Below, in pieces: positions 1 through 64,000 of a stretch of 64,000 bases of DNA (the first letter of the stretch is position 1; every line of letters starts with the position of its first letter). Both the position numbers and the translations under genes were made by a program. The DNA is taken from contig NZ_JAFBCJ010000001.1 in the NCBI RefSeq assembly GCF_016907675.1, positions 1,178,001 through 1,242,000 on the forward strand. The letters run 5' to 3'. The notes beneath the pieces were generated by a model. That model ran no database searches. It was not told the DNA's origin and was given only the letters and a program-made list of their open reading frames with translations. This DNA is from Geodermatophilus bullaregiensis (GTDB lineage Bacteria > Actinomycetota > Actinomycetes > Mycobacteriales > Geodermatophilaceae).

Positions 1-9
1 TCGGCCGGC

Positions 10-765
10 TCAGCCGAGCAACCGCCCCAGCCGACCGGCGTACTCGCGGGCCGGAGCCGTCTGCGCCGCCGGTGCGGCCGGGTCGGCACTGCGGACGGTC
101 ACCACCACCGCGGCGACCAGCACACCCGCGGGCGAGCGCACCGGGACCGCCGCGCAGGCGAGGTCGTCGTGGACCTGGCCGGCCTGGACGGCGCAGCCGC
201 GGCGGCGCACCACCCGCAGCTCGGCGTCGAGATCCGCCGCCCGCGCCACCGTCCGGTCGGTGAGGCGGTGCAGCCGGTGCGGCTGCAGGACGTCCTGCCA
301 GTCCGGCTGCTCGGCGAGCAGGAGCTTCCCCGGGGCGGAGGCGTGCAGGTGCCGCTCGAGGAGCTCCGGCGCCTGGAGGGGGTGGTCGGGATCGACGTCG
401 GCACAGTGCAGCGACGTCGCCGTGTACAGGACGAGGTGCACGCCGCAGCGCACCCGCCCCCGGAGCTCCGCGACGACCTCCCGGGCGGCCGTCGACAACG
501 GGACGACGCCCTCGCCGCGGGTCAGCGCGGAGACCTTGCGGCCGAGCGCGAACCCGTGCAGGTCGGGCAGCCGCACCAGGTACTCCTCGCCGACCAGCAG
601 GTTGAGCAGCCGGTAGGTGGTGGCGGGAGGGAGTCCCAGCTCCTCGGCCACCTCCCTCGCGGTCACCCCGGCGCCGGCCCGCGCGACGGCCTCGAGGATC
701 GCCAGCGCGCTCTGCACGGCCTTCGGCTGGCGACCGGTCAGCCCGCGGTCGACCGCCGGTGTCAT
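10..765 (-). CDS. IclR-family transcriptional regulator
   Basis: 251 residues. The N-terminal part (about residues 12-75) is a winged helix-turn-helix with the IclR pattern of a one-codon-per-helix LPPATTYRLLNLL recognition segment; the remainder is the ligand-binding IclR effector domain (LHASAPGKLLLA, then a C-terminal AAVPVRSPAGVLVAAV strand region). IclR proteins bind a small carboxylate or aromatic effector and repress or activate a neighbouring catabolic operon. The ATG overlaps the stop of the upstream permease by four bases (ATGA), so the two are translationally coupled and probably made from one mRNA. The likely target is the inverted repeat at 2285-2321 between the two divergent permeases, a guess from position only. 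Family call is firm; effector unknown. Confidence 0.9.
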   Translation of the reverse strand: MTPAVDRGLTGRQPKAVQSALAILEAVARAGAGVTAREVAEELGLPPATTYRLLNLLVGEEYLVRLPDLHGFALGRKVSALTRGEGVVPLSTAAREVVAELRGRVRCGVHLVLYTATSLHCADVDPDHPLQAPELLERHLHASAPGKLLLAEQPDWQDVLQPHRLHRLTDRTVARAADLDAELRVVRRRGCAVQAGQVHDDLACAAVPVRSPAGVLVAAVVVTVRSADPAAPAAQTAPAREYAGRLGRLLG

Positions 766-2225
766 GGCACCGGCTCGACCGGCACGCTGCCGGGCAGCAC
801 GCTGCCCACCGTCGCGACGTCGTAGACGCCGACCGCCGCCAGCCGCCCCGGTGCGCGCCACCGCAGCCAGCAGGCCCACAGCAGGCCCGGGGCCAGCGCG
901 GTGAGGAACACCGAGGTCATGGCCTGCCCGCCCCACAGCGACGCGCCACCGAGGGCGACTCCCAGCCCCAGGACGCCCGCCACCGCGGCGAGCGACCCGG
1001 CGACCGCCGGCAGGGGGGTCAGCTCGCCGATGCTCCGGAGGAACAGCGGCATCGCCAGGCAGGCCAGCACGTAGGCCAGCACGTAGCCGAACGCGGACAC
1101 GGTGAGCGCACCGGTCAGCACCGCCCGCGGCCCCGAGCCGCTGAGGAGGACGACGACCGGGACCCCGACGACCGCGGGCAGCGCCAGGGTGAGGGCGTGG
1201 TGCGGCGTCTCGAACCGCGGGTGCGTGCGGCCCAGCGCCGCCGGCAGCACGCCCTCGCGGGCCATGGTGAACAGCACCCGGCCCAGCGCGTTGGTCGACC
1301 CGGTGACGCAGGCGAAGAAGGACGTGGCGATGCCCAGGTCGAGCAGCCGGCGCAGCAGGCCGAGCCCGTCGCGCTCGGCCAGCTCGGCGACCGGGACGGG
1401 ACTGGTCAGGACGTCGAGCGGCGCGCTCCGCAGCAGCACGACCTGCGCGGCGGCCGCCGCCAGCAGCAGCACCCCGGCCACGACCGGTGTCCACAGCACC
1501 GCCCGGGGGACGGACACCAGCGGGCGGCGGGCCTCCACGCCGAGCGTGGCGGCGCTCTCGAAGCCCATGAAGGCCGTCACGCCCAGCACCACCCCCACGG
1601 CGGCACCCCAGTGCACCGGGCCGTCCACGACGGCCGCCGCCGTGCCCGGCGTGCTCCTCGGCGCGAGGAGGAGGACCGCGAGCACGGTCAGCACGAGGGA
1701 GATGGAGAGCACCTCGAGGACCAGCGCGACCCGCGCGGAGAGCTGGATGCCCCGCACGGTGCACAGCGTGCCGAGGAGGCCGAGCAGCACGCAGGCCCCG
1801 GCGACGACGGGCGGTGAGGGATCGAGCCCGAACAGGCCGGCGAGGTAGACCGCCGACCCCACGAGTGCCGCCATGGCGACCGCGGCGTACCCGATGAGCA
1901 GGGCCCACCCACCGACGAGCGCACCGACCGGCCCCAGCCCCCGGGCGGTGTAGCTGTACGTGCCGCCGACCGCGGCCATCCGCCGGGCGAAGTGGGTCAG
2001 GCACCAGCCGATCAGCACCACGAGGGCGGTGGCCGCCAGGAGGACGGGCAGCGTGGCCGAGCCGGACTCGAGCAGGACGATCGAGGGGACTGCCACCATG
2101 GCCGCCGAGGGAGCCAGCCCCGAGACCGACTGGGCGAGCACCTCGAGGAAGCTCAGCCGCCGGCGGCGCAGCCCCGCGACCGGCGACTGCACGGGCAGCC
2201 GCACCCCTGCGCTCCGCTGCGCCAT
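762..2225 (-). CDS. APC-superfamily amino acid/amine permease
   Basis: 487 residues, almost wholly hydrophobic with about 12 membrane segments. It carries the APC-superfamily marks: a first helix with SVSGLAPSAAM, a Y-S-Y-T-A-R-G segment after TM2-3, and GVTAFMGFESAATLGVEARRP in the TM6 region. It should import an amino acid, amine or related cation across the cytoplasmic membrane. The ATG at 2225 was chosen because a GGAGGGAG ribosome site lies a few bases upstream; a longer N-terminal reading frame exists but lacks a site and reads as non-coding. It overlaps the IclR gene by four bases and is transcribed away from a second APC permease. Substrate cannot be read from sequence; the amine oxidase nearby suggests an amine. 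Confidence 0.85.
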   Translation of the reverse strand: MAQRSAGVRLPVQSPVAGLRRRRLSFLEVLAQSVSGLAPSAAMVAVPSIVLLESGSATLPVLLAATALVVLIGWCLTHFARRMAAVGGTYSYTARGLGPVGALVGGWALLIGYAAVAMAALVGSAVYLAGLFGLDPSPPVVAGACVLLGLLGTLCTVRGIQLSARVALVLEVLSISLVLTVLAVLLLAPRSTPGTAAAVVDGPVHWGAAVGVVLGVTAFMGFESAATLGVEARRPLVSVPRAVLWTPVVAGVLLLAAAAAQVVLLRSAPLDVLTSPVPVAELAERDGLGLLRRLLDLGIATSFFACVTGSTNALGRVLFTMAREGVLPAALGRTHPRFETPHHALTLALPAVVGVPVVVLLSGSGPRAVLTGALTVSAFGYVLAYVLACLAMPLFLRSIGELTPLPAVAGSLAAVAGVLGLGVALGGASLWGGQAMTSVFLTALAPGLLWACWLRWRAPGRLAAVGVYDVATVGSVLPGSVPVEPVP

Positions 2226-2284
2226 GCCGCTCCCTCCCTGGTGGGGGGCGAGCGTAGCCACAGCCGGTGTCGCCGGGGCTCTCC

Positions 2285-2342
2285 CCGAATGAGAAACCTG
2301 TGACCGGCGTCTCCCATTCGGTGTAACGCAGGTGTTTCCCAC
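2285..2342. promoter_or_regulatory. Inverted repeat between divergent permeases, candidate IclR operator
   Basis: CCGAATGAGAAAC at 2285-2297 faces GTCTCCCATTCGG at 2309-2321 (11 of 13 positions complementary, 11-base spacer). A third related half, GGTGTTTCCCAC in the same inverted orientation, follows at 2331-2342. The block is visibly AT-richer than its surroundings and sits in the only divergent gap of this island, so it is a good candidate for the binding site of the neighbouring IclR protein. Seen directly; the regulator assignment is inference. Confidence 0.5.
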
Positions 2343-2442
2343 TGATGACGAACGTGTAACCGACCGCGGCCCTCGACGGCCCAGGCTCCTCGGTGACACC
2401 GTCCACCCGGCAGCCGAGCTGCCGCCTCCCCCGGAGGTCGCC

Positions 2443-3918
2443 TTGGCTGCCGTCTCCGACCCGCCCCCGGTCACCGCCCCGCACGCCGGGGCGCCCTCCT
2501 CCCGCCTGCGCGGCCGGCTCGGCCCCGGTGCCATCGTGTTCATGGTCGTCGCCGCCGCCGCGCCGCTCACCGTCGTCGCCGGGTCGGTGCCCATCGGCAT
2601 CGCCGCCGGCAACGGGGCCGGCTTCCCCGCGATGTACGTGGTGGCCGCGGTCGTGCTGGCCTTCTTCGCCGTCGGCTTCACCGCGATGACCCGGCACGTG
2701 CCGAACGCCGGCGCCTTCTACTCCTACGTCGGCACGGGCCTGGGCCGCGGGCCGGGGCTGGGCACCGCCCTGGTCGCGCTGGTCAGCTACGTGACCGTGC
2801 AGGGCGCCGTCTACGGCTACATCGGCTACGCCCTCGGTGACCTCGTCGACCGCTGGGGCGGGCCGGCGCTGCCCTGGTGGTCGTGGACCGCCGTCGTCCT
2901 GGCCGTCACCGCCGTGCTGGGCTACCGGCACATCGAGTTGTCCAGCAAGGTGCTCGGCGTCCTGCTGGTCGCGGAGGTCGGCATCGTCCTGGTCCTCGAC
3001 GTCGCGGTGATCGGCCGGGGCGGCGGCGAGGAGGGGCTGTCCTCGGCGTTCCTGCGCCCGGCCGACGTCCTCTCCGGCTCCCCCGGTCTGGGCCTGATGT
3101 TCGCCATCGCCGGGTTCATCGGCTTCGAGGCCACGGCGATCTTCCGCGACGAGGCCCGCGACCCCGAGCGCACCATCCCGCGGGCCACCTACGCCGCCCT
3201 GGCCCTGATCGGCGTGTTCTACACCGTCTCCGCCTGGGCGATCGTCAGCGCCTGGGGCGACGGCGCGGTCGTCGCCGAGTCCGTCGCCGACCCCGGCGGT
3301 CTGGTGGTCGCCACCACGCAGGCCCACGTCGGCACGGTGGCCGCCGACGTGATGCAGGTGCTCTTCGTGACGAGCCTGTTCGCCGCGGTGCTGGCCTTCC
3401 ACAACGTGCTGTCGCGCTACTTCTTCGCCCTGGGCACCACCGGCGTGCTGCCGGTCGCCTGCGGCCGCAGCCACGTCCGGCACGCCTCCCCGCACGTCGC
3501 CAGCCTGCTGACCACGGCGGTCGGCGGTGTCCTCATGGCCGTCTGCGCGCTCGCCGGCCTCGATCCCGTGCTGGAGATCTTCACCTGGCTGGCCGGCATC
3601 GCCAGCGTCGGCATCGTCGTGCTGATGCTGCTCGCGTGCCTGGCGGTCATCGTGTTCTTCCGCCGCACCCGCGCCGACCGGCGGCCCTGGCAGACGCTCG
3701 TCGCACCGTCGCTGGGCCTCGTCGGCCTGGCGCTGATCCTGGTGCTCCTGGTCGAGAACCTGCCGCTGCTCATGGGCGGCTCGACGGCCCTCGGGGTCGG
3801 CGCGGGCGTGCTGCTCGTCGCCGCCCTGCTCGGCGGTCCCGTCCTTGCCAGGCTCCGCCCGACCGCCGCCCGCGACCTGGTCCGTGCCCCCCGTTCCGCC
3901 GACGTCCCGCAGATCTGA
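2443..3918 (+). CDS. APC-superfamily permease
   Basis: About 491 residues, 12 predicted membrane segments, typical APC permease: GPGAIVFMVVAAAAPLTVVAG in TM1, an AFYSYVGTGLGR segment, AGFIGFEATAIFRDEARDPERTIPRA in the TM6 loop (the conserved E-A-x-P-x-R-T-I-P motif) and a FHNVLSRYFFALGTTGVLP segment. It should take up an amino acid or amine. Start chosen at TTG 2443 because GGAGGT sits four bases upstream; an in-frame GTG at 2332 would add 37 unlikely Pro/Arg-rich residues and run through the operator repeat. It is followed within 11 bases by the copper amine oxidase, so the pair most likely brings in and oxidises the same amine. It differs clearly from the divergent permease at 762-2225, so this is not a recent duplication. 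Confidence 0.85.
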   Translation: MAAVSDPPPVTAPHAGAPSSRLRGRLGPGAIVFMVVAAAAPLTVVAGSVPIGIAAGNGAGFPAMYVVAAVVLAFFAVGFTAMTRHVPNAGAFYSYVGTGLGRGPGLGTALVALVSYVTVQGAVYGYIGYALGDLVDRWGGPALPWWSWTAVVLAVTAVLGYRHIELSSKVLGVLLVAEVGIVLVLDVAVIGRGGGEEGLSSAFLRPADVLSGSPGLGLMFAIAGFIGFEATAIFRDEARDPERTIPRATYAALALIGVFYTVSAWAIVSAWGDGAVVAESVADPGGLVVATTQAHVGTVAADVMQVLFVTSLFAAVLAFHNVLSRYFFALGTTGVLPVACGRSHVRHASPHVASLLTTAVGGVLMAVCALAGLDPVLEIFTWLAGIASVGIVVLMLLACLAVIVFFRRTRADRRPWQTLVAPSLGLVGLALILVLLVENLPLLMGGSTALGVGAGVLLVAALLGGPVLARLRPTAARDLVRAPRSADVPQI

Positions 3919-3929
3919 GGAGAACAGCC

Positions 3930-5867
3930 ATGACCCTGATCGACTCGCCCCGCACGACCGTCAGCCACCCGCTGTCCCGGCTCACCGCCGAGGAGATCAC
4001 CGCCGCCACGGCCATCGTCCGCGCCGCCGGCCTGGTGCAGGAGAGCAGCAAGTTCGTCTACGTGGGCCTGGAGGAGCCGCACAAGCGCGACGTCCTGGCC
4101 TGGACGCCCGGCGACCCGATCGAGCGCCGGGTGCGCGCCCTGCTGCTCGACCGCGCCACCGGCAACGGCCGTGACCTCACCGTCTCCGTCACCGGGGGCA
4201 CGGTCGTCACCGACGTCGAGATCGACGGCGTGGCCGACGGGCAGGTGCCGATCCTCGACGCCGAGTTCGAGGCGATCGAGCCGATCCTCGCCGCCGACGA
4301 GCAGTGGATCGCCGCGATGGCCAAGCGGGGGCTGGACGTCGCCGACGTCCGGTGCGTGCCGCTGTCGGCCGGCTCCTACTTCCCCGGCGAGTACGGCCAC
4401 CGGATCGCCCGGGTGCTCGGCTTCCACCAGGCCGACGAGTCCGACCTGCCCTGGGCGCACCCGGTGGACGGCGTGGTGGCCTTCGTCGACATCACCCGCG
4501 GCGTCGCGCTCGACGTCCAGGACCACTACGACCTGCCCGTGCCCGCCGAGCGCGCCGACCTGACCCCGGACGTCCACCCCTCGCCGGTCCGGGACCTGCG
4601 GCCCATCGAGATCACCCAGCCCGAGGGCCCGAGCTTCACCGTCGAGGACGACGTCGTCCGCTGGGCCGGCTGGGAGTTCCGGGTCGGCTTCGACGCCCGC
4701 GAGGGGCTGGTGCTCAACCAGCTGTCCATCGACGGCCGGTCGGTGGTGCACCGCGCCTCGATCGCCGAGATGGTCGTGCCCTACGCCGACCCCTCCCCGG
4801 TGCGGTTCTGGCAGAACTACTTCGACGTCGGCGAGTACGTCTTCGCCCGCTACACCAACTCCCTCGAGCTGGGCTGCGACTGCCTGGGCGAGATCCACTA
4901 CCTCGACGCCACGCTCGCCGACGAGGACGGCGCCCCCCGGGTGATCCGCAACGCCGTCTGCCTGCACGAGGAGGACTACGGCGTCGGCTGGAAGCACACC
5001 GACCTGTTCAACGGGATGGCCGAGACCCGCCGGTCGCGGCGGCTGGTGATCAGCTTCTTCACCACGATCGGCAACTACGACTACGGCTTCTACTGGTACC
5101 TCTACACCGACGGCACCATCCAGCTGGAGAGCAAGGCGACCGGGATCGTCTTCACCTCGGCCTACCGCGGCGAGGAGCACCCGTACGCCACCGAGGTCGC
5201 CCCGGGCCTCGGGGCGCCGTTCCACCAGCACCTGTTCTCCGCGCGGCTGGACATGGCGGTGGACGGCGCCGACGGGTCCGGCAACACCGTGCACGAGGTG
5301 GACGCCGTCCGGCTGCCGATGAGCGACACCAACCCCTACGGCAACGCCTTCGCGCGCCGGCTGACCCCGCTGACCCGGGAGTCGGAGGCCCAGCGGCTCA
5401 CCGACGCCACCGTCGGGCGGACCTGGCACGTGGTCAACCCGTCGAAGACCAACCGGCTCGGGCAGCCGGTGGGCTACGCGCTGCACCCGCTGAACGGCCC
5501 GGTGCTGCTGGCCGACGAGCAGTCCTCGATCCACAAGCGCGCCACGTTCTCGACCAGGAGCCTGTGGGTCACCGAGTACGACCCGGCCGAGCGGTACCCG
5601 GCCGGCGACTTCGTCAACCAGCACCCGGGCGACGGTGGGCTGCCGGCGTTCGTCGCCGGCGACGCCCCGCTGGAGGACACCGACGTCGTGCTCTGGCACA
5701 CCTTCGGGCTGACCCACTTCCCGCGGCCCGAGGACTGGCCGGTCATGCCGACCGACTACTCCGGTTTCACGCTCAAGCCGGTCGGCTTCTTCGACCGCAA
5801 CCCCGCGCTCGGCGTCCCGCCGTCGACGTCCTCGCACTGCTCGCCCGGCGAGGGGCACTGCGGGTGA
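3930..5867 (+). CDS. Copper-containing primary-amine oxidase
   Basis: 645 residues, the length of the Arthrobacter globiformis phenylethylamine oxidase. The enzyme converts a primary amine, water and oxygen to aldehyde, ammonia and hydrogen peroxide. The topaquinone precursor is Y383 in T-I-G-N-Y-D-Y; the catalytic base is D299 in YFDVGEY; two copper ligands are the H-Q-H pair at residues 432 and 434, and the third is in GLTHFPRPEDWPV near the C-terminus. All catalytic and metal residues are therefore present. No signal peptide is visible, as in the Arthrobacter enzymes, so it acts in the cytoplasm. A TGAGGAG site precedes the ATG. It lies directly downstream of an amine-type permease and overlaps the next gene by four bases. 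The preferred amine (tyramine, phenylethylamine, histamine or an alkylamine) cannot be told by eye. Confidence 0.95.
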   Translation: MTLIDSPRTTVSHPLSRLTAEEITAATAIVRAAGLVQESSKFVYVGLEEPHKRDVLAWTPGDPIERRVRALLLDRATGNGRDLTVSVTGGTVVTDVEIDGVADGQVPILDAEFEAIEPILAADEQWIAAMAKRGLDVADVRCVPLSAGSYFPGEYGHRIARVLGFHQADESDLPWAHPVDGVVAFVDITRGVALDVQDHYDLPVPAERADLTPDVHPSPVRDLRPIEITQPEGPSFTVEDDVVRWAGWEFRVGFDAREGLVLNQLSIDGRSVVHRASIAEMVVPYADPSPVRFWQNYFDVGEYVFARYTNSLELGCDCLGEIHYLDATLADEDGAPRVIRNAVCLHEEDYGVGWKHTDLFNGMAETRRSRRLVISFFTTIGNYDYGFYWYLYTDGTIQLESKATGIVFTSAYRGEEHPYATEVAPGLGAPFHQHLFSARLDMAVDGADGSGNTVHEVDAVRLPMSDTNPYGNAFARRLTPLTRESEAQRLTDATVGRTWHVVNPSKTNRLGQPVGYALHPLNGPVLLADEQSSIHKRATFSTRSLWVTEYDPAERYPAGDFVNQHPGDGGLPAFVAGDAPLEDTDVVLWHTFGLTHFPRPEDWPVMPTDYSGFTLKPVGFFDRNPALGVPPSTSSHCSPGEGHCG

Positions 5868-6352
5868 CGACGGTCCTCGCTCCTCCCCGGCCGGGGGCAG
5901 CCGCCCTCGGCCGGGGAGCCGCCGTCGTGGCGGTGGTCTCGGCCGCCGTGCACCTCGCGCTGCTCGACCCGACCTCCCTGGGCTCGCTGGCGATGGCCCT
6001 GATGGCGGTCGCGTGCCTGCCCTGCGCCCGGCAGCTGTGGCGGGCGCCCACCCCGTCGGCCTGGGGCACGACCGCGCTGCTGGACGCCGGGATGCTGGCC
6101 GTGCACGCCCAGCTGACCGCCGGAGCGGCGCACGTCCACCACGGGACCGGCTCGTCGGGCACCGCGCTGGGCTGGCTCGCGGTCGGCCTGGGCTGCACGC
6201 AGCTCCTCCTCGCGGCGCTCGCTGCGCTGCGCCGGTCGCCGGCGGGCCGAGCCGGGGCTACCGTCCCCGCGTGGCCGACCTCTCCCGCACCGCCCGCGTC
6301 GACGTCCTCGTCGAGGGCTACGCCCGCCTGCCGAACGTCGCCGGCACGGTGA
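5864..6352 (+). CDS. Small membrane protein of unknown function
   Basis: Up to 162 residues with about four hydrophobic helices in the first 125 residues and a His-containing loop (AAHVHHGTG) between helices three and four; the last 35 residues are Pro/Ser/Ala-rich and are read from DNA that also encodes the start of the next gene. The GTG start overlaps the amine oxidase stop (GTGA). I do not recognise a family. The helix-rich part looks like a real coding sequence, but the 82-base overlap with the following hydrolase is large, so the C-terminal tail could be a by-product of a poorly selected stop. Position suggests a role tied to amine oxidation or copper handling, which is a guess. Confidence 0.55.
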   Translation: MTTVLAPPRPGAAALGRGAAVVAVVSAAVHLALLDPTSLGSLAMALMAVACLPCARQLWRAPTPSAWGTTALLDAGMLAVHAQLTAGAAHVHHGTGSSGTALGWLAVGLGCTQLLLAALAALRRSPAGRAGATVPAWPTSPAPPASTSSSRATPACRTSPAR

Positions 6353-6849
6353 GCCTGGTCCGCGACGCCGACCGGGTCGTCGTCGTCGACCCCGGCATGG
6401 TCGCCGACCGCGAGCTGATCCTCGCGCCGATGCGCGCGCTCGGCGTCGCGCCGGAGGACGTCACCGACGTCGTCCTGAGCCACCACCACCTCGACCACAC
6501 GCTCAACGTGGCGCTCTTCCCGGTGGTCCCGGTGCACGACTTCCAGTCGGTCATCGAGGGCGACGTGTTCACCCCCCGCCCGGCCGACGGCGTCGACCTC
6601 ACGGCGTCGGTCCGGCTGCTGGCCACGCCCGGGCACACGCCGCAGGACATCACGACGCTGGTGGGCACGGCCGACGACGTCGTCGCCCTCACGCACCTGT
6701 GGTGGACCGGCGAGGGGCCGGCCGAGGACCCCTACGCGCCCGACCGCGAGGAGCTGCGCCGGCAGCGGGAGCGGGTGCTCGGCCTGGCCAGCCTGGTCGT
6801 CCCCGGCCACGGTGCGCCCTTCCGCCCGGGCACCGCGACGCCCCGCTGA
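6271..6849 (+). CDS. Metallo-beta-lactamase-fold hydrolase (MBLAC1-like)
   Basis: 192 residues. The metal-binding motif is S-H-H-H-L-D-H (HxHxDH variant with the extra His), followed by a GHTPQDI segment that supplies the next ligand and a late GHGAPF. Such proteins hydrolyse thioesters, lactones or phosphoesters using two metal ions. The GTG at 6271 was chosen because the first strand, DVLVEGYARLPNVAGTVSLV, is conserved in this family and has no later start codon in front of it; this forces an 82-base overlap with the membrane-protein gene. It is followed closely by a hotdog thioesterase. Substrate unknown. Confidence 0.8.
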   Translation: MADLSRTARVDVLVEGYARLPNVAGTVSLVRDADRVVVVDPGMVADRELILAPMRALGVAPEDVTDVVLSHHHLDHTLNVALFPVVPVHDFQSVIEGDVFTPRPADGVDLTASVRLLATPGHTPQDITTLVGTADDVVALTHLWWTGEGPAEDPYAPDREELRRQRERVLGLASLVVPGHGAPFRPGTATPR

Positions 6850-6873
6850 GCCGGCGACCGTAGGGTCCCCGGG

Positions 6874-7290
6874 GTGATCGCCGAAGCGCCGGCCTGGTTG
6901 CCGACGGACCTCTCCAGTGCCCTCGACGAGAAGCTCGGCATCGAGATCACCGACTGGGACCCCGCCCACGTCGTCGCCCGGATGCCCGTCGAGGGCAACA
7001 CCCAGCCCCACGGCCTGCTGCACGGCGGCGCCACCTGCAGCCTGGTCGAGACCGTCGGGTCCTACGCCGCGGCGCTGCAGGCCGGGCCCGGCGCCACGGT
7101 CGTCGGGATCGAGCTGAACGCGAGCTACGTCGCGGCCGTGACGTCCGGCTGGGTGACCGCGGTCTGCACGCCCGCCGGCGCGCAGCTGCCGCTGTCGACC
7201 TTCCGCATCGAGGTGACCGACGACCGGGGCCGGCTGACCGCCAGCGCCCGGCTGACCTGCATGGTCAGGCCGGCCCGCGCGTCGGGCTGA
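6874..7290 (+). CDS. PaaI-type hotdog acyl-CoA thioesterase
   Basis: 138 residues, the normal length of a single-hotdog PaaI/YdiI thioesterase. The helix start HGLLHGGATCSLVETVGS carries the H-G-G and the Glu/Asp catalytic position; NASYVAAVTSGWV is the typical middle strand. These enzymes release aryl-CoA or short acyl-CoA esters and relieve CoA trapping during aromatic degradation. GTG start at 6874. The gene ends head-on against the acetyltransferase gene at 7265, overlapping it by 26 bases. It is the last gene of the amine oxidase operon and could serve either that island or the adjacent benzoyl-CoA cluster. Confidence 0.85.
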   Translation: MIAEAPAWLPTDLSSALDEKLGIEITDWDPAHVVARMPVEGNTQPHGLLHGGATCSLVETVGSYAAALQAGPGATVVGIELNASYVAAVTSGWVTAVCTPAGAQLPLSTFRIEVTDDRGRLTASARLTCMVRPARASG

Positions 7291-7702
7291 GCGACCGGCC
7301 GAGCAGCCACACCGTCACCGCCGTCCGGCCGGGGTGGGTGCGGCGCCGGACGTCGCTCACCCGGTCCAGACCCCGCTCCCGGGCCGCCTCCCCCAGGCGG
7401 ACGGTGCCGAAGCCGGCGGCCCCCGTGGCCGCGCCGGCGCTCGCGACGGCCAGCAGCGCCACCGCCCGGCCGGCGACCTCGTGCAGCCAGCAGGAGGCCA
7501 CCACCGCCCCGCCGTCCGTGACGTCCCACCAGGCGCCGGGCAGCCGGCGGCCGGGGACGCGCAGCCCGGCCGGGAACAGCTCGTCCGGGACGGTGGCGAA
7601 GAGCGCCTCCCGGTGCGCGTCCCACCGCGGGTCGGGGTCCTCGGCCCAGCCGAGGGTGTAGGACGACGCGGCGTCGGCCGCGCGCACGGCGCCTCCCGTC
7701 AC
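7265..7702 (-). CDS. GNAT-like acetyltransferase, probably shortened copy
   Basis: 145 residues from a GTG whose second and third bases form the stop of the upstream amidohydrolase (GTGA). The sequence is a clear paralogue of the protein at 16014-16667: both open with a D-P-R-W-D-A-x-R-E/R-x-x-F-A-T-V-P segment, and share a G-x-R-L-x-x-x-W-W and a THPxRxAVTxWL segment. In this copy the end after the T-V-W-L motif is replaced by a short unrelated tail, so the last acetyl-CoA fold strand (GFTAAEDGRL in the other copy) is missing, and the THP motif neighbourhood is Arg-rich. It may be inactive or specialised. It is cotranscribed with the amidohydrolase. Confidence 0.6.
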   Translation of the reverse strand: MTGGAVRAADAASSYTLGWAEDPDPRWDAHREALFATVPDELFPAGLRVPGRRLPGAWWDVTDGGAVVASCWLHEVAGRAVALLAVASAGAATGAAGFGTVRLGEAARERGLDRVSDVRRRTHPGRTAVTVWLLGRSLSPTRGPA

Positions 7703-8565
7703 GGGACCGCGGGCGCCAGGCCGGCGTACACCCGCAGCGCGTTGCCGCCGAGGACGAGCGGGACGACGTCGTCGGGCAGGCCGAGCGAGGCGACCGCCCG
7801 GGCGTTGACCGCCTGCCCGGGGACGCCCGGCCAGTCGGTGCCGTAGACGAACCGGCGCGCCAGGCGGCCGAGGTCGAAGCGCGCGTAGTACTCGGGCAGC
7901 CGCTCGGGCGGCAGCCCGGAGAGCTCGATCCACACGGTGGGGCGCGAGAGGGCGAGGAAGGCCGCCGCGTCGTACCACCAGCCGCGGCCGCCGTGGGCCA
8001 GCACCACGTGCAGGTCGGGGAAGTCGCGCAGGACGGCGTCGAGCAGCTGCGGGTCGGCGTAGGCGTTCGTCGACCCCGGGAAGCTGCTCGTCCCGCAGTG
8101 CACGACGAGCGGGACGCCGCGCTCGACGAGCACCGCGTAGGCCGGGTACATCGCCGCGTCGTCGGGGCGGAAGCCGCCGTGCACGGGGTGGATCTTCAGG
8201 GCGGCGGCGCCCAGGTCGAGCTGGCGCTCCAGCTCGCGCGCGATCGGGAAGTGCAGGTGCGGGTTGACGTTGGCGACAGGCCGGAACCGCCGCGGGTTGT
8301 GCGCCACGATCGGCAGCAGGTCGTCGAAGAGCTGGTAGCCGGTCGCCCTGGGGCTGTACTCGCAGAACAGCAGGGCGACGTCCACGCCCTCGTCGGCGAA
8401 GAGGCGGTCGAGCGCCGCCGGGTCCGGCGTCCCGTCGGCGTGCCAGACCTCCTCCAGGACCCCGGGCCGCCCGAACCGCCGCGCCCACTCGACCCACGCC
8501 GGCGCCAGCGAGGACAGGCGGGGCACGTGGACGTGGGCGTCCACGAGGACGTGCCCGTCGAGCAT
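7699..8565 (-). CDS. Amidohydrolase, ACMSD/TIM-barrel decarboxylase-type
   Basis: 288 residues. The first strand ends in V-D-A-H-V-H-V, the HxH metal motif; K-I-H-P-V-H-G carries the middle His; V-V-H-C-G-T-S another; and V-Y-G-T-D-W-P supplies the final Asp. This is the amidohydrolase_2 pattern that includes aminocarboxymuconate semialdehyde decarboxylase, resorcylate decarboxylases and related aromatic acid enzymes. A GGGAGGACC site precedes the ATG. Its promoter gap contains one of the three CTACA-N26-TGTAG repeats shared with the box transport and boxC promoters, which suggests an aromatic-acid role. Whether it decarboxylates or hydrolyses cannot be decided by eye. Confidence 0.8.
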   Translation of the reverse strand: MLDGHVLVDAHVHVPRLSSLAPAWVEWARRFGRPGVLEEVWHADGTPDPAALDRLFADEGVDVALLFCEYSPRATGYQLFDDLLPIVAHNPRRFRPVANVNPHLHFPIARELERQLDLGAAALKIHPVHGGFRPDDAAMYPAYAVLVERGVPLVVHCGTSSFPGSTNAYADPQLLDAVLRDFPDLHVVLAHGGRGWWYDAAAFLALSRPTVWIELSGLPPERLPEYYARFDLGRLARRFVYGTDWPGVPGQAVNARAVASLGLPDDVVPLVLGGNALRVYAGLAPAVP

Positions 8566-8610
8566 GGGGTGGTCCTCCCGTCCCGGCCGCCCGGAGCGCC
8601 GACGGTAACA

Positions 8611-8668
8611 CCTCGACGTCCTACAGTGACACGTCACCGGGTCGATCGGCGTGTAGCCCGTCCGGGTT
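8611..8668. promoter_or_regulatory. Conserved inverted repeat, site A of the candidate box regulon
   Basis: CTACA at 8621-8625 and TGTAG at 8652-8656 are separated by 26 bases. Read outward, the arms are TGTAGGACGTCG (minus strand) and TGTAGCCCGTCC (plus strand), close to the consensus TGTAGCACGTCC. It lies between the divergent amidohydrolase and DUF6158 genes. Same spacing and arms as at 10307-10342 and 16740-16775, while the 26-base interiors differ. Confidence 0.6.
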
Positions 8669-8766
8669 CCCTCGGGTGCAGCCAGCACGGTGTGCTGACA
8701 GCCGGACGGGCCGGGGGCACGATGCGACCGGGGCCACGGACCCGCGCGCCGAGCGGAGGAGCACTC

Positions 8767-9318
8767 ATGACCGAACGACCGGGCGTCCCGGCCCGCGAGC
8801 TGTCCGACGAGGACCTGGAGCGCCAGGGGGTGCACGCGCACGCCATGCGCCACTGGGTGTTCCTGCACGGGACCGCCGAGCAGTTCCGCACGCACACCGA
8901 GCGGATGCTCGAGCTCGAGCAGGAGTACCTGCGCCGCCACCCGCAGCGCACCTGGCAGGGGTCCGGGGGCGGGGCGGCCACCCCCTCGCGCGACGACCGG
9001 ATCCGCGACCTCGTGCAGACGTTCTCCCGGGCGGTCACGTCCCTGCTCGACGAGGAGCCCGCCCCGGCCGCGGCCGACGGCTCCGCCCGCGACCCCGCGG
9101 AGGTCCAGGCGGCGCTGCTGCGGCGCTTCGCCGAGGCGCCGGGCGGGCGGCTGCACAAGCTCGAGGCGCACCAGATCGCGCGCCAGCTGGCCCCGGACAG
9201 CCACCTCGTCGCCCGGCTCTACCGCCAGGACCCGCCGCTGCTGCAGGCCGAGCGGGACATGCGGGTGCTCACCGACGCCGGCCGCTCGTGGCTGGCCGCG
9301 CACGTCCCGACCGCCTGA
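8767..9318 (+). CDS. DUF6158-family protein
   Basis: 183 residues, soluble and highly charged. The first 65 residues (P-A-R-E-L-S-D-E-D-L, then F-L-H-G-T, then H-T-E-R-M-L-E-L-E-Q-E-Y-L-R-R-H-P) match the small actinobacterial DUF6158 family as I recall it, which has no known activity. The C-terminal 70 residues are a second helical segment (RLHKLEAHQIARQLAPDSHLVARLYRQD) resembling a short winged or helical regulatory domain. A GGAGGAG site precedes the ATG. It is divergent from the amidohydrolase across site A and therefore probably belongs to the same regulon. Function unknown. Confidence 0.7.
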   Translation: MTERPGVPARELSDEDLERQGVHAHAMRHWVFLHGTAEQFRTHTERMLELEQEYLRRHPQRTWQGSGGGAATPSRDDRIRDLVQTFSRAVTSLLDEEPAPAAADGSARDPAEVQAALLRRFAEAPGGRLHKLEAHQIARQLAPDSHLVARLYRQDPPLLQAERDMRVLTDAGRSWLAAHVPTA

Positions 9319-9344
9319 CGGCCCGGGACGGCCGGCGCGGTCCC

Positions 9345-10166
9345 TCAGCCGTCGCGGCTGAGCTCGCGCCAGGCCGTCTGGGCCCGCGGCGCCCAGGCGG
9401 CGTGCCGCTCGCGGAAGACCTCCGCCGCCCGGTTGCCGCTCCACCGCGGCGGCAGCAGCTCGCGCGGCAGCCCGGGGTCGAGGAGCGGGAACCGGCGCCA
9501 CTCCTGGACCAGCCGCACCTGGGCGACGAGCGCCTGCCGGTCCGTGCGCGGCCGGCGGGTCCCGACCAGCTCCAGGAAGTCCTCGTAGCGGCCCTCGATC
9601 GCGTCGAGGTCCCACGCCGTGCGCGTCAGGGAGCGCTCGTCGCCGACGACGCCGGCCTCGGCGACGAACGACCAGCTGCCCGACAGCAGGCCCAGGTCCT
9701 CGAGCACCCGGCGGGCCGCCTGCTCCCGGTCGATGCGCGGCGTGACCCACGTGGTCGTGTCGATCGACCCCAGGCCGGCCCAGCCGAGCTGCGTCCGAAG
9801 CCGCTGCCGCAGGGGGCGGGCGTTCTCCGGCACGCCCACCGCGAGCACCAGCCAGCGCCCGTCCCAGGCGCGGTCCTCCGCCGCGAAGCCGTAGATGCGC
9901 TCGGTGCCCTCGCGCAGCAGCGCCGTCCCGGCCTCGGTGAGCGACCAGCGGGTCTCCCGGCCGACCCGGCTGCCGGCGATCCACCCGCTGTCCGCGGTGC
10001 GCATGATCGCCTGCCGGGCGGCCTTCTCGGCGACGTCGAGGTCGGCCAGCAGGTCGATCAGCGTCGCCGTCCACACCGGGGCGCCGCTGGGCAGCACGAA
10101 CTCGCCGAGCACCGTGAGGAGCAGGCTGCGTGCGCTGGCCGCCCCCAGCTCCTGGCGCCGCGTCAC
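9345..10166 (-). CDS. PaaX-like transcriptional regulator
   Basis: About 273 residues. Order of domains follows PaaX: N-terminal winged helix (ARSLLLTVLGEFVLPSG, then AARQAIMRTADSGWI and GRETRWSLTEAG), a middle domain with W-D-G-R-W-L-V-L-A-V-G-V-P-E, and the PaaX C-terminal domain (LVAQVRLVQEWRRFPLLDPGLPRELLPPRWSG). PaaX proteins bind phenylacetyl-CoA or another aryl-CoA and repress aromatic-degradation operons. GTG 10166 chosen because GAGGGG lies six bases upstream and the resulting N-terminus fits the family; GTG at 10190 or 10196 are alternatives. It is divergent from the ABC transporter operon with repeat site B between them, making it the best candidate for the protein that reads these repeats. 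Confidence 0.85.
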   Translation of the reverse strand: MTRRQELGAASARSLLLTVLGEFVLPSGAPVWTATLIDLLADLDVAEKAARQAIMRTADSGWIAGSRVGRETRWSLTEAGTALLREGTERIYGFAAEDRAWDGRWLVLAVGVPENARPLRQRLRTQLGWAGLGSIDTTTWVTPRIDREQAARRVLEDLGLLSGSWSFVAEAGVVGDERSLTRTAWDLDAIEGRYEDFLELVGTRRPRTDRQALVAQVRLVQEWRRFPLLDPGLPRELLPPRWSGNRAAEVFRERHAAWAPRAQTAWRELSRDG

Positions 10167-10296
10167 GACCGGCCCCTCGACGAGTTCCACGCACACATCG
10201 TGACACCCCGACCACACTCCCCCGGCGGCCGACCACGACGCGGCCGGGCGAGGGCACCCGGCGACCGCGGGCAGAGGTGTGAGCCTTGACACACCT

Positions 10297-10349
10297 GGAC
10301 CGTCTGCTACATGCTCGGCTGCTGACAGACGTGTGGCTGTAGCACGTCC
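10297..10349. promoter_or_regulatory. Conserved inverted repeat, site B of the candidate box regulon
   Basis: CTACA at 10307-10311 and TGTAG at 10338-10342 with a 26-base spacer. Outward arms TGTAGCAGACGG (minus) and TGTAGCACGTCC (plus). It lies between the divergent PaaX-like gene and the ABC transporter operon, with its right arm 26 bases before the start of the substrate-binding protein, i.e. in the zone of a core promoter or its operator. Confidence 0.65.
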
Positions 10350-10368
10350 TGACTCGACGGAGAGTTAC

Positions 10369-11601
10369 ATGACGCTGCACGGCCTGTCCCGGGGGCGGCT
10401 GCTCGGTTCGCTCGGCGCGGTGGCGCTGCTCTCGGCCACGACCGCCTGCGGCGGCGGGAGCCTGGGCGGCGGCGACGAGGACACCGGCGGCGAGGGCGGC
10501 GGCGGAGGTGGCGGCACCGTCCGCGTCGGCCTCGTGATCCCCCAGGCCGGCGTCTACACCCCGCTCGGCGAGGACATGCAGCAGGGCTGGGACCTGTGGC
10601 TCGAGCAGAACGACGGCCGGATGGGCGACTACGAGGTCCAGACCGTCGTCGCCGACGAGGGCGAGGGCCCCGACACCGGCGTGCCCGCCATCCAGCGCCT
10701 GCTCCAGGAGGAGCAGGTCGACGTCGTGGTGGGCATCGTCAACTCCGCGACGGCCCTCGGCGCGGCCGACCAGTTCACCGAGGCGCAGAAGCTGCTGGTC
10801 GTGGCCAACGCCGGGGCCGGCGCGATCACCGGCGAGGCCACCTCCCCCTACGTCTGGCGGACCTCGTTCACCAACGCCCAGGTCGCCGCGGCCATGGGGC
10901 AGCACCTGGCCGAGGAGGGCGTCGGCCCGGTCTACGTCATGGCGCCGGACTACGCCGCCGGGCAGGAGGTCGTCGCCGGCTTCACCGAGGCCTACGAGGC
11001 CGGCGGGGGGACGGTGGCCGGCCAGGCGCTGACCCCGTTCGGGACCACCCAGGACTACCAGCCGTTCCTGTCGGGGATCCGCGAGTCCGGCGCGGCCGCG
11101 ACGTTCGTCTTCTACTCCGGCGCCGAGGCGGTCAGCTTCGTCCAGCAGTACGACTCGTTCGGCCTCAAGGCCGAGATCCCGCTGTACGGCTCCGGCTTCC
11201 TCACCGAGGGCAGCGTCCTGGAGGCCCAGGGGCCCTCCGCCGTCGGCGTGCAGACGACGCTGCACTACTCCACGGAGATCGACAACGAGGCGAACACCGA
11301 GTTCGTCGAGGCCTACGAGGCGGCCTACGACGAGCCGCCGACGGTGTTCGGCATGACCACCTACGACACGGCCAACGTGCTCGCCGACGCCCTCGCCGAG
11401 GCGGGCGGACTGAGCGGCGACGAGCTGTCGGCCGCCCTCGAGGGCCTCGGCGAGATCGAGGACAGCCCCCGCGGTCCGTGGAGCTTCAACGGCCAGACCC
11501 CCGAGCAGAGCATCTACCTGCGCGAGGTGACCGACGAGGGCGGGACGCTCGTGAACAGCGTCCTCACCGACCTCGGCACCTTCCCCCAGCCGGGCAGCTG
11601 A
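10369..11601 (+). CDS. ABC transporter substrate-binding lipoprotein, branched-chain/aryl acid type
   Basis: 410 residues. A signal peptide with a lipobox ending at C27 (S-A-T-T-A-C) is followed by a Gly/Asp/Glu linker and a type I periplasmic-binding fold of the LivJ/LivK family (VRVGLVIPQAGVYTPLG, then VDVVVGIVNSATALGAAD, and YDTANVLADALAEAG). These proteins capture leucine-type amino acids or, in aromatic clusters, benzoate-type acids, and hand them to LivHM. It heads an operon with two permeases and two ATPases, upstream of the box catabolic genes, so an aromatic acid is the likely cargo. A GC-rich stem-loop separates it from the first permease gene, which would allow higher expression of the binding protein. 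Confidence 0.9.
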   Translation: MTLHGLSRGRLLGSLGAVALLSATTACGGGSLGGGDEDTGGEGGGGGGGTVRVGLVIPQAGVYTPLGEDMQQGWDLWLEQNDGRMGDYEVQTVVADEGEGPDTGVPAIQRLLQEEQVDVVVGIVNSATALGAADQFTEAQKLLVVANAGAGAITGEATSPYVWRTSFTNAQVAAAMGQHLAEEGVGPVYVMAPDYAAGQEVVAGFTEAYEAGGGTVAGQALTPFGTTQDYQPFLSGIRESGAAATFVFYSGAEAVSFVQQYDSFGLKAEIPLYGSGFLTEGSVLEAQGPSAVGVQTTLHYSTEIDNEANTEFVEAYEAAYDEPPTVFGMTTYDTANVLADALAEAGGLSGDELSAALEGLGEIEDSPRGPWSFNGQTPEQSIYLREVTDEGGTLVNSVLTDLGTFPQPGS

Positions 11602-11620
11602 GCCCGGTGTCCCCGTCGCC

Positions 11621-11649
11621 GCCCTCCCCCGCCGCCGCGGCGGGAGGGC
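11621..11649 (+). other. GC-rich stem-loop between binding protein and permease genes
   Basis: GCCCTCCC(cc)GCCGC at 11621-11635 can pair with GCGGCGGGAGGGC at 11637-11649, with a two-base bulge and a very tight loop. In ABC operons such structures often protect the upstream binding-protein mRNA or attenuate read-through. The ribosome site GGGAGGAGG of the next gene starts immediately after, so it could also affect translation. Confidence 0.35.
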
Positions 11650-11668
11650 CGGGAGGAGGCCGCAGACC

Positions 11669-12559
11669 GTGATCGGCTGGTTCGACGAGAACCTGGTCAG
11701 CATCCTCAACGGCTTCGCCATCGGCTCGCTGCTGTTCATCCTCGCCGTCGGCCTGTCCATCGTCTTCGGGATGATGGACGTGCTGAACCTCGCCCACGGG
11801 GCGCTGTTCCTCGTCGGCGCCTACCTCGCCTGGAGCCTGCTCTCCGACGGCGCGACGTGGGGCGGGTTCCTCGCCGCGCTGGGGATCGCCGCGCTCGTGG
11901 GGCTGCTCGCCGGCGGCGCCCTGTCGGTGATGACCGAGCCCCTGGCCCGGCGGCCGATCCTCGACCAGGCGCTGCTGACCCTCGGGGTGTCGCTCGTGGT
12001 CGCGGAGGTGCTGTCGATCGTCTACGGCAACGACGCGCTCTCCGTCGGCGCGCCGCCCGGCCTGGCGGAGAGCGTGTCCTTCCTGGGCCGCTCCTACCCG
12101 GCCTACCGCCTGGCGCTCATCGGCGTCGGCCTGGTCCTCGCCGCCGTCGTCTACGTCGTGGTCGAGCGGACCTCGGTCGGCGCGCTGGTCCGCGCCAGCG
12201 TCGCCGACCGCGAGATGGTCTCGGCCATGGGCATCGACAACCGCAAGGTCAAGGTCGCGGTGCTCGGCATCGGCTCCATGCTGGCGACCGTGGCGGGGGT
12301 GCTCGGCGCGCCCGTCTACGGCGCCCGGCCCGGCCTCGACGACACCATCCTCATCCTCGCCCTCGTGGTCGTCGTCATCGGCGGGCTCGGCTCGGTGAAG
12401 GGCGCGCTCGTCGGCGCGCTCGTCATCGGGCAGGTCGAGTCGCTCGGCCGGGCGCTGCTGCCCGACGTGGCGTCCTTCATCCTGTTCGGCACCCTGGCGC
12501 TGGTGCTCGTGCTGCGGCCGCGCGGGCTGTTCGGCCCGAGGAAGCTGGCGGGGACGTGA
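11669..12559 (+). CDS. livH: Branched-chain-type ABC permease, LivH family
   Basis: 296 residues with about eight membrane segments. The family signature is clear: GLSIVFGMMDVLNLAHGALFLVGAY at the N-terminus and the EAA-like loop with A-S-V-A-D-R-E-M-V-S-A-M-G-I-D. LivH forms the transmembrane channel with LivM. The GTG start has a strong GGGAGGAGG upstream. The last bases overlap the livM start (GTGA), so stoichiometric production with LivM is expected. Confidence 0.92.
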   Translation: MIGWFDENLVSILNGFAIGSLLFILAVGLSIVFGMMDVLNLAHGALFLVGAYLAWSLLSDGATWGGFLAALGIAALVGLLAGGALSVMTEPLARRPILDQALLTLGVSLVVAEVLSIVYGNDALSVGAPPGLAESVSFLGRSYPAYRLALIGVGLVLAAVVYVVVERTSVGALVRASVADREMVSAMGIDNRKVKVAVLGIGSMLATVAGVLGAPVYGARPGLDDTILILALVVVVIGGLGSVKGALVGALVIGQVESLGRALLPDVASFILFGTLALVLVLRPRGLFGPRKLAGT

Positions 12560-13593
12560 GCGCCACCGTGGCGTCCACCGTGGCCGACACCGCCGTGTCC
12601 GCCGGCCGGCCCGGCGGGCGACGGCGTCCCCCCTCGCTGCTGCGGGCGCTCCCGGCCGTCCTCGCCCTGGTGCTGCTGGCCGCGGCCCCGTTCTTCCTCG
12701 CCCCGTTCGCCACGACGGTGCTCGGCCGCGTGCTGGTGTTCGCGCTGTTCGCCGTGAGCCTCGACCTCCTGGTCGGGGTGACCGGCCTGCCGTCGCTGGG
12801 TCACGCCGCCTACTTCGGCGCGGGGGCCTACACGGCCGGCCTGGTGTCGATCCACGTCACCAGCGAGGGGCTGGTCCCGGTCCTGGCCGCCGGACTCGCC
12901 GGGGCGGTCGCGGCCGCCGCGACCGGCTGGCTGGCGGTGCGCAGCAGCGGGGTCTTCTTCCTGATGCTGACCCTCGCCATCGGCGAGATCGTCTTCCAGC
13001 TGGCCACGACCCTGGACTCGGTGACCGGCGGCTCCAACGGCCTCTACGGCATCCCCGCCGTCCGGCTCGGGGGCACGCCGCTCACGCTCGCCGGCCACGT
13101 GTACTGGTTCGTCCTGGCGGTGGCGGTCGCCGGGTTCGCCTGCCTCTGGCTGGTCTCACGCTCGCCCGTCGGCGGTGTGCTGCGCGGCATCCGCGACAAC
13201 GAGCCCCGCCTGCGGTCGCTCGGGTACTCCCCGTTCCGCTACAAGTACGTGGCCTTCGTGATCGCCGGCGCCTTCGCCGGGGTGGCCGGTGGCCTGTTCG
13301 CCGCGCAGGTCCGCCTGGTCACGCCGAGCGAGGCCGGCTTCACCACCGGCGCGCTGGCCCTGCTCGCGGTCGTCCTGGGCGGGGCGGGCTCGCTGTGGGG
13401 GCCGGTGCTCGGCGCCGCGGTCGTCGTCCTCGTCCGCGACGCCCTGGGCCCGACCCTCGACGGGCACGGCCCCCTCGTCCTCGGCATCGTCTTCGTGCTC
13501 GCCGTCTACCTGCTGCCGCGGGGCTTCGCCGGCCTGGCCGGGGTCTCCGGGGCCCTGCGGCGCCGGCGCACGGCCCGGGGAGGGACGACGTGA
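12556..13593 (+). CDS. livM: Branched-chain-type ABC permease, LivM family
   Basis: 345 residues. After a 30-residue polar N-terminus there are about nine membrane segments with the LivM marks: SLDLLVGVTGLPSLGHAAYFGAGAY and the cytoplasmic loop S-P-V-G-G-V-L-R-G-I-R-D-N-E-P-R-L-R-S-L-G-Y. It pairs with LivH to form the channel. GTG start overlapping the livH stop by four bases and its own stop overlapped by four bases by livG, so livHMG are tightly coupled. Confidence 0.92.
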   Translation: MSATVASTVADTAVSAGRPGGRRRPPSLLRALPAVLALVLLAAAPFFLAPFATTVLGRVLVFALFAVSLDLLVGVTGLPSLGHAAYFGAGAYTAGLVSIHVTSEGLVPVLAAGLAGAVAAAATGWLAVRSSGVFFLMLTLAIGEIVFQLATTLDSVTGGSNGLYGIPAVRLGGTPLTLAGHVYWFVLAVAVAGFACLWLVSRSPVGGVLRGIRDNEPRLRSLGYSPFRYKYVAFVIAGAFAGVAGGLFAAQVRLVTPSEAGFTTGALALLAVVLGGAGSLWGPVLGAAVVVLVRDALGPTLDGHGPLVLGIVFVLAVYLLPRGFAGLAGVSGALRRRRTARGGTT

Positions 13594-14381
13594 GCGACGC
13601 CCTGCTGTCCCTGTCGGGGGTGAGCCGGCACTTCGGCGCGCTCACGGCGGTCGACGACGTGACCCTCGACGTCCCCGCCGGGGCACGGCACGCGCTGATC
13701 GGTCCCAACGGCGCGGGCAAGAGCACCCTGTTCAAGCTGGTGACCGGCAGCATGCCGGTGTCGGCCGGGCGGGTGTCCTTCGCCGGTACCGACGTCACCC
13801 GGCTGCCGGAGCACGCCCGGGCGCGGCTGGGGATCAGCCAGACCCTGCAGCACTCCAGCCTGTTCACCTCGCAGACCGTCGAGCAGAACGTGCTGCTCGC
13901 CGCCCAGCGGCGCCGCGGGTCGCGCGCGTCCCTCGTGCCGCGGCGGCAGGCCGCCGCCCGCGAGCGGGTCGCCGCCCTGCTCGCCGACGTCGGCCTCGAG
14001 TCCCGCAGCGGCAGCCCCGTCGCCGACCTCTCCCACGGTGAGCGGCGGCAGCTGGAGGTGGCCGTCGCCCTGGCCTGCGACCCGCAGCTGCTGCTGCTCG
14101 ACGAGCCGGCGGCGGGCATGTCCCCCGCGGAGAGCGCGCGGCTGGTCGAGCTGGTCCGGGCGCTGCCGGCGTCGGTCACCGTGGTCATCGTCGAGCACGA
14201 CCTCGACGTCGTCTTCGCGCTGGCGCGGTCGGTCACCGTGCTCCACCTGGGCCGGGTGCTGCTGACCGGCGCACCCGAGCAGGTGCGCGCCAGCGACGCG
14301 GTGCAGCAGGCCTACCTCGGCCCCGGCCGGGAGTCCCTGTTCACCGACTCGGCCGGACCGGCCTCCCTGGGGGTGGGCTGA
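13590..14381 (+). CDS. livG: Branched-chain-type ABC ATPase, LivG family
   Basis: 263 residues. Walker A is G-P-N-G-A-G-K-S near residue 39; signature motif L-S-H-G-E-R-R-Q-L-E-V-A; Walker B L-L-L-L-D-E-P-A-A-G-M; switch His in I-V-E-H-D-L-D-V-V. Signature has the LSHGE form common in LivG. It couples ATP hydrolysis to transport through LivHM. GTG start overlapping livM. LivF follows with no gap. Confidence 0.92.
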   Translation: MSDALLSLSGVSRHFGALTAVDDVTLDVPAGARHALIGPNGAGKSTLFKLVTGSMPVSAGRVSFAGTDVTRLPEHARARLGISQTLQHSSLFTSQTVEQNVLLAAQRRRGSRASLVPRRQAAARERVAALLADVGLESRSGSPVADLSHGERRQLEVAVALACDPQLLLLDEPAAGMSPAESARLVELVRALPASVTVVIVEHDLDVVFALARSVTVLHLGRVLLTGAPEQVRASDAVQQAYLGPGRESLFTDSAGPASLGVG

Positions 14382-15083
14382 GTGCTCGAGGTCCGCGGAC
14401 TGGAGTCCGGTTACAAGCGCAGCACCGTGCTGCAGGGCGTCGACCTCGACCTGCCCGAGGGTCGCGCGCTCGGCGTGCTCGGCCGCAACGGCGTCGGCAA
14501 GACGACGCTGGTCAACACGCTCATGGGGCTGGTGCGCGCCTCCGCCGGCACCGTCCGGCTCGGCGGGGTGGACCTCACCGGCCGCCGCCCCGACGTCGTC
14601 GCCCGGGCCGGCGTGGCCCTCGTGCCGCAGGGCCGGCGGGTCTGGGCGCCGCTCACCGTGATCGAGCACCTCGACCTGGCCGCGCGCCGCGGCCGGGGGC
14701 GCGGCCCCTGGGACACCCGCCGGGTGGTCGAGCTGCTGCCGCGGCTCGGCGAGCGCCTGCGGCACGGCGCCGGGCAGCTCTCCGGCGGCGAGCAGCAGAT
14801 GCTGGCCATCGCCCGGGCGCTGCTGACCAACCCGCGGCTGGTGCTCATGGACGAGCCGTCGGACGGGCTCGCGCCCACCGTCGTCGACGCCATCGGGCAG
14901 GTCGTCGTCGGCATGAAGGCCGAGGGCGTGACCCTGCTGGTGGTCGAGCAGGACCTGCACCTGGCCTTCGCCGTCGCCGACGAGATCGCGGTGGTGCAGA
15001 AGGGCCGGATCGTGCACCGCTGCTCGACGCCGGAGTTCCGCAGCGACAGCTCGGTGGCCCACCGTCTCCTCGGCGTGGCCTGA
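14382..15083 (+). CDS. livF: Branched-chain-type ABC ATPase, LivF family
   Basis: 233 residues, the usual LivF length. Walker A G-R-N-G-V-G-K-T; a P-Q-G-R-R-V-W-A-P-L-T-V Q-loop segment typical of LivF; signature L-S-G-G-E-Q-Q-M-L-A-I-A-R-A-L; Walker B L-V-L-M-D-E-P-S-D-G-L-A-P. It heterodimerises with LivG. The GTG start immediately follows the livG stop. It completes a five-component uptake system in one transcription unit. Confidence 0.92.
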   Translation: MLEVRGLESGYKRSTVLQGVDLDLPEGRALGVLGRNGVGKTTLVNTLMGLVRASAGTVRLGGVDLTGRRPDVVARAGVALVPQGRRVWAPLTVIEHLDLAARRGRGRGPWDTRRVVELLPRLGERLRHGAGQLSGGEQQMLAIARALLTNPRLVLMDEPSDGLAPTVVDAIGQVVVGMKAEGVTLLVVEQDLHLAFAVADEIAVVQKGRIVHRCSTPEFRSDSSVAHRLLGVA

Positions 15084-15090
15084 CTCCCCC

Positions 15091-16020
15091 GTGACCGACC
15101 CCGGCCGGTCGCGCCTGCAGCGGCTCGGTGTGCCCGCGCTCTTCGTGCTGCTGTGGAGCACCGGCTTCGTGGGCGCGCAGTACGGCCTGCCCCACGCCGA
15201 GCCGCTGACCTTCCTGGGGCTGCGGATGGTGATCGCCGCGTCGCTGCTGGCGCTGATCGCGCTCGTCCTGCGCGCGGCCGTGCCCGCCCGGCCGGCGCAG
15301 TACGGCCACTCCGCGGCGGTCGGGCTGCTGCTGCACGCCGGCTACCTCGGCGGGGTCTTCGTCGCGATCTCGCTCGGGACCCCGGCGGGCGTGTCGGCGG
15401 TCGTGGTCAGCCTGCAGCCGGTCCTCACCGTCGTGCTGGCCGGGCGGGTGCTCGGGGAGCGGACGGCGCCGCGCCAGTGGCTCGGCCTCGCGCTCGGGGT
15501 GGCCGGCGTGGTCGTGGTCGTCTGGCCGGGACTCACCGCGGCGGCCGGCCAGGCCGGGGCGCTGTCGACGCCGGGCCTCCTCGCCTGCCTGGTGGCGCTC
15601 GCCTCGGGCACCGCCGGCACGGTCTACCAGAAGCGGTACGGCGCCGGCGTCCCGCTGCTGTGGGGCACGGCCGTGCAGTACGCGGCCGCGGCGGCGGTCC
15701 TGCTGCCGGGCGCGGTCGCGACGGAGCGGATGACCGTCCGGTGGACCGGCGAGTTCGTGCTGGCGATGCTCTGGCTGGTGCTCGCCCTCTCCCTCGGCGC
15801 GGTCCTGCTGCTGATGCTGCTCCTCCGGCGGGGCACGGCCGCCGAGGTGTCCAGCCTCTTCTACCTGGTGCCGCCGGCCGTGGCCCTCGAGGCCTGGCTG
15901 CTGTTCGGGACCGTCCCGGCGGCGGTGTCGCTGGCCGGCGTCGCGCTCACCGCCGGAGGTGTCGCGCTGGTGGTCGTCCCCCGGCGCCGGCCGCTGCCGG
16001 TCGGGCAGCCGGCTCAGTAG
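15091..16020 (+). CDS. EamA/DMT-family transporter
   Basis: 309 residues with ten membrane segments in two EamA halves: LFVLLWSTGFVGAQYGL in TM1, then ISLGTPAGVSAVVVSLQPVLTVVLAG and a second half ending GVALTAGGVALVV. Members export amino acids or metabolites, or import small organic solutes. The GTG start is seven bases after livF, so it is the last gene of the transport operon and may export a toxic pathway intermediate. Its end overlaps the convergent acetyltransferase gene by seven bases. Confidence 0.85.
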   Translation: MTDPGRSRLQRLGVPALFVLLWSTGFVGAQYGLPHAEPLTFLGLRMVIAASLLALIALVLRAAVPARPAQYGHSAAVGLLLHAGYLGGVFVAISLGTPAGVSAVVVSLQPVLTVVLAGRVLGERTAPRQWLGLALGVAGVVVVVWPGLTAAAGQAGALSTPGLLACLVALASGTAGTVYQKRYGAGVPLLWGTAVQYAAAAAVLLPGAVATERMTVRWTGEFVLAMLWLVLALSLGAVLLLMLLLRRGTAAEVSSLFYLVPPAVALEAWLLFGTVPAAVSLAGVALTAGGVALVVVPRRRPLPVGQPAQ

Positions 16021-16667
16021 CGGTGCTCCTCCGGGTCGACGTACCCGCCGCTCTCCTCCTCGCCGGGCCCCCGGTCGGCACCGACGACGGCGGTCTCGGT
16101 CTCCGGCCGGGGCCGGCTCTCGGCGCGCCCCCGCTCGGCGAGGTACCGCGCCTGCCGGTCCCCCTCCGGGGGCGTCGCCCGGCCGGTGCCCGGCCGGCCG
16201 GCCTGGTGCTGGCCGACGTCACGGTCCCGGTCGCCGACCCGCTTGCGCAGCCGGCCGTCCTCGGCCGCCGTGAAGCCCCGCCGCTCCAGCCACGCCGTCA
16301 CCGCCGCCCGCTCCGGGTGTGTGTCGCGGACCACGTTGAGGACGTAGTTGAGTCCCCGCGCGGCGGCCTCCTCCTCAAGGTGGCGCAGGGCGAAGGCACC
16401 CACCCCGGTCCCCCGCGCGCCGTCCTCGACGGCCAGCAGGACCTCGGCGTCGCCCCAGACGTCGTCGAGCCAGCCGTAGCCCACGACCGAGCCGGCGCGC
16501 TCGACGCGCCACCAGTCGCTGGACAACCGCTCGCCGGGCCTGCGGGAGTCGCTGCGGAAGACGCCGCCGGGGACGGTCGCGAAGACGCGCTCGCGGTCGG
16601 CGTCCCACCGGGGGTCGTCCTCGTGCACCCAGCGCAGGGCGACCGCCTGCGTGTCGGGAACGGCCAT
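16014..16667 (-). CDS. GNAT-family N-acetyltransferase with polar tail
   Basis: 217 residues. Residues 1-150 form a GNAT-like fold: a motif-A-like V-L-L-A-V-E-D-G-A-R-G-T-G-V-G-A-F segment contains the R-G-x-G-x-G/A acetyl-CoA loop, and G-L-N-Y-V-L-N-V-V-R-D-T-H-P-E-R-A-A-V-T-A-W-L-E-R-R-G-F is motif B. The last 65 residues are charged, proline-rich and probably disordered. Paralogous to 7265-7702, which lacks the final strand. The gene faces away from boxC across site C, so both paralogues lie on the minus-strand side of a conserved repeat. Acceptor substrate unknown. Confidence 0.7.
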   Translation of the reverse strand: MAVPDTQAVALRWVHEDDPRWDADRERVFATVPGGVFRSDSRRPGERLSSDWWRVERAGSVVGYGWLDDVWGDAEVLLAVEDGARGTGVGAFALRHLEEEAAARGLNYVLNVVRDTHPERAAVTAWLERRGFTAAEDGRLRKRVGDRDRDVGQHQAGRPGTGRATPPEGDRQARYLAERGRAESRPRPETETAVVGADRGPGEEESGGYVDPEEHRY

Positions 16668-16729
16668 GTCCGACCCCCGTCCGGGATCCGGAGCCGCGCG
16701 GCGCACACGACCCACGGGGCTGTGGTCTG

Positions 16730-16782
16730 TGCCACATGTCTACAGGCGAGGAGCCCCTTGCGCAAGGTCGTGTAGCACGTCA
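16730..16782. promoter_or_regulatory. Conserved inverted repeat, site C of the candidate box regulon
   Basis: CTACA at 16740-16744 and TGTAG at 16771-16775 with a 26-base spacer. Outward arms TGTAGACATGTG (minus) and TGTAGCACGTCA (plus). It lies between the divergent acetyltransferase and boxC genes, the right arm 62 bases before the boxC start. Inside the spacer sits CCCTTGCGCAAGG (16755-16766 region), itself a short palindrome around TTGCGCAA. Confidence 0.65.
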
Positions 16783-16837
16783 CGATGGGTGCCGGCAGGC
16801 CCGTGCACCGTGGCGCCCGCGACTCCCTGGAGGCACC

Positions 16838-18565
<1,728 letters not shown>

Positions 18566-18567
18566 CC

Positions 18568-20049
<1,482 letters not shown>

Positions 20050-20069
20050 GGGAGGACCCTCCTGCCACC

Positions 20070-20105
20070 GCTGCGGCCGGGTCCACGACCGGACCCGGCC
20101 GCAGC
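20070..20105 (+). terminator. Perfect 15-bp hairpin after boxB
   Basis: GCTGCGGCCGGGTCC (20070-20084) pairs with GGACCCGGCCGCAGC (20091-20105) around the loop ACGACC. No U-run follows. It separates boxCB from the ligase gene, so it may be a terminator or partial attenuator that lowers ligase expression relative to BoxB. Confidence 0.6.
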
Positions 20106-20177
20106 CGCGGCCCGTCCCGCGCACCCCCTGCCCCGGCCGGGCCCCGCCGGACCGGTCCCTGCGAAGGAGTGAGCACC

Positions 20178-21863
20178 GTGGCCACGCTCGACACCGCCCC
20201 GCCCGCCCCCGGCGCCGTGCCCGCGGTCGCCGCGTCCTCCCCGACCGAGGTGTTCAACGCCGCCGAGTGGCTCGTCACCCGCCACGCCCGGGCCACGCCC
20301 GGCAAGCGGGCGATCACCGCGATCGACCTCGACGGCGGCGTGCGGACCCTCACCTACGCCCAGCTCGACGACGACGTCCGGCGCTTCGCCGCGGCCCTGG
20401 TCGCCTCCGGGGTGCGCCCCGAGGAGCGGTTGCTGTTGTGCATGGGCGACACCCCGGAGCTGCTGACGGCGTTCCTCGCCGGGCTGCGCATCGGCTCGGT
20501 CCCGGTGCCGGTGAGCACGATGCTCAAGCCCGCGGACATCGCCACGCTCGCGCGCGACAGCCGGGCCCGCCTGGTGGCGCTGAGCTCGGAGTTCGCCGGC
20601 CTGGGCACCGCGGTGAGCGGGTGCCGCGACCTCGCCGACGTCGTCGTCCTCACCGGCGACGAGCTGCCCGAGGTCACCGGTGCCCGGGTGCGCAGCTGGG
20701 ACTCCTTCGTCTCGGCCGGCGCCGACTTCCTGGAGGCGGTCGCCGAGCCCTACCCCACCATCGCCGACTCCCCCGCCTTCTGGCTCTACACCTCCGGCAC
20801 GACCGGCACGCCCAAGGGCGCCATGCACCGGCACGGGTCGCTGCGCGACACCGCCGAGACCTACGCCCGCGACGTGCTCGGCATCGGCCCGGACGACGTC
20901 ACCTTCTCCGTGGCGAAGTTCTTCTTCGCCTACGGGCTGGGCAACACGCTCACCTTCCCGTTCTCCGTCGGCGCCGGCACGGTGCTCGACCGGTCCCGGC
21001 CGAGCCCCGCGGGCACCGAGCGGGTCCTGCGGGAGCAGCGGCCCACCCTGTTCTTCGCCGGGCCCACGTACTACGCCGCGCTGCTCGCCGCCGGCCTCCC
21101 CCGGGACACCTTCACCGGCGTGCGGGCCTGCGTCTCGGCCGGGGAGGCGTTCCCCGCGGCCCTCTTCGAGCGGTTCACCTCGACCTTCGGCGTGGAGATG
21201 CTCGACGGGATCGGCTCGACGGAGATGCTGCACATCTTCATCAGCGGCCGCCCCGGCCGGACCCGGCCCGGCTCCACCGGCGAGATCGTGGCCGGCTACG
21301 AGGCGCGGATCCTCGACGACGACGGCCGGCCCGTCCCCGACGGCACCCCGGGCAACCTGTGGGTGCGCGGCACGTCCGCGGCCACCGGCTACTGGTCGCG
21401 CACCGCGGTCAGCCGGCGGGTCTTCCAGGGCGAGTGGGTGCGCACCGGCGACACCTACGTGCGCAGCGCCGACGGCTACTACTCCTCCCTGGGCCGCACC
21501 GACGACATCATCAAGGCCGGCGGCATCTGGGTCTCGCCCACCGAGGTCGAGGAGCGGCTCCGGGCCTCGCCCGAGGTCGCCCAGGCGGTCGTCGTCTCGG
21601 TGCCCGACGAGACGGGCCTGGACAAGCCGGTCGCCTGCGTCGTCCTCGTGCCGGGCTCGGCGGCCGGCGCCGAGGACCTGGTCGCCTTCTGCCGGGAGGG
21701 GCTGGCGGCGTTCAAGCGGCCGCGGCACATCCTCGTCTTCGACGAGCTGCCCACCACCGCCACCGGCAAGCTGCAGCGCTTCCGGATCCGCGAGCTGGCC
21801 CTCGAGCGCCTCGGCGGCGCCGCGAAGCCCGACCTCACACCCATCACCGGGGATCCGGAGTGA
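20178..21863 (+). CDS. Benzoate-CoA ligase family (aryl-CoA ligase)
   Basis: 561 residues, ANL adenylate-forming enzyme. The nucleotide loop is [16 protein letters not shown]; the benzoate-CoA ligase type is suggested by [18 protein letters not shown] and by A-K-F-F-F; later motifs are [17 protein letters not shown] and the C-terminal catalytic Lys in T-A-T-G-K-L-Q-R-F. It converts an aryl carboxylate, ATP and CoA to aryl-CoA, the entry step of the pathway. GTG 20178 chosen because GAAGGAG is eight bases upstream; GTG 20169 would sit on the site. Benzoate is favoured by the boxCB context. Confidence 0.9.
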
Positions 21864-21978
21864 CCGTGACCGCGACGGCCCTCCGCACCCCGGCCGGCCA
21901 CGTCAGCGACGACCCCGCCGGCACCGGCGCGGCCGTGCCCGCCTGACCCGGCTTCCCGAACCGCGAGGAGACCACCCC

Positions 21979-22311
21979 GTGCCCTACGTCATCGGCGCCG
22001 AGTGCATCGACACCACCGACATGTCCTGCGTCGAGGAGTGCCCGGTCGACTGCATCTACGAAGGCGACCGCAAGCTCTACATCAACCCCAAGGAGTGCAT
22101 CGACTGCGGGGCCTGCGAGCCGGTGTGCCCCGTCGAGGCCATCTCCCAGGACCGCCGGGTCACCGACGAGAACGAACCGCACATCGCCGACAACCGGCGG
22201 TTCTTCGTCGAGCCCCTGCCCGGCCGGGACGCCCCGCTCGGGAGCCCCGGCGGCGCGTCCAAGGTCGGCCGGATCGGCGTGGACACCGAGCTCGTGGCCG
22301 ACGACTCGTGA
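21979..22311 (+). CDS. 7Fe/8Fe-type ferredoxin
   Basis: 110 residues. Eight cysteines at 9, 17, 21, 25 and 40, 43, 46, 50 are arranged as C-x7-C-x3-C-x3-C and C-x2-C-x2-C-x3-C, the FdxA-type pattern that binds one 3Fe-4S and one 4Fe-4S cluster. A 50-residue C-terminal extension follows. It is a small soluble electron carrier. A GGAGACC-type site precedes the GTG. Being in the ligase operon beside boxB, it is the natural candidate for delivering electrons to BoxB in place of the ferredoxin-like part of BoxA; the reductase is not in the window. Its stop overlaps the next start by four bases. Confidence 0.9.
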
Positions 22312-22826
22312 GCCTCTGGGCGCTCGACGGCGTCGCCCCGGAGGTGCACCCGACGGCGTGGGTCCACCCGGACGCCACGGTGGTCGGCCGCGTCGTCCTC
22401 GGCCCGGACGTCAGCGTCTGGCCCCAGGCCGTGCTGCGAGGTGACTACGGCGAGATCCGCGTCGGCGCCCGCACCTCGATCCAGGACGGCACGGTGCTGC
22501 ACACCACCGAGACCCACCCGACGGTCGTCGGCGAGGACTGCGTCGTCGGCCACCTCGCCCACCTCGAGGGGTGCACGGTCGGCGACCGCTGCCTGATCGG
22601 CTCGGGCTCCGTGGTGCTCAACCGCGTCGTCGTCGGCGACGGTTGCCTCGTCGGTGCCGGTGCCCTCGTCGCCGAGGACACCGTGGTGCCCCCGGACTCG
22701 CGGGCGCTGGGCATCCCCGCGAGGATCCGTGCAGGCGCGGGGATCGCGGCGCAGGTCGACTACGCCGTCCCCCTGTACGTGGCCAACGCCCGGCGCTACC
22801 GGGACCGGCTCACGCGGGTCGGCTGA
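22308..22826 (+). CDS. Gamma-carbonic-anhydrase/PaaY-like hexapeptide-repeat protein
   Basis: 172 residues of left-handed beta-helix hexapeptide repeats ([32 protein letters not shown], then G-H-L-A-H-L-E-G-C). It belongs to the gamma-CA/PaaY group, zinc trimers that act as carbonic anhydrases or aryl-CoA thioesterases. The first metal His (V-L-H) and the second (G-H) are present, but the third, normally five residues after the second, is Glu (L-E-G-C instead of L-H-G-C), with another His two residues earlier. This could alter metal binding or activity. Starts GTG inside the ferredoxin stop; probably a housekeeping thioesterase of the aromatic route. Confidence 0.8.
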
Positions 22827-22849
22827 GAGCACCGCAGGAGGAGGCAGCC

Positions 22850-23764
22850 GTGCGGGTGGTCCTGACGCTCAGCTCCGACCAGCAGGCGGTGGCCGCCGAG
22901 GCGCGCGCCGCCGAGGACGCCGGCTACGACGGGATCGGCACGGGCGAGCACCTGTTCTTCCACAGCGCGCACCCGAACGGGTTCGTCGCCCTGGCGGCGG
23001 CCGCCGGGGCCACCCGGTCGATCCGGCTGCTCAGCTCGCTCACCGTGCTGCCGCTCTACCCGGCCGCGCTGGCCGCGAAGCTGGCGACCACGCTCGACCA
23101 GGTCTCCGGCGGGCGCTTCGACCTGGGCGTCGGGGTGGGCGGTGAGTACCCGCCGGAGTTCACCGCGGCCGGCGTCGACGTCGGCGAGCGCGGCGCCCGC
23201 ACCGACGAGGCACTGGAGCTGATGCGGCAGCTGTGGAGCGGCGGCCCGGTCGACTTCGCCGGCCGCTTCACCCGCGTCGAGGGTGTCGCCCTCTCCCCCG
23301 GCCCGGTCCAGCCGGGCGGCCCGCCGATCTGGCTCGGTGGCCGCAGCCCCGCCGCGATCCGCCGCGCCGGGCGCTCCGCGGCCGTCTGGATGCCCTACAT
23401 GTACACACCCGAGCAGATGGCCGAGAGCCTCGGGCAGGTGCGCGCCGCCGCCGAGGCGGCCGGCCGGGACCCCGCCGGCGTCCGGGGTGCCGTCTTCTGC
23501 TGGGGTGGCGTGGACGCCGACGCCGCCGTGGCCCGCCGGGACGTCGTCGAGCACGTCAGCGCCGTCTACCAGCAGGACTTCAGCCGCCTCGCCGACCGCT
23601 ACCTCCTGCACGGAGACCCCGACCGGGTGGTCGCGCGCGCCCGCGAGTACGCCGACGCCGGTGCCGAGACACTCGTCTTCTCCCCGGTGGGGTCGGGCGA
23701 GCGGCGCCGGGCGGCCGTCGACCTGTTCACCGCGTCCGTGCTGCCGGGGCTCCGCGCCGCCTGA
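22850..23764 (+). CDS. LLM-class flavin/F420-dependent oxidoreductase
   Basis: 304 residues, TIM-barrel luciferase-like fold: A-E-D-A-G-Y-D-G-I-G-T-G-E-H near the N-terminus, L-D-Q-V-S-G-G-R-F-D-L-G-V-G-V-G-G-E-Y-P-P-E-F and P-I-W-L-G-G-R-S. The G-R-F-D-L-G-V-G-x-G motif is typical of both FMN- and F420-using members, common in actinobacteria. It would reduce or oxygenate a small organic substrate. GTG start with GGAGGAGG upstream. Last catabolic gene of the ligase operon; its role with benzoyl-CoA metabolism is unknown. Confidence 0.85.
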   Translation: MRVVLTLSSDQQAVAAEARAAEDAGYDGIGTGEHLFFHSAHPNGFVALAAAAGATRSIRLLSSLTVLPLYPAALAAKLATTLDQVSGGRFDLGVGVGGEYPPEFTAAGVDVGERGARTDEALELMRQLWSGGPVDFAGRFTRVEGVALSPGPVQPGGPPIWLGGRSPAAIRRAGRSAAVWMPYMYTPEQMAESLGQVRAAAEAAGRDPAGVRGAVFCWGGVDADAAVARRDVVEHVSAVYQQDFSRLADRYLLHGDPDRVVARAREYADAGAETLVFSPVGSGERRRAAVDLFTASVLPGLRAA

Positions 23765-23817
23765 CGCCACCCCGACCCGTCGGGCCCGCGCCGTCGGCGG
23801 GGTCGCATGCTCAGCGG

Positions 23818-24231
23818 GTGACCCCCGACCTGCAGCGCTTCGTCGACGCCCAGTCCGGCACCCACGACCGCGCCCTGGCCGAGCTTCGCGCCGGGCGCAA
23901 GACCAGCCACTGGATGTGGTTCGTCTTCCCCCAGGTCGCCGGCCTCGGCCGCAGCGCCACCGCGCAGCACTACGCGATCAGCGGGCTGGACGAGGCCCGC
24001 GCCTACCTCGCCCACCCGGTGCTGGGCCCGCGGCTGGTCGAGTGCGCGCGGGCGCTCACCGCGCTGCCGGGGTCGGACCCGGTGCGGGTGCTCGGCCCGG
24101 TGGACGCGGTGAAGCTGCGCTCGTCGATGACGCTGTTCGCGCACGCCGCTCCGGACGAGCCGGTGTTCCGGGCGGTCCTCGACCAGTACTTCGGCGGGGT
24201 CGAGGACGAGGCGACGACGTCCCGGCTGTGA
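23818..24231 (+). CDS. DUF1810-family protein
   Basis: 137 residues. The family pattern is clear: L-Q-R-F-V-D-A-Q, then G-R-K-T-S-H-W-M-W-F-V-F-P-Q-V-A-G-L-G-R-S and S-S-M-T-L-F. DUF1810 proteins (calpastatin-like fold in structure entries) have no firmly assigned activity; some occur near ADP-ribose-related genes. GTG start, 53 bases after the LLM gene. Followed by a strong terminator, so it may be the last cistron of the operon or an independent gene. Confidence 0.85.
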   Translation: MTPDLQRFVDAQSGTHDRALAELRAGRKTSHWMWFVFPQVAGLGRSATAQHYAISGLDEARAYLAHPVLGPRLVECARALTALPGSDPVRVLGPVDAVKLRSSMTLFAHAAPDEPVFRAVLDQYFGGVEDEATTSRL

Positions 24232-24243
24232 CCGCTGCCGACG

Positions 24244-24279
24244 CTCGTGCTCCGGTCCCCGTGCGGACCGGAGCACGAG
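24244..24279 (+). terminator. Perfect 15-bp terminator hairpin
   Basis: CTCGTGCTCCGGTCC (24244-24258) pairs with GGACCGGAGCACGAG (24265-24279) around a six-base loop, 12 bases after the DUF1810 stop. It closes the box region on the plus strand. Confidence 0.8.
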
Positions 24280-24334
24280 GCCGGGCGCAGCACTCCCCGC
24301 GCGGCGCCGACCGGCGTCGGCGAGGCTGGACGGC

Positions 24335-25405
24335 GTGAGCGACGACACGGGATCCGGGTACGTGGCCAACGGCCAGGAGTACAGCCGGGACACCAACTAC
24401 CTGACCGACCGGATCACCTCCGACGGGTCGAGCCCCTGGCCGGTCGAGCCCGACCGCTACCGGCTGGTCATCGCCCGCGCCTGCCCGTGGGCCAACCGCG
24501 CCGCGATCGTGCGCCGGCTGCTCGGCCTCGAGCCGGTCATCTCGATGGGCATCTGCGGGCCCACCCACGACGAGCGCAGCTGGACCTTCGACCTCGACCC
24601 CGGCGGCCGCGACCCGGTGCTCGGCCACGAGCGGCTGCAGGAGGCCTTCCTCGCCCGCGACCCCGGGTACCCGCGTGGCATCACGGTGCCGGCGATGGTC
24701 GACGTCCCGACCAAGGCCGTCGTCACCAACGACTTCGTGCAGATGACGCTCGACTTCTCCACCCAGTGGACGGCGCACCACCGCGACGGCGCCCCCGACC
24801 TCTACCCCGAGCACCTGCGGGACGAGATGGACGACGTGATGGAGCGCGTCTACACCGAGGTCAACAACGGCGTGTACCGGTGCGGCTTCGCCGGCTCGCA
24901 GCACGCCTACGACCGGGCCTACGACCGGCTCTGGACGGCGCTGGACTGGCTGGAGGAGCGGCTGTCGACGCAGCGCTTCCTCCTGGGCGACACGATCACC
25001 GAGGCCGACGTCCGGCTGTTCACCACGCTGGCCCGCTTCGACGCCGTCTACCACGGCCACTTCAAGGCCAACCGCCAGAAGCTGGCCGAGATGCCGGCGC
25101 TGTGGGGCTACGCGCGCGACCTGTTCCAGACGCCGGGGTTCGGGGACACCACCGACTTCCCGCAGATCAAGGAGCACTACTACGTGGTGCACGCCGACAT
25201 CAACCCGACGCAGGTCATCCCGCAGGGCCCGGACACGTCGAACTGGCTGACCCCGCACGGCCGCGAGGAACTCGGTGGCTCACCGTTCGGCGACGGCACC
25301 CCGCCCGGACCGGTCGCGCAGGGCGAGGAGGTCCCGGCCGACCACGGGCCCGGCGGCATCGGCCACCGTCCCGACGCGGAGCGGCACCGGCCCCGGCCGG
25401 CCTGA
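24335..25405 (+). CDS. Glutathionyl-hydroquinone reductase-like GST (actinobacterial)
   Basis: 356 residues. The N-terminal thioredoxin-like domain contains R-A-C-P-W-A-N-R, the catalytic Cys motif of the ECM4/YqjG/PcpF group, and the C-terminal all-helical GST domain has E-V-N-N-G-V-Y-R-C-G-F-A and L-L-G-D-T-I-T-E-A-D-V-R-L-F. These enzymes reduce S-conjugated hydroquinones back to the free quinol; actinobacteria lack glutathione, so mycothiol is a plausible thiol, which is inference. The last 50 residues are a Pro/Gly/His tail beyond the usual family end. It lies next to the aromatic cluster but behind a terminator. Confidence 0.85.
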   Translation: MSDDTGSGYVANGQEYSRDTNYLTDRITSDGSSPWPVEPDRYRLVIARACPWANRAAIVRRLLGLEPVISMGICGPTHDERSWTFDLDPGGRDPVLGHERLQEAFLARDPGYPRGITVPAMVDVPTKAVVTNDFVQMTLDFSTQWTAHHRDGAPDLYPEHLRDEMDDVMERVYTEVNNGVYRCGFAGSQHAYDRAYDRLWTALDWLEERLSTQRFLLGDTITEADVRLFTTLARFDAVYHGHFKANRQKLAEMPALWGYARDLFQTPGFGDTTDFPQIKEHYYVVHADINPTQVIPQGPDTSNWLTPHGREELGGSPFGDGTPPGPVAQGEEVPADHGPGGIGHRPDAERHRPRPA

Positions 25406-25421
25406 TCGGCCGGTCAGGAGG

Positions 25422-25667
25422 TCAGAACCCGCCGCCTCCGCCGCCGCCGTCACAGCCTCCGCCCCCGAGACCGCCGTCGAACCCACCGCTGACGACGCCG
25501 CCGGCGGCGAGGTACCCGACGTCGTGGGCAGGCCTCGACCGCAGGCCGGGACCGGATCTGCCCCCGGCCACCCGGCTCCGCCGCTCGGCGACCGCCCAGG
25601 AGCGCCGCAGGCCCAGCGCCATGAGCAGGAGCACCGTCACCATCCCGACCACCACGACTGCCGTCAT
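25422..25667 (-). CDS. Small single-pass membrane protein with glycine-rich C-terminus
   Basis: 81 residues. An N-terminal helix (V-V-V-V-G-M-V-T-V-L-L-L-M-A-L-G-L) is followed by a basic linker and an end made almost only of Gly with one Cys (G-G-G-G-C-D then seven Gly and Phe). Actinobacteria encode several such short membrane proteins with Gly-rich tails, of unknown function. No strong ribosome site is visible before the ATG. The same reading frame stays open upstream through four SDGGG repeats, but has no start codon there. Converges on the GST gene. Confidence 0.5.
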   Translation of the reverse strand: MTAVVVVGMVTVLLLMALGLRRSWAVAERRSRVAGGRSGPGLRSRPAHDVGYLAAGGVVSGGFDGGLGGGGCDGGGGGGGF

Positions 25668-26166
25668 GGCGGAACTGTCCCGCGCCGGGGGTTCGTGCGC
25701 GAGTCCTCGCCGCGCGGCGGCTGCGGGACGGGCGAGTCGGTGCCCACCGCCACCCCCGCCGTCGGAGCCGCCACCGTCGGAGCCCCCGCCGTCGGAGCCC
25801 CCACCGTCGGACGAGGACCACGACCGCCGTCGAGCCGCGCACCGTGCCGAGGGGGCGCGACGCGGCAGGAGTCCGCACGCGACAGGTTTCCCGCCGCGTG
25901 CGGACGTCCTGCACGCCGGACCGCGGGGACGGCGCCCAGGAGCGCCGCCCCCGCCGTCCTCTCGGGATGGACGGGGAGGTCAGGGGTCCCCGGCGCGGCA
26001 GCGGCCGCTGTGCCTGGTACCCCCAGCCCCGATACCTCCCCGCCCGGTGGCCCCGGCCCAGCCGGAGCCAGGTCGGGGTCACGCCGGGGAGGCGTGCACC
26101 GACGACCTGGTGCGGGGAGCGGACAGTGCTCTCCCCCGCGACGGCCGTGTGCACGCCGGAGGGAGG
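25668..26166. other. 500-base stretch without a convincing gene
   Basis: Holds (a) at 25738-25815 a short tandem repeat whose minus-strand reading is S-D-G-G-G repeated four times, in frame with the mini membrane protein at 25422-25667 but lacking a start codon; and (b) a hairpin at 25871-25905. The remaining DNA is GC-rich and open in several frames with Arg/Pro/Ala-rich translations that look non-coding. It may be a degraded or frameshifted relative of the Gly-rich protein gene. Confidence 0.4.
25871..25905 (-). terminator. 11-bp hairpin downstream of the proline-rich gene
   Basis: GTCCGCACGCG (25871-25881) pairs with CGCGTGCGGAC (25895-25905), loop 13 bases; the flanking AGGA and TCCT can extend it with a small bulge. 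It lies about 260 bases beyond the stop of the proline-rich gene on the minus strand and could terminate it. Confidence 0.4.
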
Positions 26167-29052
26167 TCAGTCGGGGGAGAAGCCGGGGTCGGACAGCGTC
26201 GGGCCCACCGGGTCGTGGACCGGGGACTGCACCAGGACGCCACCCGCAGCGGGGAGCGGTAGGCCGGAGTCCAGCACCGCGGCGAGGGCGGCCAGCGGTG
26301 TCGACGACGAGGTGAGCGTGGAGGGCCCGGCCGGAGCGGGTGCAACCGGGACGGGCGCCGGCTCGGCAGGCGGGGGCGGCGCCGGCTCGGCGGCCGGGAC
26401 CGGCGGTGGAGCGGCCGGGTCGGGGGAGGGCCGGTCGGCCCTGGGCCTCCCCTGCTGCAGGAGGTCGGCCCTGGGCGTCCCCTGCCGCAGCAGGTCGGCC
26501 ACGACCGAGTGCGCGCAGGGCGGCACGGGGACCGCCACGACGGTCGGCGGAACGGCGACCTCGCCGGCCGGGACGAGGCCGGGGTCGGCCGCCGAGCTCG
26601 TCGTGGTCGTGGTCGTCGTGCTGTCGGCGACGGCCGGCTCCGCGGTCCCGGCGCTCGCCGGGTCCGCGGTCGCGGTCGCCGGCTCGACCCCCGCGCTCAC
26701 CTCGTCGGTCACCGGCTCGACGGTCGCCACCGTCTCCGGCGACGGCTCGACGACCGGGGTCACGTCCTCGGTCACCGGCTCCGGGGCCGGCACGGCGGTC
26801 GGCGGGACGTCGGTGACTCCCTCGGCCTCGGGGACCGGCACGTCGGTCACCGGGAGGGGGACGTCGTCGACGGGCTCGACCACCGGACCGGAGGTCTCCA
26901 CCGGGGGGACCGGAGCCTCGCGCACCGGGACGACGACCTCGGCCACGGGGGCGGCGGTCTCGACCACCGGTGGCACGCGGTCAGGCAGCGGCTCCACCAC
27001 CGGCGCGACGACCTCGACCACCGGCCGGGACTCCTCGACCAGCGGCGGGACGTGCGGGGCGACGGCCCTCGGGACGCGGTCAGGCCGCGGCTCCGCGACC
27101 GGGGTCACGTCCTCGGTCACCGGCTGGGTCACCGGCGCCACCGGTTGGGCCGCTGGGGGCACCGCGTCGACCACCGGCTGGGTGACCGGGGCCACCGGGT
27201 GGACCACGGGGCGGACGACGTCGACGACGGGCGGCGGTGTCTCCGCGGGGGCGCCGACGGCCGGGGGCCCCGCGTCGACGGTTGGCTCGACGACCTCACC
27301 CACCGGCTCCGCCACCGGAGCCACGACCTCGCCCACCGGCTCCGCCTCGGCCACCGGTGGGGCCACAGGCCGATCAGCCGGTGGACCCGGCGGGACCACG
27401 GGCCGGTGGTCGGCCGGCGGGCCGGGCGGGACCACGGGCGGGTCGGCCGGTGGACCCGGCTCGGCTCCCGGCCGGTCCGCCGGCGGGCCCACGGGCCGGT
27501 CGGCCGGTGGACCCGGCTCGGCTCCCGGCCGGTCCGCCGGCGGGCCCACGGGCCGGTCGGCCGGCGGACCGGGCGGGACCACAGGCAGGTCGGCCGGCGG
27601 GCCGGGCGGGACCACGGGCGGGTCGGCCGGTGGACCCGGCTCGGCTCCCGGCCGGTCGGCCGGCGGGCCCACGGGCCGGTCGGCCGGCGGACCCGGCTCG
27701 GCTCCCGGCCGGTCCGCCGGCGGGCCCACGGGCCGGTCGGCCGGCGGACCGGGCGGGACCACGGGCCGGTCCGCCGGCGGGCCGGGCGGGACCACGGGCG
27801 GGTCGGCCGGTGGACCCGGCTCGCTTCCGGGCCGGTCCGCCGGCGGGCCCGGCGACGCCACGGGCGGGTCTGCCGGCGGGCCCGGCGGGACCACGGGCCG
27901 GTCGGCCGGCGGGCCGGGCGGGACCACGGGCGGGTCGGCCGGTGGACCCGGCTCGGCCCCCGGCCGGTCGGCCGGCGGACCCGGCTCGGCCCCCGGCCGA
28001 TCGGCCGGTGGACCCGGCGACGCCACGGGCAGGTCGGCCGGTGGGCCCGGCGACGTCACGGGCAGGTCGGCCGGTGGACCCGGCTCGGCCCCCGGCCGGT
28101 CCGCCGGCGGGCCCGGCGACGCCACGGGCGGGTCCGCCGGCGGGCCCGGCGGGACCACGGGCCGGTCGGCCGGCGGGCCGGGCGGGACCACGGGCGGGTC
28201 GGCCGGTGGACCCGGCTCGGCCCCCGGCCGGTCGGCCGGCGGACCCGGCTCGGCCCCCGGCCGATCGGCCGGTGGACCCGGCGACGCCACGGGCGGGTCG
28301 GCCGGTGGACCCGGCGGGACCACGGGCGGGTCGGCCGGCGGACCCGGCGACGCCACGGGCGAGTCGGCCGGTGGACCCGGCTCGGCTCCCAGCCGATCGG
28401 CCGGCGGATCCGGCGGCACCACAGGCGGGTCGGCCGGTGGACCGACCGGCTCGACGACCGGCGCCCCCGCGTCCACCGGCTCGGTCACCGGGGGTAGGTC
28501 GGCCGGCGGACCGACCGGTTCGGCCCCCGGCCGGTCAGCCGGCGGACCCGGCGGCACCCCGGGCACATCGGCCGGCGGACCGACCGGCTCGACGACCGGC
28601 GCCCCCGCGTCCACCACCGGGGGCACCTCGTCGACCACCGGGGGCAGGTCCTCGACCACGGGAGCCACCTCGTCGTCCGCCGGCTCCGGTGTTCCCGCGG
28701 GAACGTCGACCACGAGCTCGACCACCGGGACGACCACCGGGACGACGACCTCGGCCACCGGCGGCACGACCTCGGCCACCGGCGGCACGACCTCGGCCAC
28801 GGGAGCCACCGCGTCGTCCGCCGACTCCGGCACCGGCTCGGTGACCGCCTCGGTCAGCGACTCGACGGGCGCCACGGCGTCGGGGACCGCACTCGGCAGG
28901 CCGTCGCCGTCCTCAGCACGCGCGCTCCCGGACGAGACCAGCAGGAGGGCGTAGAGGCAGCCCACCAGACCCAGCAGGAGGAGGACGCGATCAACCCAGC
29001 AGGCATAAGCCGCGGACCCCGCAGCCGTCCGTGCCGAGTTGTTCCCGTGCAC
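26167..29052 (-). CDS. Secreted proline-rich tandem-repeat protein
   Basis: 961 residues. Residues 21-46 are a hydrophobic signal segment ending S-G-S-A-R-A, a good signal-peptidase site. The mature chain is almost all Pro, Val, Ala, Asp and Glu. Residues about 50-190 carry A/V-P-V-V-E/D-E-V-P-P repeats; about 200-560 is a tandem array of P-G-P-P-A-D-x-P-x-x-x units of mostly 11 residues (variants R-P-G-A-E, P-P-V-V-P, P-P-V-A-S); later parts return to V-E/D-P-V-x-x repeats, and two L-L-x-Q-G-x-P-R-A-D copies precede a Pro/Ala-rich end. No sorting signal, transmembrane anchor or catalytic motif. The regular P-P-A-D spacing suggests an extended, polyproline-II-like cell-wall spacer or adhesin-like polymer. 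I do not recognise a named family. The GTG start is the only plausible one before the signal. Confidence 0.75.
27366..28440 (-). repeat. 33-base tandem repeat array inside the proline-rich gene
   Basis: Mostly 33-base units (with some 30-base units) each containing GGNCCGGCGG or GGCCGGTGGACCCGG-like cores; encodes [11 protein letters not shown] and variants on the minus strand. Long near-identical higher-order blocks are visible, for example the run around 27900-28060 recurs around 28140-28290. Such arrays change length by recombination or slippage, and are a likely assembly hazard. Confidence 0.85.
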
Positions 29053-29140
29053 GGACCCAGGCTAGGGCCGGGTGGGCTGCTCCGCCCGCGGAACGGCGAG
29101 AAAACGGAACGAGAGGACGACAGAACGCCGTCCGCGGCAG

Positions 29141-29875
29141 TCAGACGATCCGGACGCGCAGCCGGCGGAAGCCGCGCCCCTTGTTCTCCATCTTGACCAC
29201 CTCGACACGGCCGACCATCGCCGTGGAGGCCACGTGCGTCCCACCGTCGGCCTGGGTGTCCAGACCGACGATGTCGACGATCCGCACGACCTCGATGTCC
29301 GGCGGCAGCAGGTTCGTCGCCGTCCGGATGACGTCGGGGATCGCGAAGGCCTCGTCGCGCGGCAGCGTCCGCACCTCGATCGGCCGGTCGGCGGCGATCT
29401 CGGCGTTCACCGCCTCGGCGACCCGGTCCTTGAAGTCGGCCGGCACCTCGGCCAGGTCGAAGTCCATGCGCGCGGTCAGCGGCTCCATGTTGCCGCCGGT
29501 CACCAGGGCCCCGAAGTCGCGGAAGACGACGCCGGTGAGCACGTGCAGGCCGGAGTGCGTGCGCATCAGCCGGGTGCGCCGCTCGTCGTCGAGCGCGCCG
29601 CGCACGGCGGTGCCCGGCGGCGGCACGGGGTCGCCCTCGACCGGGACGAGGTACAGCTCGTCGCCCTTGCGGGTGCCCGCGATGCGGGTGCGGACACCGC
29701 CCCACAGCAGCACGCCCTCGTCCGGCGGCTGCCCACCCCCGCCCGGGTAGAACGCCGACCGGTCGAGCACGACGCCCTGCTCGGGATCGGCGGCCACCAC
29801 GGTCGCGTCCCACTCCCGCACGGTGGCGTCGGCGAGGTCGAGCCGGTGGGTGTGTCCGTGCCGGTCAGCGCTCAC
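29141..29875 (-). CDS. alaX: Alanyl-tRNA editing protein AlaX-like
   Basis: 244 residues, stand-alone AlaX of the medium type. The N-terminal beta-barrel contains S-A-F-Y-P-G-G-G-G-Q-P-P-D-E-G and the editing core has M-R-T-H-S-G-L-H-V-L, the HxxxH metal motif. The second metal motif reads Q-A-D-G-G-T-H-V, with Asp where AlaRS has Cys and the final His retained; Asp at this place also occurs in some free-standing AlaX. It hydrolyses serine (or glycine) wrongly attached to tRNA(Ala). GTG start at 29875. It is an independent house-keeping gene; 88 bases separate it from the proline-rich gene. Confidence 0.85.
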   Translation of the reverse strand: MSADRHGHTHRLDLADATVREWDATVVAADPEQGVVLDRSAFYPGGGGQPPDEGVLLWGGVRTRIAGTRKGDELYLVPVEGDPVPPPGTAVRGALDDERRTRLMRTHSGLHVLTGVVFRDFGALVTGGNMEPLTARMDFDLAEVPADFKDRVAEAVNAEIAADRPIEVRTLPRDEAFAIPDVIRTATNLLPPDIEVVRIVDIVGLDTQADGGTHVASTAMVGRVEVVKMENKGRGFRRLRVRIV

Positions 29876-29944
29876 CGGTGCATGGTGCCGCGCGCGGCGG
29901 CCTGCGGGGAGTCCGGCCCGTCGTGATCACCGGGGCACACCGCC

Positions 29945-30676
29945 TCACGCCGCCGTCCCGTCCTCCGCCGCCGACCCGTCGGCCCGGGCGAGGAACGCCT
30001 CCACCAGCCGCGCGCAGGCCGCCGCCGCCTCGGGCGCGCGGGCCGCGATCTCCCTCCGGAGCCCGGGCACCAGCGCGGCGGCCTCGGGCGGCGGCGGGCC
30101 GGTCAGCTCCCAGGTCTCCTCCCACGCGGAGAAGGCACCCGGGTCGATCTCCGGGTGGAACTGCACGCCCAGGTGCGGCCCGTACGTGAACGCCTGCACC
30201 GCCCGCTCGGTCCACGCCACCCCGACCGCGCCGGGCGGCACCGTGAACCGGTCGCCGTGGTACTCGAACCACGGCCCGGCCGGCACGAGGGCGGGGTCGA
30301 CGGTCGCGACGTCGAGGAAGCCGTGCTCCCCCGCCGGCGCCTCGGACACCACCCCGCCGAGCACCCGCGACAGCACCTGGCCGCCGAAGCACACCCCGAG
30401 CACCGGCGTCCCGGCGTCCACCGCCCGCCGCAGGTAGGCCAGCTCCGCGCCCAGCCACGGCACCGTGTCGTCGTAGGCGGCCGCGCCCGACCCCATGACC
30501 ACGAGCGTGCGCAGCGCGCCGGGGTCGGGCAGCGCCGTCAGCAGCGGCGAGGGCCCGACCGCCGTCCCGACGACGACGGTGAGCCCCTGGGCCTCCAGCG
30601 CCGGGCGCAGGCCGCCGACCAGCCGGTGCCCGCGGGAGGGGTCGGCGTCGTGGACGAGGACGAGCGCGGTTCCCAT
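29945..30676 (-). CDS. Class I glutamine amidotransferase-like protein
   Basis: 243 residues. The nucleophile elbow is P-V-L-G-V-C-F-G-G-Q (C96) and the His/Glu pair is in V-Q-F-H-P-E-I. It is the GMP-synthase-like glutaminase class found as single-domain proteins; in plants and bacteria some cleave gamma-glutamyl peptides, others aid nitrogen transfer. No partner synthase is adjacent. ATG start at 30676. The last 15 residues are Ala/Gly-rich. Substrate unknown. Confidence 0.85.
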   Translation of the reverse strand: MGTALVLVHDADPSRGHRLVGGLRPALEAQGLTVVVGTAVGPSPLLTALPDPGALRTLVVMGSGAAAYDDTVPWLGAELAYLRRAVDAGTPVLGVCFGGQVLSRVLGGVVSEAPAGEHGFLDVATVDPALVPAGPWFEYHGDRFTVPPGAVGVAWTERAVQAFTYGPHLGVQFHPEIDPGAFSAWEETWELTGPPPPEAAALVPGLRREIAARAPEAAAACARLVEAFLARADGSAAEDGTAA

Positions 30677-30810
30677 GCCCCCAGTATCGGCAGGGGCGCG
30701 CCGGGCCCCGGACGTCCTGGACACGAGGGCTTCCCCCGGACGGTCGCTGCGAGGACGCTGGCGGGCGCGGCGGGCCGCGCGGGTGCCGCCGTCCGACGAG
30801 GAGGACCGGC

Positions 30811-31431
30811 ATGTACGCACGCTCGACCACGATCAACGGCACCCCCATGACCGTCGACGACGGCATCGCCTACGTCTGCGACGAGGTCATGCCGGCCGTC
30901 ACGGAGATGCCCGGCTGCGTGGGCCTGTCGATGCTGGCCGACCGGGAGAGCGGCCGCTGCATCGTCACCTCGTCCTGGCACGACGCCGAGTCCATGCGGG
31001 CCAGCGACGAGGGCATCCGCGGCATGCGGGAGCGCGCCGGGAGCATCTTCGGCGGTCCCCCGGAGGTCCAGGAGTGGGAGGTCGCCGTCATGCACCGCCG
31101 CTCCGAGGCGCCGTCGGGCGCCTGCACCCGGGTCACCTGGAGCCGGTGCGACCCCGCCGACGTCGACCGGGTCCTCGACGCCTACCGGGCGGTGATGGTG
31201 CCGCGGATGGAGGACTACGGCGGCTTCTGCAGCGTGAGCCTCATGATCGACCGCGCCACCGGCCGGTCCGCCTCCGCGGTGACCTTCGAGGACCGCGAGT
31301 GCATGGAGGCCAGCCGCACGCACGCCCGGGCCAGCCGCGACGACTTCGCCCGCCTCATGCGGCTCGAGATCACCGACCACGACGAGTTCGACCTGGTGCT
31401 CGCCCACCTGCGCATCCCCGAGACCGTCTGA
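30811..31431 (+). CDS. Protein with two ABM-like ferredoxin-fold halves
   Basis: 206 residues, no signal or membrane segment. Each half has the antibiotic-biosynthesis-monooxygenase-type pattern: first half with E-M-P-G-C-V-G-L-S-M-L-A-D-R-E-S-G-R and T-S-S-W-H-D-A-E-S-M-R-A-S; second half with D-Y-G-G-F-C-S-V-S-L-M-I-D-R-A-T-G-R and F-E-D-R-E-C-M-E-A-S. Such proteins can be haem-degrading or cofactor-free oxygenases, or just stress dimers; none of this can be assigned here. A GAGGAGG site precedes the ATG. Stands alone, divergent from the amidotransferase gene. Confidence 0.7.
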   Translation: MYARSTTINGTPMTVDDGIAYVCDEVMPAVTEMPGCVGLSMLADRESGRCIVTSSWHDAESMRASDEGIRGMRERAGSIFGGPPEVQEWEVAVMHRRSEAPSGACTRVTWSRCDPADVDRVLDAYRAVMVPRMEDYGGFCSVSLMIDRATGRSASAVTFEDRECMEASRTHARASRDDFARLMRLEITDHDEFDLVLAHLRIPETV

Positions 31432-31481
31432 GGACACCCTCCCGCCCCCCACATGGCCTCCCTGCAGAGGCCTGCAGCGAG

Positions 31482-31499
31482 CCCCCGAGCGGTCGGGGG
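31482..31499. terminator. Short hairpin between convergent genes
   Basis: CCCCCGA (31482-31488) pairs with TCGGGGG (31493-31499) around a four-base loop, between the ABM-like gene and the convergent acyl-CoA dehydrogenase. Could act as a bidirectional terminator. Confidence 0.5.
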
Positions 31500-31516
31500 T
31501 GGGACGGGGTCCTCCC

Positions 31517-32590
31517 TCAGACGACGCGGGTCAGCGCCGGCCAGAGGTCGTCGCCGCCGGCGGCGACCAGGCCGGCGCCCAGCGTCCGCGACCACGCCAG
31601 CTCGGTGCCGCCCTCGTCGCGCCAGGACCAGCAGCGGCGGGTGAGGTGGTGCAGCCGGTACTCCTGGGTGAAGCCGATCGCACCGTGCACCTGGTGGGCG
31701 AGCTTGGCGACCACCTCGACGGCGGCCCCGGCGCGCACCTTGGCGGCCGCGGCAGCCAGCACGACGGTGTCCTCCCCGCGGTCGAGCGCCTGCACGGCGG
31801 CGTCGACCAGAGCGGCGGTCGAGGTGACCTCGCCGGCCATCTGCGCCAGCTCCATCTGGATGGCCTGGAACTTCCCCAGCGGCCGCCCGAACTGCACTCG
31901 CTCGCCGGCGTACTGCACCGTCCAGGCCAGCACCTGCTCCAGCGCCGCGGAGATCTGCACCGCCCGCGCGAGCGCGTAGCGGGCGCGCACCATCCCCGCC
32001 TGCGCCGGGCCCAGCAGCGCCCCGGGCACGCCGACACCGTCGAGGACCAGCGACCCGCGCGGCTCGCCGGCCAGGTTGACCGCCCGAGAGGCGTCGAGCC
32101 CCGCGGTGTCGACCACGGCGAGCACCGCGCCCTCGATGCCGGCCGGCGGGGTGGCGAGCACCGCGACGTGCCGGGCAACCCCCGCCCAGGGGACGTCGAC
32201 GGCGGTGCCGGTGAGGGTGAAGCGGCCCGGGCCGTCGCCGTCGTCGGACGGCTCGGCGGTGACCGCGCCGTCCACCGCGATGGTCAGCGGCTCCTCCGGC
32301 GCGGGCAGGTCGAGGTCGGCGGCCAGCAGCGCCGGCGCGGCCACGAGCAGCTGCTCGGCCACCGGCACCGCCCCGGCGCCGGCGGCCAGCGTGCGCACGA
32401 CCGCCACGGCGTCGGCCAGCTCGCCACCGGAACCGCCCGCCTCCTCGGGCAGGCCGACCCCGGTCAGCCCGGCCTCGGCCAGCGCCGTCCACAGGCCCTC
32501 GTCCCACGGCCGCTCGGCCGAGAGCAGCAGCGGCTCGTGCCCGGCGAGGACGTCCCGGACGGTCTCGACCACCAGGTCCTGATCACTCAT
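31517..32590 (-). CDS. Acyl-CoA dehydrogenase, small/divergent subunit
   Basis: 357 residues with the acyl-CoA dehydrogenase fold: N-terminal helical domain (L-A-E-A-G-L-T-G-V-G-L-P-E-E-A-G-G-S-G), a beta domain, then Q-Y-A-G-E-R-V-Q-F-G-R-P-L-G-K-F-Q-A-I-Q in the C-terminal helical domain. It lacks the usual W-x-T/S-x-G/N FAD loop and the G-G-T-N-E motif, both present in its partner. Its ATG overlaps the partner stop by four bases (ATGA). In actinobacterial steroid and side-chain degradation, such pairs form alpha2-beta2 enzymes (ChsE1-ChsE2 type). Most likely a heteromeric dehydrogenase acting on an unusual acyl-CoA. Confidence 0.85.
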   Translation of the reverse strand: MSDQDLVVETVRDVLAGHEPLLLSAERPWDEGLWTALAEAGLTGVGLPEEAGGSGGELADAVAVVRTLAAGAGAVPVAEQLLVAAPALLAADLDLPAPEEPLTIAVDGAVTAEPSDDGDGPGRFTLTGTAVDVPWAGVARHVAVLATPPAGIEGAVLAVVDTAGLDASRAVNLAGEPRGSLVLDGVGVPGALLGPAQAGMVRARYALARAVQISAALEQVLAWTVQYAGERVQFGRPLGKFQAIQMELAQMAGEVTSTAALVDAAVQALDRGEDTVVLAAAAAKVRAGAAVEVVAKLAHQVHGAIGFTQEYRLHHLTRRCWSWRDEGGTELAWSRTLGAGLVAAGGDDLWPALTRVV

Positions 32591-33756
32591 CGCAGTCCCA
32601 GCCCTCGTGCCACGATCCCGCGCAGGATCTCGTTGGTCCCGCCCCGCAGCGTGTAGCCCGGCGCGTGCAGCTGCGCCTCGGCCAGCGCCCGGCCCAGCGG
32701 GTCCGGGGAGTCCAGCGACGGGACGACGTCGACCACCCGGCGCACCTCGTCGACGACGTCCTGCTCGAACGTCGTCCCCACGTCCTTCACCAGCGCGGCC
32801 GGGATGTCGGGCAGCTCCCCGCGGTCCAGCGCCGCGGCGATGCGCAACGACAGCTGCCGCAGCGCCAGCGCCCGCGCCGACAGCCGGCCCAGGGTGGCCA
32901 GCTGGGCGGGGTCGCCGGTCGCGGCGGCGCGGCGGCCGAACTCGGCCAGCAGCGGCCAGGTGGACAGGAACCGCTCCGGTCCCGACCGCTCGAAGGCCAG
33001 CTCCGCGGTCACCTGGTGCCAGCCGGCGCCCTCGGTGCCCAGCAGCATCCCGGCGGGGACGACGACGTCGTCGAACACCACCTCGTTGAAGTGGTGTCCG
33101 CCGTCGAGGATGCGGATGGGGTTGATCGTGATGCCCGGCAGCGACAGGTCGACCAGCAGCTGGGTCAGCCCCTGGTGCTTGCCGCGGGGGCCCTCCCCGG
33201 GCGGGCCGGTGCGCACCAGCACGATCCCGTAGTGGGAGTGGTGGGCGTTGGACGTCCACACCTTGGCGCCGTTGACCACGAAGTCGCCGTCGCCGTCGCG
33301 GGTCGCCCGCGTGCGGATGGAGGCCAGGTCGGAGCCGGAGTCGGGCTCGCTCATGCCGATGACGAAGTAGCACTCGCCGGCGGCGATGCGCGGCAGGATG
33401 TCCTTGCGCTGCTCCTCGGTGCCGTAGCGCAGCAGGTTCGGCCCCGACTGCCGGTCGGCGATCCAGTGCGCGGCCACCGGCGCACCGGCGGCCAGCAGCT
33501 CCTCGGTGACGGCGTAGCGCTCCATCGCCGTCCGCTCGTGGCCGCCGTACTGCCGGGGCCAGGTCATCCCCAGCCAGCCGCGTGCGCCCAGCTTCCTCGA
33601 GAACTCGGGGTCCACGCCGGACAGCCAGGTGTCGACGTGCGTGCTGAAGGTCCCGGCGGCCAGCTCCTCGGCCAGGAACTGCCGCACCTCGAGCCGGACC
33701 TGCTCGGCGGCCTCCGAGGGTGGCGCGGGCGCCAGGGTCAACGAGTTGCTGCTCAT
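32587..33756 (-). CDS. Acyl-CoA dehydrogenase, FAD-binding subunit
   Basis: 389 residues. G-M-S-E-P-D-S-G-S-D-L-A-S-I-R-T-R-A is the acyl-CoA/FAD binding segment, V-N-G-A-K-V-W-T-S-N-A-H-H-S-H the flavin loop, and L-R-G-G-T-N-E-I-L-R-G the C-terminal motif. It oxidises acyl-CoA to enoyl-CoA, passing electrons to an electron-transfer flavoprotein. Coupled to the gene at 31517-32590, with which it probably makes a heterotetramer. ATG at 33756. No regulator in the pair; the closest neighbours are the stress phosphatase genes, so the pathway served is open. Confidence 0.9.
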   Translation of the reverse strand: MSSNSLTLAPAPPSEAAEQVRLEVRQFLAEELAAGTFSTHVDTWLSGVDPEFSRKLGARGWLGMTWPRQYGGHERTAMERYAVTEELLAAGAPVAAHWIADRQSGPNLLRYGTEEQRKDILPRIAAGECYFVIGMSEPDSGSDLASIRTRATRDGDGDFVVNGAKVWTSNAHHSHYGIVLVRTGPPGEGPRGKHQGLTQLLVDLSLPGITINPIRILDGGHHFNEVVFDDVVVPAGMLLGTEGAGWHQVTAELAFERSGPERFLSTWPLLAEFGRRAAATGDPAQLATLGRLSARALALRQLSLRIAAALDRGELPDIPAALVKDVGTTFEQDVVDEVRRVVDVVPSLDSPDPLGRALAEAQLHAPGYTLRGGTNEILRGIVARGLGLR

Positions 33757-33843
33757 AGCGGATCCGTCCCCACGTCGGCGTGGCAGTTCTCCTGCGTCGG
33801 TTGTACAGGGCGCGGGCCGCCCGGTCTCCTCAGGGGGACGGGA

Positions 33844-36495
33844 TCAGCGGTCCTCGTCGCCGCCGGGCCGGACGTCGCGGGCCAGCTGCCGCAGCTCCCC
33901 GACGACGTCGCCGGCCACGCCCGAGAGCCGGTGCAGCGCCCCCGACACCAGCCGGCGCACCGACGCGGGGTCCAGCCCGAGCGCCATCCCCAGCCCTGCG
34001 GCGACGTCGAGCCCCGTGAAGCCGGCCGCGGGCGCCGGCGGCTCCGCCCGCTCCGGTGACCAGCGCATCGCGTCGCCGGATACGGTGACGTCACCGCCGG
34101 CCCCGTCGAGCGCGTCGGCCAGGTCGGGATCGGGCGCGGGGACGACCGCGGGCAGGGCCGGGCCCGGGTCCGGGCCGGGCACGGCGACGTCGCCGGCTCC
34201 CGTCCCGTCCCCCGCCGTGCCGGACAGGCGGGTGAGCACCAGCAGGGCGACGTCGTCGGCCCGGCGCGGACCGGTGAGGACGGCCAGCAGCCGGTCGCAC
34301 AGCACGTCCGGGTCGGCCGGCCCCTCCGACTCCGCCGCCACCTCCTCGGCGACCGCGCGCAGCCGGTCGAGCCCCGCGTCGAGGTCGGCGGTGCGGCTCT
34401 CCACGAGCCCGTCGGTGAACAGCACCAGCGACGCGCCGGCCGGCAGCCGGCCCGACCACTCCGGCGCCGGGCCGGGCGGCGCCCCCAGGACGCGGCCCGG
34501 GGACACCGGCAGCAGCTCCGCGCGCCCGCCGGTCACCAGCAGCGGCGGCAGGTGCCCGGCCGAGGCGATCCGCAGCTCCCCGGTCGACGGGCGCAGCGTG
34601 GCGAACAGCGCGGTGGCCATCCGCGGCAGCCCGAGCAGCGGCCAGCTGTCGTGCAGCCGCTCGACCAGCGCCCCGGGCCGCGGCCGGTCGACCAGCAGCG
34701 CCCGGTGCACGCTGCGCAGCTGCCCCATCGTCGCGGCGGCGGTGACGTCGTGGCCGACGACGTCACCGACGGCGAGCGCGACGTCGGTGCCGCCGGGCAG
34801 CGGGACGACGTCGTAGAAGTCCCCGCCGACGTCGGCGCCGCGGCTGCCCGGCAGGTAGCGCACCGCCAGGGCCAGCCCGGGCACCTCGGGCGGGTCCGGC
34901 GGGAGCAGGCTGCCCTGCAGCGTGTGGGAGGTGCGCGACTCGAGCTCGAAGCGCTGGGCGACGTCCATGCCCTGCGACATCTGCAGCGCCAGCTGCTCGG
35001 CGGTCTCGACGTCGGCCTCGGTGAACCGCCCGCGGCGGGCGTCGGCGCCCAGCGAGATGACACCGAGCGGCCGGCCCTCGACCATCAGGGGCACGCAGAT
35101 GAGGTCGGCGAGCTCGAGCGCCCGGGTGACCTCCAGGTGCTCCGGCGAGGTGCTCAGCAGCTCCATCAGGGGCGGGTCGACCCCCCGCGCCCAGATCGTG
35201 CGGTGCTCGACCATGGCCCGGACGCTCGGGTGGCTGCCGTCGCGGCGCGGCAGGTGCTCGTCGCGCAGCTGCTCGACCAGGTGCCGGCGGGCCGGGTCGG
35301 CGTGCGCCACCACCGGCGCGACCAGCCCGCGCTCGGTCACCAGGTCGATGACGCAGATGTCGGCCAGCTGCTGCACCGCCAGCTCGGCCAGCCGCTCGAC
35401 GGTCTCCCCGACCTCGCTCGGCGCGGCCAGCAGCCGGGCGGCGTCGAGCAGGAACGCCGAGCGGGCCGCCTGGCGCACCGTCTCCTCGTACAGCCGGACC
35501 CGCTCCAGCGCCTGCCCGGCCTGGCGGCCGAGGGTGGCCAGCAGCTCGGCGTCGGCCGGCACCAGCGCGCCGCGGGTGCCGGGCTCGGAGAGGCTGATCA
35601 GCTCGCTGTCGTCGGTGACGCCGAGGACGAGGACGAGGGCGCCCAGGTGGCGGTCGTCGGCGGCCGACACCGGGACGACGACGAGCGCCTCCTGCCCGGC
35701 CTCGGTCATGGTCGCGGCCAGGCCGGGCCAGCGCTGCCGCAGCTCGGGCCCGACCGGCGCCGCCCGCACCCCGCCCGTGCGCACCAGCTCGGCCCCCGCC
35801 GGTGCCGCCGTGGCCAGCTCGACGAGCAGCTCGGCCGACAGCCCGTCGGCGGCCGCGAGGGTGACCGGGACCGGCTGCCCCTCGACCCGCTCCCCCGGGA
35901 CGGGCTCGGCCAGCCACAACCCGGCGCCGCCGGCCTCGACCGCCGACCGCGCACGGCGCACCACCACGTCGGCGACCTGCTCGGCCGAGGAGGCGGCGGC
36001 GAGCTCGGACACCACCTGCTGCAGGGTCCGCGCCCGGGCCTCGGAGTCCGCGGCGGCCCGCTGCGCGCTCAGCAGCGCCCGCTCGTAGCGCCGTCGCGAC
36101 GTCGCCTCGAAGACCGTGGCGCGCACGAGCACCGGCTGCCCCTCGGCGTCGCGGACCTCCACGGCGTTGAGCAGGCAGGGCAGCACCGACCCGTCGGCGC
36201 GGACGACGTCGAGCGCCACCTCCCGCACCGCCCCCTGCAGCCGCAGCAGCGGCGCGAGGTGGGTCTCGTAGAACACGCGGCCGCCGGCGCTGAGCAGGTC
36301 GGGCAGCCGCCGGCCGCGTACGTCGTCGGGGTGCCGTCCGGTCCAGGCGCAGAAGGTGCCGTTGACCTTGACCACGCGCCCGTCGGGGACCATCGACAGG
36401 TAGCCGCAGGGCGCGTTCTCGTAGAGGTCCGCGGGGTCCTCCTCGAGCAGCCGGGCCAGTCCCTCGTCCCGGGGCCCGTTCTCCGCACGGTCCAT
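33844..36495 (-). CDS. RsbP-like PAS-GAF-PP2C serine phosphatase
   Basis: 883 residues. PAS domain at about 20-130 (Y-E-N-A-P-C-G-Y-L-S-M-V-P-D-G-R and F-C-A-W-T-G-R), then one or two GAF-type domains at about 150-330 and 340-510, and a SpoIIE-type PP2C domain at about 545-745 with L-Q-G-S-L-L-P-P, G-G-D-F-Y-D-V-V, G-D-V-V-G-H-D-V-T-A-A and L-V-L-F-T-D-G-L-V-E-S. The aspartates of the metal site are present. The last 130 residues are an acidic/proline linker and a helical end. With the RsbQ-like gene just upstream on the same strand it matches the Bacillus RsbQ-RsbP energy-stress pair, in which a PAS-bound ligand triggers dephosphorylation of a STAS anti-anti-sigma factor. No PAS cofactor residues can be inferred. 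Confidence 0.88.
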   Translation of the reverse strand: MDRAENGPRDEGLARLLEEDPADLYENAPCGYLSMVPDGRVVKVNGTFCAWTGRHPDDVRGRRLPDLLSAGGRVFYETHLAPLLRLQGAVREVALDVVRADGSVLPCLLNAVEVRDAEGQPVLVRATVFEATSRRRYERALLSAQRAAADSEARARTLQQVVSELAAASSAEQVADVVVRRARSAVEAGGAGLWLAEPVPGERVEGQPVPVTLAAADGLSAELLVELATAAPAGAELVRTGGVRAAPVGPELRQRWPGLAATMTEAGQEALVVVPVSAADDRHLGALVLVLGVTDDSELISLSEPGTRGALVPADAELLATLGRQAGQALERVRLYEETVRQAARSAFLLDAARLLAAPSEVGETVERLAELAVQQLADICVIDLVTERGLVAPVVAHADPARRHLVEQLRDEHLPRRDGSHPSVRAMVEHRTIWARGVDPPLMELLSTSPEHLEVTRALELADLICVPLMVEGRPLGVISLGADARRGRFTEADVETAEQLALQMSQGMDVAQRFELESRTSHTLQGSLLPPDPPEVPGLALAVRYLPGSRGADVGGDFYDVVPLPGGTDVALAVGDVVGHDVTAAATMGQLRSVHRALLVDRPRPGALVERLHDSWPLLGLPRMATALFATLRPSTGELRIASAGHLPPLLVTGGRAELLPVSPGRVLGAPPGPAPEWSGRLPAGASLVLFTDGLVESRTADLDAGLDRLRAVAEEVAAESEGPADPDVLCDRLLAVLTGPRRADDVALLVLTRLSGTAGDGTGAGDVAVPGPDPGPALPAVVPAPDPDLADALDGAGGDVTVSGDAMRWSPERAEPPAPAAGFTGLDVAAGLGMALGLDPASVRRLVSGALHRLSGVAGDVVGELRQLARDVRPGGDEDR

Positions 36496-36509
36496 GCCGG
36501 CCGGCCCGG

Positions 36510-37313
36510 TCAGCTCTCGATGCGGCGGAGGAAGGCGCGGATGGCCGCCGTGGTCTCCTCCGGCGCCGACAGGTGCGGGCAGTGCCCGGTGGCCGACAGC
36601 TTCGTGAAGACGCTGCCGGGCACGTTCTCGTGCACGTAGCGGCCCACGGCCTCCGGGGCGATCGCGTCCTCGCTGCACTGCAGGACCAGCGTCGGGACAC
36701 AGACCCCGGGCAGGTCGGCGCGGTTGTCGGACAGGAAGGTGACCCGCGCGAACTGGCGGGCCACCGTGGGGTCGGTGCGGCAGAAGCTCTCGGCCAGCTC
36801 CTCGGCCACCCCCGGGTTGCCGGGGCCCGCGACCACCGGCGCCAGCGCCGCCGACCACTGCAGGGGGTTGCTGTCCAGGGAGTCCAGCAGCGCGGCGACG
36901 TCCGCGCGCGAGAAGCCACCGGAGTAGCCCTGCTCGTCGACGTAGCGGGGACTGGGGCCGACCATCACCATCGCGCCGAACAGCTCCGGCGCCTGCGCGA
37001 CGGCGAGGACGCCCATCATCGCGCTCACCGAGTGGCCGACGTAGACGACGTCGGTCAGCTCCAGCGTCCGGCAGATGTCGACGACGTCGTCGGCGTAGCC
37101 GCGCAGCGATCCGTAGCGCTGCGGGTCGTAGGCCGAGATGTCGGAGCCGCCCGAGCCCACGTGGTCGAAGGTGACCACCCGGTGGTCGGCGGCGAAGCCG
37201 GGCGCGACGGCCCGCCACATGGTCTGGTCGCAGCCGAACCCGTGGGCGAACAGCATCGGCCGGCCGGCCTCCGGGCCGCTCACGCGCACACAGTTCCGCG
37301 TGATCGCGCTCAC
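36510..37313 (-). CDS. rsbQ: RsbQ-like alpha/beta hydrolase
   Basis: 267 residues. It matches the RsbQ/KAI2 group closely: H-G-F-G-C-D-Q-T-M-W near the oxyanion hole, D-H-V-G-S-G-G-S-D, the nucleophile S95 in G-H-S-V-S-A-M-M-G, E-E-L-A-E-S-F-C-R-T-D-P-x-V-A-R-Q-F-A, the acid Asp in C-S-E-D-A-I-A-P, and the His in S-A-T-G-H-C-P-H-L. RsbQ is required with RsbP for the energy-stress response, apparently making or presenting a small hydrophobic ligand to the PAS domain. The gene is 14 bases upstream of the phosphatase gene on the same strand. The catalytic triad is intact. Confidence 0.92.
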   Translation of the reverse strand: MSAITRNCVRVSGPEAGRPMLFAHGFGCDQTMWRAVAPGFAADHRVVTFDHVGSGGSDISAYDPQRYGSLRGYADDVVDICRTLELTDVVYVGHSVSAMMGVLAVAQAPELFGAMVMVGPSPRYVDEQGYSGGFSRADVAALLDSLDSNPLQWSAALAPVVAGPGNPGVAEELAESFCRTDPTVARQFARVTFLSDNRADLPGVCVPTLVLQCSEDAIAPEAVGRYVHENVPGSVFTKLSATGHCPHLSAPEETTAAIRAFLRRIES

Positions 37314-37443
37314 GCTCCGAACGTAACGGACGGCGCCGTCCCTGTCGCCGTCCGGGGGCGCACCGCTCCGAGCCGGAACCGCGCCGCGACGCCCGTCGGG
37401 CCGTCGACCGCGCCGGGCGGGCAGGACGGGTGCTGGAGGAGGG

Positions 37444-37475
37444 GGGTCCCCTACCCCGCACCGGGGGAGGGACCC
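37444..37475 (-). terminator. Nested hairpin after the zinc-ribbon gene
   Basis: GGGTCCC (37444-37450) pairs with GGGACCC (37469-37475), and inside it CCCCG pairs with CGGGG around CAC. It lies 23 bases beyond the minus-strand stop of the 43-residue zinc-ribbon gene. Confidence 0.6.
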
Positions 37476-37497
37476 GCAGGGAGCCGGGTGCGAGGGG

Positions 37498-37629
37498 TCA
37501 CCAGCGCGACGTGCCGCAGTCGGTGCAGCGCTTCTTGGCGGTGGTGGTCTCGACGCGGCAGTTCGGGCAGGTCCAGGTCATCCGACCCGTCGCCCGGTCC
37601 GTGGTCCGCTCGGTCGTGGTGGTGCTCAT
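37498..37629 (-). CDS. 43-residue zinc-ribbon protein
   Basis: ATG at 37629 with GAGGAG four bases upstream, TGA at 37498. The protein begins with a Thr-rich 16-residue tail and then has W-T-C-P-N-C (two Cys) and, 14 residues later, R-C-T-D-C-G (two Cys): a CxxC-x11-CxxC treble-clef or zinc-ribbon site. The start, site, and downstream hairpin all fit a real gene, which is small enough to be missed by automatic calling. Similar tiny zinc ribbons occur as accessory factors of RNA polymerase or ribosomes, but no role can be assigned. Divergent from the Asp-rich secreted protein gene. Confidence 0.75.
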   Translation of the reverse strand: MSTTTTERTTDRATGRMTWTCPNCRVETTTAKKRCTDCGTSRW

Positions 37630-37873
37630 GGTTCTCCTCGTCGTCCGGGTGAGCCCCCGACGGTAGTCACCCGTCATGACGTCTCGATGACATCGCGGTT
37701 GCGAGCGGACACCGGCGCGTCACGCGGCTCACGCGGGCCACCGGCGCCCGTCCTGCCGCCACAGGCGGTCTGCAAGCCGGCGTCCAAGACGGGTCCCAGT
37801 GCGGTGCAGGTGGCCCGCGTCAGCGTCCCGGCAGCGAGCCGACGACGGCTCCCGACCGAGGAAGGGCCCCGCC

Positions 37874-38539
37874 ATGACCCGCACCCGCACCACCCGCACC
37901 CTGCTGCGCACCGCCGTCCCCGTGGCCGCGCTCGCCACGGTGTTCGCCACCGCGGGCACCGCGTCGGCCGACCCGTACGCCCACAACGCCTACGACACCG
38001 ACGCCGACGGCCACCACGACGCCTACGCCTTCGACGACAGCGGCGACGGCTACGAGGACACCTGGGCGATCGACCGGGACGAGAACGGCCTCGTCGAGCA
38101 GGTCGCCGTCGACACCGACCTCGACGGCTGGGCCGACACCTTCGCCTTCGACAGCGACGAGGACGGCCACGTCGAGGAGGTCGGCGTGGACACGACCGTC
38201 AACGCGCTGCCCGACGTGTGGGGCGCCGACACCGACCTCGACGGCTCCATCGACACGCTGGCCCACGACCACGACGACGACGGCTACGCCGACTGGTCGG
38301 AGCCGGCGTACGTGACGTCCTACGAGTACGCGTCGGTCAGCTACGTGTTCGCCGAGGCCGACGGCTGGCTCTACTGGGAGACCACCGTCGAGTACGGCTA
38401 CGGCCTGGCCTCCGACGACGCCGTCGCCGACGGCGGCATCCGCTCGCTGACCGGCGAGGAGCCGGCGGTCCCCGCGCAGATGGAGGACGCCGAGCCGACC
38501 GGGGGCCTGGTGGCCGAGGCGCTGCGCACGCTCTTCTGA
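37874..38539 (+). CDS. Secreted Asp-rich calcium-binding-like protein
   Basis: 221 residues. A signal peptide with R-T-R-T-T-R-T basic start and cleavage near A-S-A-D at residue 33. The mature part is strongly acidic, with about eight D-x-D-x-D-G or D-x-D-x-D-x-x-x-E repeats (for example Y-D-T-D-A-D-G-H-H-D-A-Y, D-T-D-L-D-G-W-A-D-T) like the thrombospondin type-3 and dockerin-like loops that bind calcium. The C-terminal 75 residues are Tyr/Trp/Val-rich and then linker-like. ATG start, GAGGAAGGG site. Exported, probably wall- or medium-associated; function unknown. Confidence 0.8.
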   Translation: MTRTRTTRTLLRTAVPVAALATVFATAGTASADPYAHNAYDTDADGHHDAYAFDDSGDGYEDTWAIDRDENGLVEQVAVDTDLDGWADTFAFDSDEDGHVEEVGVDTTVNALPDVWGADTDLDGSIDTLAHDHDDDGYADWSEPAYVTSYEYASVSYVFAEADGWLYWETTVEYGYGLASDDAVADGGIRSLTGEEPAVPAQMEDAEPTGGLVAEALRTLF

Positions 38540-38552
38540 CCGGCGCCGGCCG

Positions 38553-39395
38553 ATGAGTCCCGGGCCGCCGGGCGGTCAGGAGCAGGTGGACACCACCTTC
38601 CTCCTGGTCCCCGGTGCCGGCGGGCGCGCCTGGTACTGGCACCGCCTGGTGCCCGAGCTCGAGCGGCGCGGGCACCGGGCGGTCGCCGTGGACCTGCCGG
38701 CCGGCGACGACGCCGCGGGCCTGCGCACCTACACCGACGTGGCGCTCGCCGCCCTCGGGTCGGCGGGCGCCGACGGTGGTGCGGTGGACGGCGACGTCGT
38801 GGTCCTGGGGCAGTCGATGGGCGGGCTGACCGCACCGCTGGTCGCCGCGCGCCGGCCGGTGCGGCTGCTGGTCCTGCTCAACGCGATGGTGCCGCGGCCC
38901 GGGGAGACCGGCGGGCAGTGGTGGGAGGCGGTCGACCAGGCCGGCGCCCGCGCGGCGTGCGCGCGGGCGCAGGGCCGCCCGGAGGACGACGACGTCGGGT
39001 CGGACTTCTCGCACGACGTCCCGGCGGAGGTGTGGGCCGCGGGCGCCGCGCACGCCGGGGAGCAGTCGGGCACCCCGTTCACCGAGCCGTGGCCGCTCGC
39101 CGCCTGGCCGGCCGTTCCCACCCGGGTGCTGGCCGGCCGCGACGACCGGTTCTTCCCCCCGGCGCTGCAGCGGCGGGTGGCCCGCGAGCGACTGGGTCTC
39201 GACGTCGAGGAGGTGCCCGGCGGTCACCTGGCCGCCCTCAGCCGGCCCGCCGAGCTGGCCGCGGCGCTCGACGCCTGCCTGCGCGAGACGCGGCACACGT
39301 CGGGAAGGGGTGACAGCGGGGCCCGGAATGGCGCAGGATGGTCGATTGCCGCGCGCGCCGGGAATGGCGCGGAAATGGCGGCGGAAGAGAACTGA
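38553..39395 (+). CDS. Alpha/beta hydrolase
   Basis: 280 residues. Fold marks: F-L-L-V-P-G-A-G-G-R-A-W-Y-W-H near the oxyanion hole and the nucleophile elbow V-L-G-Q-S-M-G-G-L-T, with a His in P-G-G-H-L-A-A-L; acid in R-D-D-R-F-F-P. It is the MenH/esterase-type family with a small-residue lid. Possible substrates include methyl esters or acyl-CoA. The final 35 residues are a non-homologous Gly/Ala tail that extends into DNA carrying two GGAATGGCGC copies ahead of the helicase gene. ATG 38553 is 13 bases after the previous stop. Confidence 0.85.
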   Translation: MSPGPPGGQEQVDTTFLLVPGAGGRAWYWHRLVPELERRGHRAVAVDLPAGDDAAGLRTYTDVALAALGSAGADGGAVDGDVVVLGQSMGGLTAPLVAARRPVRLLVLLNAMVPRPGETGGQWWEAVDQAGARAACARAQGRPEDDDVGSDFSHDVPAEVWAAGAAHAGEQSGTPFTEPWPLAAWPAVPTRVLAGRDDRFFPPALQRRVARERLGLDVEEVPGGHLAALSRPAELAAALDACLRETRHTSGRGDSGARNGAGWSIAARAGNGAEMAAEEN

Positions 39396-39420
39396 CGGCC
39401 ATTCTAGCAGAGGACGTGCA
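39320..39420 (+). promoter_or_regulatory. Repeat-bearing region upstream of the HelD gene
   Basis: GGAATGGCGC occurs twice (about 39326 and 39361) with a third partial GAAATGGCGG shortly after, all within the last codons of the preceding esterase gene. The following stretch to 39410 is the least GC-rich nearby, and contains ACGGCCATTCTAGCAG as a possible core promoter, followed by AGAGGA before the TTG start. Suggests a regulated promoter for the helicase. Confidence 0.3.
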
Positions 39421-41745
39421 TTGTCGACGACCCGGTCCGACGTCGTCCCCCACCCCGAGCTCACCCGCGAGCAGCACTACGTCACCGACCTCTACACCCG
39501 GCTCGACGCCGCCCGGGAGCTGGCCACCCGGCGGCTGCGCCAGGCCATCACCTGGCCGGCCGTCGACCCGCAGGCGCTGCAGGAGCGCGACGCCACCGTG
39601 CGGTTCCAGACCGAGCGGGTCACCGCCCTCGACGCCGCCGAGGCGGGCCTGTGCGTGGGCCGCATCGACCGTCTCGACGACGGCCCCCTCTACATCGGCC
39701 GGATCGGCCTGCCCGCCGACGACGCCGCGAGCGACCCCGCGCTGGTCGACTGGCGGGCGCCCGCGGCCCGGCCCTTCTACACGGCCACCCCCGTGCACCC
39801 GCTGGGCATCGGGCGGCGCCGGCACATCCGCACCCGCGGGCGCACCGTCGTCCGGCTCGACGACGAGGTGCTCACCGACGGGGTCGCCGGGTCCGGCCTC
39901 ACCGGCGAGGCGGCGCTGCTGGCCGCCCTGGACGCCTCCCGCACCGGGCGGATGACCGACATCGTCCGGACCATCCAGGCCGAGCAGGACCGGGTGATCC
40001 GCGCCGACGACCGCGGCGTGCTGGTCGTCCAGGGCGGGCCGGGCACCGGCAAGACGGCGGTGGCCCTGCACCGCGCGGCCTACCTGCTGTACACGCACCG
40101 CGAGCGGCTGGCGCGGCGCGGCCTGCTCGTCGTCGGGCCCACACCGACCTTCCTGCGCTACATCGCCGACGTGCTGCCCTCCCTGGGCGAGACCGGCGTG
40201 CTGCTCGCCGGGCTCGGCCAGCTGCGGCCGGGCCTCGACGCCCGCGGGGAGGAGTCACCGCAGGCCGCGGCGGTCAAGGGCCGGCTGGAGATGGTCGACG
40301 TGCTGCGCGCCGCGATCGCCGACCGGCAGGTCGTGCCCGACTCGCCTCGGGAGGTCCTCGTCGACGGGTTCGCGCTGCGGCTGCGGCCGATCGACGTCGT
40401 CCGGGCACAGAACGCCGCGCGCCGCGCCGACCCGCTGCACAACCTGGCCCGGCCGGTGTTCGTCCGGCGGGTGGTCGACCTGCTCACCCGCCGCTACGCC
40501 GAGCGGATCGGCGCGGGCATCGACGTCGGCCGGGACCTGTTCGACTCCGACGACCTCGCCGCGCTGCGCCGCGAGGTGGCCGGGGAACCCGGCGTCCGGT
40601 CGCTGCTGGCCCAGCTGTGGCCGGTGCTGACCCCCGAGCGGCTGCTGGCCGACCTCTACGCCGACCCGGCCCGCATCGCGGCGGCCACCCCCGGGTGGTC
40701 GGACGCCGACCGGGCGCTGCTGCACCGCCCGCGCGGGAGCGCCGCCTCCCCGGCAGCCTGGACGCCGGCCGACGTCCCCCTGCTCGAGGAGGCCGAGGAG
40801 CTGCTCGGCTTCGACGACAGCGCCCAGCGGGCCCGCGCCGACCGCGACCGCCGGCGGGCGCTGGCCCGGGCGCAGGAGACGCTCGACGTGCTGCACGGCT
40901 CCCGCTCGGTGGACCTCGAGGACGAGCACCTGGAGGCGGAGGTGCTCAGCGCCGGCGACCTGCTGTCGGCCGAGGACCTGGCCGACCGGCACCGCGAGCT
41001 GGACCTGCGCACCACCGCCGAGCGGGCCGCCGCCGACCGCACCTGGACCTTCGGGCACGTGGTCGTCGACGAGGCGCAGGAGCTCTCTCCGATGGCCTGG
41101 CGGCTGCTGGTGCGCCGCTGCCCCACCCGGTCGATGACCGTGGTCGGCGACGTGGCGCAGACCGGCAGCCTGGCCGGTGCGGACCGCTGGGACGCCGTGC
41201 TGCGCCCGCACGTCGGTGACGCCTGGCGGCTGGAGGAGCTGACGGTCAACTACCGGACGCCGGCCGAGGTCATGGAGGTCGCCGCCGACGTGCTGGCCGC
41301 CGGCGGCTCGGACGCCCGGCCGCCGCGCTCCGTGCGCACCGGGGGGAGGCCGCCGGTGGCCGAGACGACCGGGTCGGCGCGGCTGGCCGGGCGGGTGGCG
41401 TCGGTGGCCGCGGAGCTGGCCGGGAACGAGGGGACGACGGCGGTGCTGGTGCCGCCGAGCCGGGTGGCCGGAGTCGTCGCGGCGCTGCGTGAGCTGCGCC
41501 CCGACGTGCAGTCCGGCCCCGGCGCGGACTCCTCGCTCGGCCCGGTCGTGCTGACCCCCGGCGAGGCCAAGGGACTGGAGTTCGACGCGGTGGTCGTCGT
41601 CGACCCGCAGGGGGTGCTCGACGAGGGCGTGCGCGGGGTCAACGACCTCTACGTGGCGCTCACCCGCGCCACCCAGCGGCTGGTCGTGCTCGCCCCCGGC
41701 CCGCTGCCGGCGGTGCTGTCCCGGCTGGAGACCGCCGCGGCCTGA
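39421..41745 (+). CDS. helD: HelD-type superfamily 1 helicase, RNA-polymerase-associated
   Basis: 774 residues. N-terminal arm (E-Q-H-Y-V-T-D-L-Y-T-R-L-D helices) precedes the split Walker motif V-V-Q-G-G-P-G-T-G-K-T-A-V; then V-V-D-E-A-Q-E-L-S-P-M, G-D-V-A-Q, L-T-V-N-Y-R-T-P and V-A-L-T-R-A-T-Q-R-L in SF1 order. The D-W-R-A-P-A-A-R-P-F-Y-T segment is typical of actinobacterial HelD/HelR. Such ATPases release stalled RNA polymerase from DNA and can give low-level rifampicin tolerance. Start taken as TTG 39421 with AGAGGA upstream. Convergent to the cytochrome gene with a shared palindromic terminator. Family call is firm, drug phenotype is inference. Confidence 0.88.
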   Translation: MSTTRSDVVPHPELTREQHYVTDLYTRLDAARELATRRLRQAITWPAVDPQALQERDATVRFQTERVTALDAAEAGLCVGRIDRLDDGPLYIGRIGLPADDAASDPALVDWRAPAARPFYTATPVHPLGIGRRRHIRTRGRTVVRLDDEVLTDGVAGSGLTGEAALLAALDASRTGRMTDIVRTIQAEQDRVIRADDRGVLVVQGGPGTGKTAVALHRAAYLLYTHRERLARRGLLVVGPTPTFLRYIADVLPSLGETGVLLAGLGQLRPGLDARGEESPQAAAVKGRLEMVDVLRAAIADRQVVPDSPREVLVDGFALRLRPIDVVRAQNAARRADPLHNLARPVFVRRVVDLLTRRYAERIGAGIDVGRDLFDSDDLAALRREVAGEPGVRSLLAQLWPVLTPERLLADLYADPARIAAATPGWSDADRALLHRPRGSAASPAAWTPADVPLLEEAEELLGFDDSAQRARADRDRRRALARAQETLDVLHGSRSVDLEDEHLEAEVLSAGDLLSAEDLADRHRELDLRTTAERAAADRTWTFGHVVVDEAQELSPMAWRLLVRRCPTRSMTVVGDVAQTGSLAGADRWDAVLRPHVGDAWRLEELTVNYRTPAEVMEVAADVLAAGGSDARPPRSVRTGGRPPVAETTGSARLAGRVASVAAELAGNEGTTAVLVPPSRVAGVVAALRELRPDVQSGPGADSSLGPVVLTPGEAKGLEFDAVVVVDPQGVLDEGVRGVNDLYVALTRATQRLVVLAPGPLPAVLSRLETAAA

Positions 41746-41750
41746 CGACG

Positions 41751-41781
41751 GGCCGTCCTGCAGGGCCCCTGCAGGACGGCC
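41751..41781. terminator. Near-perfect palindromic bidirectional terminator
   Basis: GGCCGTCCTGCAGGG (41751-41765) mirrors CCCTGCAGGACGGCC (41767-41781) around one base. Lies between the convergent helicase and cytochrome P450 genes. Confidence 0.75.
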
Positions 41782-41786
41782 GGGCC

Positions 41787-43016
41787 TCAGCGCGCGGTGG
41801 GCCGGAGGACGACGCCGCTGGCCGGGCGTGCCGGGATCCGGCGCAGCGAGATCGTGAGGTCCTGGTCGGCGGGGATCTCGAACGGCGCCCTGGCCAGCTG
41901 CGGGGCCAGCGCGGCCAGCAGCGCGACGGTGATCTGCTCGCCGGGGCAGCGGTGGTTGGTCCGCGGGTCGCCGCCGCCCTGGGGCACGAGGTCGAACTCC
42001 CCGATCTCCCGGCCGAGGAAGCGCTCGGGCCGGAAGGTGTAGGGGTCCTCCCACAGGTCCGGGTCGTGGCCCTGCCCGTAGACGTCGAGCAGCACCATGG
42101 AGTTGCGCGGGATCGTCTGCCCCCCGAACTCGAGCCGCTGCGGCGCCCGGCCGCCGATGAACGGCGCGAACGGGTAGAAGCGGCGCACCTCGTGCGCCCA
42201 GGCCTCGGCGAACGCGGCGTCGGCGCCGGCCAGCCGCGCGCGGTGCTGCGGCCACCGGGCCAGCGCGTGCCCGGAGAAGGCCGTGAACCAGGCGACGGCG
42301 GTGGTCGGGCGGATGACGTTGAGCAGCTCGACGGCGGCCACCCGCGGGTCCAGCAGCCCGCCGTCGGCGTCGCGGTGCGCGGCCACCACCTGCAGCACCG
42401 ACCCCGGCGGCGCCACGTCCTCCCCCGCGCGGACCTGCTCGACGATCCCCGCCAGCCAGTCCTCGCGGCGGCCCCGCGCCCGCCGCGCCCGCCAGTGCCG
42501 GGGGCCGGCGCTGGCGAAGCTGTCGACCATCGCGAGCAGGTCACGGGCCAGCGCCGGTACCTCGTCCCGCGTCAGCGGGACACCGGCCCACCGGGTGACC
42601 GCGCCGGCGATGACCCGCGCCGACTCGTCGAACAGCACGACCTCCGGCCGGGTCGCCCACTCCCGCGCGGCGGTGTCCCAGTCCGCGCAGGCCCGCTGCA
42701 CCAGGGCCTCGACGGCGGCGGGGTCCATGAGCACCGACACGAACATCGCCTTGCGCACCCGGTGGGCCTCCCCGTCGAGGGTGTGCACCGCGCCCTTGCC
42801 GAACAGCGTCCCCTGCACCGGCTCGGGGATGGCGTGCGCACGGTGCACGTGGTCCTCGTCGTAGAGGAACCGCGCGGCCTCGGGACCCTCGACGGCGACC
42901 GCGGGCAGCCCGCCGAGCCGGGTGCCGGCCGCGCGCAGGCCGCGGGCGCGGCGCAGGTCGGGCATCCAGGCGTAGCCCTTGGTCAGCAGGGCGAGGCCGT
43001 TCTCCAGGCGTGGCAT
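41787..43016 (-). CDS. CYP152-like cytochrome P450 peroxygenase
   Basis: 409 residues. Haem ligand C357 in N-H-R-C-P-G-E-Q. The I-helix reads L-N-V-I-R-P-T-T-A-V-A-W-F, with the R236-P237 pair that in the CYP152 group replaces the usual acid-alcohol pair and binds the fatty-acid carboxylate for hydrogen peroxide use. So it probably hydroxylates or decarboxylates fatty acids with H2O2, without a redox partner. None is encoded next to it. E-V-R-R-F-Y-P-F-A-P is the ExxR helix. ATG at 43016. Confidence 0.88.
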   Translation of the reverse strand: MPRLENGLALLTKGYAWMPDLRRARGLRAAGTRLGGLPAVAVEGPEAARFLYDEDHVHRAHAIPEPVQGTLFGKGAVHTLDGEAHRVRKAMFVSVLMDPAAVEALVQRACADWDTAAREWATRPEVVLFDESARVIAGAVTRWAGVPLTRDEVPALARDLLAMVDSFASAGPRHWRARRARGRREDWLAGIVEQVRAGEDVAPPGSVLQVVAAHRDADGGLLDPRVAAVELLNVIRPTTAVAWFTAFSGHALARWPQHRARLAGADAAFAEAWAHEVRRFYPFAPFIGGRAPQRLEFGGQTIPRNSMVLLDVYGQGHDPDLWEDPYTFRPERFLGREIGEFDLVPQGGGDPRTNHRCPGEQITVALLAALAPQLARAPFEIPADQDLTISLRRIPARPASGVVLRPTAR

Positions 43017-43106
43017 GCCGGACCCCCTGCCCAGGGCCGTGGCCGGACAACCGCGGTCGGCGTCGCCGCGACCGCCGGTCCCGCCACGTCGCTCACCCGG
43101 GGGCGC

Positions 43107-44729
43107 TCACCCGGGCCGCTGCTCCTGCACGCGGTCGTCGCGCGGCTCGGTGGCCCCGTCCGGGGGGCTCTCGCCGGGCGACCGGTCGTCGCGGCGGCCC
43201 GCCGAGCGGCCGTGACCCAGCCGGCGCAGCAGGGCGGCGACCTCCCCGGCCGCCGACGTCGTCGCCGACCCCTCGGGCACCCGGGCGGCGACGGCCTGCA
43301 GCGCCTCGGCCAGCCCGCGCTCGTCGTCGTCGAGCATCCCGCGGTAGGCGGGGTCGAGCAGGTACCCGGTGGGCGGGGTGGACAGGCAGCCGATGAGGTC
43401 GAGCAGCACCTCCAGCCGCCGGGCGGCCTCGGGGGCCGGGGTGTCGGCGCGCGACATCGCGACGGTCTCGACGTCCTGCTCCCACAGCCGGCTGCGGGCG
43501 GGGTCCTCGCGCAGCGCCAGCACGGTGCCCGACCGGTGGCGCGGCTCGCGGCCGGGCCCGTTGACGGCGCTGCGCACCTGGTGGGCGATGCGGATCAGGT
43601 CGTCGTCGAGCATCGAGGTGCCCACGAAGAGCACGTGCCGGGTGAGCAGCAGCGAGTGCAGGACACCGGCCAGCGCGGCCCGCGAGTCACCCAGCTGCAG
43701 GTACTCCTCGCGGGTCAGCACGACGCTGGCGGGGTGCGCGGCGTCGCCGTGCAGCTTGAGCAGCCACGGCCGGCCCGGCTGCGCCTCGTCGTAGGGCAGC
43801 ACCGACAGCTCCCGGCCGATGTCGGCGGCGGCCAGCTCGACCAGCGGGTCGTAGTTGGTGGTCACGAACTCCTGCACCGGCAGGTCGGCGATCAGGGCGT
43901 GGGCCAGCGCGTAGGGGCCGGGGCCGAAGCGCTCCTGCACGAACTCCTCGAGCCGCTCGCGCCCCAGCTCGCGGGCCAGCAGCGCCGCGGAGTCCTGCGG
44001 GGGCAGCTGGGACAGCCCGGCGCGCAGGTCCCCGTCCAGGCCGGAGCGCCCGGCCAGCTCGTCGAGCAGCTGCTCCCAGGTGGGCAGCCCCGCCGCGGCG
44101 CTGACGCCGGCGCCGATGAACAGCGCCAGCTGCCCGCGGCGCGCCCGCTCCCCCAGCTGCTCGGCCAGCGCCCGCAGCGGGTCGGGCAGGTCCCAGCCGG
44201 CCGTGCCGCGGCGGATCCGCTGGGCGGCGGCCAGGTCGCTGGGCCCGCGCAGCACCAGGGCGACGTCGAAGCCGTGCTCGGCGGCCGCGTCCCGCAGTAC
44301 CGGCAGCAGCTGCTGCAGCAGGTCGCCGCGGCGCCCGGCGGCCCCGCCCCAGCCGGTGCCCAGGGCCGGCAGGCCGACCAGCCGCCGCGCCCGCCCGTGC
44401 ACCGGCTCGCCGACCGCGCGGCGGGCGACGGCGGCCAGCGCCTCGCGGGCGCCCTCGAGCAGCCAGTCCAGGCCGCGGCCGCAGTCGTCGACGGTGTCGA
44501 GCAGCCAGACCCGCCGGTCGCCCGTCCCGGGGACCTGCACCACGCGCTCGGCGCCCGACCAGGCGAGGTCGACGCAGACGCCCTCGGCGTCCTCGTCGGC
44601 GACCAGGTCGTCGGGCAGCAGGTCCCGCCAGCTGCCGGCCACCCGCAGGCTGCGGCCGGTGGGCACGAGGACGTCGTCGCAGACCAGGCGGGTCAGGTCG
44701 GCGCCGACGACGAAGACGTGTCCGCTCAC
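43107..44729 (-). CDS. Macro-like domain fused to SIR2-family domain
   Basis: 540 residues. Residues 1-165 resemble a macro (ADP-ribose-binding) domain: V-F-V-V-G-A-D-L-T-R-L-V-C-D-D-V-L at the start and R-L-V-G-L-P-A-L-G-T-G-W-G-G-A at 116-130. Residues about 196-440 are a SIR2-type NAD-binding fold with F-I-G-A-G-V-S (204-210), V-T-T-N-Y-D (289-294; N292), and L-K-L-H-G-D (324-329; H327), and F-V-G-T-S-M-L-D-D-D. N292 and H327 equivalents are the catalytic residues in SIR2 NADases. About 100 further residues have no named fold; the end is polar. SIR2 proteins of this type are frequent in anti-phage systems that deplete NAD, and macro-SIR2 pairs also act in protein ADP-ribosylation. No adjacent partner gene. 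Assignment is inference. Confidence 0.7.
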   Translation of the reverse strand: MSGHVFVVGADLTRLVCDDVLVPTGRSLRVAGSWRDLLPDDLVADEDAEGVCVDLAWSGAERVVQVPGTGDRRVWLLDTVDDCGRGLDWLLEGAREALAAVARRAVGEPVHGRARRLVGLPALGTGWGGAAGRRGDLLQQLLPVLRDAAAEHGFDVALVLRGPSDLAAAQRIRRGTAGWDLPDPLRALAEQLGERARRGQLALFIGAGVSAAAGLPTWEQLLDELAGRSGLDGDLRAGLSQLPPQDSAALLARELGRERLEEFVQERFGPGPYALAHALIADLPVQEFVTTNYDPLVELAAADIGRELSVLPYDEAQPGRPWLLKLHGDAAHPASVVLTREEYLQLGDSRAALAGVLHSLLLTRHVLFVGTSMLDDDLIRIAHQVRSAVNGPGREPRHRSGTVLALREDPARSRLWEQDVETVAMSRADTPAPEAARRLEVLLDLIGCLSTPPTGYLLDPAYRGMLDDDERGLAEALQAVAARVPEGSATTSAAGEVAALLRRLGHGRSAGRRDDRSPGESPPDGATEPRDDRVQEQRPG

Positions 44730-44775
44730 GCCCGGCTCCTACCCCGGGACTCCCCCGGCCGGAACCAGCCCGGGC

Positions 44776-45411
44776 TCAGGCGCTGCCGCAGCCGCCCGCC
44801 GCGCACGCGCAGCCGGCGCACCCGGCCGGGCGGGCCGGCACCGGCCGCGCGGCGACGGCGCGCAGCCCGGCCGCGCCGACCAGGAGCGGCACCGCGGCCA
44901 GGCCGGTCACCAGCGCGGCGACGGCCGTGGCGACGCCGGCCGCGCGGTCGGTGCCCACGACGGCGGCGGTCGCGGCCAGCAGCCCGGTCACCAGGACCGC
45001 CCAGACCGTCAGCGCGGAGCCCGCGCGGCGGGTCGTGCCGCCGCGGGCGAGGGCGACCGCCGCGGCGGCGAGCAGCGCCAGCGGCACGCCGGCGAGCAGC
45101 ACCCAGGCGGTGGCGGCCGCGGAGACGACCGCCACCACGGCGGCGGCGACGCCCTCGGCGACGGCCAGGCCGCCGGGCAGGGCCGCGCCGGCGCGCAGCA
45201 GGACCGCACCGCGGAGGGCGGCGAGCACGCCGAGGGCACCGAGCAGCAGCCGGGCGCCGAGGTCACCGGTCACCACGGCGACCACCGCGAGGACGACCAG
45301 CAGCACGCCGAGTCCCGCCCGGACCGGCCACGCCCGCCGCGCCGTCTCCTGCGCGCTGCGCGTGCCGGTCGTCGTCCGTCGTGCCGTGCGTGCCGTCGTC
45401 CCGTTGACCAC
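44776..45411 (-). CDS. DUF308/HdeD-like membrane protein with Cys-rich tail
   Basis: 211 residues with about six membrane segments in pairs (G-L-G-V-L-L-V-V-L-A-V-V-A-V-V, L-L-L-G-A-L-G-V-L-A-A-L-R-G-A-V), resembling HdeD/DUF308 proteins. The last residues are C-A-G-C-A-C-x-A-A-G-G-C-G, a cysteine cluster (C-x2-C-x-C-x4-C) that could bind a metal or a thiol. GTG 45411 is used as start; 46 codons further upstream the frame stays open but is Arg/Pro-rich and unlikely. No family-known function. Confidence 0.6.
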   Translation of the reverse strand: MVNGTTARTARRTTTGTRSAQETARRAWPVRAGLGVLLVVLAVVAVVTGDLGARLLLGALGVLAALRGAVLLRAGAALPGGLAVAEGVAAAVVAVVSAAATAWVLLAGVPLALLAAAAVALARGGTTRRAGSALTVWAVLVTGLLAATAAVVGTDRAAGVATAVAALVTGLAAVPLLVGAAGLRAVAARPVPARPAGCAGCACAAGGCGSA

Positions 45412-45588
45412 GGGCCCAGTGTCCCGCACGCCCGCCACCCGCTCCGCGGCGCACCCGGCGGGGCGCTGGACGGGCCGGTCGACCCGGCGATCGCCACCCG
45501 CGGGCCGACCGCGCCGGACGACGCGGCGGGCGGGGGCCCGTTGTGCCACGCTGATCCGTCACACGGGGGCGCCGAGAGGAGACCGACC

Positions 45589-46428
45589 ATGGGCGGGCAG
45601 CGCACGACGACGGGTGCCGCCGGCCGGGCGGGGGACAGCGACGCCCTGGAGCACCTGGCCCGGGTGGGGCTCATCGCCTACGGGGTGGTGCACGTGCTCG
45701 TGGCCTGGCTGGCCCTGCAGCTGGCCTGGGGCGGCGGCGGGCAGTCGGCCGACCAGTCGGGCGCGCTGGCCACGCTGGCCGCCTCACCGGTGGGTAAGCC
45801 GCTGCTGTGGGTGCTGGCCGTCGGCCTGGTCGCGCTGGCGCTCTGGCAGGCCGCCGAGGTGCTGCGCTGGCGGTCGGGCTGGTCGGCGTCCGGCGACGTC
45901 CGGAAGCGCGCCGTCACCAAGACGGTGAAGGCGGTGGCCAAGACCGTCGTCTACGCGGCGCTGGCGGTCCTGGCGTTCCGCTTCGCCACCGGCGGCGGGC
46001 AGTCCAGCGCCGGCCAGCAGCAGCAGGCCACGGCGGGCGTGTTCGGCTGGCCTGGCGGGCGCTGGCTGGTGGGCCTGGCGGGGCTCGTCGTCATCGGGGT
46101 GTGCGTGCACCACGTCCTCAAGGGCCTGAAGAAGAGCTTCCTCGAGGAGATCGACCTCACCGCGGCGCCCCCCGGTGCCGAGCGCCTGGTCACCCGGCTC
46201 GGCCAGGTCGGTTACCCGGCCAAGGGCATCGCGCTCGGCGTCGTCGGGGCGCTGCTGGTGTACGCGGCGGTCACCGTCGACCCCGCGCAGTCCGCGGGAC
46301 TCGACGGCGCGCTGCGGACCATCCTCGACGCACCGTTCGGCCGCGTGCTGCTCACGCTCGTCGCGCTGGGCATCGCCGCGTTCGGCGCGTTCTGCTTCGT
46401 GCGGGCGCGCTATCCCGAGCGCACCTGA
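45589..46428 (+). CDS. DUF1206-family membrane protein, first copy
   Basis: 279 residues with six membrane helices in three internal repeats, each starting with a V-G-x-x-A-Y/K-G-V/I-x-x-x-x-V/L pattern (R-V-G-L-I-A-Y-G-V-V-H-V-L, then K-T-V-V-Y-A-A-L-A, then Q-V-G-Y-P-A-K-G-I-A), typical of DUF1206. No function is established for the family. A GAGAGGAGA site precedes the ATG. Its last base is the first base of the next ATG, so both are cotranscribed and coupled. Confidence 0.85.
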   Translation: MGGQRTTTGAAGRAGDSDALEHLARVGLIAYGVVHVLVAWLALQLAWGGGGQSADQSGALATLAASPVGKPLLWVLAVGLVALALWQAAEVLRWRSGWSASGDVRKRAVTKTVKAVAKTVVYAALAVLAFRFATGGGQSSAGQQQQATAGVFGWPGGRWLVGLAGLVVIGVCVHHVLKGLKKSFLEEIDLTAAPPGAERLVTRLGQVGYPAKGIALGVVGALLVYAAVTVDPAQSAGLDGALRTILDAPFGRVLLTLVALGIAAFGAFCFVRARYPERT

Positions 46429-47342
46429 TGGAGGACCCCCTCCTCCCCACCCCTCGCACGCGCGGGATGGGCCCCGGGAGGGGGCCACGGGCCCTGCTGG
46501 ACCGTGTGCACCGGGCGGTGGAGGCGGCTCGGGAGGTCACCGACCACCCGGTGCTGGCCGCCGCGGCGCGCGTCGGGCTGGTGGCCTACGGCGTCGTCCA
46601 CCTGCTCATCGGCTGGCTGACCTGGCAGGTGGCCCGCGGCGCGGGGAGCACCGACGCCGACCAGACCGGCGCACTGCAGACGGTCGCAGGCACCCCTGGC
46701 GGGTCGGTGCTGCTGTGGGCGATCGGCCTGGGGATGCTGGCGCTGGCGCTGTGGCAGGGCGGTGAGGTGCTGCTGTGGTGGCGGGGGCTGCTCGACCGCG
46801 AGCACCGCACCCGGACGGCGGTCGTGTGCGCCAAGTGCCTGGCCAAGTCGGCCGTCTACGCCGTGCTCGCGGTCACCGCGCTGCTGTTCGCCGTGGGCGC
46901 GGAGTACGAGGCCGACGAGCGGCTGCGCGAGCTGACCGGCGAGACGCTCGAGGTGCCCGGCGGCGCGGTCGCGGTGGCGGCCGCCGCGGTCGGCGTCGTC
47001 GGGCTCGGGGCCTACTCGCTGCTGCGCGGGGTCACCGGCGGCTTCATGCGCGACATCGACCTGCCCGCCGCGCCCGACCGCTGGGAGCCGGTCATCGAGG
47101 TGATCGGGCGGGTCGGCTACGCGGCCAAGGGCGTGGCGTTCGGCGTCGTCGGCGTCCTGCTGTTCCGCGCGGCGACGACGGCCGACGTCAGCACCGCCAC
47201 GGGCCTGGACGGCGCGGTGACCGCCATCGGGGGCACCGGCGCCGGCCCGGTGCTGCTGACCGTCGTCGCGGCCGGGTTCGCCGCGTTCGGGGTGTACGCG
47301 CTGGCCCGCGCCCGCTATCCCGACCGCGACCCGTCGTCCTGA
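46428..47342 (+). CDS. DUF1206-family membrane protein, second copy
   Basis: 304 residues, six membrane helices plus a 45-residue polar N-terminal extension (P-L-L-P-T-P-R-T-R, then R-A-L-L-D-R-V-H-R-A-V-E). Three DUF1206 repeats again (R-V-G-L-V-A-Y-G-V-V-H-L-L, S-A-V-Y-A-V-L, R-V-G-Y-A-A-K-G-V-A). It is a tandem paralogue of the previous gene, overlapping it by one base (TGATG). Two adjacent DUF1206 proteins may form a hetero-oligomer. Unknown function. Confidence 0.85.
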   Translation: MEDPLLPTPRTRGMGPGRGPRALLDRVHRAVEAAREVTDHPVLAAAARVGLVAYGVVHLLIGWLTWQVARGAGSTDADQTGALQTVAGTPGGSVLLWAIGLGMLALALWQGGEVLLWWRGLLDREHRTRTAVVCAKCLAKSAVYAVLAVTALLFAVGAEYEADERLRELTGETLEVPGGAVAVAAAAVGVVGLGAYSLLRGVTGGFMRDIDLPAAPDRWEPVIEVIGRVGYAAKGVAFGVVGVLLFRAATTADVSTATGLDGAVTAIGGTGAGPVLLTVVAAGFAAFGVYALARARYPDRDPSS

Positions 47343-47368
47343 CGGCCCCCCTGGCGGGGCCCGTCAGG
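47338..47368. terminator. Hairpin between convergent DUF1206 and reductase genes
   Basis: CCTGACGG (47338-47345) pairs with CCGTCAGG (47361-47368), with CCCC/GGGG inside. Both stop codons lie within the stem. Confidence 0.6.
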
Positions 47369-48125
47369 TGCGGGGGCCGCCGGCGACGTAGACGACCTGG
47401 CCGGAGACGAAGCCGGCACCCTCGCTGACGAAGTACGACACGGTGTGCGCGATGTCCTCGGGCACACCGGCCCGGGCCACCGGGATGGCCGCGGCGCGCT
47501 CGGCCACGTACTCCTCCCAGTCCCGGCCGATCCGCTCGGCGGTGGCCTTGGTCATCTCGGTCTGGATGAAGCCGGGGGCGACGGCGTTGGCGGTCACGCC
47601 GAACTTGCCCAGCTCGACGGCCAGGGTCTTGGTGAAGCCCTGCAGGCCGGCCTTGGCGGTGGCGTAGTTGGCCTGGCCGCGGTTGCCCAGCGCCGAGGTG
47701 CTCGACAGGTTGACGATCCGGCCCCACCGGGCGTCGACCATGTACCGCTGCACGGCGCGGGCCATGAGGAACGAGCCGCGCAGGTGCACGTGCATGACCA
47801 GGTCCCAGTCGGCGTCGGTCATCTTGAACAGCATGTTGTCGCGGGTGACGCCCGCGTTGTTGACCAGCACGACCGGCGGGCCGAGCTCGGCGGCGACCCG
47901 GTCGACGGCGGCCTGCACCTGCTCGGGGTCGCCCACGTCGGCCCCGACGCCCAGCGCGCGTCCCCCGGCGGCCTCGATCGCCTGCACGGTGCCCGCGGTC
48001 GAGGACTCGTCGAGGTCGATCACCGCGACGGCGAAGCCGTCGGCGGCCAGGCGCAGCGCGGTGGCCGCGCCGATGCCGCGGGCGGCGCCGGTGACGATCG
48101 CGACGCGGGCGGGGGTCTCGCTCAT
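47364..48125 (-). CDS. 3-oxoacyl-reductase, FabG-like SDR
   Basis: 253 residues, the classical short-chain dehydrogenase length. T-G-A-A-R-G-I-G cofactor motif, N-N-A-G-V-T-R-D-N-M-L, catalytic Ser in L-S-S-T-S-A-L-G-N-R-G-Q and Y-A-T-A-K (Y-x3-K). FabG-type enzymes reduce 3-oxoacyl-ACP or acetoacetyl-CoA with NADPH. Divided from the upstream thiolase by a hairpin. Thiolase plus reductase next to each other is the usual start of polyhydroxyalkanoate or butyrate-type metabolism, and may also serve aromatic-acid beta-oxidation. Regulator unknown. Confidence 0.9.
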   Translation of the reverse strand: MSETPARVAIVTGAARGIGAATALRLAADGFAVAVIDLDESSTAGTVQAIEAAGGRALGVGADVGDPEQVQAAVDRVAAELGPPVVLVNNAGVTRDNMLFKMTDADWDLVMHVHLRGSFLMARAVQRYMVDARWGRIVNLSSTSALGNRGQANYATAKAGLQGFTKTLAVELGKFGVTANAVAPGFIQTEMTKATAERIGRDWEEYVAERAAAIPVARAGVPEDIAHTVSYFVSEGAGFVSGQVVYVAGGPRT

Positions 48126-48146
48126 GGGGGCGTTCTCCTGGGGCTC

Positions 48147-48180
48147 GGGGGCTGCCGGCCGATCATGCCGGGCAGCCCCC
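48147..48180 (-). terminator. Hairpin between thiolase and reductase genes
   Basis: GGGGGCTGCC (48147-48156) pairs with GGCAGCCCCC (48171-48180), with partial GC pairing extending inward. It may cut mRNA read-through from thiolase to reductase. Confidence 0.6.
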
Positions 48181-48199
48181 GTCCCCGCCGGGCGGGGTG

Positions 48200-49411
48200 C
48201 TACACCCGCTCGAAGAGCGCGGCGAGGCCCTGCCCGCCGCCGATGCACATGGTCTCCAGGCCGTAGCGGGCCTCGCGGCGGGCCATCTCCCGGATCAGCG
48301 TGGCGAGGATGCGACCGCCGGTGGCGCCGACCGGGTGGCCGAGGGAGATGCCCGAGCCGTTGACGTTCATCCGGTCGAAGTCGGCCTCGGTGAAGCCCCA
48401 CTCGCGGGTCACCGCGAGGACCTGGCTGGCGAAGGCCTCGTTGAGCTCGATGAGGTCGACGTCGGAGAGCTTGAGGCCGGCGAGGTCGAGCGCCTTGGCC
48501 GTCGCCGGGACCGGGCCGATGCCCATGGTCTTCGGCGGGACGCCGGCCACCGCCCACGACACGATCCGGGCCAGCGGGCGCAGCCCGAGCTCGGCGGCCT
48601 TCTCCGGCGAGGTGACGACGCAGATCGCGGCGCCGTCGTTCTGGCCGCTGGCGTTGCCGGCGGTGACGGTGGCCTCGGGGTCGTCCCTGCCCATGATCGG
48701 GCGCAGCTTCGCGAGGGTCTCGACGTTCGAGTCGGGGCGGATGTGCTCGTCGCGGTCGACGACGGTGTCGCCCTTGCGGCCCTTGACGGTCACCGGGACG
48801 ATCTCGTCGGCGAAGCGGCCGGCCTCGGTGGCGGCGGCGGCGCGCCGGTGGCTGCGGACGGAGTACTCGTCCTGCTCCTCGCGCCCGATCTCGTAGTCAC
48901 GGCGCAGGTTCTCGGCGGTCTCGAGCATGCCGCCGGGCACCGGGTGGTCGACCCCGCCGGCGGTGACGCGGCCGCGGGCCAGGCCGTCCTGCAGCAGGAC
49001 GCCCGGGCCGGCCTTGACGCCCCAGCGCATGGCGGTCGAGTAGAACGGCGCGTTGCTCATCGACTCGGCACCGCCGGCCAGCACGACCTCGGCCGAGCCG
49101 GTCTGCACCTGCATCGCCGCGTAGAGCACCGCCTGCAGGCCCGACCCGCAGCGGCGGTCGACCTGGATGCCCGCGGCGGTCACCGGGAGGCCGGCGTCGA
49201 GGGCGGCGACCCGGCCGATCGCCGGTGCCTCCATCGTCGGGTAGCAGTGGCCGAGGACGACGTCGTCGACCGACTCCGGCGGCAGGCCGGTGCGCTCCAT
49301 CAGCGCGCGGACGACGGTGCTGGCCAGGTCCTGCACGGGCACGTCCCGCAACGAGCCCCCGAAGCCCCCGACCGGGGTCCGCAACGGCTCACAGATGACC
49401 GCGTCGCGCAC
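48200..49411 (-). CDS. Acetyl-CoA acetyltransferase (thiolase)
   Basis: 403 residues. The first nucleophile is C88 in V-D-R-R-C-G-S-G; the later G-S-G-I-S-L-G-H-P-V-G-A-T-G carries the catalytic His and C-I-G-G-G-Q-G-L-A-A-L the second Cys. Thiolase II-type: joins two acetyl-CoA, or cleaves 3-oxoacyl-CoA such as 3-oxoadipyl-CoA. The V-N-V-N-G-S-G-I-S-L-G-H-P loop and the N-E-A-F-A segment are standard. GTG start at 49411. Pairs with the reductase downstream. It could deliver acetyl-CoA and succinyl-CoA from the end of the box route, but the gene is far from it. Confidence 0.92.
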   Translation of the reverse strand: MRDAVICEPLRTPVGGFGGSLRDVPVQDLASTVVRALMERTGLPPESVDDVVLGHCYPTMEAPAIGRVAALDAGLPVTAAGIQVDRRCGSGLQAVLYAAMQVQTGSAEVVLAGGAESMSNAPFYSTAMRWGVKAGPGVLLQDGLARGRVTAGGVDHPVPGGMLETAENLRRDYEIGREEQDEYSVRSHRRAAAATEAGRFADEIVPVTVKGRKGDTVVDRDEHIRPDSNVETLAKLRPIMGRDDPEATVTAGNASGQNDGAAICVVTSPEKAAELGLRPLARIVSWAVAGVPPKTMGIGPVPATAKALDLAGLKLSDVDLIELNEAFASQVLAVTREWGFTEADFDRMNVNGSGISLGHPVGATGGRILATLIREMARREARYGLETMCIGGGQGLAALFERV

Positions 49412-49518
49412 GGCGTCCTCCTCCTCGACTCGGCCGGCACCGTCTCGTCCCGGCGCCGCCGAGTGTGCTCCCCCGGACCGGCGTCCGCGCAGCCGGACCG
49501 GGGAGGGAGGTCCTTACC

Positions 49519-49884
49519 TCAGGCGGCGCCGGCGCCGGGCTCGACCTGCTCGACGCCGAGGAGGTCCCACAGGCCGGTGACCTGCAGTGCCCGGGCCACG
49601 GCGCGGGTCCCGACCAGCACCCGCAGCCGGACGCCCTGCGCCGCGGCGGTCCGGTGCGCGATGGCCAGCGTCGACAGGCCGGCCGAGTCCAGGAAGGTGA
49701 CCGCCTCGAGGTCCACGGTGATCCCGCGCGGCTCGTCGGCGAAGGCCGCATCGAGGGCACGGCGCAGCAGCGGGGCGGTGGAGCAGTCCACCTCACCGGC
49801 CAGGACCAGGCGGGCGGTGCCGTCGACGGTGGCGCTGTCGACGGTCAGCAGTTCGTCGGTGGGGCTCGGTGAGAGGGTGGTCAC
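49519..49884 (-). CDS. STAS-domain anti-sigma-factor antagonist-like protein
   Basis: 121 residues. The STAS domain spans about 18-115 with V-D-C-S-T-A-P-L-L and the phosphorylatable F-L-D-S-A-G-L (S67). Such proteins, when dephosphorylated, bind an anti-sigma factor and free the stress sigma factor. GTG start with GAGGAG upstream. A PP2C phosphatase and RsbQ are 13 kb away; whether this is their substrate is unknown. No anti-sigma kinase neighbours it. Confidence 0.85.
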   Translation of the reverse strand: MTTLSPSPTDELLTVDSATVDGTARLVLAGEVDCSTAPLLRRALDAAFADEPRGITVDLEAVTFLDSAGLSTLAIAHRTAAAQGVRLRVLVGTRAVARALQVTGLWDLLGVEQVEPGAGAA

Positions 49885-50130
49885 GGTGCACTCCTCGCGG
49901 GAGAGCGGGCCCGTACGGAGGAGAGCGGCGAGGGCCGCACCACGGCGCGGAGTCCGGTGCTGACGTGCACGGCTGATGGTTGAACCGCACACCGGACGGT
50001 AGGCGCGGGGCCTGTGGCGCGCAAGGGTCCGGGTCCGTCTCACATCTGCTGCCCGGCGTCGTGCAGCCGCTGCTCACCGGCCCGGTGCAGCCGCCACCGG
50101 CCGGTGGCGGGCGCGGGGATACTGGTCGGC

Positions 50131-50466
50131 GTGAGCAGGTGGCGGCTGGTGCTGGCGGGTCTGATCTGGGCGGCGGTGTCCGTCGTCGCGTTGGCCGCCG
50201 TGGGCAACGTCATCGTCGCCACCGCGTTCATCGTGTTCGGCTTCGTGCTGCTCGTCGTCCTGGCGATGGCCGGCGACTGGGAGCAGCACCCGGACTTCGA
50301 GCAGCGGGAGCTCGCCCGCGCCCGCCGGCGCGCGGTCAAGCGCCAGCGCACCGCCGGCGCCCGCGCCCGCGACCGGGAGCGCTGGGAGGCCCACCAGGCC
50401 AGGCAGGCGGAGAAGGCCGCCCGGGCCGCCGGCACCCGGACGCCGGGGGACGACGGCCGGGGCTGA
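50131..50466 (+). CDS. Small two-helix membrane protein
   Basis: 111 residues: two hydrophobic helices (W-R-L-V-L-A-G-L-I-W-A-A-V-S-V-V-A-L and I-V-A-T-A-F-I-V-F-G-F-V-L-L-V-V-L) and a highly basic helical tail of 60 residues (A-R-A-R-R-R-A-V-K-R-Q-R-T). The tail may be on the cytoplasmic side. The GTG start lies 14 bases after a GCGGGGATAC segment without clear site. Followed by a hairpin. Unknown function. Confidence 0.65.
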   Translation: MSRWRLVLAGLIWAAVSVVALAAVGNVIVATAFIVFGFVLLVVLAMAGDWEQHPDFEQRELARARRRAVKRQRTAGARARDRERWEAHQARQAEKAARAAGTRTPGDDGRG

Positions 50467-50489
50467 CCCCGGAAAAGCGGTCGACCGGC

Positions 50490-50513
50490 GGGGACCGCCG
50501 ACCTACGGTCCCC
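50490..50513 (+). terminator. Hairpin after the small membrane protein
   Basis: GGGGACCG (50490-50497) pairs with CGGTCCCC (50506-50513) around an eight-base loop, 24 bases after the stop. Confidence 0.6.
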
Positions 50514-50674
50514 CCATGCGCTCCTGAGCCCCCTCACGACGACGCCCGCGTCCCCGCCGGGACGCCCGCGGGTCGAGCCCCGGTTCCCCGCTCCCCCTCC
50601 GCCCGTCCGCCGGGCGCGTTCCTCCCTGGCTGCCGGCTGCCCGCGGCCGGTCCGACCTCCTCCAGGAGGCACCC

Positions 50675-51040
50675 GTGTCACGTCCCGTCCGTCCCCTCGG
50701 CGCCGCGGCCACCGCCGCCCACGCCGCGCTCCCCCCGTCCGACGCCGACGCCTTCGACCGGCTCGCGTCCGCCGTCCTCGCCTCCCCGGGCGCCGCGCTC
50801 GGAGCGGTGCTGCGGGCCCGGCTGCCGGGGCTCGCCGGCGTGCGGTGGCTGCGGACCGCCGGCCTGCCGCCCACCGCCCGGGCGTCAGCGCTCACCACCG
50901 AGCAGTGGCTGTCGCTGTACCGGTGCTGGCGGTCGAGCGCCCCGGCGCCGGGTGCGGGCCCGTCCGGCCGGGCGCCGGTCGGACGGCCCTCGGCGCACGG
51001 GCACGCGCCCGGCGCGCTGGCCGCCCCCCGCTGGCAGTAG
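50675..51040 (+). CDS. Unknown 121-residue protein, possible rRNA methyltransferase C-terminal remnant
   Basis: GTG start with AGGAGG seven bases upstream. The middle (A-V-L-R-A-R-L-P-G, V-R-W-L-R-T-A-G-L-P-P-T-A-R-A-S-A-L-T-T-E-Q-W-L-S-L-Y-R) resembles the helical C-terminal domain of Erm/KsgA-type rRNA adenine methyltransferases, which read WL-x(3)-G-(L/I)-x-P-x-x-R-x-x-x-L-T-x-E-x-W/F-x-x-L. The catalytic N-terminal domain is absent, so by this reading it is a remnant or a stand-alone RNA-binding domain; otherwise it is an unknown small protein. The last 35 residues are Pro/Ala/Gly-rich. Confidence 0.5.
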   Translation: MSRPVRPLGAAATAAHAALPPSDADAFDRLASAVLASPGAALGAVLRARLPGLAGVRWLRTAGLPPTARASALTTEQWLSLYRCWRSSAPAPGAGPSGRAPVGRPSAHGHAPGALAAPRWQ

Positions 51041-51042
51041 GG

Positions 51043-51096
51043 GGACCCCCTGCCTCCCCCGGCGCGGCCCCGCGGCGGGGGCAGGGGCCGGGGTCC
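51043..51096. terminator. Long hairpin between convergent genes
   Basis: GGACCCC (51043-51049) pairs with GGGGTCC (51090-51096), with CTGCC/GGCAG and a CCCCCG/CGGGGG core inside. Lies between the 121-residue protein and the GHKL protein. Confidence 0.6.
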
Positions 51097-51100
51097 TCCG

Positions 51101-54100
51101 CTAGCCGACCGCGTCCTCCGCGGCGAGGTCGGCGGCGCGGCGGGGCTCGGCGAACGCCTCGGCCAGCGCCTGCCGCAGCGGCCAGACCCCGGCCCGCCAG
51201 GCCAGCGCCCGGCCGAGGGCGCCCGGGGTGCCGTCCACGTGGTCGACGTCGGCGTCCGGCCACCAGGGGACCGGCCGGCCGCCGGCGAGCAGCGGCTCGT
51301 GGACGGCGACCTCGCCGGTCAGCTCCGCGACCCCGAGCCGGGCGGCGGCCAGCCCGGCCCCGGGCACGGCCGGCCACGGCTGCCGGCGCGCCGGGACACT
51401 GGTCACCGTCGCCTGCACGCGCTCGCTCGCCAGGGGCAGGTCGAGCAGGTCCGCGACCGGTCCGGGCGCGCCGCCCGCGGGCACCAGCAGCGCGTCGACC
51501 AGCGGCTGCAGCCACGGGGCGTCGAGCACCACCACCGGCTCGCGGCCCGGGTCGGCCACCCGGTCGGGAGCCACCCGGACCCGCGGCGGCGGGTCGACGT
51601 CGACGTCGTCGAGGGCGACCGCCAGCCGGGCGTACACGGTGCGCAGCACCGGCGGCAGCACCGTGCGGGCGGGGTCGCCGAGCCGGTCCAGCAGGTCCAG
51701 CGCGCCGTCGACGTCGGCCAGCACGTCGGCCACCGTGGCGGGGACGCGCAGCCGCCCGAGCACCTCCGGCGGCCCGTGCGCCTCGTCGTAGAGCCCCTGC
51801 AGCTCCCGGCTGCCGGGGGCGCGCAGCCGGTCGGGGCGCTGCCCGCCGAGGACCGGGTGCGTGGTCAGCCACCACCGCAGGTAGCCGGGCACCGCGACGC
51901 CGTCGAGGAGGACGTCGGCCCACGCCTCCTCCCCGACCGCGGCCAGCAGGGGCAGCGCGCCGGCCCAGTCGGCGACCAGCTCGAGGTCCCGGACGGCGGT
52001 CAGCGGCGGCCACGGGGGCGGCGGCGTCCCGGCCGGCAGCCGGTCGAGGACGGCGTCGGCCCACTCGTCGGCGGCGTCGACGTCGAGGTCGTCGGGGTCC
52101 TCCGCGCGGACCAGCCCGAACGTGGCCAGGACGCCGGCCGCCCGCAGCGCCGCGGGGTCGGCGGTGGCGGCGAAGTCCGGGTCCAGCGTGCCGAGCGCGC
52201 CGTCGCCGAGCACCGCGGCGAGCGGCGCGCCCGGCAGGAGCAGCTCTCCCGCCGGCGCCCACGCGCCCCCGCCGTCGGGAAGCGCGAGCTCGGCCAGCCA
52301 CGGCAGCTCACCGGGTGCGGTCCCCGCCGCCGCCACCAGGGCGAGCACCGCGGCGGCCAGCTCGGCCGGGTCGGCGTCGGACCAGCCCTCCTCGACGGCG
52401 TCCACCGACTGCTCGACCGCCGCCCGCACCGCCGGGTCGGCGAGCACCGCGGCCGCGGTGGCCGGGCGGGCGCCGAGGCGCTCGAGCAGCCGCCGGGCCG
52501 CGGGCGGCGCGACCGCCTCCGGGTGGGCGACCCGCAGCGACAGCGGCCCGAGCCGCTCCACCGGCAGGTCGTCGGCCGGGAGCAGCACCCCGGCCGGGCC
52601 GGGCGCCGTGCGGCCGTCGGCCAGCGGCACCGGGAGGGCGCCGAGCTCCTCGCGGTCGGCGCCGTCGAGGGCCGCGTAGAGCCGGGCCCACCACGCCGGT
52701 GGCCGGGCCACCCCGCCGACGGCCTCCACGACCTCGGCCAGCCCGACCCGCCGCACGCCGAGCGCGGCGAGCGCGGGCGCCCCGTCCCGCCGGGACCAGC
52801 CGGCCGGCAGCAGCCCCGGCACGACACCGGCCAGGACGGCGACCCGCTCGTCGGGGGCCTCGTCGAGGACGGCGGCGCGGTCGGGGGTCAGCCGGGTCTC
52901 CCCCGCTCCGTCCGGACCGGCGACAGGCAGCCAGGCCGTCGTCCGCAGCCGGTCGAGCGCGGCGCTGCCCAGGGCGGCGTCGAGCTCGGCGGCGACCAGG
53001 CCGATCCGCGGCACGAGGGCGAGCACCGCGGGGTCGGGCGGCAGCGCGGCGAGCAGGTCGGCGTAGGCCTCCGCCGCGACGGCGACCAGCGCGTCGGTGA
53101 CCGGTCCCGGCGCCACGTGGCGGCGGTCGGGGCCGAGCGGGAAGGGCGCGACCAGGCGCACGGGCAGCGACAGCGGCTCGTCGCTCGGCGTCGGCGCGTG
53201 CACCACCTGGCGCACCGGCAGGGGCAGCGGCCGGCCGTCGTCGTCGAGCGGCACCGCCCAGGTGACGGTGTACCCGCGGCGGGCGCGCTCCTCGACCGGG
53301 CGGTCGGCGAACAGCTGCGCCGGCAGCTCGCCGGTGCGCTCCTCCACCCGCCAGGTCGTCGTCCGGTCGCCGTCGCGCAGCCGGGCCAGCGGGCGGGTGC
53401 GCGTGCAGGACAGCGTCCGCACCGCGCCGTCGACCACCACCTCGACCTCCGCGAGGCCGGGCAGCGCGAGCAGCAGCTCGGCCTCGAGCTCCTCCAGCGC
53501 CGCGCGGACGGCGGCCCGCGAGCCGGGGCGCAGCGGCAGGACGACCTCGGTGGCGTAGCCCGCCGGCGGCGCCCCCTCGGCCGGCCACGGCAGCCGCAGC
53601 ACCGGGACGACGCCCTCCCGGCGGGCCACCTCCTCGGCGAGCGCGGGCACGTCGGCGACCTCGGCGCGGGTGCGTGCGGCGCTGAAGCGCACGCCGCCGC
53701 CCGTCGAGTGCACGGCCGGCTCGTCGCTGACGGCGAGCACCGCGGCGAAGCCCACCCCGAACCGGCCGACCGTCGGGAGCCGTGGCCCCTCCGGATCCGC
53801 GGGCCAATCGACGGTCGCGGGCTCGTCCCGCTTGGCCGAGGCCCGCAGGCTCGCCAGTCCGCTCACCCCGTCGGCGTCCAGCGGCGCCCCGGTGTTGGCC
53901 GCGTGCAGCACCTCTCCCCCGCCCCCGACGTCGGCCAGCTCCAGCCGCAACCGGCCCGGCACGCCGGCGCGGACCGCGGCGTCGGCGGCGTTCTGCGCGA
54001 GCTCGACCAGCAGCCGGTCGCGGTAGCCGCCGCGGACCAGGTCCTCCTCGGCGTTGGCGTCCTCGCGGAAGCGCGCCGGGGAGTCGCTCCAGGCGGCGAG

Positions 54101-54154
54101 CACCCGCCGGCGCAGCGCCGCGGTGTCGAAGGGGTCCACCACGGGGGTCAGCAT
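51101..54154 (-). CDS. Sacsin-like GHKL-ATPase protein
   Basis: 1017 residues. N-terminal Hsp90-type ATP-binding domain: L-L-V-E-L-A-Q-N-A-A-D-A-A (N-box, Asn55), then A-N-T-G-A-P-L-D-A-D-G-V-S-G-L (G1 box) and V-G-R-F-G-V-G-F-A-A-V-L-A-V-S (G2 box, 129-143). This is the sacsin N-terminal-like family widespread in actinobacteria. The remaining 800 residues are helical, acidic and proline-rich with no other known domain. ATG at 54154. Function unknown; the fold suggests a conformational ATPase. Divergent from the aldehyde dehydrogenase gene. Confidence 0.85.
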   Translation of the reverse strand: MLTPVVDPFDTAALRRRVLAAWSDSPARFREDANAEEDLVRGGYRDRLLVELAQNAADAAVRAGVPGRLRLELADVGGGGEVLHAANTGAPLDADGVSGLASLRASAKRDEPATVDWPADPEGPRLPTVGRFGVGFAAVLAVSDEPAVHSTGGGVRFSAARTRAEVADVPALAEEVARREGVVPVLRLPWPAEGAPPAGYATEVVLPLRPGSRAAVRAALEELEAELLLALPGLAEVEVVVDGAVRTLSCTRTRPLARLRDGDRTTTWRVEERTGELPAQLFADRPVEERARRGYTVTWAVPLDDDGRPLPLPVRQVVHAPTPSDEPLSLPVRLVAPFPLGPDRRHVAPGPVTDALVAVAAEAYADLLAALPPDPAVLALVPRIGLVAAELDAALGSAALDRLRTTAWLPVAGPDGAGETRLTPDRAAVLDEAPDERVAVLAGVVPGLLPAGWSRRDGAPALAALGVRRVGLAEVVEAVGGVARPPAWWARLYAALDGADREELGALPVPLADGRTAPGPAGVLLPADDLPVERLGPLSLRVAHPEAVAPPAARRLLERLGARPATAAAVLADPAVRAAVEQSVDAVEEGWSDADPAELAAAVLALVAAAGTAPGELPWLAELALPDGGGAWAPAGELLLPGAPLAAVLGDGALGTLDPDFAATADPAALRAAGVLATFGLVRAEDPDDLDVDAADEWADAVLDRLPAGTPPPPWPPLTAVRDLELVADWAGALPLLAAVGEEAWADVLLDGVAVPGYLRWWLTTHPVLGGQRPDRLRAPGSRELQGLYDEAHGPPEVLGRLRVPATVADVLADVDGALDLLDRLGDPARTVLPPVLRTVYARLAVALDDVDVDPPPRVRVAPDRVADPGREPVVVLDAPWLQPLVDALLVPAGGAPGPVADLLDLPLASERVQATVTSVPARRQPWPAVPGAGLAAARLGVAELTGEVAVHEPLLAGGRPVPWWPDADVDHVDGTPGALGRALAWRAGVWPLRQALAEAFAEPRRAADLAAEDAVG

Positions 54155-54229
54155 GGCAGCGCGCGGGTCCCCCGAACGGGTCCACGACCGGCGCTACGCA
54201 CCGGTAACTTCGCCGGTAACCTGCGCCAC

Positions 54230-55768
54230 ATGTCGCCCGCGGAGCAGCTCGACACCGTCACCGACGCCACCGCCGGCACGGTCGACCGGCACGCCACCAC
54301 CGAGACGTTCGAGTCGACGGACCCGGCCACCGGCGCCGTCGTCGGCGTCTTCCCGGTGCACGACGCGCAGGCCGTGCAGGAGGCCGTCGACCGGGCCCGG
54401 GCCGCCGCGCGGCCGTGGGCCGACCTCGGCTTCGACGGCCGCCGGCAGCGGCTGGCCGCCTACCGCGGCTACCTGGCCCGGCGGGTGCACGAGCTGGCCG
54501 ACCTGGTGCACCGCGAGAACGGCAAGCCGCGCGCCGACGCGATCCTCGAGATCACCCTCGCCGTCGACCACCTGGCCTGGGCCGGCGCGCACGCCCGCCG
54601 GACACTGGGCCGGCGCCGGGTGCGCGCCGGGCTGCTGGCGGCCAACCACGCCGCGTACCTGGAGTACCAGCCGCTCGGGGTCGTCGGCGTCATCGGCCCG
54701 TGGAACTACCCGGTGTTCACGCCGATGGGCTCGATCGCCTACGCGCTGGCCGCCGGCAACGCCGTCGTGTTCAAGCCCTCCGAGCACACGCCCGCCGTCG
54801 GCGCGTGGCTCGCCGCCGCCTGGCGGGCCGCCGTCCCCGACGTCGCCGACGCCTTCCAGGTCGTCACCGGCTTCGGAGAGACCGGTGCGGCGCTCTGCCG
54901 GGCCGGCGTCGGCAAGCTCGCCTTCACCGGCTCGGCGCCGACCGGCCGGCGGGTCATGGCCGCCTGCGCCGAGACCCTCACGCCGGTGCTCATGGAGCTC
55001 GGCGGCAAGGACGCGATGATCGTCGACGACGACGCCGACGTGCCCGCCGCGGCCGACGCCGCCGTCTGGGGCGCGATGAGCAACGCGGGGCAGACCTGCA
55101 TCGGCATCGAGCGGGTCTACGCGACCGCCCCGGTCTACGACCGCTTCGTCGCCGAGGTGACCGAGCGGGTGCGCGGCCTGCGCCCCGGCTCGGACGACGA
55201 GGCCGCCTACGGCCCGATGACGATGGCCGCGCAGGCCGACGTCGTGAGGCGGCACCTCGACGACGCGACGTCCTCCGGCGGGCGCGCGGTCCTCGGCGGC
55301 ACCGTCGACGGCGGGTTCGTCCTGCCGACCGTGCTCCTCGACGTCCCCGAGTCGTCGTCCGCGGTGCGGGAGGAGACCTTCGGGCCGACGCTCACCATCA
55401 CCCGGGTCGCCGACGCCGAGGAGGCGCTGGAGCGGACGAACGCGACGTCCTACGGGCTGGCCGGCGCGGTGTTCTCCCGCTCCAGGGCGCGCGCGATGGA
55501 CCTCGCGCGCCGGATGCGCAGCGGCATGACGAGCATCAACTCGGTTCAGACCTTCGCCTCGGTCCCGGCGCTGCCCTTCGGCGGGGTCGGCGAGAGCGGT
55601 TTCGGCCGGATCCACGGCGAGGACGGGCTCAAGGAGTTCACCCGGGCCAAGGCGATCACCCGCCGGCGCTTCCCGCTGCCGGTGGACCTCACGTCGTTCA
55701 CCCGCCCGCCGGCCGCGGCCGACGCGCTGGCGCGGGTCGTGGGCGTGGTGCACGGCCGGCACCGGTGA
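54230..55768 (+). CDS. Aldehyde dehydrogenase
   Basis: 512 residues. P-W-N-Y-P-V-F and K-P-S-E-H-T-P cofactor segments; F-T-G-S-A-P-T-G; general base Glu in M-E-L-G-G-K-D; nucleophile Cys in N-A-G-Q-T-C-I-G-I-E-R; and E-E-T-F-G-P. Belongs to the NAD(P)-dependent ALDH superfamily, near the succinate-semialdehyde/ coniferyl aldehyde type. It could oxidise amine-derived aldehydes (from the amine oxidase) or the semialdehyde of the box route. ATG chosen as the first methionine after the promoter gap. No cognate gene beside it. Confidence 0.9.
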   Translation: MSPAEQLDTVTDATAGTVDRHATTETFESTDPATGAVVGVFPVHDAQAVQEAVDRARAAARPWADLGFDGRRQRLAAYRGYLARRVHELADLVHRENGKPRADAILEITLAVDHLAWAGAHARRTLGRRRVRAGLLAANHAAYLEYQPLGVVGVIGPWNYPVFTPMGSIAYALAAGNAVVFKPSEHTPAVGAWLAAAWRAAVPDVADAFQVVTGFGETGAALCRAGVGKLAFTGSAPTGRRVMAACAETLTPVLMELGGKDAMIVDDDADVPAAADAAVWGAMSNAGQTCIGIERVYATAPVYDRFVAEVTERVRGLRPGSDDEAAYGPMTMAAQADVVRRHLDDATSSGGRAVLGGTVDGGFVLPTVLLDVPESSSAVREETFGPTLTITRVADAEEALERTNATSYGLAGAVFSRSRARAMDLARRMRSGMTSINSVQTFASVPALPFGGVGESGFGRIHGEDGLKEFTRAKAITRRRFPLPVDLTSFTRPPAAADALARVVGVVHGRHR

Positions 55769-55875
55769 GCGACGGTCGTGGTCGCCGAGCGGGCCGCCGA
55801 CCTCGTGACCGGCCGCACCGTCGACCCGGGGCTCGCCGCCACCGCCGCCCGACCGCGGCCGGGACGGGCGCCCCG

Positions 55876-55933
55876 GGGGTGTTCCGCGGCCTCCTCGAGT
55901 CCTGCAGGACCCCGGGAGGACGAGGAACACCCC
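55876..55933. terminator. Cruciform-like double hairpin after aldehyde dehydrogenase
   Basis: GGGGTGTTCC (55876-55885) pairs with GGAACACCCC (55924-55933), enclosing the perfect palindrome GTCCTGCAGGAC. Lies about 110 bases after the stop. Confidence 0.6.
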
Positions 55934-56021
55934 GGTCGCGGCGTGCGCGGAGGGCTGTCCATCGGGCGGGCCCGCGGTGGATGCTCGGGCGCCCGGACGG
56001 CCACCGCGACGAGGAGCAGCC

Positions 56022-56366
56022 ATGGCCCGCACCCCGCAGGAGATCTTCGCGGCGCACGTGACCGCGATCGGCAACGCCGACCTCGACGGCATCGCTGCCG
56101 ACTACGCCGAGGACGCCCTGTTCATCACGCCCGACGGGGTGGTCAGGGGCAGGGACGGCATCCGCAGCGCCTTCGCCGGGCTGCTCGGCGAGATCCCCGA
56201 CGCCGCGTGGGACATCCCCACCCAGCACTTCGTGGACGACGTGCTCTTCATCGAGTGGACGGCGGTCTCGGAGAAGGCGCGGGCCGAGGGCGTCGACACG
56301 TTCGTCTTCGCCGGCGACTCGATCCGTGTGCAGACGGTCCGGTTCACCCTGGAGCGCACCGGCTGA
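56022..56366 (+). CDS. SnoaL/NTF2-like protein
   Basis: 114 residues of the NTF2-like cone fold: A-H-V-T-A-I-G-N-A-D-L-D-G-I-A-A-D-Y-A-E-D-A-L-F-I-T-P at the start and V-L-F-I-E-W-T-A and F-A-G-D-S-I-R near the end. Such proteins are small hydrolases, isomerases or ligand binders. GAGGAG before the ATG. Stands alone. Confidence 0.8.
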   Translation: MARTPQEIFAAHVTAIGNADLDGIAADYAEDALFITPDGVVRGRDGIRSAFAGLLGEIPDAAWDIPTQHFVDDVLFIEWTAVSEKARAEGVDTFVFAGDSIRVQTVRFTLERTG

Positions 56367-56394
56367 CCGGGCCGCTCCACCGGCCGATCCGCCG

Positions 56395-57717
56395 TCAGCC
56401 GTGGGTGGTGGCGGCGGAGGCGGTCGTCGGCTCGGTGGGGACGGCGGGCGGCGCGGCCGGGACCGGGCGGCGGCGGATCGAGACCGACAGCGCCGCGGCC
56501 ACCAGGCAGAGCGCGCCGGCGCCGAACCAGGCCAGGTCGTAGGAGCCGGTGACGTCGCGGACGACGCCGCCGCCGAACGCGGCCACCGCGGACCCCACCT
56601 GGTGCGAGGCGAACACCCAGCCGAAGACGACGGGCGCCCGCGCACCGAAGTGCTCGCGGCACAGCGCCAGGGTCGGCGGCACGGTGGCCACCCAGTCCAG
56701 GCCGTAGAAGACGATGAACGCGATCATGCTGACGTGCAGGTCCGGCCCGAACAGGGGCGGCAGCAGGAACAGCGACAGGCCGCGCAGCGCGTAGTAGGCG
56801 AGCAACAGCACCCGCGGGTCGGTCCGGTCGGTGAGCCAGCCGGACAGCACGGTGCCGGCGATGTCGAAGACCCCGACCACCGCGAGCAGCGCCGCCGCCG
56901 TCGTCACCGGCATGCCGTGGTCGTGCGCGGCCGGGATGAAGTGCGGCTGCACCAGCCCGTTGGTCGACGCCCCGCAGATGAAGAAGCCCGCCGCGAGCAG
57001 CCAGAAGGGGCGGGACCGGGCGGCGTCGAGCAGCCCGCGGACGGCGGTGCGCGCCGCTCCCGAGCGCACCGGGTCGACGTCGTCGGCCGCCGTCCCGCCG
57101 TAGGGGACGGCACCGACGTCGCGCGGCCGGTCGCGCAGCAGCCAGGCCACCAGCGGGACGACGGCGAGCGCGGCGGCCGTGGTGCCCAGCGACGCCGCCC
57201 GCCAGCCTCCGCTGGTCTCGGCGACCGCGGCGACCACCGGCAGGAACACCAGCTGCCCGGTCGCGCCGCCGGCGGTGAGGATCCCGGAGACCAGGCCGCG
57301 CCGGGAGACGAACCAGCGTCCGGTCACCGTGGCGACCAGCGACAGCGCCATCGACCCGGTGCCGAGCCCGACCGCGAACCCCCACAGCAGCACCAGCTGC
57401 CAGCTCGCCGTCATGAAGACGGTGAGGCCGCTGCCCAGCGCGGTCAGCAGCAGCGCGCAGACGACGACCCGCCGGATGCCGAAGCGCTCCATGAGCGCCG
57501 CGGCGAACGGCGCGGTCAGCCCGTAGAGCGCCATGTTCACCGCGACGGCGGCCGAGATGGTCGACACCGACCAGCCGAACTCCGCGCGCAGCGGGTCGAT
57601 GAGCACGCCGGGCACCGCGCGGAACGCAGCGGCGCCGACGAGGGCCAGGAAGGTCACCGCGGCCACCCACCAGGCGGGGTGCACGCGGCGGCTCCGGGCG
57701 GGCGCGGTCGTCGTCAC
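56395..57717 (-). CDS. MFS transporter
   Basis: 440 residues with 12 membrane helices. The motif A-like loop (M-E-R-F-G-I-R-R-V) and the middle W-F-V-S-R-R-G-L-V-S-G of the oxalate/formate antiporter type suggest a monocarboxylate or drug transporter. GTG 57717 is used; no better site. Divergent from the GlxA/AraC regulator, which likely controls it. Substrate unknown. Confidence 0.85.
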   Translation of the reverse strand: MTTTAPARSRRVHPAWWVAAVTFLALVGAAAFRAVPGVLIDPLRAEFGWSVSTISAAVAVNMALYGLTAPFAAALMERFGIRRVVVCALLLTALGSGLTVFMTASWQLVLLWGFAVGLGTGSMALSLVATVTGRWFVSRRGLVSGILTAGGATGQLVFLPVVAAVAETSGGWRAASLGTTAAALAVVPLVAWLLRDRPRDVGAVPYGGTAADDVDPVRSGAARTAVRGLLDAARSRPFWLLAAGFFICGASTNGLVQPHFIPAAHDHGMPVTTAAALLAVVGVFDIAGTVLSGWLTDRTDPRVLLLAYYALRGLSLFLLPPLFGPDLHVSMIAFIVFYGLDWVATVPPTLALCREHFGARAPVVFGWVFASHQVGSAVAAFGGGVVRDVTGSYDLAWFGAGALCLVAAALSVSIRRRPVPAAPPAVPTEPTTASAATTHG

Positions 57718-57772
57718 GACCGGAGAGCATGACCGATGCCGTCGGCGACCGGCCAGTGGCCCGGCGGCCACC

Positions 57773-57799
57773 GTGTGTCAGGATCCGGCCATGACACAC
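57773..57799. promoter_or_regulatory. Inverted repeat over the start codon of the GlxA/AraC regulator
   Basis: GTGTGTCA (57773-57780) and TGACACAC (57792-57799) are perfect inverted copies with an 11-base spacer; the second arm covers the ATG at 57791. Located in the divergent gap, it may be an autoregulatory operator. Confidence 0.45.
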
Positions 57800-58810
57800 G
57801 GCTCGGTCCCGGCCATGACGGGCACCCCCGGGACCACGGCACCGCACGAGGTCGTCGTGCTCGCGCTCGAGGACGTCGTCGGTCTCGAGCTCGGCCTCCC
57901 CCACCGGCTGCTCGGCATCGCCGAGGACGCCGAGGGCCGCCCGCTGTACCGGGTGCGCGTGGCCACCCTGGACGGCCGCCCGGTGCGGACGGCGGACGGC
58001 TGGTCGGTGGTGCCCGGGCACGACGCGGCGGTGCTCGGGGAGGCCGGCACGGTCGTCGTCCCGGGCACCGAGGGCGGCACGGCGCTGTCCGAGGGCCGGA
58101 TCCCCGACGCGCTGCGCGCCGCCCTGGTCCGCGCCTCGGGGCACGCCCGGCTCGTGTCGCTGTGCACCGGCGCCTCGGTGCTGGCGGCCGCCGGCCTGCT
58201 CGACGGGCGGCCGGCCGCGACGCACTGGCGCGACGCCGACCGCTTCCGCCGGCTCTTCCCCGCCGTCCGCCTCGACCCCGACGTCCTCTTCGTCGACGAC
58301 GGCGACGTCCTCACCAGCGCCGGCGTCGCGGCCGGCATCGACCTGCTGCTGCACCTGGTGCGGCGCGACCACGGCAGCGAGGTGGCCAACCGGGTGGCGC
58401 GGCGCAACGTCGTCGCCCCGTGGCGCGAGGGCGGCCAGGCGCAGTTCGTCGAGCGGCCGCTGCCCGACGCCGGCGAGGCGGGGACGGCGGCCACCCGGGC
58501 GTGGGCGGTGGAGCACCTGGCCGAGCCGCTGACGCTGGCCGACCTCGCCGCGCACGCGCGGATGAGCGTGCGCACCTTCACCCGGCGCTTCCGCGAGGAG
58601 ACGGGCCTCTCGCCGCTGCGCTGGCTGGCCGCGCAGCGCATCGCCCTGGCCCGCCGGCTGCTGGAGTCCACCGACGCCTCGGTCGACCGGGTCGCCGAGG
58701 AGGCCGGGTTCGGGACGACGGCGTCGCTGCGCGCCCACCTGCGGGCCGCGCTCGGCGTCGCGCCCGGGGCCTACCGCCGCACCTACCGCGGCGCCGGCCG
58801 CACCGCCTGA
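57791..58810 (+). CDS. GlxA-family AraC-type regulator
   Basis: 339 residues. The N-terminal part is a DJ-1/PfpI-like domain (S-L-C-T-G-A-S-V-L-A-A-A-G-L-L-D-G-R-P-A-A-T-H-W with the elbow Cys) and the C-terminal 100 residues are a double AraC helix-turn-helix (S-V-R-T-F-T-R-R-F-R-E-E-T-G, and V-A-E-E-A-G-F-G). ATG 57791 or 57815. It probably controls the divergent MFS gene. Confidence 0.88.
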   Translation: MTHGSVPAMTGTPGTTAPHEVVVLALEDVVGLELGLPHRLLGIAEDAEGRPLYRVRVATLDGRPVRTADGWSVVPGHDAAVLGEAGTVVVPGTEGGTALSEGRIPDALRAALVRASGHARLVSLCTGASVLAAAGLLDGRPAATHWRDADRFRRLFPAVRLDPDVLFVDDGDVLTSAGVAAGIDLLLHLVRRDHGSEVANRVARRNVVAPWREGGQAQFVERPLPDAGEAGTAATRAWAVEHLAEPLTLADLAAHARMSVRTFTRRFREETGLSPLRWLAAQRIALARRLLESTDASVDRVAEEAGFGTTASLRAHLRAALGVAPGAYRRTYRGAGRTA

Positions 58811-59091
58811 GAGGTGCCCGCTGCGCCAGGGAGGCACCCGGACGGGTGAGGTGTGACGGGCGACTCCCCGCGCCTGCGGCAGGAACGGCGCCCGCGTCTG
58901 GTTGAGTGGGGTGTACCGGCGTTGCCCTCGCTCATCCGGAGCTGCAGGACTCGACGTCGGGCTGGAGCAGCGCCACGGAGGCGCGCCCGGCTGTCCGACG
59001 TCGCCGACGGCGCGACCCGCCCCTCCCCGGGGCCGGCGTGCGCCCGCGTGCGGTGACCGAGGACGGCGACCCGAGAACGCCCGAGGACCCC

Positions 59092-60726
59092 ATGACCTCC
59101 CCGCAGTCCCCCTCCCCCGCCGGCTCCCGGCCGCGCCGCCGTCGCGGCGGCCGCGGCCGCGGCACGGGCACCGGCACCGGCACCGGCAGCACCGCCCAGA
59201 CCCCCCAGCCGCGCCCCGCCCCGGGCACGGAAGCACCGGCGCCCGCCGTCGTCCCCGCCGGCGACGTCGCCACCGTGCTGCCCACCGACACCACGTTCGA
59301 GGCGCTGGGCGTGCCCGCCCCGCTGGTCGAGGTGCTCACCGCCAGCGGCATCACCGCGCCGTTCCCCATCCAGGTCGCGACGCTGCCGGACTCGCTGTCC
59401 GGCCGTGACGTGCTCGGCCGCGGCCGCACCGGCTCGGGCAAGACGCTGGCCTTCGGCCTCCCGCTGGTCGCCCGGCTGGCCGCCTCGACCACCCGCCGCC
59501 AGCCGAAGCGGCCGCGTGCCCTCGTCCTGGTGCCGACCCGCGAGCTGGCCAACCAGGTGCTGGCCGTCGTCGAGCCGCTGGCCCGCGCCCTCGGCATGAG
59601 CGCGACGACGATCTTCGGCGGCGTCGGCCAGAACCCGCAGGTGCAGGCGCTGGCCCGCGGGGTCGACGTCGTCATCGCCTGCCCCGGCCGGCTCGAGGAC
59701 CTCATCGGCCAGGGGCACTGCGACCTCGGCGCCGTCGAGGTCACGGTCCTCGACGAGGCCGACCACATGGCCGACCTGGGCTTCCTGCCCGGCGTCAAGC
59801 GGATCATGGACCGGACGCCGGCGGTCGGTCAGCGCATGCTGTTCTCGGCCACGCTGGACAACGGCGTCGACGTCCTGGTGAAGCGCTACCTGACGGCCCC
59901 GACCACCCACTCGGTGGACCCGGCCGTCGCCCCGGTGGCGACCATGACCCACCACGTGCTGCACGTGGCCGCGGCCGACAAGCCCGAGGTGGTCCGCCAG
60001 CTGGCCTCCGGCCAGGGCCGCAGCGTGCTGTTCACCCGCACCAAGCACCAGGCCAAGAAGCTGGCCAAGCAGCTCACGGCCTCCGGCATCCCCGCCGTCG
60101 ACCTGCACGGCAACCTCAGCCAGAACGCCCGCGAGCGCAACCTCGAGGCGTTCAGCTCCGGCGAGACCCGTGTGCTGTGCGCGACCGACATCGCCGCGCG
60201 CGGCATCCACGTCGACGACGTGGCGCTGGTCGTGCACGTCGACCCGCCGACCGAGCACAAGGCCTACCTGCACCGCTCGGGCCGCACCGCCCGCGCGGGG
60301 GCCGGCGGCACCGTGGTGACCGTCTCCACGCCGGACCAGAACGGTGAGGTCCGCACGCTGACCCGCCAGGCCGGCATCTCCCCGATCGTGACGGCGGTGC
60401 GACCGGGCGCCGAGCAGATCGCCGAGCTCACCGGCCCGGCCGCGCCCCACGTCGAGCCGGCCCCGGTGCCCGCCGCGCAGCCGCAGGGCCAGGGCGGCGG
60501 ACAGGGCGGCGGACAGGGCGGCGGCCGGCGGCGGCGCTCCGGGGGCTCCGGCTCCGGCGGGTCGGCAGCCACCCCCGCGGCCGGCGGCCGCGGCGGCTCG
60601 GCCGCAGGCAAGCCCGGTTCGGGCCGCGCCACCGGCCCGGCGCGCACCCGCGCCGAGCTGGCCGCCCGGGCCGGCACGCACACGGCGGCCTCCTTCAGCG
60701 GCCGGGCACGGCGCGGCGGTCGCTGA
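59092..60726 (+). CDS. DEAD-box RNA helicase
   Basis: 544 residues. Q-motif region F-P-I-Q, motif I G-R-T-G-S-G-K-T, motif Ia P-T-R-E-L-A, motif II D-E-A-D, motif III S-A-T, motif V A-T-D-I-A-A-R-G-I and motif VI H-R-S-G-R-T-A-R. The N-terminal 45 residues are Arg/Gly/Thr-rich and the C-terminal 90 residues Gly/Gln/Arg-rich, both RNA-binding tails. It remodels RNA or ribosome precursors, typically cold-shock linked. A 281-base leader precedes it without a clear gene, which fits a long regulated 5' UTR. Confidence 0.9.
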   Translation: MTSPQSPSPAGSRPRRRRGGRGRGTGTGTGTGSTAQTPQPRPAPGTEAPAPAVVPAGDVATVLPTDTTFEALGVPAPLVEVLTASGITAPFPIQVATLPDSLSGRDVLGRGRTGSGKTLAFGLPLVARLAASTTRRQPKRPRALVLVPTRELANQVLAVVEPLARALGMSATTIFGGVGQNPQVQALARGVDVVIACPGRLEDLIGQGHCDLGAVEVTVLDEADHMADLGFLPGVKRIMDRTPAVGQRMLFSATLDNGVDVLVKRYLTAPTTHSVDPAVAPVATMTHHVLHVAAADKPEVVRQLASGQGRSVLFTRTKHQAKKLAKQLTASGIPAVDLHGNLSQNARERNLEAFSSGETRVLCATDIAARGIHVDDVALVVHVDPPTEHKAYLHRSGRTARAGAGGTVVTVSTPDQNGEVRTLTRQAGISPIVTAVRPGAEQIAELTGPAAPHVEPAPVPAAQPQGQGGGQGGGQGGGRRRRSGGSGSGGSAATPAAGGRGGSAAGKPGSGRATGPARTRAELAARAGTHTAASFSGRARRGGR

Positions 60727-60740
60727 CCCCTGCGGGTGTC

Positions 60741-60785
60741 GTCGTCGGGACGGTCGGGAAGAGTCCCCCCGACCGTCCCGACGAC
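60741..60785 (+). terminator. Perfect 18-bp terminator hairpin
   Basis: GTCGTCGGGACGGTCGGG (60741-60758) pairs with CCCGACCGTCCCGACGAC (60768-60785), loop AAGAGTCCC, 14 bases after the helicase stop. The strongest hairpin in the window. Confidence 0.85.
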
Positions 60786-60800
60786 CCAGCGAGGTAACCC

Positions 60801-61355
60801 GTGGCTCTGCCCATCACCCTGTCCGAGATCGGCCCGCGGATCTCGGCCGGTGCCTTCATCCTCAACAGCGGGCTGGGCAAGCGCGCCGCCGACGAGCAGA
60901 CCGCGGCCGGCCTGCACGGCTTCGCCACCGGCACCTACCCGTTCCTCAAGGACGTCGAGCCGCGGCAGTTCGTCCAGGCGCTGTCCACCGCGGAGATCGC
61001 GATCGGCGCGGCCCTGTTGACGCCGTTCGTGCCCACCGCCGTCGCCGGCGCCGCGCTCACCGGCTTCGCCGGCGGCCTGCTCGGCCTCTACCTCAAGACG
61101 CCGGGCATGCGCAAGGAGGGCAGCCTGGCGCCGACCGAGCAGGGCCTGTCCGTCGCCAAGGACGTGTGGCTGCTCGGCATCGGCGTCGGCCTGCTGACCC
61201 GCGGCACCGTCGACCGCGGCGGCAAGCGCGTCACCAAGGCCGCCAAGATCCTCGCCAAGGCCAACAAGCGGGTCGCCCGCGCCGAGCGGAAGGCCGAGCG
61301 CCAGAAGGTCGCCCAGCGGGCCGCTCGCGCCGCCAGGACCGCCCGCGCCGCCTGA
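60801..61355 (+). CDS. DoxX-like membrane protein
   Basis: 184 residues. Hydrophobic segments (I-S-A-G-A-F-I-L-N-S-G-L-G-K and G-A-A-L-L-T-P-F-V-P-T-A-V-A-G) with the G-x-L-x-x-x-x-G pattern of DoxX proteins, then a basic, Lys/Ala/Arg-rich helical tail. Role in redox or membrane stress is only a family-level suggestion. GTG start, no strong site. Read-through from the upstream helicase is blocked by the hairpin. Confidence 0.75.
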   Translation: MALPITLSEIGPRISAGAFILNSGLGKRAADEQTAAGLHGFATGTYPFLKDVEPRQFVQALSTAEIAIGAALLTPFVPTAVAGAALTGFAGGLLGLYLKTPGMRKEGSLAPTEQGLSVAKDVWLLGIGVGLLTRGTVDRGGKRVTKAAKILAKANKRVARAERKAERQKVAQRAARAARTARAA

Positions 61356-61395
61356 GACGGCCGGGGACCGAGGGAGCCGGGACCGCCCGGTTCCC

Positions 61396-61947
61396 TCAGT
61401 CCCCGGGCAGCAGCACGGTGCTCACCAGCCGCCGGCGGCGTCCCTCCCCCGGTCCGGCGGCCGTCCGGGCACGCAGCACCTCGCGCAGGTCGGCGACCAG
61501 CGCGGTGAGCTCCGCGTCGGTGAGCCACAGCGCGACCTGCCGGTAGCCGACCCCGTCCTCCGCGGGGCGCAGCCCCTCGTCGCCGGCGCCGTCGACCCAG
61601 CGGTCGAAGTCGGCCAGCAGCGCGGCCACGAAGGTCCCGAAGGCGCGGCGGTGCTCCTCGGGGGTCATGCCCGCCGCCTCGTCCAGGCCGACCGAGGCGG
61701 CCTCGACCACGAGCCGGTAGGTGCGCTCGGTGCTGCCCCGCACCCGCCGCTGCGCGACCACCTCGAGGACACCGGCGTCGGCGAGCAGGCCGACGTGCCG
61801 GTACAGCGTCGCGGCCGGGACGTCGGGCAGCTCGGCGTGCAGGTCCCCGGTGGTCATAGCCCGGTCCCCCAGGAGGGCCTGGACGACCCGGAGGCGCACG
61901 GGGTGCAGCAGCAGGTCCGCAGATGCCACGCCAGCCACCTTTCTCAT
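61396..61947 (-). CDS. ArsR-like winged-helix regulator
   Basis: 183 residues. N-terminal HTH: L-L-L-H-P-V-R-L-R-V-V-Q-A-L-L, then L-P-D-V-P-A-A-T-L-Y-R-H-V-G-L-L-A-D-A-G-V-L, with G-S-T-E-R-T-Y-R-L as the wing. The C-terminal half is a helical effector domain. ATG 61947; the later GTG 61929 with GAAAGG upstream is an alternative. It faces a divergent PH-like gene 37 bases away. Target unknown. Confidence 0.8.
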   Translation of the reverse strand: MRKVAGVASADLLLHPVRLRVVQALLGDRAMTTGDLHAELPDVPAATLYRHVGLLADAGVLEVVAQRRVRGSTERTYRLVVEAASVGLDEAAGMTPEEHRRAFGTFVAALLADFDRWVDGAGDEGLRPAEDGVGYRQVALWLTDAELTALVADLREVLRARTAAGPGEGRRRRLVSTVLLPGD

Positions 61948-61984
61948 GATTGACAACGGTCTCATCGCTGAGAACAATGGTCCC
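61948..61984. promoter_or_regulatory. Divergent start gap with short inverted repeat
   Basis: TCTCA-tcgc-TGAGA (61960-61973) lies in the 37-base gap between the HTH regulator and the PH-like gene, next to TTGACAACGGT. With so little space, it is the likely promoter and possible operator for both. Confidence 0.4.
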
Positions 61985-62344
61985 ATGGCGACGATCGAGA
62001 CGACATCCGGGACGCTGCGCGTCTCCCTCACCCGGACCGAGAAGGTCCTCGGGCTCCTGCGCGACCTCGAGGTCCCGCTGAGCGCGGTGCGCTCGGTGGC
62101 CGTCGTCCCCGACGGCGTGGCCGCCGCCCGAGGGGTGCGCGCTCCCGGGCTCGGACTGCCGGGTCTCCGGCTGATCGGGACGTGGCGACGGCGCGGCAGC
62201 CGGACCCTCGTGAGCGTGCGCCGCGGCCGGCCCACGGTGCGCGTCGAGCTCGCCGGTCAGTGCCACGACACCGTGCTGGTGTCCGCCGACGACGCGGCCG
62301 CGGTCGCCGCCGCGCTGGACGCGCAGCTGGCCGGTCGCCGGTGA
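61985..62344 (+). CDS. Bacterial PH-like domain protein
   Basis: 119 residues. The chain fits the bPH pattern of short beta strands: L-R-V-S-L-T-R-T-E-K-V-L-G-L-L-R-D, V-P-L-S-A-V-R-S-V-A-V-V-P-D-G, L-I-G-T-W-R-R-R-G-S-R-T-L-V-S-V-R-R-G-R-P. Function unknown. ATG at 61985. Its stop overlaps the next start by four bases (GTGA). Confidence 0.7.
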   Translation: MATIETTSGTLRVSLTRTEKVLGLLRDLEVPLSAVRSVAVVPDGVAAARGVRAPGLGLPGLRLIGTWRRRGSRTLVSVRRGRPTVRVELAGQCHDTVLVSADDAAAVAAALDAQLAGRR

Positions 62345-63273
62345 CCGTGCGCGAGGTCGGGCTGACGGTGCCCGGCGACCCCCCGCTGGCCGGCACCCTG
62401 ACCCTGCCGGACCGACCGGGCCCCGTGCCGGCGGTGCTGCTCGCACCCGGCTCCGGGCCGCTGGACCGCGACTCCGACCACCGGCGGGCCCGCTTCGGTG
62501 TCACCCGGGAACTGGCGCACGCCCTCGCCGAGGGCGGGCTGGCCTCCCTCCGCCACGACAAGCGCGGCGTCGGCGGCACCCCCGGGGACTGGCGGCGGGC
62601 CGGGCTGTACGACCACGTCGACGACCTGGTGCGCGCTCGCGACGCCCTGGCCGCCCGGCCCGAGGTCGACGGCGGCCGGGTCGTGCTGGCCGGCCACAGC
62701 GAGGGGGCCCTGCTGGCCGCCGCGGCGGCCGCGCGCGGGGTGCCGGCCGCCGGCGTCGTGCTGCTGGCGGGGTCGGCCACGCCGGGCGACGAGCTGCTGC
62801 GCTGGCAGGCCCGGCAGATCGCCCCGACCCTGCCGGCTCCCGTCCGGGCACTGCTGCGGCTGTTCGGCACCGACCTGGAGCGGAAGGTGGCCGCGAACCA
62901 CGAGCGGATCCGGGCCACGACCACCGACGTCGCCCGCATCGGCGGCGTGCGCGTCAACGCGCGGTGGCACCGGGAGTTCCTGGCGCACGACCCGCGCACC
63001 GACCTGGCCCGCCTGACGGTGCCGGTCCTCGCCGTGACCGGCAGCAAGGACCTGCAGGTCCGCCCGGACGACCTCGACGCGATCGCGGCGACGGTGCCCG
63101 GACCGGTCGAGACGCTCCTGGTCCCCGACCTCACCCACACGCTGCGCCGCCAGCCCGGCCCGGCGTCGCTGCGCGCCTACCGCGGCGAGCTGCGCCGTCC
63201 GGTCGACCCGGAGGTGCTGGCGACGGTGGTGGGCTGGTGCCGGCGGGTGAGTGGTGTCCCGTCCGTGCCCTGA
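62341..63273 (+). CDS. Alpha/beta hydrolase (S33/dienelactone type)
   Basis: 310 residues. Oxyanion segment L-L-A-P-G-S-G-P-L-D-R-D, nucleophile in V-L-A-G-H-S-E-G-A-L-L, acid in V-T-G-S-K-D-L-Q-V-R-P, His in L-T-H-T-L-R. H-D-K-R-G-V-G is a lid-proximal motif of this type. It resembles esterases or peptidases with wide substrates. GTG start overlapping the PH-like gene. Confidence 0.88.
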   Translation: MTVREVGLTVPGDPPLAGTLTLPDRPGPVPAVLLAPGSGPLDRDSDHRRARFGVTRELAHALAEGGLASLRHDKRGVGGTPGDWRRAGLYDHVDDLVRARDALAARPEVDGGRVVLAGHSEGALLAAAAAARGVPAAGVVLLAGSATPGDELLRWQARQIAPTLPAPVRALLRLFGTDLERKVAANHERIRATTTDVARIGGVRVNARWHREFLAHDPRTDLARLTVPVLAVTGSKDLQVRPDDLDAIAATVPGPVETLLVPDLTHTLRRQPGPASLRAYRGELRRPVDPEVLATVVGWCRRVSGVPSVP

Positions 63274-63376
63274 TCCCGCGGGTCGGGGGTTCCGCGAACT
63301 GCTCCAACGCCGCAGGATCTCCGCCACGGGGCGCCGCCGCCCGGCGGGGCCACCACCCGGTCCCCAGGAGGCCTGC

Positions 63377-63895
63377 GTGTCCCACCCGACCCGCTCCACC
63401 CGCCGCGCCGCGGCCCTCGCCCTCGCCGTCGGCCTGCTGAGCGCCTGCTCGGACTCCGGCGCGAGCGAGGACGCCGCCGGCGCGTCGGCCTCGACGAGTG
63501 CCACGTCCGAGAGCGCCGCGACCAGCAGCGCGGCCCCGGAGAGCAGTGCGGCGGCCGAGACCAGCATCGCCGCACCGGCACCGTCGACGGCAGGAGCGCC
63601 CACCGAGGCCGAGGCCCGGACCGTCACGGCCACCGAGGGTGAGATGTTCATCGAGCTGTCCGAGGACTCCTTCTCCCCCGGCAGCTACACCATCGAGGTG
63701 GTCAACGAGGGCAACGCCACCCACGACCTGGTGGTCGAGCGGGACGGCGAGGACGTGGCCGCCACCGAGAACATCGCGCCGGGACAGTCGGCGACGCTGA
63801 CGGTCACCCTCGAGGCGGGCGAGTACGTCTTCTACTGCTCCATCGGCAACCACCGCGCCATGGGCATGGAGACTCCCGTGACGGTGAGCGCATGA
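63377..63895 (+). CDS. Cupredoxin-type copper lipoprotein
   Basis: 172 residues. Signal peptide with lipobox L-L-S-A-C (C24), a 55-residue Ser/Ala/Thr linker, then a cupredoxin fold with ligands in A-T-H-D-L-V-V (His), and V-F-Y-C-S-I-G-N-H-R-A-M-G-M (Cys, His, Met). Type I copper site is therefore complete. It should carry electrons or copper outside the membrane. GTG start with AGGAGG. Overlaps the next gene by four bases. Confidence 0.88.
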   Translation: MSHPTRSTRRAAALALAVGLLSACSDSGASEDAAGASASTSATSESAATSSAAPESSAAAETSIAAPAPSTAGAPTEAEARTVTATEGEMFIELSEDSFSPGSYTIEVVNEGNATHDLVVERDGEDVAATENIAPGQSATLTVTLEAGEYVFYCSIGNHRAMGMETPVTVSA

Positions 63896-64000
63896 GCCGG
63901 GACACCACGACCCGGACCTCGCGGACCGGCGTCGCGATCGGGCTGCTGCGGCTGGCCGGGGCGGTCCTGCTCGCGGTGATCGCCGTCATCCACGGCTACC
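63892..64000 (+). CDS. Membrane protein, truncated by the window edge
   Basis: First 36 residues only: a polar start (M-S-R-D-T-T-T-R-T) and a hydrophobic helix (V-A-I-G-L-L-R-L-A-G-A-V-L-L-A-V-I-A-V-I-H-G-Y). ATG inside the cupredoxin stop, so cotranscribed. Partner of the copper lipoprotein, identity not known. Confidence 0.7.
   Translation, partial: MSRDTTTRTSRTGVAIGLLRLAGAVLLAVIAVIHGY

Follow-up and report, generated by a model that had tools for sequence, protein, structure and literature searches.

The inverted repeat CTACA/TGTAG is, on comparative sequence evidence, a conserved putative operator of a box gene cluster in the soil actinobacterium Geodermatophilus bullaregiensis. Its three copies in the window (the whole 64,000-nucleotide stretch of DNA analysed) are quite probably bound as operators by the PaaX-family protein that 9345-10211 encodes, which is predicted to repress its targets and to be released most likely by benzoyl-CoA. 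Benzoate use via the box pathway in actinobacteria thereby gains an operator and a regulon that can be tested, with a PaaX-family regulator apparently serving a second aryl-CoA pathway. We found no description of PaaX in actinobacterial box clusters in a literature search mostly of openly accessible papers. The box regulation described in the available text of two papers is that by XRE-type BoxR/BzdR of proteobacteria (PMC6449761, PMC4424350).

The repeat in the window and in its genome

It had been claimed from the sequence-only reading that CTACA and TGTAG recur with exactly 26 bases between them in three divergent gaps. We found CTACA-N26-TGTAG at 8621-8656, 10307-10342 and 16740-16775, with no further exact match in the window, and the flanking genes were divergent each time: amidohydrolase/DUF6158, paaX-like/livK and GNAT acetyltransferase/boxC (Table 1). 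The spacing of 26 holds in the window but not in relatives, where 25 is equally common in paaX/livK gaps and preferred in distant relatives. Similarly, the interiors are unrelated within the window, whereas orthologous boxC interiors have a TTGC(G/A)C box at a fixed position. Agreement outside the arms, also claimed, is strong for GCACGTC on the boxC and livK right arms, but the left arms agree mainly in TGTAG.

Table 1. Genes, putative operators and inferred promoters of the cluster (window positions)
Feature	Position	Strand	Remarks
Amidohydrolase	7699..8565	-	PF04909; proposed target of operator 1
Operator 1 (putative)	8621..8656, arms 8621-8625, 8652-8656	- (towards amidohydrolase)	CTACA-N26-TGTAG
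DUF6158 gene	8767..9318	+	PF19655; adjoins operator 1
PaaX-family regulator, proposed binder	9345..10211	-	PF07848, PF20803, PF08223
livK promoter (inferred)	10286..10315	+	TTGACA-N18-CATGCT; left arm overlaps -10 box
Operator 2 (putative)	10307..10348, arms 10307-10311, 10338-10342	+	paaX-like/livK gap; right-arm extension CACGTC
livK-H-M-G-F-type ABC importer genes	10369..15083	+	proposed target of operator 2
GNAT acetyltransferase	16014..16667	-	divergent from boxC
Operator 3 (putative)	16740..16781, arms 16740-16744, 16771-16775	+	before boxC; right-arm extension CACGTC
boxC promoter (inferred)	16758..16786	+	TTGCGC-N17-CACGAT; right arm in spacer
boxC (to 18565) and boxB	16838..20049	+	TIGR03222 886.8 bits (boxC), TIGR03225 765.8 bits (boxB); proposed targets of operator 3

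We then compared the repeat with chance. CTACA-N26-TGTAG gave no window match in 100 dinucleotide shuffles. The whole genome (5.2 Mb) held four matches, three of them the window sites, against 0.30 expected from the window base composition and one match of the reversed control pattern. Among spacings of 20 to 31 in this genome, N26 gave four matches, N28 three (three copies of one element) and the others none. When the right arm was extended to TGTAGCACGTC, a genome search allowing at most two mismatches returned the three window sites only, two with no mismatch and site 1 with one on both strands; with up to three mismatches there were 7 and 8 matches per strand versus 58 and 52 for the reversed control. 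A crowd of matches elsewhere, named beforehand as an outcome that would speak against the site, was thus not found. The one match outside the cluster (C1:992093), whose three adjoining ORFs had no family match, was taken as chance. For the window repeats themselves, coincidence in GC-rich DNA has a practically negligible probability despite that match, and we rejected it on the shuffles, the genome count, the base-composition expectation and the conservation in relatives.

Conservation of the sites in relatives

At boxC, the window site is perfect, and so is its counterpart in each of the 18 Geodermatophilaceae loci that include that region; these loci were fetched through the PaaX-like protein and not chosen by the site (L029, with its upstream region cut, was left out). 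In the boxC alignment of 24 rows, 5 of them fetched by the pattern, the arms were 100% identical, the interior 61% and the left flank 52%. Loss of the repeat from the box clusters of relatives would have undermined the sequence-only reading; the aligned orthologous gaps keep it.

More distant relatives were also compared. A spacing-25 site with at most two mismatches was present in 12 of 14 distant paaX/boxC gaps, no other spacing between 12 and 40 reached more than 6, and mononucleotide shuffles gave a mean of 0.46 and a largest value of 3. The two misses stem from the gap limits used in the count: by eye, L033 carries CTACA-N25-TGTCG and L094 a perfect N26 site. Where boxC is not head-to-head with paaX, 5/8 promoters had the spacing-25 site (at most two mismatches), and other spacings from 18 to 35 reached at most 2/8. 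Two of these three misses (L111, L114) show the left arm and TTGACG, with the right arm beyond the limit used; the third, L110, reads CGACA-N25-TGTCC by eye, with three mismatches. G123, G146 and G180 belong to one genus and are non-independent, and L034 and L036 are identical in sequence.

Perfect arms were found in 16/16 head-to-head paaX/livK gaps (window included), with a spacing of 25 or 26. In many relatives, the livK right arm sits within a longer palindrome, GACGTGC-N7-GCACGTC.

Near amidohydrolase orthologues, a perfect 25/26-spaced site lay within 200 bp in 7 of 13 relatives' loci (14 matched rows, L014 and L085 being one genome). Of the seven, L086, L087 and L143 had been fetched because of the site, and of the six without it, L090 had been fetched around a boxC site; the nine loci fetched through PaaX comprised four with a site at this distance and five without. 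The amidohydrolase is 7.7-14.6 kb from paaX in L013, L014, L015, L086 and L087, each of which has the site there. L005 has a third site (L005:19714) with a left flank resembling the one in L013 but yielded no amidohydrolase match; this site stands in the six-row alignment set and was not counted as an amidohydrolase site.

A spacing-26 site with at most two mismatches was found in 0/21 DUF6158 gaps of relatives; perfect sites occur in two such gaps, L006 (spacing 25, the gap being common to the amidohydrolase) and L023 (spacing 24). Operator 1 fits the amidohydrolase better than DUF6158. The regulon proposed earlier therefore stands for boxCB, the Liv-type transporter, paaX and the amidohydrolase but not for DUF6158, since relatives' gaps mostly lack the site; control of DUF6158 by operator 1 is weakly supported at best, and possible in some strains.

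We also examined how the arms lie relative to the inferred promoters. The boxC alignment has conserved TTGC(G/A)C and CAnnAT-like boxes, and the -35 box follows the left arm at a distance of 13 bp in the window and 5 bp in distant relatives, with the arms kept. In the livK alignment, TTGACA is conserved 15 bp before the left arm; a promoter scan needing a near-consensus -10 returned none at the inferred livK promoter. Because the -35 box moves relative to the persisting arms, the arms are not a promoter by-product, and such movement of the inferred boxes suits a repressor operator. CTACA does resemble a weak -10 box, and the arms overlap inferred promoter boxes, as would be expected if they were conserved promoter or RNA elements (-10-like boxes, a leader hairpin) and not an operator. 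We judge this very improbable: the arms stay in place while the -35 box is displaced by 8 bp from one clade to another, and arm positions differ among the boxC, livK and amidohydrolase promoters. Both boxC arms lie 5' of the inferred -10 and hence would stay untranscribed, which is why an RNA hairpin was rejected.

The PaaX-like protein as probable binder

The protein has an N-terminal PaaX wHTH, a Cas2-like middle and PaaX_C (PF07848 63.8, PF20803 58.3 and PF08223 71.4 bits, all above the cut-off). It scored 162.4 bits against TIGR02277, under the curated cut-off of 264.55; by these profile matches it is a member of the PaaX family, not the phenylacetate equivalog. The AlphaFold model (pLDDT 88.0) has the predicted fold of E. 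coli PaaX, matching 8a39 with Z 24.2 and rmsd 2.9 over 261 aligned residues; the next fold matches were 3kfw (Z 17.3) and 3l09 (Z 16.9), then 8.7 and below. By alignment, the true start of the gene is probably near 10190. In some relatives, paaX directly follows the GNAT acetyltransferase gene on the same strand.

We next assessed co-occurrence across genomes. Among 112 family genomes, the spacing-26 site was present in 25, a PaaX orthologue (at least 75% identity) in 25 and both in 23 (Fisher 1.9e-19), and the site was found in 22/22 genomes with a close boxC. Among 394 class genomes, 13/13 with boxC have the orthologue, which occurs in 14. The orthologue occurs without the site in two genomes, in G098, where the contig ends in the gene beside paaX and no boxC was found, and in G079, where neither boxC nor a site in the 400 bp before paaX is present. 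Conversely, G015 and G051 have the site without a PaaX orthologue. Since regulator and boxC adjoin in most genomes, the co-occurrence partly reflects linkage, and because many family genomes also contain the reversed control pattern, a match says little unless its location is considered.

Conservation, co-occurrence and fold thus support the earlier proposal of a shared binding site with the PaaX-like protein as its likely, still putative, binder. Another transcription factor, encoded elsewhere, might instead bind the repeat, the PaaX-like gene being merely one target, and we consider this quite unlikely. The usual linkage of regulator, boxC and site means that the binder cannot be identified from co-occurrence alone; some relatives have a further PaaX-family gene (28-36% identical) close to the cluster; and the family scan covered part of the window genes, with several scanned ORFs matching no family. 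Nevertheless, of the window proteins scanned, only the PaaX-like protein gave a regulator-type match, and it was the genome's sole match at E 1e-40 or better in the search for PaaX orthologues. Moreover, wide spacing is a known PaaX architecture, as reported in the available part of PMC9493321.

A further consideration is the type of regulator that the genome encodes. BoxR has an SKI-like (shikimate-kinase-like) domain fused to XRE. No XRE-SKI protein was found in the genome, which argues against such a factor as binder, and BoxR-type regulation was rejected here on that ground. The single SKI match has no HTH match in its frame and adjoins 3-dehydroquinate synthase and chorismate synthase. 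According to the accessible text of the sources, XRE-family BoxR/BzdR repress the box/bzd genes of Betaproteobacteria, with benzoyl-CoA as inducer (PMC6449761, PMC4424350). The system proposed here resembles them, as far as that text describes them, in controlling divergent clusters that contain box genes and a putative benzoate ABC importer, but its regulator is of an unrelated type.

Proposed repression and comparison with known operators

With the PaaX-like protein as binder, its winged-helix domains would read outward-pointing TGTAG(CACGTC) half-sites. The half-site centres are 30-31 bp apart, about three helical turns, which would place both on the same face of the DNA; the intervening 25-26 bp would not be read. 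At boxCB, the Liv-type importer and the amidohydrolase, the arms appear to overlap the inferred -35/-10 boxes or to flank them, so that bound regulator would block RNA polymerase, and one arm lies in paaX's own promoter region, so that the regulator would also repress itself. The regulator would be released on binding the pathway's first CoA-thioester, most likely benzoyl-CoA, just as E. coli PaaX is by phenylacetyl-CoA.

It is unlikely, in our estimate, that the PaaX-like protein binds but activates, or that two dimers or a tetramer bind the half-sites cooperatively. The half-sites are far enough apart to leave room for a dimer at each, and the livK palindrome of many relatives could be a separate dimer site. 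However, the arms overlap the inferred spacer or -10, which is a repressor position, TGTAG itself is non-palindromic, and the spacing of 25 in 12/14 distant gaps suggests a stiff link between two readers. More speculatively, and with less than even confidence, control by the PaaX-like protein may extend Actinomycetes-wide: a PaaX-type protein would replace BoxR as benzoyl-CoA sensor of the box pathway, reading only two TGTAG marks three helical turns apart, with the boxC -35 clamped rigidly between two heads and a promoter-specific spacing (boxC 26; livK 25 or 26 in the same genomes).

The sequence-only reading knew of no description of such a site. A widely spaced inverted repeat, TGATTC-N27-GAATCA, has already been reported as the E. 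coli PaaX operator ('PaaX box') in the part of PMC9493321 available. In K-12, we found a near match, TGATTC-N27-GAATCG, 5' of paaA; the nearest in the paaZ gap was TGTTTC-N28-GAATCA, and the paaX gap had no N27 match within three mismatches. Compared with the E. coli system as that source partly describes it, the two inverted half-sites are likewise about three helical turns apart, and the sites share the position in divergent gaps, autoregulation (here proposed), an aryl-CoA ring-epoxidation pathway and the predicted three-domain fold. The arms differ, being CTACA/TGTAG (right extended to TGTAGCACGTC) against TGATTC/GAATCA, as do the spacing (25 or 26 against 27; centre to centre 30-31 bp against 33) and the pathway (benzoyl-CoA, box, against phenylacetyl-CoA, paa), and the protein falls short of the TIGR02277 cut-off. 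The sites therefore have PaaX-type architecture, with inverted half-sites about three helical turns apart and a free interior, though not to the base, and carry neither the E. coli arms nor N27. New, relative to what that source reports of the widely spaced architecture, are the arms, the spacing and the pathway.

A 2022 review stated, in its available part, that a structure of a PaaX-operator complex did not exist (PMC9493321). With their fixed arms and free interior, the putative operators found here form a large natural set from which the PaaX recognition code and half-site geometry could be derived. The TetR-type PaaR of Burkholderia binds a 15 bp inverted repeat between -35 and -10, according to the accessible text of PMC2770484. 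As far as that text goes, PaaR resembles the present system in repressing an aryl-CoA pathway (here proposed) and in having its inverted repeat within core promoters, and differs in its compact 15 bp operator and its TetR protein.

Occurrence of the repeat in the window and the complete genome

A regulator site shared by three divergent gaps had been proposed by the sequence-only reading on the basis of CTACA-N26-TGTAG. We found the pattern at all three claimed positions and nowhere else in the window, and 100 shuffles of the window gave no match. The whole-genome search suggested in that reading returned four matches in the genome (Geodermatophilaceae; one 5.2 Mb contig), three of them sites 1-3, compared with 0.30 predicted from base composition and one for the reversed pattern searched as a chance comparison. 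With up to two mismatches and the right arm extended (TGTAG running on into CACGTC), sites 1-3 were alone in the genome, and at spacing 25 no genomic match had fewer than three mismatches. The fourth perfect match lies outside the box cluster and is at chance level. Three identical copies of CTACA-N28-TGTAG, also present in many related genomes, probably belong to a ribosomal RNA operon.

Positions of the repeat and of associated features (window coordinates unless prefixed; L, fetched locus; G000, own genome)
Feature	Position	Context
Site 1	8621-8656	between Amidohydro_2 protein (minus strand, start 8565) and DUF6158 protein
Site 2	10307-10342	between three-domain PaaX-family protein and livK-type binding protein, first of the branched-chain-type importer genes
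Site 3	16740-16775	between GNAT acetyltransferase and boxC; boxB after boxC
PaaX-like protein	9345-10211 (-)	PaaX-family regulator
GNAT-like stretch	7286-7666	downstream of amidohydrolase; 45% identical to GNAT protein
Longer palindrome	10328-10348	GACGTGT in place of GACGTGC
Small palindrome	16745-16770	boxC gap
Fourth N26 match	L071 8094-8129 = G000:C1:992093-992128	outside box cluster
N28 copies	G000:C1:437633, 1365097, 2794857	
N25 site	L142 (G196:C86) 4414-4448	1.8 kb from paaX
N24 repeat	L023 11463-11496	~90 bp upstream of DUF6158 gene

Conservation and proposed targets within the family

Judged by sequence comparison, the repeat is a real, conserved putative operator. Upstream of boxC, perfect arms at spacing 26 were present in the window and in 18 of 18 Geodermatophilaceae loci retrieved via the PaaX-like protein and not via the site, 59-72 bp ahead of the start; the repeat was not lost in related box clusters. 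Alignment of orthologous boxC gaps (24 rows, five brought in by the pattern itself) showed arms 100% identical, an interior 61% and a left flank 52% identical, and the six bases following the right arm 98% identical.

Perfect arms also occurred in all 16 head-to-head paaX/livK gaps, window counted, and in a seventeenth paaX upstream region whose contig ends before livK. The spacing across these 17 regions was 26 in seven and 25 in ten, so the spacing of exactly 26 seen in the window held at boxC in the family loci but was not strict at paaX/livK. Across 405 kb of 23 loci, scanning CTACA-Nk-TGTAG for k from 0 to 60 gave k=26 28 times, k=25 11 times, and k=15, 19 and 24 once each. Many relatives have, in their paaX/livK gaps, a longer palindrome that encloses the right arm, GACGTGC-N7-GCACGTC; it was not seen in boxC gaps.

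The amidohydrolase had a perfect site at spacing 25 or 26 within 200 bp in 7 of 13 relatives' loci, three of the seven having been retrieved because of the site; among loci retrieved via PaaX the count was 4/9. Five loci place the amidohydrolase 7.7-14.6 kb from paaX, still with its own site. DUF6158, which had been listed among the regulated genes, was not borne out as a target: none of 21 DUF6158 gaps of relatives had a spacing-26 site at up to two mismatches. One such gap (L006) has a perfect spacing-25 site and is common to the amidohydrolase. The perfect N24 repeat of another relative (L023), with CCTTGACC in its interior, is possibly an operator whose arms stand closer together.

Co-occurrence and distant relatives

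Among 112 family genomes, a PaaX orthologue (at least 75% identity) was present in 25, the spacing-26 site in 25 and both in 23 (Fisher 1.9e-19); close boxC was found in 22, all with the site. Linkage of regulator and target accounts for part of this co-occurrence, and the reversed control was also found in many of these genomes, so only the match positions carry weight. Two genomes (G015 and G051) had the site without a PaaX orthologue, and two (G079 and G098) had the orthologue with neither site nor boxC match. Among 394 class genomes, boxC was found in 13 at the chosen cut-off, the PaaX orthologue in 14 and both in 13.

We analysed 14 head-to-head paaX/boxC gaps of distant relatives (PaaX about 48-58% identical), some in further genera of the family and some in different families and orders. 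Of these gaps, 12 had a spacing-25 site at up to two mismatches and nine at up to one; the next best spacing among 12-40, N32, gave six and two, and mononucleotide shuffles gave a mean of 0.46 and at most 3. In eight genomes where the two genes are not head-to-head, three of them from one genus, five boxC promoters had the spacing-25 site (up to two mismatches), and none of the other spacings between 18 and 35 occurred at more than two promoters. It was perfect at one such promoter (G336) and, in G242 and G070, immediately upstream of paaX. Another perfect copy (L142) comes from a genome with a PaaX orthologue and no boxC match.

Candidate regulator and promoter geometry

The operator very probably belongs to the adjacent PaaX-like protein, which would control boxCB, the importer, the amidohydrolase and its own gene. 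This protein was the sole regulator-type family match among the window proteins scanned, which were part of the genes, several ORFs having no family match. No XRE-SKI BoxR-type protein was found in the genome; its single SKI match has no HTH match and adjoins 3-dehydroquinate synthase and chorismate synthase. Relatives of the PaaX-like protein occur in Geodermatophilus, Blastococcus, Modestobacter and Klenkia (77-88% identity). A second PaaX-family gene, 33-36% identical, is present in each of L005, L007, L008, L011, L013, L014, L015, L018 and L019, and in L015 adjoins genes resembling benzoate-CoA ligase and badI/menB.

According to a 2022 review (PMC9493321), PaaX of E. coli has the site TGATTC(N27)GAATCA and hinders RNA polymerase at its own promoter, which it thereby represses; PaaX binding is inhibited by phenylacetyl-CoA, and the structure of the PaaX-operator complex was not known. 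In E. coli K-12 we found TGATTC-N27-GAATCG 5' of paaA and TGTTTC-N28-GAATCA 5' of paaZ; in the region 5' of paaX, nothing at N27 came within three mismatches. Our repeat shares the widely spaced inverted architecture but has other arms, and its half-site centres are 2-3 bp closer. This architecture, together with the match of the modelled PaaX-like protein to E. coli PaaX 8a39 (Z 24.2, 261 residues), indicates a repeat of the PaaX-operator kind. BoxR senses aryl-CoA, as stated in PMC4424350; from the pathway and aryl-CoA sensing by PaaX and BoxR, the inducer would be benzoyl-CoA.

The boxC promoter would consist of TTGC(G/A)C, 17 bp and a CAnnAT-like box; its spacer would contain the right arm, and the left arm would lie 5' of the -35. 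At livK, where a consensus promoter scan gave no near-consensus promoter, we infer TTGACA, 18 bp and CAnnnT, with the left arm on the -10. The predicted amidohydrolase promoter of L013-L015 has TTGACC and the right arm directly 5' of the -10; TTGACC is absent at site 1. In distant boxC promoters, TTGACG follows the left arm after 5 bp, and the predicted -10 directly adjoins the right arm. The predicted promoter boxes thus shift relative to the arms while arms and spacing persist, which is operator-like behaviour, and the arm positions would suit a repressor. In the window and in relatives' boxC gaps, the putative boxC -35 is covered by a short palindrome, TTGCGCAAG or, in some genera, TTGCAC; this palindrome may be a mere promoter box or another factor's site.
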